DNA from: an uncultured Prevotella sp.
GTDB taxonomy: Bacteria > Bacteroidota > Bacteroidia > Bacteroidales > Bacteroidaceae
Direction: 5' to 3'
Length of the DNA stretch: 33,019 bases
Assembly (NCBI GenBank): GCA_900315545.1
Contig: OMZM01000019.1
Span: 1-33,019 of the forward strand
Notes under the pieces: model-generated
What the model was told of the DNA's origin: nothing
Seen by the model: the letters and a program-made list of their open reading frames with translations, nothing else
Database searches by the model: none
In this document: positions 1 through 33,019 of the stretch, in pieces
Layout: each line of letters begins with the position of its first letter
How positions within the stretch are numbered: position 1 is the stretch's first letter
Program-made: the position numbers and the translations under genes

Positions 1-144
1 TTGTGTTTGGTCTGGAAATTAACAGATTTTTGCTATTTCAGGGGCTGTAAAATTTCTATTTGGAGAGTTTTTGTCTGTCAAAAGTTTTCATAAAATCGGA
101 GGGATAGGGAGAAAGCGCGAACAGTTTGGCACGGTTTTTGCAGG
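1..144 (+). repeat. Dispersed ~424-bp repeat, copy A (left-truncated)
   Basis: These bases match the last third of the repeats at 11401-11824 (reverse complement) and 27082-27505. Shared blocks are the ggaaattaac segment near the start, ctatttggagagtttttgtc (55-74) followed by tgtcaaaa, and tttggcacggtttttgcagg (125-144). The copy begins at the window edge, so its inverted-repeat core lies outside. The corresponding part of the copy at 27082-27505 is also about 144 nt, so no large indel has occurred. I see no convincing gene here. The reading frame from 71 to 289 is built from repeat sequence and the tandem repeats beyond it. Confidence 0.8.
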
Positions 145-183
145 GTGGAGATTTTATGGGAGGAAATATAGGAAATTAGAGGG

Positions 184-219
184 TATAGATAATCTAGATG
201 GTTTAGATGGACTAGATTA
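184..219. repeat. 9-nt tandem repeat (four degenerate units)
   Basis: Four consecutive 9-nt units share a central TAGAT: tatagataa, tctagatgg, tttagatgg, actagatta. They lie just beyond the conserved end of repeat copy A. No function is apparent. Confidence 0.6.
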
Positions 220-236
220 TATAGTGAGTATGGAAA

Positions 237-263
237 ACTTAGGTGTTTTGGGAAATCCTAAGT
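237..263. other. Imperfect hairpin
   Basis: acttagg (237-243) can pair with cctaagt (257-263) across a 13-nt loop. There is no T-run on the minus strand after it, so it is a weak terminator candidate for the leftward nhaD transcript. It may be incidental. Confidence 0.25.
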
Positions 264-289
264 GCTTAAGGAGAGCTGTGTTAAGATAA

Positions 290-314
290 TGGTTATGGTT
301 ATGGTTATGGTTTT
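290..314. repeat. Hexanucleotide tandem repeat (ggttat)
   Basis: ggttat is repeated three times at 291-308 and followed by a partial unit, ggtttt. The tract lies 15 nt past the stop codon of nhaD, in its 3' flank. Such tracts can vary in length by slippage, but nothing here indicates phase variation of a gene. Confidence 0.7.
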
Positions 315-328
315 CGTTGTCGTTGCTG

Positions 329-1714
329 TTATACCGTCAGCGACAGTATGGCTGCTCCTGCGGCTGCTCCTGCGAGGACTCTCCATGTTATGTTGCGCAG
401 ATACCATGAGAATGTTACGCGTTCCATCTTGAGGTATGCGAGCCCACTCATGGAGCCGAGTCCGAAGATGTTTCCTCCTACTGCAACGGCATAGGCTATG
501 ACAATCCAGTATGTTCCGTCTTGCGCGTACATATTATTAATATATTGCTGTGCTTCTGCCGATGTGCAGACGTCGTTGAAAGAGAAGAATGTTATGGCTG
601 TGGCGAAATTGTCGACGACGGTGCTCATGAGGGCTGCTGCCGTTCCCATTACCCAAGCGCTGTCGACATAGTCGGTAAGCCTTACGGAGAGCCATGTTAC
701 TACTCCTGTCTCTTTTACTACTCCGAGTGCGAGCATTATGCCCATGACGAAGAGCATCATCTGTATGACTCCGTACTGCAATACTCTCGGCATGCGCCGC
801 TGTATCATCTTGTCTACGTTCATGAGCTTGCGGTTGAATATCTCGTTGACAATCCACAGCACTGACAGTACGCAGAGTGCGCCGAGGAACGGGCTCAGCT
901 TGGTTATGTTGTGGAAGGTAGGTATGAACCATAGTCCTCCTATTCCGACTATGAGCATAATGATGCGCTGTATGTTGTTGAGGTTTGTATCGTCTCCGCG
1001 ATAGATTATTTCCCTTTCGTAGAGGTCGATGCGCTCCGGCAGCATTCCCGACAGCAGCAGCATGGTAGTCGCCCATGCCGCCAGACATGGCAGAACTAAA
1101 GCCAGGAACAGTCCTGAAGCCGTAACAGCCTCCATGTTCCATAGCACGAGCCCTGTCGGGTCTCCGATGACCGTCATTGCTCCTCCGTAGTTGGCAGACA
1201 GTACGATGGCAGCTCCGTAGACGAGCCGTTGCCTGTGCTGCCTGACATTCTTTATCATTATGACAAGCATCATGATGGTTGTCGTGAGACTGTCGAGGTT
1301 AGCCGACAGCAGCAGCGTAATGATGGCAGTAAGCCAGAGGAACTTCTTGCTGTTGCGCGTGCGTGTCCAGATGGAGAAATAGTCGAAACATCCGTTGTTG
1401 TTCAGTATTTCCACAATCGTCATTGTAGACAGTAGGAACAGCAGAATTTCAGACGAGCGTCCTACATATCTGAGGAAAATGTTTTCTGCTATATATTGCT
1501 TCACAGCCGTGCTTGTGGCTATTGCTCCGTTGAGCCAGTCGACGTATTCGCCCTGATGCTGGCTCATGACATAGTCGGTACCCCAGCAGATGTAAAGCAC
1601 CCATCCCACCGTGCCTGCAAATATGGCTACGGCAGCCTTGTTGACGTTTGTGATTCGTTCCGTGGCAATGAGAATATAAGCCAAAAACAGTATTGCAATG
1701 ATGATGAGTGTCAT
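329..1714 (-). CDS. nhaD: NhaD-type Na+/H+ antiporter
   Basis: This is a 461-residue multi-spanning inner-membrane protein of the ion transporter superfamily, NhaD branch, which exports Na+ (or Li+) in exchange for protons. Evidence is the overall hydrophobic pattern with about a dozen membrane segments and conserved signatures in the usual order: SSEILLFLLSTMTIVE, NLDSLTTTIMM, SANYGGAMTVIGDPTG, STVVDNFATA and GGNIFGLGSMSGLAY. The acidic and Asn/Thr residues in these loops are typical of ion coordination in the family. The length is normal. The start at 1714 gives a hydrophobic first helix directly, and a TAnnTTTG element lies 27 nt upstream. The gene diverges from the Plug-type gene and is followed by short tandem repeats. 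The NhaD call is firm. The preferred ion is inferred. Confidence 0.9.
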   Translation of the reverse strand: MTLIIIAILFLAYILIATERITNVNKAAVAIFAGTVGWVLYICWGTDYVMSQHQGEYVDWLNGAIATSTAVKQYIAENIFLRYVGRSSEILLFLLSTMTIVEILNNNGCFDYFSIWTRTRNSKKFLWLTAIITLLLSANLDSLTTTIMMLVIMIKNVRQHRQRLVYGAAIVLSANYGGAMTVIGDPTGLVLWNMEAVTASGLFLALVLPCLAAWATTMLLLSGMLPERIDLYEREIIYRGDDTNLNNIQRIIMLIVGIGGLWFIPTFHNITKLSPFLGALCVLSVLWIVNEIFNRKLMNVDKMIQRRMPRVLQYGVIQMMLFVMGIMLALGVVKETGVVTWLSVRLTDYVDSAWVMGTAAALMSTVVDNFATAITFFSFNDVCTSAEAQQYINNMYAQDGTYWIVIAYAVAVGGNIFGLGSMSGLAYLKMERVTFSWYLRNITWRVLAGAAAGAAILSLTV

Positions 1715-1740
1715 GGGTGTATCGCTTTATGTTTACGGCA

Positions 1741-1748
1741 CAAAGGTA
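1741..1748 (-). promoter_or_regulatory. Promoter -7 element for nhaD
   Basis: On the minus strand this reads TACCTTTG, a perfect match to the Bacteroidota TAnnTTTG element. A TTTG box at 19-21 nt spacing is not evident, so only the proximal element is claimed. Confidence 0.6.
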
Positions 1749-1801
1749 GTAAAAGTTTTTTATTTATATTGTAACAAGAAGATTTTTTTGTTTTGTTTTT
1801 A

Positions 1802-1834
1802 TTTGCATAATATCGGAAATAATGCGTATCTTTG
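1802..1834 (+). promoter_or_regulatory. Promoter for the Plug-type gene
   Basis: TTTG (1802-1805) is separated by 21 nt from TATCTTTG (1827-1834), matching the Bacteroidota -33/-7 pattern. Transcription should begin near 1838-1842, so the ATG at 1839 would be nearly leaderless. This favours the ATG at 1854 as the translation start. Confidence 0.7.
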
Positions 1835-1853
1835 TCAGATGAATAATTATTTT

Positions 1854-3101
1854 ATGAGAAAGATAACATTGTTTCTGTTTCTGCTGCTGTGTGCCAACGG
1901 CATGTGTCAACGGCATGAGGTGCTTGACGAAAGCATAGCCAGCCTGCAGGTGGTAGCCGACGACAACTGGCTCTCCCTGCCCATGATAGAGCTGCGCTCG
2001 CACCAGCATATCAACATAGGCTTCGACGACCTGTCGCATACCTACCGCCGCTTTGCCTACAAGATAGAGCACTGTGAGTCGGACTGGACTGTGTCAGACC
2101 AACTGTTTCAGAGTGATTTCATAGACGGCTTTGCTACGGGCAACCTTATAGAAGACATAGAAGAGTCGATAAACACTACCGTGCTCTACACTCACTATTC
2201 GTTCAGCATTCCCAACCGACAGTGCCGGCTGAAGATGAGCGGCAACTACCGCGTAACAATATATGACGACAACGACGACGCGCGCCCCGTAGCCACTGCC
2301 TGCTTCATGGTGGTAGACCGACAGATGGGCGTGCAGCTTGACGTTACGACGAATACCGACATAGACGTAAACAACCGGCATCAGCAAGTGGTCATGCAGC
2401 TGAACTACGGCAACGTGAACGTAGTCAATCCGTCGGCACAGATAAAGACCGTAGTCGTGCAGAACCAGCAATGGAACGATGCACGCATAAACGCCAAACC
2501 GCAGTATGTGATGAACAACGGGCTGCGTTGGGAACACTGTCGCGACTATATCTTCGACGGCGGCAATGAGTATCATAAGTTTGAAGTTCTCGACCCTACG
2601 CATCCGACGATGGGCGTCGACCGTATAGACTGGGACGGGGAGAGCTATCAGGTGTATGTCTTCCCAGACATGCCGGTATCGAACTATATCTACGACGAGG
2701 ATGCCAACGGATGCTTCTATATCCGCAACAGCGACAACTATGAGAACGACAGGACATCGGATTATGTGTTTGTGAACTTTGAACTGCACGTGCCCTACAG
2801 ATACAACGGCGACGTGTATGTGAACGGTGTATGGACAAACAACCGCTTCATGCCCGAAAACAAGATGGCATACGACCATGAGAGCCGTTGCTATCGTGCC
2901 AGCATACTGCTGAAACAAGGCTACTACTCGTATAACTATCTTCTACATTCGGCAGACGGCACTGTGGGACTCGTACCAAGTGAGGGCAATTTCTTCCAGA
3001 CCGAAAACAGCTATACGGCACTTGTCTACTATCGTGAGCCTGGCGGTCGCAGCGATTTGCTGATAGGTGAGGGGCATATCGGCGGACGCCGCACACGTTA
3101 A
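1854..3101 (+). CDS. DUF5103 / type IX secretion Plug-type protein
   Basis: This is a secreted protein of about 415 residues that I recognise as the DUF5103 family, now described as the type IX secretion system Plug protein. Plug proteins close the SprA outer-membrane translocon channel when it is idle. The N-terminus is a typical signal peptide (MRKITLFLFLLLCANGMCQ). It is followed by a beta-rich region with the family's FRYKIEH/DW-like beginning (FAYKIEHCESDWTVSDQ) and later segments such as YIFDGGNEYHKFE and DVYVNGVWTNN. In-frame ATGs exist at 1698, 1839 and 1854. I chose 1854 because the promoter lies between the first two and because the signal peptide starts there. The gene is alone, with tRNA-Ser following after about 80 nt. 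The family call is good. The Plug role comes from characterised homologues and is not proven for this copy. Confidence 0.82.
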   Translation: MRKITLFLFLLLCANGMCQRHEVLDESIASLQVVADDNWLSLPMIELRSHQHINIGFDDLSHTYRRFAYKIEHCESDWTVSDQLFQSDFIDGFATGNLIEDIEESINTTVLYTHYSFSIPNRQCRLKMSGNYRVTIYDDNDDARPVATACFMVVDRQMGVQLDVTTNTDIDVNNRHQQVVMQLNYGNVNVVNPSAQIKTVVVQNQQWNDARINAKPQYVMNNGLRWEHCRDYIFDGGNEYHKFEVLDPTHPTMGVDRIDWDGESYQVYVFPDMPVSNYIYDEDANGCFYIRNSDNYENDRTSDYVFVNFELHVPYRYNGDVYVNGVWTNNRFMPENKMAYDHESRCYRASILLKQGYYSYNYLLHSADGTVGLVPSEGNFFQTENSYTALVYYREPGGRSDLLIGEGHIGGRRTR

Positions 3102-3137
3102 TCTCTGTTAAGTGGGAGAAATTTTTTCGGCAAGGCT

Positions 3138-3168
3138 TTTGCAGTAATAGAAATAATTTATACTTTTG
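3138..3168 (+). promoter_or_regulatory. Promoter for tRNA-Ser(CGA)
   Basis: TTTG (3138-3141), a 19-nt spacer, then TACTTTTG (3161-3168). This is an excellent Bacteroidota promoter ending 13 nt before the mature tRNA 5' end. Confidence 0.8.
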
Positions 3169-3181
3169 CATCCGCATTTCG

Positions 3182-3269
3182 GGAAGGTTGGCAGAGTGAT
3201 CGATCGCGCTGGACTCGAAATCCGGTATACCCTTTTCGGGTATCGGGGGTTTGAATCCCTCACCTTCCG
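3182..3269 (+). tRNA. tRNA-Ser(CGA)
   Basis: This is an 88-nt class II tRNA. The acceptor stem is ggaaggt (3182-3188) with accttcc (3262-3268) and discriminator G at 3269. The anticodon stem is ctgga/tccgg with loop ctcgaaa, giving anticodon CGA at 3216-3218 (reads UCG). The long variable arm (ggtatacccttttcgggtatc region) is typical of serine tRNAs. The T-loop is tttgaat. CCA is not encoded. Confidence 0.95.
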
Positions 3270-3273
3270 CTAC

Positions 3274-3315
3274 AGCGAGGGGAGAAACTTATCTCTGTTT
3301 CTCCCCTCGCTTTTG
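3274..3315 (+). terminator. Rho-independent terminator after tRNA-Ser(CGA)
   Basis: A 15-bp stem pairs agcgaggggagaaac (3274-3288) with gtttctcccctcgct (3297-3311) around an 8-nt loop. It is followed by TTTTG. It begins 5 nt after the tRNA. Confidence 0.9.
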
Positions 3316-3359
3316 TATTCCTGCACCGATATTCATCTGATAAAACCGTAGATTACAGA

Positions 3360-3433
3360 ATGGAGAGGCAACCTCCGAAAATGAAGAAAGCCAGTCGTAA
3401 TGACTGGCTTTATAGTTGCGGAGGCAGGACTCG
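3360..3433. repeat. Duplicated tRNA-fMet 3' end plus terminator, remnant copy
   Basis: This 74-nt segment repeats 3514-3588 almost exactly. Read on the minus strand it holds the last ~19 nt of the initiator tRNA (cgagtcctgcctccgcaac), then a terminator-like hairpin (3387-3396 with 3402-3411) and the shared ggaggttgcctctcca tail. The hairpin stems are identical in both copies, but the loops differ (gtaat here, cgaa with one extra stem pair in the other). The rest of the tRNA is missing and replaced by unrelated GC-rich sequence at 3434-3513. It is a scar of duplication or integration, not a functional tRNA. Confidence 0.75.
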
Positions 3434-3513
3434 TTCTTCATCGAGCGTCGTCGCGACGTCGGCATTGCCGGTGGCGACACATGGACGCGAGGTAACTGCG
3501 ACCGGAGTGTTGC
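3434..3513. other. GC-rich spacer between the two tRNA 3'-end copies
   Basis: These 80 nt are visibly richer in G and C than the flanks and contain the palindrome cgtcgcgacg near 3447-3456. They sit where the 5' part of a second tRNA would be. A weak resemblance to the tRNA D-arm (gcagtt on the minus strand) could reflect a decayed tRNA copy. No gene is supported. Confidence 0.4.
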
Positions 3514-3588
3514 ATGGAGAGGCAACCTCCGAAAATGAAGAAAGCCAGTCTCGAAAGACTGGCTTTATAGTTGCGGAGGCAGGACTCG
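3514..3588. repeat. Duplicated tRNA-fMet 3' end plus terminator, functional copy
   Basis: This is the partner of the repeat at 3360-3433, offset by about 154 nt. This copy is joined to the complete tRNA-fMet. The shared block runs from the tail downstream of the terminator through the hairpin into the T-arm of the tRNA, and ends at the T-loop. Confidence 0.75.
3541..3566 (-). terminator. Terminator hairpin after tRNA-fMet
   Basis: An 11-bp stem (aaagccagtct with agactggcttt) closes a loop that reads TTCG on the minus strand, so the transcript would have a UUCG tetraloop. T-rich sequence follows on the minus strand. It starts 4 nt past the tRNA 3' end. Confidence 0.8.
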
Positions 3589-3643
3589 AACATGCGACCT
3601 CCAGGTTATGAGCCTGGCGAGCTACCAACTGCTCCACTCCGCG
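3571..3643 (-). tRNA. Initiator tRNA-fMet(CAT)
   Basis: On the minus strand the acceptor begins CGCGGAG and ends CTCCGCA with discriminator A, leaving C1 opposite A72. That mismatch is the hallmark of bacterial initiator tRNA. The D-stem gagc/gctc has the initiator-type A11-U24 pair. The anticodon loop is CTCATAA (CAT at 3608-3610) on stem CCAGG/CCTGG. Two oddities: the usual three G-C pairs beneath the loop are reduced to two (A29-U41), and the T-stem GCATG/CCTGC has a U52-C62 mismatch. A strong promoter and a terminator flank the gene, so I treat it as expressed. CCA is not encoded. Confidence 0.88.
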
Positions 3644-3664
3644 ATGTTATTTGTTTTGTGGCTG

Positions 3665-3696
3665 CAAAGGTATTACTTTCTTTTTAATTGTGCAAA
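3665..3696 (-). promoter_or_regulatory. Promoter for tRNA-fMet
   Basis: On the minus strand TTTG (complement of 3693-3696), a 20-nt spacer, then TACCTTTG (complement of 3665-3672). It ends about 21 nt before the mature tRNA. Confidence 0.8.
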
Positions 3697-3752
3697 TATT
3701 TGCGGTTATATTTTTGAATTTAGCCTAATTTTGTTCATCACTTCGATTTTTC

Positions 3753-3784
3753 TTTGGCAGTTTATGGCATTATGATTACTTTTG
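3753..3784 (+). promoter_or_regulatory. Promoter for the nucleotidyltransferase gene
   Basis: TTTG (3753-3756), a 20-nt spacer, then TACTTTTG (3777-3784). The predicted leader to the ATG at 3825 is about 35 nt. Confidence 0.75.
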
Positions 3785-3824
3785 CAGCATAAAACAAAAA
3801 CAAATAAACAAGTTATCAGTAAAT

Positions 3825-4736
3825 ATGAAACCAACATTATTATTATTGGCAGCCGGAATGGGTAGTCGTTACGGCGGACTGAAACAGCTTGACGGTGTTG
3901 GACCAAATGGAGAGACGATAATGGACTATTCCATATACGACGCCATCCAGTCGGGTTTTGGAAAGATAGTATTTGTTATCCGCAAGGATTTCGAACAAGA
4001 ATTTCGCGATAAAGTGCTGAGCAAATATGAAGGGCACATACCAACCGAGCTTGTTTTCCAGAGTATAGATGCACTACCTGAGGGCTTCACCTGTCCCGAA
4101 GGACGCGAGAAGCCATGGGGCACAAACCATGCTGTGCTGATGGCTAAGGATGTCATAAATGAGCCATTCCTTGCAATCAACTGCGATGACTTCTACGGTC
4201 GTGATGCCTTCAACGTAATGGGACGTTTCCTGTCTGGACTTGCAGACGGCAACGAAAACAGCTATGCCATGGTTGGTTTCCGCGTAGGAAACACGCTGTC
4301 GGAAAACGGCACCGTATCGCGCGGAGTATGTACAACCAATGCCGAAGGACATCTGACAACAGTCGTTGAGCGTACCAAGATAGCCCGCGTAGACGGCAAG
4401 GTAAGCTATAAGGATGAAAACGACGAGTGGGTCGTGATAGATGACAATACGCCAGTATCAATGAACATGTGGGGTTTCACTCCCGACTATTTCCGCTATA
4501 GCGAGAATTATTTCCGCGAATTTCTGTCGGACGAAAAGAACATGACAAACCTGAAGTCGGAATACTTCATTCCGCTGATGGTGAACAAACTCATAACAGA
4601 CGGTACTGCATCGGTAAGTGTACTCGACACAACGAGCAAGTGGTTTGGCGTTACTTATCCGGAGGACCGTCCGGAAACTGTTGCACGAATAAAGAAACTG
4701 GTTGAGGAAGGAGTTTACCCAAACAAACTGTTCTGA
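3825..4736 (+). CDS. Sugar-phosphate nucleotidyltransferase family protein
   Basis: This is a 303-residue cytoplasmic protein of the NTP-transferase (GT-A fold) family, whose members join a nucleotide to a sugar 1-phosphate or a related alcohol phosphate. The N-terminal LLLAAGMGSRYGGLKQLDGV is the classic nucleotide-binding loop (G-x-G-x-R ... K-Q). The metal-binding region is visible as FLAINCDDFYG around residue 123. Near the C-terminus, VLDTTSKWFGVTYPEDRP is the segment seen in this Bacteroidota subfamily. The start at 3825 is supported by the promoter and by the position of the loop. The gene stands alone and ends at a bidirectional terminator. The substrate cannot be read from the sequence. 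It is not GlmU-like, having no left-handed beta-helix domain. Confidence 0.8.
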   Translation: MKPTLLLLAAGMGSRYGGLKQLDGVGPNGETIMDYSIYDAIQSGFGKIVFVIRKDFEQEFRDKVLSKYEGHIPTELVFQSIDALPEGFTCPEGREKPWGTNHAVLMAKDVINEPFLAINCDDFYGRDAFNVMGRFLSGLADGNENSYAMVGFRVGNTLSENGTVSRGVCTTNAEGHLTTVVERTKIARVDGKVSYKDENDEWVVIDDNTPVSMNMWGFTPDYFRYSENYFREFLSDEKNMTNLKSEYFIPLMVNKLITDGTASVSVLDTTSKWFGVTYPEDRPETVARIKKLVEEGVYPNKLF

Positions 4737-4758
4737 AATCAAGTGCTGACAGAATAAG

Positions 4759-4798
4759 AAAAAGCAATACAACGCATCTTGTCGTTGTATTGCTTTTT
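4759..4798. terminator. Bidirectional terminator
   Basis: A 16-bp perfect stem (4759-4774 with 4783-4798) closes an 8-nt loop. An A-run precedes it and a T-run follows it, so it can stop transcription from both sides. It lies between two convergent genes. Confidence 0.92.
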
Positions 4799-4818
4799 GC
4801 TATATGTTGACAATTATT

Positions 4819-5256
4819 TCAGTATTCCAGCATCTCTTTACCTGTGAAAATCAAGTTCTTGGGTATCTTCAGCCACTTCTTTTCCTTTGAAAACTTTATC
4901 GCGCTTCCCTTTAACTGTTTCAGCGTATATTTTCCTTCGCTGTCAACCTTCAGCAATGCCGTAAGGTCTTCGCTGCCGTAATCGTTGACGACAGTCAGTT
5001 CGGCAGTGCTTTCGTCTGTAATGTCAGCATCTACAATAATCCATTTCCTGTAGTCGTAATCGGCGAAAATATATCCAGCGACGCAGCCAAGCAATTCCTG
5101 TCCTTCGACAACGACATCCTTGTCGTAGAAGTTTATAACCATTCCAACACCTTCCTCGCTGCTTGTCAGTTTAGCCTTAAAGACGTTGTTCTCCTGTGCT
5201 TTCAGTTCAGAAACAAAAGCAAGAGTAATTACAAAAATAAGTATAATCTTTCTCAT
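4819..5256 (-). CDS. Small secreted protein of unknown function
   Basis: The protein has 145 residues with a clear signal peptide (MRKIILIFVITLAFVSELKAQ), probably cut after AKA-like LKA at residue 20. The mature part is a short, mostly beta-strand-like domain, with alternating hydrophobic stretches such as GMVINFYDKDVVV and AELTVVNDY, ending WLKIPKNLIFTGKEMLEY. I do not recognise the family. It is probably periplasmic and soluble, with no lipobox and no further membrane segment. It is a single-gene unit with a TAnnTTTG element 20 nt upstream of the ATG, convergent with the nucleotidyltransferase gene and divergent from the glycogen genes. Confidence 0.75.
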   Translation of the reverse strand: MRKIILIFVITLAFVSELKAQENNVFKAKLTSSEEGVGMVINFYDKDVVVEGQELLGCVAGYIFADYDYRKWIIVDADITDESTAELTVVNDYGSEDLTALLKVDSEGKYTLKQLKGSAIKFSKEKKWLKIPKNLIFTGKEMLEY

Positions 5257-5276
5257 GTTATAAATTTTAGTAAAAG

Positions 5277-5284
5277 CAAAAGTA
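5277..5284 (-). promoter_or_regulatory. Promoter -7 element for the small secreted protein
   Basis: On the minus strand this reads TACTTTTG, matching TAnnTTTG. No good upstream TTTG box at the usual distance. Confidence 0.55.
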
Positions 5285-5360
5285 GTAAATATAAATCAAA
5301 TTCGTTTAGTTTTTAACTAAAAATATACATTATAAATGCAAAAATATTCTTTTTTTTATT

Positions 5361-5368
5361 TACATTTG
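5361..5368 (+). promoter_or_regulatory. Promoter -7 element for the glycogen operon
   Basis: TACATTTG, matching TAnnTTTG, lies 59 nt before the glycogen synthase ATG. The upstream box is weak. Confidence 0.55.
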
Positions 5369-5427
5369 CATTCGTTATTACAATTCCTTTCATTTCTATA
5401 GGTGTTTAAAGTAATACTAATTTTTAT

Positions 5428-7089
5428 ATGGATAAATCATTTTTACCCAATTATATTATAGAATCGAGTTGGGAAGTTTGCAATAAAGTAGGTGGCATAT
5501 ATACCGTACTGTCCAGTCGTGCGAGAATGATGCAGTTGTTTAAGCATGACAAGGTAATATTCATAGGTCCTGATTTTGGCGATAAAGTACCGTCAGACAT
5601 TTTTGAGCCAGACTATCGAATATTCCCTAACTGGCAGGTAGCAGCAGCCGAAGAAGGCTTGCACATCCGTGTAGGCAGATGGCTCATACCTGGAAACCCA
5701 ATAGCTGTATTGGTGGAATATGAACAATATTACAGCAACAAGAACTATATATACTCAAAACTGTGGAGCGATTTCAGTGTCGACAGCCTGCATTCCTATG
5801 GCGACTACGATGAGGCGTCGATGTTCTCATATGCTTCGGCAAAGGTGGTAGAGAGCTTCTGTTCTCATGTTGCCAACATGAATGACAACATAGTTTTTCA
5901 TGGTAACGAATGGATGTCAGGTCTCGGACTCTTGTATGTACGCAAATTCCTCCCACATGTGGCAACTGTGTTTACAACTCATGCCACGAGTATCGGGCGC
6001 AGCATAGCCGGCAACGGCAAGCCTTTGTACGATTATTTCACAGGATATAACGGCGACCAGATGGCATTTGAGCTGAACATGCAGAGTAAGCATTCCATTG
6101 AGAAGCAGACTGCTCACAATGTTGACTGCTTCACGACCGTGAGTTCTATCACTGCACGTGAATGTGAACAATTGCTTGAGAAAGCACCCGACATAGTTAC
6201 TCCAAACGGTTTCAATGATGATTTTGTACCCTACGGAACAGGTTATACCCGCCGCAGGTATGAGAGTCGCAGGAAACTTTTCAAAATAGCCAATGCCCTT
6301 ACAGGCAAGCGCTTCTCTGAAACGACAACCATTATTTCGATAAGTGGTCGCAATGAGTTCCGCAATAAAGGTATAGACATATTCATTCGTGCCGTAAAGA
6401 ACCTGAAAAACTACGAGAACAAAAAACGCAGCATATTGGCTCTGGTGTGTGTGCCATGTTGGACGAGCGGTGCAAGGGAGGATTTAACAGAGCGCTTATC
6501 GGTTAAGACGAAGTATGACACGCCACTGCCAAACAGTTTTACAACCCATGAACTGCACGACATGGAACATGATACCATAGCGCAGCAGTTAAAATCATTT
6601 GACAATACAGATAAGTCGTGCGATGTTACAATCCTTATGGTGCCAGTCTATCTTGACGGTAAGGATGGAATAGTAAATATGTCGTACTATGATACGCTGA
6701 TAGCCAACGACCTTTGTATCTATCCGTCGTATTATGAGCCATGGGGATATACACCGTTGGAGTCAATAGCATTTCATATACCATGTATAACGACATCGCT
6801 TGCCGGTTTTGGTCAGTGGGTTCTTCAGGAGTTTAAGGGAAAGGAAACATCGCTTAATCGCGGCGTACTTGTAGTGGAACGCAACGACCACAACGAAGAC
6901 GAGGTTGTTGGAAAAATAACAGATGCGATACTGAATTATGTATCAAACGACGGCGATACAACAAAGCGTGCTCACGAACATGCACGTCGCCTGTCGCTGA
7001 AAGCGTTATGGACGAACTTTTTTGATAATTATATAGAGGCTTATGACATAGCATTCAAAAAAGCATTTGAAAGAAGAAAAAACAGTTAA
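5428..7089 (+). CDS. Glycogen synthase, GT3 (eukaryote-like) family
   Basis: This is a 553-residue cytoplasmic glycosyltransferase that extends alpha-1,4-glucan. It belongs to the GT3 family best known from yeast and animals, not the GT5 GlgA family of E. coli. The N-terminus, ESSWEVCNKVGGIYTVLSS, is the GT3 signature around the sugar-nucleotide site. FTTHATSIGRSIAGNG and TPNGFNDDF follow. The C-terminal YEPWGYTPLESIAF contains the catalytic E-x7-E pair (E437 and E445). GT3 enzymes of Bacteroidota are shorter than the ~700-residue eukaryotic ones, so this length is normal. The phosphorylase gene follows after 12 nt, so the two are almost certainly co-transcribed. The donor (UDP- or ADP-glucose) is not settled by the sequence. 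Confidence 0.92.
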   Translation: MDKSFLPNYIIESSWEVCNKVGGIYTVLSSRARMMQLFKHDKVIFIGPDFGDKVPSDIFEPDYRIFPNWQVAAAEEGLHIRVGRWLIPGNPIAVLVEYEQYYSNKNYIYSKLWSDFSVDSLHSYGDYDEASMFSYASAKVVESFCSHVANMNDNIVFHGNEWMSGLGLLYVRKFLPHVATVFTTHATSIGRSIAGNGKPLYDYFTGYNGDQMAFELNMQSKHSIEKQTAHNVDCFTTVSSITARECEQLLEKAPDIVTPNGFNDDFVPYGTGYTRRRYESRRKLFKIANALTGKRFSETTTIISISGRNEFRNKGIDIFIRAVKNLKNYENKKRSILALVCVPCWTSGAREDLTERLSVKTKYDTPLPNSFTTHELHDMEHDTIAQQLKSFDNTDKSCDVTILMVPVYLDGKDGIVNMSYYDTLIANDLCIYPSYYEPWGYTPLESIAFHIPCITTSLAGFGQWVLQEFKGKETSLNRGVLVVERNDHNEDEVVGKITDAILNYVSNDGDTTKRAHEHARRLSLKALWTNFFDNYIEAYDIAFKKAFERRKNS

Positions 7090-7101
7090 GAGAAATTAGT
7101 A

Positions 7102-9660
7102 ATGAAAATTAAAGCAGACAATGTTAACGAGCCGCAGTGGAAAGAACTGACGGTAAAATCGACTTTGCCCCCAGAATTGAGATGTCTCGACGAACTTTCG
7201 CACAATATGTGGTGGGCATGGAATTATGAGGCACGCGACATGTGGAAAAGTCTTGACGAACAACTGTATGAAGAAGTAAACCATAATCCGGTCTTATTGT
7301 TGGAAAGACTCAGTTATGAACGTAAGGAAACAATAGTCAAGGACGACATTATAATGTCAAAGGTCAGGAACGTATGCAATATGTTCTACGACTACATGAA
7401 CGTTACGCCGGACACTACTCGACCTTCAGTAGCATACTTCAGCATGGAGTATGGACTTAACCAAGTATTGAAAATATATTCCGGTGGTCTCGGCATGCTT
7501 GCCGGCGACTATTTGAAAGAGGCATCCGACAGCAATGTTGACATGTGTGCTGTTGGCTTTCTCTATCGTTTCGGCTATTTCCGTCAGTCGTTGAACATGG
7601 ACGGAGAGCAGATTGCAAACTATGAAGCGCAGAACTTTAACTCACTGCCTGTTGTCCGCCAGCTTGACTGCGACGGCACTCCTATGGTTGTTGACATACC
7701 ATATATGAACTATAACGTACATGCTTATGTGTGGAGAGTGAACGTAGGACGTATTTCGTTGTATCTGCTTGATACAGACAACGATATGAACTCGGAATAT
7801 GACAGACCGATAACACACACACTGTATGGTGGCGACTGGGAAAACAGACTCAAGCAGGAGATTCTTCTTGGTATTGGCGGTATGCTTATGCTGAAGAAAC
7901 TTGGCATTGAGAAAGACATATATCATTGCAACGAAGGACATGCTGCGCTGTGCAACTTGCAGCGTCTGTGCGACTACATAAAGCAGGGACTGACATTCAA
8001 TCAGTCGCTGGAACTCGTCAGAGCATCAAGTCTCTACACGTGCCACACGCCTGTTCCGGCAGGACACGACTATTTTGATGAAACACTGTTTGGCAAGTAT
8101 ATGGGTGGCTATCCTGCCTTGCTTGGTATCACATGGGATGAGTTTATCGGCATGGGACGTCATAATCCGGACGACCATACAGAGCGTTTCAGCATGTCTA
8201 CATTCGCATGCAATACATGTCAGGAGGTAAACGGAGTTAGCAAACTGCATGGTTGGGTAAGTCAAAAGATGTTTGCACCTATTTGGAAGGGATATTATCC
8301 AGAAGAAAATCATGTGGGCTACGTTACCAATGGCGTACATTTCCCATCGTGGGCAGCAACGGAATGGCGCAAGCTGTATGCTAAATATTTCGATTCAACA
8401 TTCATTGGCGACCAGAGCAACGAAAAGATTTGGCATGCCATATACCAGGTGCCAGACAACGAGATATGGGAAACACGCATGGCGTTGAAGAAAAAACTCG
8501 TGAAATACATAAGAGACAAGTTCCGCGAGACATGGCTCAAGAATCAGGGCGACCCTTCACGCGTGGTTTCACTCCTCGAAAAGATAAATCCGGATGCGCT
8601 GATGATAGGATTCTGCCGTCGTTTTGCGACATACAAGCGTGCACATCTGCTGTTTACAGATCTTGAAAGACTTTCAAGGATAGTCAACAATCCAGACCAT
8701 CCAGTGCAGTTTATCTTCTCGGGAAAGGCACATCCAGCTGATGGAGCAGGGCAGGGACTTATCAAGCGTATATTTGAGATAAGCCAGCAGCCGGAATTCT
8801 TGGGAAAGATAATATTCCTCGAAGACTACGATTTCCAGCTTGCGCGACGCTTGGTTTCGGGCGTAGATATCTGGATGAATACACCGACGCGTCCGCTTGA
8901 GGCATCGGGAACATCGGGCGAAAAAGCTGAGATGAACGGTGTTGTCAACCTTTCCGTTCTCGACGGATGGTGGCTCGAAGGCTACCGCGAGGGTGCAGGA
9001 TGGGCTCTGACAGAGAAGCGCACATACGACAATCAGGCATATCAGGACCAGCTCGATGCTGCAACGATATACGGTTTGTTGGAAAACGAGATTATACCTC
9101 TTTATTATAATAAGAACAATCAGGGCTATAGTGAGGACTGGATAAAGGTAATCAAGAACAGTATTGCTACCATTGCGCCACACTATACCATGAAACGCCA
9201 GTTGGACGACTACTTCTCTAAGTTCTACAACAAGGAGGCAAAGCGTTTCAAAATGCTCTCTGCCAACGGCTGTCAGTTGGCTAAGGACATTGCAGCATGG
9301 AAGGAAACTGTTGCTGAGCGATGGGACTCAATACATGTAGTGAGCAAGACGACAGATATTACCGACAGTGGAATAGAAACCGGAAAGGAATATGTATTGA
9401 GGTACGTCATTGATGCTCAGGGACTTGATAACGCCATCGGGCTGGAGTTTGTTACGTTGCATGCTGACGAAAACGGCGAAGAAAGGATTTATCAGGTTAT
9501 TCCGTTCTCTGCAGAGAGCAACGACGGCAACCTGTATACGTTTACATGCAAGGTTGTCATAGATGATGCGGGCACGTTCCATTCATGTGTGCGTATGTAT
9601 CCAAACGACGACCGTCTGCCGCACCGACAGGATTTCTGCTATGTGAAGTGGTTAGATTAG
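7102..9660 (+). CDS. glgP: Alpha-glucan (glycogen) phosphorylase, GT35
   Basis: This is an 852-residue PLP-dependent enzyme that releases glucose 1-phosphate from the ends of glycogen or maltodextrin. The N-terminal ~100 residues match the DUF3417 extension of the bacterial/archaeal phosphorylase subfamily ([16 protein letters not shown]). [20 protein letters not shown] is the conserved phosphorylase core entry. Near the C-terminus, [14 protein letters not shown] contains the expected PLP lysine, K608. The final ~100 residues are beta-rich. The gene follows glycogen synthase by 12 nt, so synthesis and breakdown of the polymer are coupled in one transcript. It ends at a strong terminator. No branching or debranching enzyme is in the window. 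Confidence 0.93.
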
Positions 9661-9666
9661 AATACA

Positions 9667-9700
9667 AAAAAGAGATGTCTTCATTCAGACATCTCTTTTT
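9667..9700. terminator. Bidirectional terminator overlapping the end of the lipoprotein gene
   Basis: A 14-bp stem (9667-9680 with 9687-9700) closes a 6-nt loop. The stem ends are A-run and T-run, so it serves both the phosphorylase and the convergent lipoprotein gene. The last codons and stop of the lipoprotein gene (from 9681) lie inside the hairpin. Confidence 0.92.
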
Positions 9701-10301
9701 CTTTCTTCTTGTTTATTATTTCTTTTCGTGTCTTTTTGTCCAATATATCTTCCGGCATTGAGGTAATAATATAATCGCCAAGTTTATTGTCGAGGTTGTC
9801 GTATGCAAACTGTCTTACGCAAAGCGAACATTCTCTGATAATTTTCTCAAGTTTTCTTGCCACTTCTTTGCCGTCTTCTGTCATTCGGCTGCTGTTCTCC
9901 ATAGTGGAATTTATCATCATGGCATAGTGGAACACGGAGTCGTTAAACCGTTGCCACTCATTGTTCAGTGTCGTTCCCTTTACCCTTGATTTCAGTGGCG
10001 TTGTGCTTAGGTCTATGTCTATGTTGCCGTTCTCAAGGAAGAATACGGCGTTCTGCTCAGGGTATTTGGCGCGGTAGATCATTGCCATTCTTGCAGAGTC
10101 GGCATGTCCATGCAGCCTGAATTCCTTTCCCTTTACGATTATCGTGTCGGCAGGTGTTCCCTGTTTCAGGTCGTAAGACAATATCAGAGTGTCCTTGTCC
10201 TTGATGTTTTTCGCTTTACCTTTTATATAGTAAGAGTCAGACTGGCATGCTGCAAATGTCATGCAGGATAGTGCCAGTCCGAATAATGTGGCATATTTCA
10301 T
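9681..10301 (-). CDS. DUF4369-type lipoprotein
   Basis: This is a 206-residue protein with a lipoprotein signal ending in the lipobox FAAC (C19), so it should be anchored in a membrane and face the periplasm or surface. The segment YYIKGKAKNIKDKDTLILSY with DTIIVKGKEFRLHG is typical of DUF4369, a beta-sandwich domain common in Bacteroidota. In many relatives DUF4369 precedes a thioredoxin/AhpC-TSA domain. That domain is absent here, and residues 130-206 are helical and end in a Lys/Glu-rich tail (TRKEIINKKKEKEMSE). Two cysteines in RECSLCVRQF form a C-x2-C pair, but the context is not a thioredoxin fold. The gene lies 11 nt downstream of prs and is probably co-transcribed with it. Function unknown. 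Confidence 0.78.
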   Translation of the reverse strand: MKYATLFGLALSCMTFAACQSDSYYIKGKAKNIKDKDTLILSYDLKQGTPADTIIVKGKEFRLHGHADSARMAMIYRAKYPEQNAVFFLENGNIDIDLSTTPLKSRVKGTTLNNEWQRFNDSVFHYAMMINSTMENSSRMTEDGKEVARKLEKIIRECSLCVRQFAYDNLDNKLGDYIITSMPEDILDKKTRKEIINKKKEKEMSE

Positions 10302-10312
10302 ATACCTTATAC

Positions 10313-11248
10313 TTATAAAAGATATTGTGAGCTTATGCTTTCGTTGTTTTCAACTCTGCGTATGGTTTCAGCAAACATTTCTGCAACGGACAGCTGTTTT
10401 ACCTTGCTGCATCCGTTGTTGTAAGGAATGGAGTTTGTGAAAACTATTTCTTTCAGTGCCGATGCTTCTACTCTTTCGTTAGCCGGTCCGCTCATGACGC
10501 AGTGCGAAGCGCATGCCCTGACGCTCTTTGCACCTGCTTCCATCATTACGTCGGCAGCCTTAGTGATTGTTCCTGCTGTGTCTACCATGTCGTCGACGAT
10601 GACGACATTCTTGCCTTTTACGTCGCCGATAATCTGTATTGTGTCTACCACGTTGGCCTTTGCTCTTGTCTTGTTGCACAGTACGATCGGACATCCCAGA
10701 TATTTTGCGTAAGTGTTGGCGCGTTTCGAGCCGCCCATGTCTGGCGAGGCAATGACGAGGTCTTCAAGGTTGAGGCTCTGCAGGTATGGCAGAATAACTC
10801 CCGAAGCGTAGAGGTGGTCTACCGGAACATTGAAGAATCCCTGTATCTGGTCTGCGTGCAGGTCCATAGTTATCAGTCGGTCGATGCCTGCTACCATCAG
10901 TAAATCAGCAACGAGCTTGGCTCCTATGCTTACTCTTGGCTTGTCCTTGCGGTCCTGGCGTGCCCATCCGAAATATGGAATTACAGCGTTTATAGTCCTT
11001 GCAGAAGCACGCTTGGCTGCGTCAATCATCAGAAGAAGCTCCATCAGGTTGTCAGAGTTAGGAAATGTGCTCTGTACGAGGAAGACATCCTTTCCTCTGA
11101 TAGATTCTTCGTAATAAACTGCAAATTCTCCATCCGAGAAGCGTGTTGTCAGCAGGTTTCCTAATGGACAATTCAAACTTTCGCAGATTTTTTCTGCAAG
11201 ATATCTCGTCTGCGTACCCGAGAAAACTAAGAAAGAGTTGTTGCTCAT
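10313..11248 (-). CDS. prs: Ribose-phosphate pyrophosphokinase (PRPP synthetase)
   Basis: This 311-residue cytoplasmic enzyme transfers pyrophosphate from ATP to ribose 5-phosphate, giving PRPP for nucleotide, His and Trp synthesis. Family signatures are all present: FSDGEFAVYYEESIRG, the ATP-binding region GWARQDRKDKPR, MDLHADQIQGFF, and the PRPP-binding loop VVIVDDMVDTAGT. The length is standard. The ATG at 11248 follows a complete promoter by about 60 nt. The DUF4369 lipoprotein follows in the same direction. Upstream is the divergent nspC, with a dispersed repeat between them. Confidence 0.96.
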   Translation of the reverse strand: MSNNSFLVFSGTQTRYLAEKICESLNCPLGNLLTTRFSDGEFAVYYEESIRGKDVFLVQSTFPNSDNLMELLLMIDAAKRASARTINAVIPYFGWARQDRKDKPRVSIGAKLVADLLMVAGIDRLITMDLHADQIQGFFNVPVDHLYASGVILPYLQSLNLEDLVIASPDMGGSKRANTYAKYLGCPIVLCNKTRAKANVVDTIQIIGDVKGKNVVIVDDMVDTAGTITKAADVMMEAGAKSVRACASHCVMSGPANERVEASALKEIVFTNSIPYNNGCSKVKQLSVAEMFAETIRRVENNESISSQYLL

Positions 11249-11308
11249 TTTTGATTTAAGAATTATAATTGGTTATACATGAATTCGGCTTGTTCATAAA
11301 ATCACTTG

Positions 11309-11339
11309 CAAAGTTAACATTATGACCAAACATTTCAAA
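11309..11339 (-). promoter_or_regulatory. Promoter for prs
   Basis: On the minus strand TTTG (complement of 11336-11339), a 19-nt spacer, then TAACTTTG (complement of 11309-11316). A good match to the Bacteroidota consensus. Confidence 0.75.
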
Positions 11340-11400
11340 ATAAAATCATAATTATTTTTCCTTATTTTGAAATTACCAACTCGTAGCCGTTTTGTATTCT

Positions 11401-11824
11401 CCTGCAAAAACCGTGCCAAACTCGTCTGGATTTTCTTCAGAGACGAAAAAGTATGAAAATTTTTGACAGACAAAAACTCTCCAAATAGAATTGCAACAGC
11501 TGCTGAAAGTGCAAATTTGTGTTAATTTCCGAGCCGGATGTAATTGTTAAAAATGTCAAAGAGTATCTTTGAGGCTCCTATTTTGCATATTTGGGCTTGT
11601 TAGGCATAATGTTTAAGACCCTCAAACACTATGTCTGACCTCCTCAAACACACTGTTTGACAATCTCAAACATACTCTTTGACAATTTTAACACTTGTAT
11701 TTCCTGTGTGAAAGACGTATATTTTGTGATAATAAGCTGACTGTCAGACGAATACAGAGATGCGCGAAAAACGGGCATATTTTGCCCCTGCAATTTTCAA
11801 AACGACTTTCGTTGGCATTCTCGC
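11401..11824 (-). repeat. Dispersed ~424-bp repeat, copy B (complete)
   Basis: Reverse-complemented, this matches the copy at 27082-27505 over its whole length, and both are 424 nt. It opens with gcgagaatgcc, two variable bases and cgaaagtcgttttgaaaatt (complement of 11792-11824). It continues through the inverted-repeat core (11545-11693), then the ggaaattaac and ctatttggagagtttttgtc blocks shared with copy A, and closes with tttggcacggtttttgcagg. It fills most of the region between the prs promoter and the nspC promoter. I find no credible coding frame in it. Single-base divergence is frequent but length is conserved. Confidence 0.85.
11545..11693. repeat. Inverted-repeat core of repeat copy B
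   Basis: The 149-nt core starts tgttaaaaatgtcaaagagt and ends actctttgacaattttaaca, so its ends are near-perfect inverted repeats. On the minus strand it holds successive ~22-nt units of the form TTGTCAAA-N-TTTGAG, each itself a short palindrome. The whole core could fold into a long imperfect hairpin in RNA or extruded DNA. Confidence 0.8.
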
Positions 11825-11980
11825 GACAGTAAATGTGCAAAAAATGATTAACATCTGAAAGATGCAGCAGGACGAAAAATGTATGATAACGCTGTCTTGC
11901 CAACTTCTCAACAAGACTTAAATCTTGAAAATAATTAGTTATAATAATATAAATAGGTATAGAAATCATTTCAAATTGTT

Positions 11981-11988
11981 TATCTTTG
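11981..11988 (+). promoter_or_regulatory. Promoter -7 element for nspC
   Basis: TATCTTTG, matching TAnnTTTG, lies 25 nt before the nspC ATG. No TTTG at the usual upstream distance. Confidence 0.6.
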
Positions 11989-12013
11989 CAGATAATATTA
12001 CAAAACGCAATAA

Positions 12014-13165
12014 ATGAAAGATATATACACATCGCTGACGAAACCTTGCTACGTCGTAGAGGAACGACTGCTGCGCCGCAACCTGCAACTTATCTCGTCG
12101 GTAGCCAAACGCGCTGATATAGAGATAATTCTGGCGTTCAAGGCATTTGCTCTATGGAAGACTTTTCCCATTTTTCTCGACTATATAGACTCGTCTACGG
12201 CAAGTTCTCTCGGCGAGGCAATGCTCTCGCACGAGTATTTCAGGCATACTCACACGTATTCGCCTGCATATACCGACTACGAGATAGACCAGATGGCGGC
12301 AGTTTCGAGCCATCTGACGTTCAACTCGATGTCGCAGTACGAATGCTATTCGGAACGCGCCAGAGGCGTCAATCCCGACATCTCTTTCGGCATACGCGTA
12401 AATCCGGAATACTCGGAAGTGGAAACCGAACTCTACAACCCATGTGCCAGAGGCTCTCGCTTCGGCGTGCTCGACAGTCAACTGCCCGACCAACTGCCAT
12501 CTGACATAGACGGATTTCATTGCCATTGCCACTGCGAGAGTGGGGCAGACGTATTCAGCCGCACGCTCGTGCACATAGAGAAACACTTCTCAAAATGGTT
12601 CGGGCAGATAAAGTGGATCAACTTCGGAGGAGGTCATCTGATGACTCGCAGCGACTACGACATTGACCTTCTGATTGCCACGCTCAACGACTTTCATGTC
12701 CGTTATCCACATCTTAAACTGATAATGGAACCCGGAAGTGCATTCGCTTGGCAGACAGGAGTTTTGGTATCGAAGGTTGTAGACATTGTTGAGAATGGCG
12801 GAATAAAGACGGCGATACTCAATGTCAGTTTCACTTGCCACATGCCCGACTGCTTGGAGATGCCATATTTCCCAGTCGTGAGAGGAGCCGAACACGTCGG
12901 GTCGCTGACCGAAGACGATGGAAAAACATACCGTCTCGGCGGATGCAGTTGCCTGTCGGGCGACTATCTCGGCTACTGGAAATTTGACAAGCCATTGAAC
13001 GTAGGCGACACGATAGTCTTTGAAGACATGATACACTATACAACCGTGAAAACAAACATGTTCAACGGCATCAGCCACCCGTCAGTCGCAATGCTCACCG
13101 CAGACGACAGACTCGTCATGCTGCGCGAATACGGAAGCGAAGACTATAAGTCCAGAATGGACTGA
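12014..13165 (+). CDS. nspC: Carboxynorspermidine/carboxyspermidine decarboxylase
   Basis: This is a 383-residue PLP enzyme of the alanine-racemase-fold (fold III) decarboxylases. It makes spermidine or norspermidine from the carboxylated precursor in the alternative polyamine pathway common in Bacteroidota. PCYVVEERLLRRNL at the N-terminus and ILAFKAFALW with the PLP lysine K43 are typical. FHCHCHCESGAD, INFGGGH and MEPGSAFAW form the phosphate-binding and active-site loops. GGCSCLSGDYLGYW (C311/C313) is the family's C-terminal active-site cysteine motif. The length is normal. It is a single gene here. The partner carboxynorspermidine synthase is not in the window, so the pathway must be completed elsewhere. 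Confidence 0.92.
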   Translation: MKDIYTSLTKPCYVVEERLLRRNLQLISSVAKRADIEIILAFKAFALWKTFPIFLDYIDSSTASSLGEAMLSHEYFRHTHTYSPAYTDYEIDQMAAVSSHLTFNSMSQYECYSERARGVNPDISFGIRVNPEYSEVETELYNPCARGSRFGVLDSQLPDQLPSDIDGFHCHCHCESGADVFSRTLVHIEKHFSKWFGQIKWINFGGGHLMTRSDYDIDLLIATLNDFHVRYPHLKLIMEPGSAFAWQTGVLVSKVVDIVENGGIKTAILNVSFTCHMPDCLEMPYFPVVRGAEHVGSLTEDDGKTYRLGGCSCLSGDYLGYWKFDKPLNVGDTIVFEDMIHYTTVKTNMFNGISHPSVAMLTADDRLVMLREYGSEDYKSRMD

Positions 13166-13299
13166 CACTGCCAGCGGAAACACCAAACCCACACGTCGGC
13201 TCGTTCGACAGCAACAAGACGGCAGGCAGAGTTTTTGTTTTAGTTATCTTTTTTAATATTATTTAGACCCGAATCTTCTTTAAATACCTATTATAATTG

Positions 13300-13307
13300 T
13301 ACTTTTG
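13300..13307 (+). promoter_or_regulatory. Promoter -7 element for the moxR-bat operon
   Basis: TACTTTTG, matching TAnnTTTG, lies 41 nt upstream of the moxR ATG. The upstream box is only TTCT at the expected spacing. No other TAnnTTTG was noted between the tightly spaced genes downstream, so it may drive the whole block. Confidence 0.6.
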
Positions 13308-13348
13308 CACGAAATAAGAATTAAGTAAATAACAGAAAAACAACAGTT

Positions 13349-14344
13349 ATGTCAGAAACAATAAACATAAGCGAACTAAGCGGCATCATAGAGGAAAAAC
13401 ATACATTTGTAGCAAACGTAACAAATGCCATGCAGACCGTAATCGTCGGTCAGAAGCATCTTGTCGACTCATTGCTTATTGGTTTGCTCAGCGACGGTCA
13501 CATTCTGCTCGAAGGTGTGCCCGGTCTCGCCAAGACACTTGCCATAAAGACACTGTCGCAGGTGGTCGACTGCAAGTTCTCGAGAATACAGTTCACTCCC
13601 GACCTTCTGCCTGCCGATGTCGTGGGAACGATGGTCTATTCGCAGAGAGATGAGAAATTCAACATAAAGAAAGGTCCTATATTTGCCAACTTCATTCTTG
13701 CCGACGAAATCAACCGTGCTCCGGCAAAGGTGCAGAGTGCGCTGCTCGAGGCAATGGAGGAAAGGCAAGTAACCATAGGCGACGAGACATTCCGTCTGCC
13801 AGACCCGTTCCTTGTGCTCGCAACCCAAAACCCGATAGAGCAGGAGGGTACATATCAGTTGCCCGAAGCACAGACCGACCGATTCATGCTTAAAGTAGTC
13901 ATAGACTATCCGACGCTCGACGAGGAGAAACTCATCATCCGCGAAAACCTGACAGGCAGCATGCCTACAGTCAAGGCAGTAACATCGGAAGAGGAAGTAA
14001 CCGAAATACGCAAGGTCGTAAGACAGGTTTACATCGACGAGAAGATAGAACAATATATAGCCGATATAGTCTTTGCTACGCGTTATCCAGACCGCTACGG
14101 CTTGCCGGAACTGAAAGACATGATAACATTTGGCGGCAGCCCGCGTGCAAGCATCAATCTTGCAAAGGCATCGCGAGCATTCGCTTTTCTTAAACATCGT
14201 GCCTATGTAGTGCCGGAAGACGTGAGGGCAGTGGTCTACGACGTGCTGCGCCACAGAATAGGACTGTCTTATGAGGCAGAGGCTAACGCTATTGCAACCG
14301 AAGAGATAATAAGCAGGATAGTTAACAAAGTAGAGGTTCCATAA
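13349..14344 (+). CDS. MoxR-family AAA+ ATPase
   Basis: This 331-residue cytoplasmic AAA+ ATPase is the usual first gene of Bat operons, where it is thought to act as a chaperone that remodels or activates VWA-domain partners. Walker A is GVPGLAKT (56-63), Walker B is FILADEINRAP (D119, E120), and sensor 1 lies in VLATQNPIEQEGTYQLPEAQ, followed by TDRFMLK. The C-terminal lid domain contains FGGSPRASINLAKASRAFA. The length is normal. Its stop overlaps the start of the DUF58 gene by one base (TAATG), implying translational coupling. Confidence 0.94.
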   Translation: MSETINISELSGIIEEKHTFVANVTNAMQTVIVGQKHLVDSLLIGLLSDGHILLEGVPGLAKTLAIKTLSQVVDCKFSRIQFTPDLLPADVVGTMVYSQRDEKFNIKKGPIFANFILADEINRAPAKVQSALLEAMEERQVTIGDETFRLPDPFLVLATQNPIEQEGTYQLPEAQTDRFMLKVVIDYPTLDEEKLIIRENLTGSMPTVKAVTSEEEVTEIRKVVRQVYIDEKIEQYIADIVFATRYPDRYGLPELKDMITFGGSPRASINLAKASRAFAFLKHRAYVVPEDVRAVVYDVLRHRIGLSYEAEANAIATEEIISRIVNKVEVP

Positions 14345-15213
14345 TGTCGATGGAAAGTCTAATAAGCAGAGTAAGACATATTGAGATAAAGACACGCCGT
14401 CTGAGTCAGAACTTTTTTGCAGGACAATACCATTCTGCATTCAAGGGTCGTGGCATGGCATTTGCCGAAGTGCGCGAATATCAGTATGGCGACGATGTCA
14501 GAGATATAGACTGGAACGTAACGGCACGCTTCAATAAGCCTTATATAAAGGTGTTTGAGGAAGAACGCGAACTGACCGTCATGCTGCTTATCGACGTCAG
14601 TGGCTCGACAGATTTCGGTACGTCGAAGATGACAAAGCGCGACATGGTAGCCGAAATAGCAGCCACGCTTGCTTTCAGCGCCATACAGAACAACGACAAG
14701 ATAGGCGTAGTGTTCTTTTCAGACAAGATAGAAAAATATATTCCGCCTAAGAAAGGACGTCGCCATATACTGTATATCATTCGCGAACTGCTCACCCTCA
14801 AGCCGACAAGCAAACTGACAAACATAAACAATGCCATTGAGTTTCTGAACGGAGTTGTTAAGCGCAGCTGCACCGTTTTCCTCATAAGCGATTTCTATAC
14901 GTCTGACAGTTATGAGCATTCGCTGACGATGTGCAACAGGAAGAACGACGTCGTAGCCATTCAGGTTTACGACCGACTGGCAAAAGAACTACCTAACGTC
15001 GGATTGCTGACAATAGCCGATGCTGAGACGGGCAATGAGATGATAATCGACACATCGTCGCACAGGGTGCGCGCGGCACATTCTATGGCATGGATAGACA
15101 AGAAACATGAGTTGCACGATATATTTGTCAGAAGCAAGATAGACAACGTGGCAATAGCAACTCACGAAGACTATGTCAGCAAACTGATGAATCTGTTTAA
15201 AATGAGAGCATAG
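14344..15213 (+). CDS. DUF58 domain protein of the Bat operon
   Basis: This is a 289-residue soluble protein. The DUF58 core reads YGDDVRDIDWNVTARFNKP and leads directly into a von Willebrand A-like fold, with the metal-site motif DVSGS (D84, S86, S88) and a second strand VFLISDFYTSD. DUF58 proteins accompany MoxR ATPases and are presumed adaptors. There are no membrane segments. Start and stop are tightly packed: a one-base overlap with moxR and 4 nt before the next gene. Confidence 0.92.
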   Translation: MSMESLISRVRHIEIKTRRLSQNFFAGQYHSAFKGRGMAFAEVREYQYGDDVRDIDWNVTARFNKPYIKVFEEERELTVMLLIDVSGSTDFGTSKMTKRDMVAEIAATLAFSAIQNNDKIGVVFFSDKIEKYIPPKKGRRHILYIIRELLTLKPTSKLTNINNAIEFLNGVVKRSCTVFLISDFYTSDSYEHSLTMCNRKNDVVAIQVYDRLAKELPNVGLLTIADAETGNEMIIDTSSHRVRAAHSMAWIDKKHELHDIFVRSKIDNVAIATHEDYVSKLMNLFKMRA

Positions 15214-15217
15214 GAAA

Positions 15218-16297
15218 ATGAAAAGAATATATAGAAACATATTATTCCTTACGTTTCTTCTATTGGCAACAGTCAGTGTCAAGGCACAGGTAACGGTCAA
15301 GGCTGAACTCGATTCAGTGCAGATGCAGATAGGCGCACAGGTGCACATGACTATAAGCGCCATGCTGCCGGAAGACGGACAGGTTGTGTTTCCGTCGCTA
15401 AAGGCAGGAGAGGAGATAACAGAAGGTGTAGAGATTGTAAGTTTGGGCGATGTAAAAGAAAAGGGAGAATCTGACGGAATGAAGACCGTTTCGAGGATAT
15501 ACACCCTAACATCGTTTGCAGATACGACATACAATATACCTTCGCAGACCGTCAGGATTAACGGAAAAGAATATACTACCAATGCGTTGAGTCTGAAAGT
15601 GCTTACAATTGAAACGGATTCGCTGAAGGAAGGAGAGTTCTATCCGGAAAAAGACATACAGAAAAATCCTTTCATGCTGAAAGAATGGGCATGGCTTCTG
15701 GCATTCGTGTTGTTGCTGGCCGTTCTATGCTTCGTATTTGTTTATATATACGGAAAACGTAAAAACAATTCACCAATAGTACGCGTGAAGAAAAGCAAGA
15801 CGCTGAAACCTCACGAAAAAGCCTTGCTGGAAATAAGCAAAATAAAGGCAGAATATGGAAAAGACGAATATGGCGACCAGAAGAAATATTATACTCAACT
15901 GACGGACATACTGCGTATATATATGCAAGAACGCTTCGGCTTCAACGCTATGGAGATGACAAGCAGTGAGATAATCGACATTTTGGAAAAAGAACAGGAT
16001 GAAACAAAACTGAAAGAACTGAGAACTGTATTTGCTACGGCTGATCTCGTGAAGTTTGCAAAGCATACTACATACTCTGCTGAGAACGAAAACAATATGG
16101 AAAGTGTCGTTAACTTCATAAACGCAACAAAAAAGGCGGACGAAGAATACAGCGACAAGGAGGTTGCCGTGCCAGTGGAAGACATAAGGAAAAACACAAG
16201 ACGAAACATACAAACTTTTGTTCTTGTCGTGCTTGCAATGATAATGACAGCCATTATTATATTCATAATTTGGCGCGTATTCTCTTTAATAGAGTAA
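15218..16297 (+). CDS. BatD-like membrane protein of the Bat operon
   Basis: The protein has 359 residues: a signal peptide (cleavage near A23, VKAQ), a periplasmic beta-rich domain of about 130 residues (VTVKAELDSVQMQIGAQV, as in BatD repeats), a transmembrane helix at about 157-178, a cytoplasmic helical stretch (KYYTQLTDILRIYMQERFGF) and a second membrane helix near 333-352. It resembles a half-size BatD and occupies the place between DUF58 and batA where Bacteroidota operons carry such a protein. Its exact function is unknown. It probably helps assemble the Bat complex in the inner membrane. Confidence 0.75.
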   Translation: MKRIYRNILFLTFLLLATVSVKAQVTVKAELDSVQMQIGAQVHMTISAMLPEDGQVVFPSLKAGEEITEGVEIVSLGDVKEKGESDGMKTVSRIYTLTSFADTTYNIPSQTVRINGKEYTTNALSLKVLTIETDSLKEGEFYPEKDIQKNPFMLKEWAWLLAFVLLLAVLCFVFVYIYGKRKNNSPIVRVKKSKTLKPHEKALLEISKIKAEYGKDEYGDQKKYYTQLTDILRIYMQERFGFNAMEMTSSEIIDILEKEQDETKLKELRTVFATADLVKFAKHTTYSAENENNMESVVNFINATKKADEEYSDKEVAVPVEDIRKNTRRNIQTFVLVVLAMIMTAIIIFIIWRVFSLIE

Positions 16298-16327
16298 AAC
16301 TGTTGAGTTTAGAAGAAAGAGTTAACT

Positions 16328-17326
16328 ATGGAGTTTATAGATAAAGGATATTTTTTGTTGCTGCTTCTGCTCATACCCTACATCGTATGGTATGTGAAGA
16401 AAGGTAGGCACACAATGCCTTCGTTGCGCTTCAGCAATACCTCTACTTACAACAAGTTGCCAAAAACCATCAGGCAACGACTTGTTTGGTTACCAGACCT
16501 GCTGCGAGTGATAGCATTTGTAGCTATGGTATGCATTCTTGCGCGTCCGCAGTCGCATAACACATGGGGCAAGCGGACAACAGAAGGAATAGACATCATG
16601 CTGGCAATGGATGTATCTACAAGTATGCTGGCTAAGGACTTGTCTCCAAACAGAATAGAGGCAGCCAAGAATGTGGCAACAGAATTTATTTCCGGTCGTC
16701 CTGACGACAACATAGGACTGACGATATTTGCAGGAGAGTCATTCACACAGTGCCCTATGACCACAGACCACCAGACACTTATCAACATGCTGCAGAACGT
16801 AAGGACAGATATAGCCGCTCGCGGACTGATAGAAGACGGAACGGCTGTCGGCATGGGACTGGCAAATGCAGTCGGACGTCTGGAGAAAAGCAAGACTAAG
16901 AGCAAGATAGTGATATTATTGACGGACGGCAGCAACAATAGGGGCGACATATCGCCGATAACGGCAGCCGACATAGCAAAAAGTCTTGGTATAAGAGTTT
17001 ACACCATTGGCGTCGGAACAAATGATATAGCTTACTATCCAATGACTGTTGGCGGAATTGTCCAGGATGTGAAAGTGCCGGTGGAGATAGACGAGGAAAC
17101 GCTGAAGAAAATAGCAGAAACAACAGACGGACACTATTACAGGGCTACGAATACGAAAGAACTGAAACAGATATATAAAGATATAGACAAACTGGAGAAA
17201 ACAAAACTTGAAGCAAAGAAATACAGAAAGTTCTACGATGCTTATCTTCCTTTTGCAATAGTTGCCTTCTGCATGTTGATGTTGGAGTTGATACTCAGAA
17301 CAACAGTATTGAAACGTGAACCATAA
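16328..17326 (+). CDS. batA: BatA, membrane-anchored VWA protein
   Basis: This 332-residue protein has two N-terminal membrane helices (about 8-23 and 57-72), a von Willebrand A domain and a C-terminal helix near 305-325. The MIDAS metal site is complete: DVSTS (D95, S97, S99), a Thr in EDGTAVG, and the Asp in LLTDGSNNRG. In Bacteroides fragilis the bat genes affect aerotolerance, and VWA proteins of this type are substrates or partners of MoxR. Its gene lies between the BatD-like gene and the batB-batC fusion with gaps of 30 and 16 nt. Confidence 0.92.
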   Translation: MEFIDKGYFLLLLLLIPYIVWYVKKGRHTMPSLRFSNTSTYNKLPKTIRQRLVWLPDLLRVIAFVAMVCILARPQSHNTWGKRTTEGIDIMLAMDVSTSMLAKDLSPNRIEAAKNVATEFISGRPDDNIGLTIFAGESFTQCPMTTDHQTLINMLQNVRTDIAARGLIEDGTAVGMGLANAVGRLEKSKTKSKIVILLTDGSNNRGDISPITAADIAKSLGIRVYTIGVGTNDIAYYPMTVGGIVQDVKVPVEIDEETLKKIAETTDGHYYRATNTKELKQIYKDIDKLEKTKLEAKKYRKFYDAYLPFAIVAFCMLMLELILRTTVLKREP

Positions 17327-17342
17327 TGAATGAAATATAATT

Positions 17343-19058
17343 ATGTTTAGATTTGAAAATCCCCAATGCCTCTGGTTGTTAGTATTGCTGCCAATATTGA
17401 TAATCGCAAGGCTGATGGCTTCCAAACGTCATTCTGACAATATGAAACGACTGGGAGACGAAACGCTTATCAGGCAGATGACTAATGGGGCTTCAAAATA
17501 TAGGACAACGATAAAGTTCATGCTGATGTTGCTGACACTGGCTGCCATGATTCTTGTCATGTCGCGACCTCAGTTCGGCATAAAATCGAAAAAAGTAGAG
17601 AGAGTAGGTATAGAAGCCATTATTGCAATGGATATAAGCAACTCTATGCTTGCAGAGGATGTTGCACCGTCAAGACTGGAGAAAAGCAAACTATTGGTAG
17701 AGCATATTGCCGACAATCTTGTCAATGATAAGCTCGGACTCATAGTCTATGCTGGTGATGCTTTCGTTCAGTTGCCGATAACATCCGACTTTGTATCAGC
17801 AAGGATGTTTACAGAGTCAATCAATCCGTCAATGATATCATCACAAGGAACAGACATAGCCTCTGCCGTAAGTCTGGCAATGCAGTCGTTTACACAAAAC
17901 GAAACAGGAAAGGCAATCATTCTTATAACAGACGGCGAAGACCATGAAGGCAACGTAAAAGAGGCGGTAAACGAAGCATACAGAAAAGGAGTGAAACTAT
18001 TTGTTCTTGGTGTTGGTACGCAACAGGGTGCACCAATAGAGACAGAAGACGGAAACTATATGAAAAATGAGAGTGGGGAAACTGTCATTACGCGCCTTAA
18101 TATTGATATGTGTAAGGAAATAGCAGAAGCAGGTCATGGAAAATTCATATATGTAGACAATACAACAAATGCTCAGAAGCTGTTGGAACAGGAAATAGGC
18201 AAGATGCAGAAAGGAGAAGCGCAGTCATACGTTTTTGATGACTATAATGAGCAATTTCAGGCATTTACAATAATAGCACTATTGCTGCTAATAATAGATA
18301 CACTGATACTTAACAGGGCAAACAACCGTAGAAGTGTGATAAATATGTTTACAAAAAGAGTAATTGTTGTAGTTTTCCTGCTTGGTTTAAGTACCTTCGC
18401 AATGGCACAGACCGACAGGGACTATGTAAGGAAAGGAAACAAAGCATATAGGAAAGGAGATTATATAAATGCAGAGATAGCTTACAGAAAAGCTCTTGCT
18501 AAGAATAACACTAATCCGCAGGCATTATATAACATGGGATGTGTATATTCCAAAAAGAAAAACAAGGACATAAAGCAAAATCAAGATACAGCAGTCAGCT
18601 ACTATAAGATGGCTGCACGGCACGAAACAGACGCAAAACGCCGTTCTCTTTCGTACCACAACATGGGGGTAATTGCGCAGGCAAACAAGGATTATGACAA
18701 GGCAATAAGTGCCTATAAAGATGCACTCAGAAATAATCCTGGCGACAATGAAAGCAGATATAACCTTATTCAGTGCATGAAACAGCAGAAGAATAAGCAG
18801 CAACAAAACGATAAAAACAATCGGCAGAACAACAACGATAAGAATAAAGATAAAAACAAGAATAAGAATAAAGACAAGGATAAAAACAATAATAATAGTA
18901 ATAAAGACAATAAAAAAGACAAGCAGCAACCGCAGATGAGCAAAGACAATGCGCAACAGTTGCTCAGGGCGGCTCAACGAGAGGAGGAAGAAACGCAGAA
19001 ACGTTTGCAGAAAGCATTGCAGAATCCTTCTAAGCGCAGTCTGAAGAAAAACTGGTAA
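17343..19058 (+). CDS. batB/batC: BatB-BatC fusion (VWA plus TPR)
   Basis: The 571-residue product joins two normally separate Bat proteins. Residues 1-330 are BatB: two N-terminal membrane helices, VWA domain with DISNS (D97, S99, S101), T170 and ITDGED (D197), then a membrane helix at about 308-324. Residues 335-571 are BatC: MFTKRVIVVVFLLGLSTFAMAQ still looks like a complete signal peptide, followed by TPR repeats (about 357-475), a low-complexity Lys/Asn/Asp/Gln tract (about 481-530) and a short helical end. At the junction the bases gtgtgataaatatg hold TGA and TAA in the +1 frame, next to the likely former batC ATG. A small indel could therefore have fused the genes. The internal signal peptide may be cut, or may serve as another membrane helix. 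Confidence 0.88.
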   Translation: MFRFENPQCLWLLVLLPILIIARLMASKRHSDNMKRLGDETLIRQMTNGASKYRTTIKFMLMLLTLAAMILVMSRPQFGIKSKKVERVGIEAIIAMDISNSMLAEDVAPSRLEKSKLLVEHIADNLVNDKLGLIVYAGDAFVQLPITSDFVSARMFTESINPSMISSQGTDIASAVSLAMQSFTQNETGKAIILITDGEDHEGNVKEAVNEAYRKGVKLFVLGVGTQQGAPIETEDGNYMKNESGETVITRLNIDMCKEIAEAGHGKFIYVDNTTNAQKLLEQEIGKMQKGEAQSYVFDDYNEQFQAFTIIALLLLIIDTLILNRANNRRSVINMFTKRVIVVVFLLGLSTFAMAQTDRDYVRKGNKAYRKGDYINAEIAYRKALAKNNTNPQALYNMGCVYSKKKNKDIKQNQDTAVSYYKMAARHETDAKRRSLSYHNMGVIAQANKDYDKAISAYKDALRNNPGDNESRYNLIQCMKQQKNKQQQNDKNNRQNNNDKNKDKNKNKNKDKDKNNNNSNKDNKKDKQQPQMSKDNAQQLLRAAQREEEETQKRLQKALQNPSKRSLKKNW

Positions 19059-19073
19059 TAAAAGCAAGTAAGT

Positions 19074-21626
19074 ATGGTAAGGAAATATCTATATATAATA
19101 TGTTTATTGATGGCATTTATTGGCATTCATGCGCAGAAAATCTCTGTGCATGTTCCGCAAACTGTGTCGTCGGGAGAAACATTTAGATTGGAATATACTA
19201 TAAACTCCGTTAACTTAAATGCAAATATAAAGTTGGGAAACATGCCTGAAGAATTGGATGTCGTATATGGTCCCAGCATATCGGAGCAACAAAGCTACAG
19301 CATGGTCAACGGACATACCAGCAGCTCATCGTCTACGACGTATACATATATGCTGATAGGTAAAAGGAATGGAACGTTTGTAATTCCTCCAGCCCATATC
19401 ACAATGAATGGAAAGACTATAGCCTCAAAGGCAATAAAGGTAAATGTTGTAGGCAATAAAAAAGGAAATAATGTTTTTGATGACGACAACTCATCGACAC
19501 GTCAGCATGAAAGAAAAGTTACATCAACTGGAAATGATTTGTTTATAAGGGTAACAGCAAGCAAGTATCATGTGCATGAGCAGGAACCTGTCGTTCTTAC
19601 TTATAAAGTATATACATTGGTAGACTTGACTCAATTGGAAGGAAAGATGCCACAGCTGGACGGATTTCATTCACAGGAAGTCCCATTGCCACAGCAGAAA
19701 ACATTCTATACGGAGACTATAAACGGAAAGACTTACAGATGTGTTACATGGAGCCAGTATATTGTATATCCACAAATGACCGGTGTCCTAGAAATACCGA
19801 GTATCACATTTAAGGGAATTGTTGTTCATGAGAAAAAGAATATAGACCCATTCGAAGCATTCTTTAATGGAGGCTCAAGTTATGTAGAAACAAAGAGAGA
19901 AATAAAAGCACCAAGCGTTAAGATTAAGGTAGAGGCTCTGCCTGAAAAACCTAATAATTTCTCTGGAGGAGTAGGACTGTTTAACATTAAATCATATTTT
20001 GACAAGAAAACAGCTAAGACAGGCGAAGCGCTTACGTTGAAAGTGGAAGTAAACGGAATAGGTAATTTAAAGTTGATGAAAGAACCAACTGTTGAGTTTC
20101 CTAAGGATTTCGAACACTATAATGCAAAAATCAAAGACAAAACAAGACTTACGTCAAAGGGGGTAGAAGGAAGTATTATATATGAATACTTGACAATACC
20201 TCAAAATGAAGGAACATACGTTATTCCCGAAGTATCTTTAGTGTATTTTGATACGTTGTCTAAACATTATAAGACAATCAAGACGCAATCGATAAAGATA
20301 AATGTAGGCAAAGGAGACAATAATAATACGAATATAGAGGGAACGGTAAAAGAACAGGACATAAGAGATATAAAGCGTGGTGCAGAAAACACAATGGGCA
20401 ACACTTTATTCTATAATAAAGTATGGTATTGGGCAGGCATACTGTTACCGTTGATATTGTTCTTCATAATTGCTAATATTTTGAAGAGTCGCGTGGAAGA
20501 ACGCAAAGACATAGCAGGAACAAGAGGAAAGAAAGCGAACAAGGTTGCGACAAGAAGACTAAAGAAAGCAAAGGAGTTGATGGAGAGGGGAGAAAAGTCT
20601 CTTTTCTATGAAGAGTTGTTGCATACGATGTGGGGATACTTCTCCGACAAGATGAATGTTCCAAACGAAATGCTTTCGCGTGATAAGATAATTACTCTAT
20701 TAAGGGAGAAGTCTATTGATGACTTAACAATAGATTCATTTATCAATGCTATTGACGAGTGTGAGAAGGAGAGGTATGCTCCAAACGAATCAAATTCGAA
20801 TATGAACAAGACATACAGTAATGCAATGGGTGCAATCATAAATATTGAAGACACACTAAAGGAAAAAGATGCAAAGAACAGCAAAACAGTTGTTACCATT
20901 ATTTTGCTGCTGTTGTGTATATCGTTTACATCAAATGCAAAAAGCACAAATATAGGTGATGTTGCTTATGACAGAGGCAATTATAAGGAGGCGGTAGAAA
21001 GATATGAGGAAATATTGAATACCAACGAAGATGCAGTTACTTATTATAATTTAGGCAATGCCTACTATCGATTAGGTGAACTCTCGAAGGCATTGGTTTA
21101 TTATAACAGGGCATTAGTTCTGTCGCCGAATGATGATGATATAAAAGCAAACATTGATTTTGTTAACAGTAAGACAAGCGACGATATTGACCCAAAGGCG
21201 GAAATGTTTTTCGTAACGTGGTACAAAAACATATTGAACACTTATTCAGCAAACGAATGGGCAGTAGTAACAGTCATAACACTATTGGTTATATTGACCC
21301 TAATGCTTATATTGAGATTCTGCGAAAATATTTCTATTAGAAAAATATCATTTTGCAGTTTGATGGTATTTGCTTTGTTTTTTATAATGAGCATAGTATT
21401 TTCAGTTCAACATGTAATTAGAAATAAATTTAGAAACACAGCAGTTCTTACGTCAACAATGACAGTAGTAAGGAATACTCCTTCTGACAGTGGACGCGAA
21501 TTATATAAAATTAAAGAGGGGGCTTTCTTGAAAATACTCGACAAATCGCTGAAAGGTTGGTATGAGATAGAAACCTTAGATGGACGTACAGGATGGATAG
21601 AAGATAAAAAGGCAGAAATAATATGA
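19074..21626 (+). CDS. batD/batE: BatD-BatE fusion
   Basis: The 850-residue product joins BatD and BatE. Residues 1-20 are a signal peptide (FIGIHAQ). About 21-425 are BatD beta-sandwich repeats (GETFRLEYTINSVNLNANI; TGEALTLKVEVNGIGNLKL). A membrane helix lies at 451-470, then a cytoplasmic helical segment to about 600. From 601, KNSKTVVTIILLLLCISFTSNA resembles a BatE signal peptide, followed by TPRs (about 623-690), two membrane helices (about 735-750 and 768-786) and an SH3-like end (VRNTPSDSGRELYKIKEG). No stop or suitable start codon separates the halves. It overlaps the next gene by 4 nt (ATGA). With the batB-batC fusion, this operon has two in-frame gene fusions of the same kind. Confidence 0.87.
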   Translation: MVRKYLYIICLLMAFIGIHAQKISVHVPQTVSSGETFRLEYTINSVNLNANIKLGNMPEELDVVYGPSISEQQSYSMVNGHTSSSSSTTYTYMLIGKRNGTFVIPPAHITMNGKTIASKAIKVNVVGNKKGNNVFDDDNSSTRQHERKVTSTGNDLFIRVTASKYHVHEQEPVVLTYKVYTLVDLTQLEGKMPQLDGFHSQEVPLPQQKTFYTETINGKTYRCVTWSQYIVYPQMTGVLEIPSITFKGIVVHEKKNIDPFEAFFNGGSSYVETKREIKAPSVKIKVEALPEKPNNFSGGVGLFNIKSYFDKKTAKTGEALTLKVEVNGIGNLKLMKEPTVEFPKDFEHYNAKIKDKTRLTSKGVEGSIIYEYLTIPQNEGTYVIPEVSLVYFDTLSKHYKTIKTQSIKINVGKGDNNNTNIEGTVKEQDIRDIKRGAENTMGNTLFYNKVWYWAGILLPLILFFIIANILKSRVEERKDIAGTRGKKANKVATRRLKKAKELMERGEKSLFYEELLHTMWGYFSDKMNVPNEMLSRDKIITLLREKSIDDLTIDSFINAIDECEKERYAPNESNSNMNKTYSNAMGAIINIEDTLKEKDAKNSKTVVTIILLLLCISFTSNAKSTNIGDVAYDRGNYKEAVERYEEILNTNEDAVTYYNLGNAYYRLGELSKALVYYNRALVLSPNDDDIKANIDFVNSKTSDDIDPKAEMFFVTWYKNILNTYSANEWAVVTVITLLVILTLMLILRFCENISIRKISFCSLMVFALFFIMSIVFSVQHVIRNKFRNTAVLTSTMTVVRNTPSDSGRELYKIKEGAFLKILDKSLKGWYEIETLDGRTGWIEDKKAEII

Positions 21627-22318
21627 GTTTTGACTATTTATTATCGTTAGATCAGTCTTTACTGCTTGCACTAAATGGCAGTGATTCATTATATCTTGAC
21701 GGATTGATGCTTACATATACGTCTGGTTTTACATGGATTCCTTTGTATGTAGGCTTGCTTTATCTTGTTATAAAGAATAATGAAACAATGTTGCAGATAT
21801 TGTGGGCTGTTTTGTGTTTTGCTATTTGTATTTTCATATCCGACCTATTAGCTGACGGAATAGTTAAGCCACTTGTTCATAGATACAGACCATGTTCAGA
21901 CCCGTCAATAAAGTATATTGTTGATATTGCAAATGGTTATCGCAGTTCTGATTTCAGTTTTTATTCTGCACATGCGTCAAATACTATGAGTATAGCAATG
22001 CTGTCTCTATTGATTGTAAGGAATAGGCTGTTTACAGTGTTTATGATATCTTGGTCTTTGCTAAATTGCTATACACGTTTGTATTTGGGAATGCATTATC
22101 CATTGGATATTATTGTAGGTCTGGCACTTGGAATGGTAGTAGGATACTTAACATACTTGCTATATCGTGTTGTTTTTGTAAAAATATCGCAAAATCCTAA
22201 TTACATATCAACTTACTACTCGAAGACAGGCTATGCTCTTTCTGATATTAATGTTGTATTATTATTGATAGTAATATGTTTATTATATGGAATAATTAAA
22301 GCACTATACATTTGTTAA
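21623..22318 (+). CDS. PAP2-family membrane phosphatase
   Basis: This is a 231-residue integral membrane protein with about six helices. The three motifs of the type 2 phosphatidic acid phosphatase family are intact: KPLVHRYRP (K82, R89), YSAHAS (S115, H117; Ala replaces the usual Gly) and TRLYLGMHYPLD (R152, H158, D162). Relatives dephosphorylate lipid phosphates such as undecaprenyl pyrophosphate or phosphatidylglycerol phosphate. The substrate here is not determined. The start overlaps the batD-batE stop by 4 nt, and queA follows after 15 nt. Confidence 0.88.
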   Translation: MSFDYLLSLDQSLLLALNGSDSLYLDGLMLTYTSGFTWIPLYVGLLYLVIKNNETMLQILWAVLCFAICIFISDLLADGIVKPLVHRYRPCSDPSIKYIVDIANGYRSSDFSFYSAHASNTMSIAMLSLLIVRNRLFTVFMISWSLLNCYTRLYLGMHYPLDIIVGLALGMVVGYLTYLLYRVVFVKISQNPNYISTYYSKTGYALSDINVVLLLIVICLLYGIIKALYIC

Positions 22319-22333
22319 TGACTTCTTGAAAAT

Positions 22334-23551
22334 ATGATAGATACACGACACATAAAGATAGATGATTACGACTATAATCTTCCAGAGGATAGAATTGCCA
22401 AGTATCCGTTGAAGGAACGTGATTTGTCAAAGATTCTTATATATAATCATGGCAAGATAGTAGACGATACGTTCAGAAATTTAACAGACTATATACCGTC
22501 AGGCAGTTTAATGGTATTCAATAATACGAAAGTCATACAGGCACGAATGCATTTCCGAAAAGAAACGGGTGCATTGATTGAGATTTTCTTATTGGAACCA
22601 TATAAGCCAAATGACTATGAACAGATTTTCCAGTCGCGCAAGGAGTGTGAATGGATATGTATGATTGGTAATTTAAAGAAATGGAAAACAGGAATACTTA
22701 CAAAAACAGTAAATGTAGGTAATATAGAACTCACTCTGACGGCAGAACGAATTGCAGAAACAGGCAATAGTCATGTTGTTAAATTTACTTGGGACAATGA
22801 CAGTTTGAGCCTATCAGAAATAATAGAGATAGTAGGAGAGTTGCCTATTCCGCCATATTTAAACAGGCAGACAGAGGAAAGCGATAAGCAAACATATCAA
22901 ACAGTATATTCAAAAATACAAGGAAGCGTTGCTGCACCAACGGCAGGGTTACACTTCACAAAGAACGTATTGTCTGAACTTGAGAAAAAGAATATTAGTA
23001 AGTCAGAGCTAACTTTGCATGTCGGAGCAGGAACATTCAAACCTGTTAAATCTGAGGAAATAGACGACCACGAGATGCATACAGAATATATTTCTGTTCC
23101 AAGAAAAGTAATAGAAGACCTAATAGAACATGATGGAGTGGCAGTTGCTGTCGGAACAACATCAGTGAGAACACTTGAAAGCCTTTATTATATAGGTGTA
23201 AAATTAAATGGCAATAAGGATTTGAATGAATCACAGCTTCATGTCTCTCAGTGGGAACCGTATGAAGCTGTATCGTCAATTACTCCGTTAGAAGCACTTA
23301 ACAATGTACTGGATTATATGTTGCTTCATAATCTTTCCGTTCTAAATAGCAGCACCCAGATAATAATAGCACCTGGATATGAATATAAGTATGTAAAGAT
23401 GCTTATTACAAATTTTCATCAACCGAAGAGTACGCTGCTTTTGTTAGTAAGCGCATTTGTTCGTGGAGATTGGAAAACTATATACGCTCATGCCTTGAAC
23501 AACGATTATCGTTTTCTAAGTTATGGGGACAGTTCATTATTAATACCTTAA
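22334..23551 (+). CDS. queA: S-adenosylmethionine:tRNA ribosyltransferase-isomerase
   Basis: This 405-residue cytoplasmic enzyme moves ribose from SAM to preQ1 in tRNA to form epoxyqueuosine, the penultimate step of queuosine synthesis. Clear QueA signatures are LPEDRIAKYPLKERDLSK, MVFNNTKVIQAR, APTAGLHFT, LHVGAGTFKPV and VGTTSVRTLESL, and it ends in YGDSSLLIP. The length is somewhat above the usual ~340-350 because of a middle insertion, as in other Bacteroidota. Its stop codon overlaps an ATG at 23551 (TAATG) that could start the next gene. Confidence 0.95.
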   Translation: MIDTRHIKIDDYDYNLPEDRIAKYPLKERDLSKILIYNHGKIVDDTFRNLTDYIPSGSLMVFNNTKVIQARMHFRKETGALIEIFLLEPYKPNDYEQIFQSRKECEWICMIGNLKKWKTGILTKTVNVGNIELTLTAERIAETGNSHVVKFTWDNDSLSLSEIIEIVGELPIPPYLNRQTEESDKQTYQTVYSKIQGSVAAPTAGLHFTKNVLSELEKKNISKSELTLHVGAGTFKPVKSEEIDDHEMHTEYISVPRKVIEDLIEHDGVAVAVGTTSVRTLESLYYIGVKLNGNKDLNESQLHVSQWEPYEAVSSITPLEALNNVLDYMLLHNLSVLNSSTQIIIAPGYEYKYVKMLITNFHQPKSTLLLLVSAFVRGDWKTIYAHALNNDYRFLSYGDSSLLIP

Positions 23552-23565
23552 TGTCATGTAGAATT

Positions 23566-24666
23566 ATGAAAATAGGAGATAAAGTAAGGTTTCTCAGTGA
23601 AACAGGAGAGGGACGCATAACAGGATTTAAGGACAAGAAAATTGTTATGGTTGAAGATGCAGATGGTTTTGAAATACCATTTGCAATAAATGAAGTTGTA
23701 GTAATTGATAATGACAACTATGACAAGAAAAACGAAATAAACAATACAGCACAGCAGGTACAAAATGTAGCAAAGGAAAAGGAAGCAGTAAAAGTCGACA
23801 ATCATATAAACTACAATTATCCAGTCGAAGAAAGAGACGGGGGAGAAAAACTGTCTGTTTATTTTGCCTTTGTGCCGGTTGACATTAAGGAGGTTACAAA
23901 AACAAGATTTGAAACATATATTATAAACGATTGCAATTATTATATAAGATACAATTATCTAACTGCGGAAAACAACAACTGGCACTTGCGCTCAACAGGT
24001 GAGGTGGAGCCAAATACAAAATTATATATAGAGGAGTTTGGAAAAGAGGAACTTAATGATTACGGTCGTGTCTGTGTTCAGATTATGGCATATAAAAAAG
24101 AAAAGTCATTTGCTCTGAAACCAACATGTGAGGCACAGTTCCGTATTGACACTGTAAAGTTTTACAAACTGCATACATTTAAAGAAAATGACTTCTTCGA
24201 AACACCTGCAATGGTTTACACTGTGATTGAAAACGACAAGGTAAGCAATCCATTGGTTGTTGATGCGAAACAAATTAAAGATAAAATATATAATAATGTC
24301 AGCATAGAAGCTGATGATAATTATGTTCGACGCTATGAAAACAAGGGAAAGCATGGAAACCCTTTCAGACCAAAACATAAGGAGGATTTGTTGGTGATAG
24401 ATCTTCATGCCAATGAAATTCTTGAAACTACAGCAGGTATGAGCAATAGTGATATACTGAATTATCAGTTGGATTTATTCCGAAAGACGTTAGAAGAAAA
24501 CAAGAATATAAAAGGTAAGAAAATAGTCTTTATTCACGGTAAGGGCGAAGGTGTATTAAGGCAAGCTATAATACATGAATTGAATTATCGATACAAGAAA
24601 TATTCTTATCAGGATGCTTCGTTCCAGGAATATGGATATGGAGCGACTCAAGTAACTATTCACTAA
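23566..24666 (+). CDS. DUF2027 and Smr domain protein
   Basis: The protein has about 366 residues. The N-terminal MKIGDKVRFLSETGEGRITGF is a small beta-barrel like that beginning DUF2027 proteins. The middle (about 90-230) is the DUF2027 beta domain. A charged linker (RRYENKGKHGNPFRPK) leads to a C-terminal Smr domain with LLVIDLHANEI and FIHGKGEGVLR. Smr domains bind nucleic acid and often cut it, as in MutS2. MutS itself is absent here. Two starts are possible: 23551 (coupled to the queA stop) and 23566. I prefer 23566 because it begins directly at the conserved domain. The frame also extends back into queA to 23470, which is unlikely. Role unknown; RNA or DNA processing is plausible. Confidence 0.85.
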   Translation: MKIGDKVRFLSETGEGRITGFKDKKIVMVEDADGFEIPFAINEVVVIDNDNYDKKNEINNTAQQVQNVAKEKEAVKVDNHINYNYPVEERDGGEKLSVYFAFVPVDIKEVTKTRFETYIINDCNYYIRYNYLTAENNNWHLRSTGEVEPNTKLYIEEFGKEELNDYGRVCVQIMAYKKEKSFALKPTCEAQFRIDTVKFYKLHTFKENDFFETPAMVYTVIENDKVSNPLVVDAKQIKDKIYNNVSIEADDNYVRRYENKGKHGNPFRPKHKEDLLVIDLHANEILETTAGMSNSDILNYQLDLFRKTLEENKNIKGKKIVFIHGKGEGVLRQAIIHELNYRYKKYSYQDASFQEYGYGATQVTIH

Positions 24667-24672
24667 AACAAT

Positions 24673-24677
24673 GGAGG
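24673..24677 (+). promoter_or_regulatory. Shine-Dalgarno-like site for nadE
   Basis: ggagg lies 7 nt before the ATG at 24685. Strong ribosome-binding sites are uncommon in this phylum, and this one supports the chosen start. Confidence 0.55.
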
Positions 24678-24684
24678 ATGGAAT

Positions 24685-26616
24685 ATGAAATATGGATTTT
24701 CGCGTGTTGCCTCAGCAATACCATCTGTTAAGGTTGCTGACATAAACTATAACATATCAGAAATACTGCTTAAAATAAAAGAAGCTGCAGAAAAGAATGT
24801 TGAGGCTATTGTTTTCCCTGAATTGTCGGTAACAGGATATACCTGTCAGGACTTGTTCAATCAGTCTTCGTTGTTGAACGAAACAGAAAAAGCTGTGGCG
24901 TTTCTTTTGGAGGAAACAAAGTCGTCAGACATTATTTCCATAATAGGTTTGCCTCTATATGTGTCTTCAAAACTATATAATGCCGCTGCAATAATACAAT
25001 CTGGTAAAATATTGGGCTTTGTTTCAAAAACTTACCTGCCAAACTATGGCGAGTTCTATGAGCAACGCTGGTTTACATCTTCTCAAAACAGAGAAAACGA
25101 AGATATAGAATATGCTGGATGCAAAACGATGCTGTATAACCAACCAGTTGTATTTAGAACAAAATCAGGAATGTCATTTGGAGTTGAGATATGTGAAGAC
25201 CTTTGGGCTACGATTCCTCCAAGCACAACTCTTGCACAGAGTGGGGCAGAAGTTATCTTCAATTTGTCGGCGACAGATGAACTTATTGGTAAGCACAGTT
25301 ATCTCTGCTCCTTAATAAAACAGCAGAGTGCAAGACTATTTTGTGCTTATTTATACAGCAGTTGCGGGTTTGGCGAAAGTACTCAGGATGTAGTTTATGG
25401 TGGGAATGCCATAATATCTGAGAATGGTAACATATTATCAAGTTCACGACGTTTTTCTTTCATGCCACAACTTGTAATAGCAGATATAGACTATGGAATG
25501 CTGAGGAGTGAAAGACAATATAATTCAACTTTCAGGAATATAGATGTTAATAAGTCGGTTACCTATGTGGAATGTGAACCTAATAAGGAATGGAATGAAA
25601 AAACGTTGTATAGAATGTTAAACCCAACACCGTTCATTCCTTCTGACAACAACATGAAGGAGTCGTGTGAAGAGATTTTCAATATTCAGGTTGCAGGTCT
25701 TGCAAAACGTCTTATACATACAAACAGTAAAACTGTTATTCTTGGCATAAGTGGAGGACTTGACTCTACACTTGCTTTATTGGTATGTGTAAAGACTTTC
25801 GACAAACTAAAACTTGACAAAAAAGGAATAACAGGTGTTACAATGCCTGGATTCGGCACGACCGACAGAACTTATAACAATGCGGTAATGCTGATGAATA
25901 AGCTCAACATCAATATGATAGAGATCAGTATTAAAGACGCTGTTCTGCAGCATTTCAGAGATATAGACCATAATCCCGACAACCACGATGTAACCTATGA
26001 GAACTCTCAGGCTCGTGAGCGGACCCAGATTCTTATGGATTTGGCAAACAAGTGCAACGGTATGGTCATAGGAACTGGCGACATGAGTGAGTTGGCATTA
26101 GGATGGGCAACATATAATGGCGACCACATGTCGATGTATGGTGTAAATGCAGGCGTTCCAAAGACACTTATTAGATATTTAGTTCGCTATGTAGCAGAAA
26201 ACGAAGTAGACAACGAAACCAGCAATACGCTGCTTGACATAATAGATACGCCAATATCTCCAGAGCTGACGCCGGCAAACACGGATGGTACTATTCAGCA
26301 AAAAACGGAAGATTTAGTAGGTCCATACGAACTGCATGATTTTTATTTGTATTATGTCATGCGTTATGGTTTTACACCTTCAAAGATATTCTATTTGGCA
26401 ACAATCGCTTTTGCAGACAAATATGACAAGGAAACAATACTCAAATGGCTCAAGACTTTTTACAGACGCTTCTTCTCTCAGCAGTTCAAGCGTTCGTGCC
26501 TTCCAGACGGTCCAAAGGTCGGTAGCGTAAGCCTGTCTCCGCGAGGCGATTGGCGAATGCCCTCAGATGCATCCTCTGCCGTATGGCAAAAAGAATGCGA
26601 AAGCCTCACGATATAG
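24685..26616 (+). CDS. nadE: Glutamine-dependent NAD+ synthetase
   Basis: This 643-residue cytoplasmic enzyme converts deamido-NAD to NAD using ammonia released from glutamine. The N-terminal glutaminase (nitrilase fold) has its Glu-Lys-Cys triad: E46 in FPELSVTGY, K115 in VSKTYLPNYGEF and C170 in GVEICEDLW. The C-terminal synthetase has the ATP pyrophosphatase loop SGGLDS (356-361) and GTGDMSELALGWATYNGD. The length fits the two-domain form. It is the last gene of the co-directional block, 18 nt after the Smr gene. Confidence 0.96.
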   Translation: MKYGFSRVASAIPSVKVADINYNISEILLKIKEAAEKNVEAIVFPELSVTGYTCQDLFNQSSLLNETEKAVAFLLEETKSSDIISIIGLPLYVSSKLYNAAAIIQSGKILGFVSKTYLPNYGEFYEQRWFTSSQNRENEDIEYAGCKTMLYNQPVVFRTKSGMSFGVEICEDLWATIPPSTTLAQSGAEVIFNLSATDELIGKHSYLCSLIKQQSARLFCAYLYSSCGFGESTQDVVYGGNAIISENGNILSSSRRFSFMPQLVIADIDYGMLRSERQYNSTFRNIDVNKSVTYVECEPNKEWNEKTLYRMLNPTPFIPSDNNMKESCEEIFNIQVAGLAKRLIHTNSKTVILGISGGLDSTLALLVCVKTFDKLKLDKKGITGVTMPGFGTTDRTYNNAVMLMNKLNINMIEISIKDAVLQHFRDIDHNPDNHDVTYENSQARERTQILMDLANKCNGMVIGTGDMSELALGWATYNGDHMSMYGVNAGVPKTLIRYLVRYVAENEVDNETSNTLLDIIDTPISPELTPANTDGTIQQKTEDLVGPYELHDFYLYYVMRYGFTPSKIFYLATIAFADKYDKETILKWLKTFYRRFFSQQFKRSCLPDGPKVGSVSLSPRGDWRMPSDASSAVWQKECESLTI

Positions 26617-26687
26617 AGTACAGTATAGTAATATGACTCTGTAAATATATAATAAAATTCTTTGTTGTGTAAAAAAACAGCGAAAAA

Positions 26688-26719
26688 TTTGGCAGTATAA
26701 AAATAATCATGTACCTTTG
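26688..26719 (+). promoter_or_regulatory. Promoter for the tRNA-Ser/tRNA-Glu unit
   Basis: TTTG (26688-26691), a 20-nt spacer, then TACCTTTG (26712-26719). The element ends 40 nt before the first tRNA. Confidence 0.8.
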
Positions 26720-26759
26720 CACCGCAATTCAGAGGAAATGCTACGGTTGATACCGTTAA

Positions 26760-26846
26760 GGAAGTTTGGGTGAGTGGCTGAAACCAGCAGTTTGCTAAAC
26801 TGCCGTGCGGGTTACCGTACCGGGGGTTCGAATCCCCCAGCTTCCG
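26760..26846 (+). tRNA. tRNA-Ser(GCT)
   Basis: This is an 87-nt class II tRNA with acceptor ggaagtt/agcttcc (one G-U pair) and discriminator G at 26846. The anticodon stem gcagt/actgc has loop ttgctaa, giving anticodon GCT at 26794-26796 (reads AGC/AGU). There is a long variable arm, and the T-arm is ggggg-ttcgaat-ccccc. CCA is not encoded. Confidence 0.95.
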
Positions 26847-26875
26847 CGTTGTTATTACAACGTCAGAACACAAAT

Positions 26876-26947
26876 GGTCGATTCATCTAATGGTTAGGAT
26901 ACAAGATTCTCAATCTTGGCATAGGGGTTCGATTCCCCTATCGACTA
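26876..26947 (+). tRNA. tRNA-Glu(CTC)
   Basis: This is a 72-nt tRNA with acceptor ggtcgat/atcgact (G1-U72 wobble) and discriminator A at 26947. The anticodon stem caaga/tcttg has loop ttctcaa, giving anticodon CTC at 26909-26911 (reads GAG). The T-arm is agggg-ttcgatt-cccct. It follows tRNA-Ser by 29 nt and shares its promoter and terminator. A second isoacceptor (TTC) must exist elsewhere to read GAA. Confidence 0.93.
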
Positions 26948-26949
26948 CA

Positions 26950-26979
26950 AAGGGAGTTTTTTGAACTCCCTTTTTTTAT
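26950..26979 (+). terminator. Rho-independent terminator after tRNA-Glu
   Basis: A 9-bp stem, aagggagtt (26950-26958) with aactccctt (26964-26972), has a 5-nt loop and is followed by a T-run. Confidence 0.9.
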
Positions 26980-27081
26980 TTATTTTTTGAAGAAATAATG
27001 AAAAAACATGCAGGAAATATATAAATAATAGATAACCTTTACACATTAAAAATACTAATCAATTTTCGTTAGTTTACTGTT

Positions 27082-27505
27082 GCGAGAATGCCCGCGAAAG
27101 TCGTTTTGAAAATTAGAGGGGTAAAATACGCCTGTATTTTACCCTTTGTTGTAAGTTTTTGACAGTCAATCTGTTAACTCTGAATATAAGGCTTATGCAT
27201 ATAAATTGTATATGTTAAAATTGTCAAAGAGTATATTTGAGATTGTCAAACAGTGTGTTTGAGGATGTCAAACATAGTGTTTGCTACTTTCAGACGTAAC
27301 ATTTATCATGCCCAAATATACAAAATAGCCGCCTCAAACATACTCTTTGACATTTTTAACACTTATATTTGGTCTGGGAATTAACATAACTTTACACTTT
27401 CAGCGCTTGTTCCGCATCTATTTTGCAACTTTTTCCCTGTCAAAATTTTTCATCATTTTTCTCTCTCAAACAAAAATCCGTTCACTTTGGTACAGTTTTT
27501 GCTAC
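27082..27505 (+). repeat. Dispersed ~424-bp repeat, copy C (complete)
   Basis: This is the forward-oriented full copy, 424 nt like the one at 11401-11824. It opens with gcgagaatgcccgcgaaagt and tcgttttgaaaatt. Next comes an 11-bp hairpin (27119-27129 with 27134-27144), the inverted-repeat core (27213-27361), the gggaattaac block and a tail ending tttggtacagtttttgctac. It is more diverged from the other two copies in its last 100 nt. No convincing gene is present. A 114-codon frame from 27347 runs out of the repeat and matches nothing I know. Confidence 0.85.
27213..27361. repeat. Inverted-repeat core of repeat copy C
   Basis: The 149-nt core is bounded by tgttaaaattgtcaaagagt and actctttgacatttttaaca. 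Three 22-nt units follow one another: 27221-27242, 27243-27264 and 27265-27286. They share TGTCAAA, a 6-8 nt centre and GTTTG or ATTTGAG. The middle unit, ttgtcaaacagtgtgtttga followed by gg, is the best palindrome. The 149-nt length equals that of the core at 11545-11693. Confidence 0.8.
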
Positions 27506-27840
27506 AATTTATGGTGTGCTGACAAAGATGACCGCACAAAAACGTGTACATTAACTGTTTATGGCAAGTATGAGACACAACTAATTATTTACAAGTATAA
27601 GGAAGCCGATTCGTTTGACGCTGAGTGGAATAATGTTGACAGGAACTGTAATTTTTTCATAAGCCATTTGTCGTGTATGCTCAAAAAATAATTCAACATT
27701 TATTTTTATATAAGAAAGAAAAACATTCTTTTTGCAAACAGTATTAACACATAAATCATCGCATAGCCTATGGAATAAGAAAGAAACTAAAGACACAATG
27801 AAATAAAAAGCGTTTACTTTATTTTGTATCGGATTATTTT

Positions 27841-27924
27841 ATGAAAAGAAGCATAAATATAAGCGAAATGCTTACGTTTTTATGCTGTGGGCTTTTGCTT
27901 GTTTATTGTAGCAATTTTGTTTAG
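27841..27924 (+). CDS. Possible 27-residue hydrophobic small protein
   Basis: An ATG frame encodes MKRSINISEMLTFLCCGLLL followed by VYCSNFV. It has a basic start, a hydrophobic middle and a lipobox-like LVYC, so it looks like a signal or lipoprotein leader cut short by a TAG. It may be a genuine small membrane peptide, a remnant, or chance in AT-rich DNA. No upstream promoter or ribosome-binding site supports it. Confidence 0.2.
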   Translation: MKRSINISEMLTFLCCGLLLVYCSNFV

Positions 27925-27993
27925 TGATTTCTCCGAAACTTAGAAGAAGTTTTTGGTCCACGTTTTTTATTTTGTCTTCACCACCGACAACTG

Positions 27994-28018
27994 GACTGCT
28001 ACGGGAGGAAGCCCAGTC
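27994..28018 (+). other. Hairpin in the leader of the LRR gene
   Basis: gact (27994-27997) and ggg (28003-28005) pair with ccc (28012-28014) and agtc (28015-28018), forming a bulged stem with an aggaag loop. It is the only GC-rich patch in a strongly AT-rich leader, 41 nt before the ATG. A cis-regulatory RNA role is possible. I do not recognise a known riboswitch. Confidence 0.35.
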
Positions 28019-28058
28019 GCCCTAAAGGATAAAGGCATTTGAAATTTTTATTAAACTT

Positions 28059-29084
28059 ATGAAAAGGATGAAGAAACTATTACCAGTGCTCCTCATGAGC
28101 ATCATGTCCGTATCCGCCTTCGCAGAAGATGCAGTAATCGACGGAATAAAATACAGTTTGTACGACGAAACTTTAGAAGCAGAGGTTATTCAGAATGTTA
28201 TTCAATATTCCGGCGACATAACATTTCCCGAGAGCATATTCTGCAATAACAAGACATACAGGGTAACAAGTATCGGCAACAAAGCCTTCTATAAATGTGA
28301 TGCCTTGACATCAGTAATCATTCCCAATAGCGTAATAAGGCTTGATAATCGCGCTTTCGCCTATTGTTCTGCCTTGACATCAATAACTATTCCGAACAGC
28401 GTTACAACTATTGTTGGAAATGCCTTTTATGAGTGCACAGGCTTGTCAGAGATAACCATCCCAAGCAGCGTTACAAGCATTGGCGAAAATGCTTTCGGCT
28501 ATTGCACAGGTTTAGAATCAATTATTGTAGAAGATGGTAATACTGTTTATGACTCTCGTGATAACTGTAATGCCATTATAGAAACAGAAACAAATACTCT
28601 TATAGTAGGATTTAAGAATACTGTTATTCCAGTCAGTGTAACATCTATTGCAAGAGTTGCTTTCTCTGGTTGCTCGGGCTTGTCAGAGATAACCATTCCA
28701 AACAGCGTTACAAGCATCTCAGATTTTGCTTTCCATAACTGTGAAAGCCTGACTTCTGTAATATCTTTGATAGAAGAACCTTTTGAAATAAGCAGCAATG
28801 TTTTCGAGGTAGTTGATTTTACAACATTCACAACCAATTTTACCTCTGCCACTCTTCTAGTACCTGCCGGTACAAAGTCGAAGTATGAAAGCACATCGGC
28901 ATGGAACAAGTTTACAAACATTGTGGAAATGGAGTTGAACTCAGTTAAGTCAGCTCAGACTGACGTTACTGTTGAGGAAGTGGAACGCTACAACATCAGC
29001 GGACAGAGAATCAGTGCGACGCAGAAGGGCCTGAACATTGTGAAGATGAGTGATGGCACTACAAAGAAAGTAATGTTTAAATAG
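28059..29084 (+). CDS. BspA-like leucine-rich-repeat surface protein
   Basis: The protein has 341 residues with a signal peptide (LLPVLLMSIMSVSAFAED). Several LRR_5 repeats of about 23 residues follow, e.g. LTSITIPNSVTTIVGNAF and LSEITIPNSVTSISDFAF, the pattern of BspA-like proteins from oral and gut Bacteroidota that mediate adhesion or are simply exported. About 35 residues at the end (RYNISGQRISATQKGLNIVK, then MSDGTTKKVMFK) form a tail seen on many Prevotella exported proteins. It resembles a short type IX sorting or anchoring segment, though that role is inferred. An alternative start is the ATG at 28068. It is a single gene with a strong terminator. Confidence 0.87.
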   Translation: MKRMKKLLPVLLMSIMSVSAFAEDAVIDGIKYSLYDETLEAEVIQNVIQYSGDITFPESIFCNNKTYRVTSIGNKAFYKCDALTSVIIPNSVIRLDNRAFAYCSALTSITIPNSVTTIVGNAFYECTGLSEITIPSSVTSIGENAFGYCTGLESIIVEDGNTVYDSRDNCNAIIETETNTLIVGFKNTVIPVSVTSIARVAFSGCSGLSEITIPNSVTSISDFAFHNCESLTSVISLIEEPFEISSNVFEVVDFTTFTTNFTSATLLVPAGTKSKYESTSAWNKFTNIVEMELNSVKSAQTDVTVEEVERYNISGQRISATQKGLNIVKMSDGTTKKVMFK

Positions 29085-29114
29085 AAAGTATAGACATATT
29101 TATTCTACATAATT

Positions 29115-29146
29115 AGTCCCGAGAGTAATTACTTTCGGGACTTTTC
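29115..29146 (+). terminator. Rho-independent terminator after the LRR gene
   Basis: A 12-bp stem (29115-29126 with 29131-29142, one G-U pair) has an aatt loop and is followed by TTTTCTATTT. The minus strand lacks a good T-run, so it mainly serves the LRR gene. Confidence 0.9.
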
Positions 29147-29206
29147 TATTTAAAGGGAAACTTACTCCGAATTCATGTTATTGATATAATATTCAAATAC
29201 AATATG

Positions 29207-30346
29207 CTATCGTCTAATAGCCCTTAATAGCACACTCCTGCGTGAGTCGTTTCTCAACAGATTATGCAAAGATGCATCATCGGGCAAAGGTTTTCTTAAT
29301 ATTCTCTTTATAGTGTACTTGAATAGTTGCTTATATATACTTTTGAGATTGTATTCGTGAAATGTTTTGTCAATTATTGGCATTTCATGTTCTCTTGCCA
29401 ATCGTTTAAGTTCTTTGTTGAGTAACAAATCGTACTGCTCTTTGTCTTGTAAATATGCACAAAGATTATTATTATGCAACTCCCGTTCTTTCCGGTAGTC
29501 AATAGAAATCGCTAAGTTACCTTCGTTTTGGGTATTTATAGTCTTATAATCTAACTTGCCGTTTTCAATAGTAATCACCACGCATAGCCCCTCATACCAG
29601 TGAGGGCGATTCCATGCGCGATAGTCATAGCCTTTTTTACTGTTAAATAAGAAATTCCCAAGGCTATAATAGATAGGTTTCCCTTTATACGACTCCCATC
29701 CCTGAGGACAGTGTGGGTGTGTTCCTATCACGGCATCGGCTCCCCAGTCAATGAAGTCACGATAGCGGGCAATGATCTCTGGTAATGGGATGTCGATGTA
29801 TTCTATTCCATCATGTGGCAATACAAACAGGTAGTCTACTTGTTTCTTGGCATCCACTATAACATGATTCACTTTCTGGTCATTTATGTAGGCACATCCA
29901 AGTCCTTCATGATTGTAACAATCATCGAAAACACCTGTATAAGCTGCATAGCAGACTGCCATGAAACCTATTTTTATCCCATTTATATCAACTATCTTCA
30001 CTTGATATGCCTCATCATAAGTTCCAGCTCCGAATGCTGCTTCTCCAAAAGCCTGCTTTGTTTTCTTATAACCTTCATAGCCCCAGTCAAACGTATGGTT
30101 GGTTGCAATTGAAAAAAGATTGAAACCAATTGAACGAAGAAAATTTGGAGCGTCATCATGCTGATAGAAACGTTCTTGTCTTTGCCATGGAATATTTGTA
30201 TTTTCTGGCTTCAATGGAACTTCGAAATTCACAACTGAAAGATTACATGACTGAATCAATGCTTTCAATTCTTCTGAGACTGTGATTGATCGGGTTGAAG
30301 CCTTAGAACAGAAGTCTCCTGCAAATAACAAACATGTCTTATTCAT
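29207..30346 (-). CDS. CapA-family protein (capA2)
   Basis: This is a 379-residue protein of the CapA/PGA_cap family, which has a calcineurin-like metallophosphoesterase fold and is linked to poly-gamma-glutamate capsule synthesis in Bacillus. Expected metal and active-site motifs appear in order: FAGDF near the N-terminus, NFEVPL, ATNHTFDWGYEG, LPHDGIEY, GTHPHCPQGWE and YSLGNFLFN. There is no signal peptide or membrane helix, unlike the membrane-bound CapA of Bacillus, so it is probably cytoplasmic. It is the last gene of the operon, and its start overlaps the ATP-grasp stop by 8 nt. The substrate is unknown. It could act on an amide-linked surface polymer or its precursor. Confidence 0.85.
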   Translation of the reverse strand: MNKTCLLFAGDFCSKASTRSITVSEELKALIQSCNLSVVNFEVPLKPENTNIPWQRQERFYQHDDAPNFLRSIGFNLFSIATNHTFDWGYEGYKKTKQAFGEAAFGAGTYDEAYQVKIVDINGIKIGFMAVCYAAYTGVFDDCYNHEGLGCAYINDQKVNHVIVDAKKQVDYLFVLPHDGIEYIDIPLPEIIARYRDFIDWGADAVIGTHPHCPQGWESYKGKPIYYSLGNFLFNSKKGYDYRAWNRPHWYEGLCVVITIENGKLDYKTINTQNEGNLAISIDYRKERELHNNNLCAYLQDKEQYDLLLNKELKRLAREHEMPIIDKTFHEYNLKSIYKQLFKYTIKRILRKPLPDDASLHNLLRNDSRRSVLLRAIRR

Positions 30347-31599
30347 AAGTAGCTATTTCTCTTAAATGATTATTCTTTAATGCGTTAGGCTGCCTATACA
30401 TCCGATATTCCTTACCTTCTGCCTTGTTTATGAGAATTTTGCCTGCATTGTCTTGTTTATCAGAAGTAGTCCCTATTTGTCTGTTGCGTATTATTTCTCC
30501 TACTACGACATTTTCTTCATCCCAGTATTTTCGCCAAGCGATATAGCAGTCCCGAATCTCATTGCGCCATCCACGACGAATGAAATACTGCCCTGTTCTA
30601 TCCCAAAAGTCATTTACTTCTATTACAACTGGCCCTTCATCTGTAATGGCAATATCCCATCCAGCTGCTTTGCAGTATGGGAATGCTTGTTGATATTTGA
30701 TTACTTCCTCTTTAATTGATTGCCAGTTATTAATTATTATACCGTTGAGTTGGTTTCCACTGTCTGGATGGCACTCTATTTCTGTAATATTATGCCATCC
30801 ATCATACTTAATGGCATATTTAATTTCACCAGTATCAACATCTACGCAAACATCTACATTACCTCCATCGCCAGCGTTGTCAACACATTTTCCTTCTCTT
30901 CCTATTTTAAATAAATGTTGCAATCACTTTGGCTGACCCATTCGGGAAAAGAGTAGTCATAAAACGTACAGTATTGACAGATGATTTATTAAATGAGGCA
31001 AACTGTTTTGTTTGTATGACAACACCTTCGAAAATTAAAGGCTCTTTTCCCAAAACAGAGGATAGTAATAATGTATTATCATCAAACCGAGTTAATACTG
31101 CATCGGTTTCTTGATAATCAATTGCTTTTATTACCCAGACATTATCCCCATGAGAACTTTCTGTAGTTTTGATAACACATGATTGTACTTTTTTTTCTTT
31201 AAGAATGCGTATAACTCCATTCAAATCGCTTACGTTCTCGTTGCTTTTAATATATTTGGCTTCGGGTTGGTAATAACAATATAGTATTGATTTCTTTATG
31301 CCTGTTTTCTCAAGCATTTTATGCGCAATATATTTGTTTCGTGCGAGTGAATAATACTTAATCGGGTTTAAATAGTCGAGGTAAAACCTCTGTTCGTTCA
31401 AACCGAGAAAGGTCTTTCTAAAGTTTTCTTTTTGTTTCCAAAACTCATAATTATCATATTCGTCTTGGGTCAGTCCTTTTTTACGATACAGTTGTAAATA
31501 GTCAAGAACAATTTTTGGTTTTTGTATAAAAGGCACTGATACCCTCTTGGTCATCAGTAGGGTTTGCTTGATAAATGATATTTTTTTTCTAATTGACAT
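30339..31599 (-). pseudogene. Sugar-transfer-type ATP-grasp protein, frameshifted
   Basis: Two overlapping frames together make one ATP-grasp protein of the kind associated with polysaccharide clusters (ATPgrasp_ST-like). The first frame (31599 to 30907) carries YSLARNKYIAHKMLEKTGI, CVIKTTESSHGDNVWVIK and SVNTVRFMTTLFPNGSAKVI, then stops at TAA. The second (from 30923) resumes with KIGREGKCVDNAGDGGNVDV and AGWDIAITDEGPVVIEVND, the metal- and ATP-binding half. The full span is 1261 nt, one base more than 420 codons, so a single inserted base in the atttatttaaaat stretch near 30905-30915 explains everything. Intact, it would be about 419 residues. It is either a recent mutation or a sequencing error, because both halves remain well conserved. 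It sits 17 nt after capA1 and overlaps capA2. Confidence 0.82.
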
Positions 31600-31616
31600 A
31601 ATTCCATTATTTGGTA

Positions 31617-32687
31617 TTATATAAGTTTTCTTATTTTTCTAACACACTTAACTGCTACGTCAAATGTTTTGTATTTCATCATATTTTTGTTCTTCCATAA
31701 CTGAAATATTATTTCCTTTGGAATGTCAGAAAGACCTATTACGTTCTCTTCAGAAGAATGAATATAGCGAATAGTGGGCTTGATGGTCTTTTTATTTATT
31801 TTTAATTCTACTATACATCCATATCGTGAAATGGGATTCCATACTTGTTTTATCGGTTCTTCGATGGGATAAGGATAGCCAACAACATCCTTAACATGTT
31901 TAACTTCATCTAGTTTCTCTGGATACCAGATTGGTCTTGGGGGATACATATAAAAATCTGGGAAGAGGAAATTACCCATACTAAAACATATATAGCCTTC
32001 CCGCACTTTTATAAATGGCTGTACCTGATGCGGGTGGCTACCAAGCACTGCATCGGCACCGGCATAAATCATTCGTTTCGCCATTGTTATACATTCGGGC
32101 AATGGCTCAAAACGATATTCCCGTCCCCAATGTGGCATTACTATTACACGATCGTATTGCTTCTTTGCATGCTCAATATCATCCACTATTTTTTCAATAT
32201 CCAGTGGGTTTACTCCTGCCTTTTTATCTCCAGCCAATTCAACATATCCTAACCATTTGTTGCCATACATACAATATCCTAAAATGGCTATACTCAAACC
32301 GTCTTTAATGATAACTGCAGGCTTAGAGGCTTCGTCATAATCCATACCAGCCCCCATGTACTGTATATTATTATCCCTTAAGGTTTTTATTGTATTTATT
32401 AATCCTGCTTCTCCCAAATCCCAAACATGGTTGTTTGCCAATGAGACTATGTCAAATCCCATTTCCTTTATTCGGAAAAAATCTTCATTTCTTGCATATA
32501 CAATATTCTGCCTACCCTGCATTTTAACAGGATCATAAGCAAAGTTTGTTCCTACCGCAGCTTCAAGCGTTCCGATACGAAAGTCGAAACCTCTTAAATA
32601 CTCAAACAATTCAGGAGTTATATATTGATTCTGGTATGGTAGCACACCACCTGGCATAATATCGCCGACAAAGCACAATCTTGTCAT
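31617..32687 (-). CDS. CapA-family protein (capA1)
   Basis: The protein has 356 residues and is a second, diverged member of the CapA/PGA_cap family. Motifs are FVGDIMPGG at the N-terminus, GTLEAAVG, SLANNHVWDLGE, MPHWGREY, GSHPHQVQP and FSMGNFLFPD. These are the metal-binding positions of the metallophosphoesterase-like fold. There is no signal peptide. It is the first gene of a three-gene operon with the ATP-grasp and capA2 genes. The leader is about 150 nt if the TAnnTTTG at 32851-32858 is its promoter. The region is visibly AT-rich compared with nhaD or nspC, which fits accessory surface-polymer DNA. Confidence 0.87.
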   Translation of the reverse strand: MTRLCFVGDIMPGGVLPYQNQYITPELFEYLRGFDFRIGTLEAAVGTNFAYDPVKMQGRQNIVYARNEDFFRIKEMGFDIVSLANNHVWDLGEAGLINTIKTLRDNNIQYMGAGMDYDEASKPAVIIKDGLSIAILGYCMYGNKWLGYVELAGDKKAGVNPLDIEKIVDDIEHAKKQYDRVIVMPHWGREYRFEPLPECITMAKRMIYAGADAVLGSHPHQVQPFIKVREGYICFSMGNFLFPDFYMYPPRPIWYPEKLDEVKHVKDVVGYPYPIEEPIKQVWNPISRYGCIVELKINKKTIKPTIRYIHSSEENVIGLSDIPKEIIFQLWKNKNMMKYKTFDVAVKCVRKIRKLI

Positions 32688-32850
32688 TTTCTAACATTTT
32701 AATTTATTTCCATTTATCGCAGCATTATATTTTAATTATCTTTATAAGAATCTAAGCCACAAAAAAGTTGTCCAGCATCTAGTCGTGTCATTTTTTCGCT
32801 TACCTTATAGCTGCAATTAAAGACAAGCTCCAAAATCATCAATTACATGG

Positions 32851-32858
32851 CAAAGGTA
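32851..32858 (-). promoter_or_regulatory. Possible promoter -7 element for the capA operon
   Basis: On the minus strand this reads TACCTTTG, matching TAnnTTTG, and lies 164 nt before the capA1 ATG. The upstream box is poor. The region 32688-32850 would be an untranslated leader, in which I see no clear structure. Confidence 0.45.
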
Positions 32859-32933
32859 CACATTTTCTTCATATCAGAAAACATTTATTCTGCTTTTTTA
32901 TGTTATTATATATTATCATATGCAGGATTCACA

Positions 32934-33019
32934 TTAATAACGCAACAACTTTATAATTGTTTTATTCTCTCCGTATTTTTGTCTGATAAACTCGACAGGC
33001 GTTTTGTAATTCAATCTCT
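32934..33019 (-). mobile_element. C-terminal end of a probable transposase (cut by window edge)
   Basis: Reading leftwards from the right edge, one frame encodes RLNYKTPVEFIRQKYGENKT followed by IIKLLRY and a TAA stop at 32934-32936. The RLNYKTPVEF segment strongly resembles the last part of the integrase-core (DDE) domain of IS3/IS30-type transposases, where a conserved LNY-x-TP-x-E/EF motif lies near the end. Only about 27 residues are visible, so family and intactness cannot be judged. No inverted-repeat end was recognised between its stop and the capA promoter. Confidence 0.5.

Follow-up and report, generated by a model that had tools for sequence, protein, structure and literature searches.

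High-copy intergenic repeats are usually regarded as selfish leftovers. Short palindromic sites whose proteins are known – matS, the SlmA and Noc sites, and parS – are likewise spread over chromosomes. Among described repeats, the text on PINSR of Prevotella intermedia gives 177 and 184 copies of a 188 bp sequence in two Prevotella genomes, and portrays these copies as intergenic, imperfect, lineage-restricted, judged non-coding and without terminal inverted repeats (PMC4755523). REP sequences, which are said to differ between species and which go together with RAYT transposases, are organized in BIMEs that the source text presents as regularly spaced alternating palindromes (PMC2817692). The MITE BrickBuilt of Porphyromonas gingivalis is given in its source text as 19 copies with IS5-family, ISPg-like terminal inverted repeats (PMC4596501). 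Here we describe a 446-bp intergenic element that is copied over much of a Prevotella genome, and that we read – with a probability of about 0.42 – as a distributed docking array for a putative dedicated DNA-binding protein, kept under selection and probably organizing the chromosome.

The element came to light in a window of 33,019 nt (the whole stretch of DNA analysed), which is the entire contig C12 of an uncultured Prevotella genome (G000; 2.29 Mb, 56 contigs, 92% complete). The original prediction was that positions 11401-11824 (minus strand) and 27082-27505 (plus strand) align end to end with zero net length change, and that positions 1-144 (plus strand) match the last third of both. These alignments hold, and a repeat search of the window returns the first two segments as a 406-nt inverted repeat that is 76% complementary; the ends, however, were misplaced, the conserved 5' end (TAATCAATTTT) lying some 26 bp outside the segments first proposed. 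The features are as follows.

11405..11850, minus strand: copy A, full element TAATCA...TTTTTG, 446 bp (from the alignment)
27056..27501, plus strand: copy B, full element TAATCA...TTTTTG, 446 bp (from the alignment)
1..151, plus strand: copy C, 3' third only, cut by the start of contig C12 (from the alignment)
27225..27349, plus strand: palindrome array of copy B
11557..11681, minus strand: palindrome array of copy A
27486..27501, plus strand: 3' end block of copy B, TTTGGTACAGTTTTTG
11405..11420, minus strand: 3' end block of copy A
125..140, plus strand: 3' end block of copy C
27056..27107, plus strand: conserved 5' block of copy B, TAATCAATTTT...GAATGCCCGCGAAAGTCGTTT
11799..11850, minus strand: conserved 5' block of copy A

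Beyond copy A there is partial conservation for about 6 nt past the 3' end and weak conservation for about 20 nt past the 5' end. Copy C is incomplete because the contig starts there; over 147 nt it shares 98% identity with a copy found at a different contig end (L312), 97 of these 147 nt being a single exact word that may be assembly overlap. The three genomic contexts were correctly recognized at the outset: an NhaD-like transporter (TIGR00775, E 5e-52, yet below the family cut-off), the gap between ribose-phosphate diphosphokinase (prs) and nspC, and that between tRNA-Glu and a BspA-type leucine-rich repeat protein. The latter adjoins copy B at window positions 28059-29084 and has internal DNA repeats at 28319-28733; further along, two PGA_cap (capsule synthesis type) proteins (29207-30346 and 31617-32687) flank two additional ORFs on the minus strand. 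The NspC of this genome is 63-70% identical to the NspC of 80 named relatives, mostly Prevotella and other Prevotellaceae.

The three copies in 27 kb that had been proposed are real but are merely a local view of at least 144 places in 2.29 Mb. A 20-nt pattern from the 5' end matches the genome 138 times (4 for the reversed control) and the exact 3' end 127 times (0 for the control); the union of the match lists gives at least 142 places on 49 contigs, to which two more, found inside gaps, were added. BLAST with copy B, in which 40 of 167 candidates were scored, returned copy B itself and 39 others, all 74-80% identical. Of 125 copies first retrieved, 105 are full length and 20 incomplete; the alignment used below comprises 98 copies and omits the incomplete copies together with 7 full-length members of a TTACA subfamily. 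Pairwise identity in the alignment, flanks included, has a median of 72% and a maximum of 90%. Within the element, the nearest neighbours of 122 copies are at a median of 85% identity, with 24 copies at 90% or above and 4 at 94% or above. At contig ends there are two long pairs of copies with 94% identity, over 452 and 365 nt.

At least 18 contig ends of the genome fall within copies (for example C12:1, both ends of C8, C17:1, C18:1, C22:1, and the ends of C24 and C29), and several have exact words of 96-99 bp in common, part of which may be assembly overlap. The repeat breaks assemblies, and this explains part of the fragmentation of the genome. Given the shared exact words and the 94% pairs at contig ends, the most similar copies are probably under-assembled; near-identical copies, having broken the assembly, may be absent or cut.

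The locus of copy A bears on the history of the element. Among the 80 named relatives, prs lies beside nspC in 35, and the element is present between them in none of the 35: the gap measures 140-236 bp in 8 and holds an intervening gene in 27. Copy A was therefore either gained by this lineage or lost elsewhere. The proposal that these sequences are copies of a defined element is borne out both by this locus, which lacks the element in 35/35 relatives, and by the two long pairs. In an uncultured Prevotellaceae, SI.A88 (L270, approximately 4667-4740), a separate 22-bp palindrome array lies a few hundred bases upstream of nspC.

Analysis of the organization of the element shows that the unit of the array, which occupies its center, is the palindrome CAAA-N7-TTTG, and that units are spaced by exact multiples of 22 bp. 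In copy B the units start at 27225, 27247, 27269, 27291 (weak, with 2 mismatches) and 27335, all offsets being multiples of 22 bp; in copy A they occupy 11667-11681, 11645-11659, 11623-11637 (1 mismatch) and 11557-11571, in the 22-bp register of copy B. Nine copies in the genome have the same ends and an unchanged register, with TTACA...TGTAA half-sites instead. Over the alignment 150 of 460 columns are conserved in at least 97 of the 98 copies, while 83 columns fall below 60%; conserved columns are clustered (runs z -11) into the 5' end, a CTGAcaGTCA block, the array, a TTCTATTT block, a CTGTCAAAA.TTTTCAT block and the 3' end, TTTGGCAC..TTTTTG. This 3' end is kept in the 98 aligned copies with 1-2 exceptions per column, and the next base is either C (71) or T (27). 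As originally predicted, the copies have no reading frame in common: taken frame by frame, the longest run without a stop codon has a median of 39-53 codons, and 1 of 105 copies reaches 100 codons in any frame. The aligned ends differ and by inspection form no terminal inverted repeat, and a scan for target-site duplications of 2-12 nt (a grid of offsets, 102 copies) found none, the best value being 0.32 against 0.25 expected. Membership of the MITEs was rejected on these two grounds.

The original prediction also raised the possibility that length or structure is under selection. The first part stands – 92 of the 102 copies having both ends measure 445-448 bp – and the second, taken as RNA structure, finds no support, pair changes being at the level of shuffled columns. 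The corresponding explanation, that the copies form a structured regulatory RNA family, could draw on the finding that copies A and B each fold better than their shuffles (z -5.4), which is expected of palindromes, and on one short helix (columns 350-379) with 8 two-sided changes compared to 3.6 in its shuffles. Over all 107 consensus pairs in the 98 copies there are, however, 45 two-sided changes compared to 38 (sd 7) after shuffling, and 44 of 300 shuffles attain this number; for the percentage paired, 90.6 against 90.4 after shuffling, 2 of 300 do, but the excess is very small. The long stem is invariant in sequence, and the alifold pairing of the inner 5' block (columns 43-56) with the 3' end (444-458) consists mostly of invariant and G-U pairs, without covariation. 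No copy matches Rfam at the gathering score. On fold, Rfam, consensus fold and pair counts the RNA explanation was rejected, and we give it hardly any credence.

Core sites were defined from copies other than the pair under test, and differences were counted in the 17 mutual-nearest pairs among 122 copies (all pairs 82-95% identical). Only 36 of 3014 core sites differ (1.2%), compared to 798 of 4174 non-core sites (19%): in the window's genome the core thus differs about 16 times less than the remainder of the element. The suggestion that old copies persist is therefore an incomplete account, the core being constrained even between nearest copies. Exchange between copies could inflate the non-core differences; an invariant core over about a hundred loci still requires selection or very recent turnover.

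With respect to genes, the copies are intergenic: none of 125 lies inside a gene called by our own gene caller, and 2 of 125 extend over the edge of a called gene, by 5 and 98 bp. They favor gaps between operons. Flanking gene pairs are divergent in 34, convergent in 22 and tandem in 48 of 104 cases, as against 3, 3 and 17 in a comparison set of 23 window gene pairs picked by eye, and the median distance is 178 bp from gene starts vs 115 bp from gene ends. There is no preference of orientation relative to genes or to GC skew as a proxy of replication: the downstream gene is co-directional in 61 and opposite in 49 of 110 cases (P = 0.29), the upstream gene is co-directional in 54 and opposite in 65, and the GC skew of the flanks is positive at 67 of 134 copies, with a mean of -0.0002.

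These counts bear on a further explanation, namely that the element is a portable sigma54 promoter whose 3' end is an outward-firing RpoN -24/-12 site and whose palindromes are activator sites. The family 3' end consensus resembles, by letters and spacing, the sigma54 -24/-12 site; TTTGGCAC..TTTTTG is near-invariant in the 98 copies, and the genome has RpoN and one strong activator gene. The resemblance is striking, but with only 61 of 110 downstream genes co-directional the gene context does not bear it out; furthermore T replaces the usual -12 C in 27 of 98 copies, and promoter use does not predict the exclusion over 6 kb described below. We regard this explanation as highly improbable.

The distances between copies were compared to a null model of uniform placement along contigs. 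Gaps shorter than 5 kb separate 3 of 95 neighboring pairs, compared to 31.7 expected (minimum 16 in 20,000 simulations), while gaps of 7-15.5 kb account for 61 of 95, compared to 27.6 expected (maximum 46). All three short gaps involve remnants: at L084 a truncated copy lies next to an intact one, L093 is itself truncated, and on C6 there is a 3' end alone. With these three remnants removed the smallest of 92 gaps is 6.26 kb. Relative orientation gives 2 gaps below 5 kb among 44 in the same direction and 1 among 49 in opposite directions. A hard core plus exponential fits the gaps (KS P = 0.60 and 0.41, the parameters being fitted to the same data) and a gamma distribution fits worse (P = 0.03): the spacing is avoidance without a visible upper limit, not strict periodicity. 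Stretches from five wide gaps of the genome were retrieved, and two contained further copies. Among four stretches of wide gap in which 4-6 proteins each were read, L332 is a glycosyltransferase cluster (5/5) and L329 is partly so (3/5); L333 and L334 hold ordinary genes, and the idea that wide gaps are foreign islands was rejected.

Outside the window's genome a clear match to the element was found in one of 399 genomes (G005), and short weak matches in four others, with two candidates scored in each genome. The copy in G005 (contig C7, L032/L151) is single, cut short and 86% identical to the consensus over 174 nt; it lies directly after a gene whose end we take to be that of a hybrid-cluster protein, a gene absent among the retrieved copy loci of the window's genome. 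The array is more widespread. A two-unit array pattern matches 54 of 399 genomes, 45 of them with fewer than 10 hits; those with 10 or more are G000 (179), G132 (149), G409 (31), G306 (30), G158 (28), G204 (27), G314 (27), G347 (25) and G313 (10). Since the reversed control pattern also matches 20 of 399 genomes (three with 10 or more), low array counts mean little. The control, which amounts to GTTT-N7-AAAC pairs, has 59, 16 and 14 matches per strand in G263, G385 and G190, possibly CRISPR-type or other arrays. Arrays in G179 and other genomes have periods of 22-23 bp and linkers typical of the lineage; G179 has a AAACATATATGTTT dialect with 151 matches against 0 for the control, and the 7 other genomes searched alongside have none. 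Four loci compared in G132 are similar over the array alone. Among the matches listed, G179 has 0 of 71 gaps below 5 kb compared to 7.7 expected (P = 5e-5), and G132 has 1 of 28 below 7.5 kb compared to 9.0 expected (P = 3e-4), the exception being a gap of 1.3 kb. Mutual exclusion over roughly 5-8 kb is thus seen in three genomes with different array sequences.

Dialects combined with spacing would suit a sequence spread and maintained by genetic exchange, for instance a signal for DNA uptake or recombination with a benefit that levels off over some 10 kb of transferred DNA; dialects of uptake sequences are described, in the source text, for Neisseriaceae (PMC3630211). Known uptake signals are, however, far shorter than the 446 bp copied here to new loci, and we consider this origin improbable.

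A stronger competitor is that the element is mobile, selfish and non-autonomous, with a transposition machinery that binds the array and prevents insertion nearby, leaving the spacing as a by-product. Cis target immunity of this kind is known for Mu, Tn3 and Tn7, and the copies do avoid each other as immunity demands. The fit of the gaps to a hard core plus exponential, together with recent copying and the end blocks, favors a mobile element with immunity; so do remnants that do not exclude their neighbors, the two long pairs at 94%, the absence of the element between prs and nspC in all 35 relatives with that gene pair, and the patchy distribution over genomes. Yet there is no target-site duplication and, by inspection, no terminal inverted repeat, and PF01797 (Y1 transposase, the sole transposase family searched) is found neither in the window's genome nor in G179, although it matches 3 of 9 array-rich and 5 of 9 other genomes. 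Copy B has no match in phage or plasmid records, and two scans of viral contigs, with exact patterns only, gave none. The low core divergence of sister copies at different loci is unexpected for neutral insertions, and the four loci compared in G132 share the array alone, yet arrays there avoid each other. We judge this explanation unlikely, though well short of negligible.

The reading as a docking array is the one that we prefer. A helically phased (22 bp) palindrome array would provide sites for the putative dedicated protein between conserved end blocks; copies have come to occupy intergenic regions across much of the genome, where selection would keep them; and intact copies exclude one another within about 6 kb, so that most neighbors lie 7-20 kb apart. 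Bound arrays might act as anchors of loops or supercoil domains, or as nucleation sites of a spreading protein, and different Prevotella lineages would share this design while differing in array sequence. A host function is favored by the core constraint and by recurrence in three genomes, and the trait common to the dialects – a phased array with exclusion – favors a protein that covers or monitors several kb around each array. Several points speak against docking: the strong end blocks are more reminiscent of mobility signals, arrays are absent from most genomes of the genus, the exclusion has no visible upper limit and has the 1.3-kb exception in G132, and no cognate protein was found; a blastp comparison of 628 ORFs flanking arrays in 21 genomes (1-4 loci in most of them) gave no family of neighboring genes beside arrays in more than 3 genomes. 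We extend the argument to the genus only tentatively: Prevotella may possess a chromosome-scale docking-array system with lineage dialects and putative proteins of their own, located between operons, with distances of about 6 kb or more kept up by selection or by spreading of the bound protein. To our knowledge no matS, parS or BIME system is like it. The arrays are either a distributed chromosome-organizing system in a common genus or a mobile element that regulates its own spacing, the latter not seen in the literature searched; a docking system, if true, would give bacteria an equivalent of distributed domain anchors.

The nearest known element is PINSR, compared here by description only, its consensus being given in a figure. 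The original statement that no named Bacteroidota element has this sequence needs qualifying accordingly, a comparable named repeat having been described (PMC4755523). PINSR, at about one copy per 15-18 kb by our division, is high-copy, intergenic and without terminal inverted repeats, as is the present element; it differs in length (188 bp vs 446 bp), and the PINSR text reports neither an array nor spacing (PMC4755523). REP/BIME sequences share the many intergenic palindromes, but the palindromes here are of 15 bp, in a 22-bp register, with mutual exclusion over about 6 kb; assignment to the REP/BIME-RAYT systems was rejected for the window's genome and G179, neither having a Y1 transposase. 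BrickBuilt likewise comes from the Bacteroidota and contains internal tandem repeats (of 23 nt), but is described with 19 copies, terminal inverted repeats and another repeat sequence (PMC4596501). The open-licence literature searched gave no report of spaced palindrome arrays in Prevotella or of such spacing. With matS, parS and the SlmA and Noc sites the arrays have in common that palindromic sites are dispersed over the chromosome, binding being predicted here; those are short sites with known proteins, in contrast to a 446-bp element with an array. What is new against all of these is the occurrence of arrays with a period of 22-23 bp, in different dialects across the genus, and the mutual exclusion of copies.
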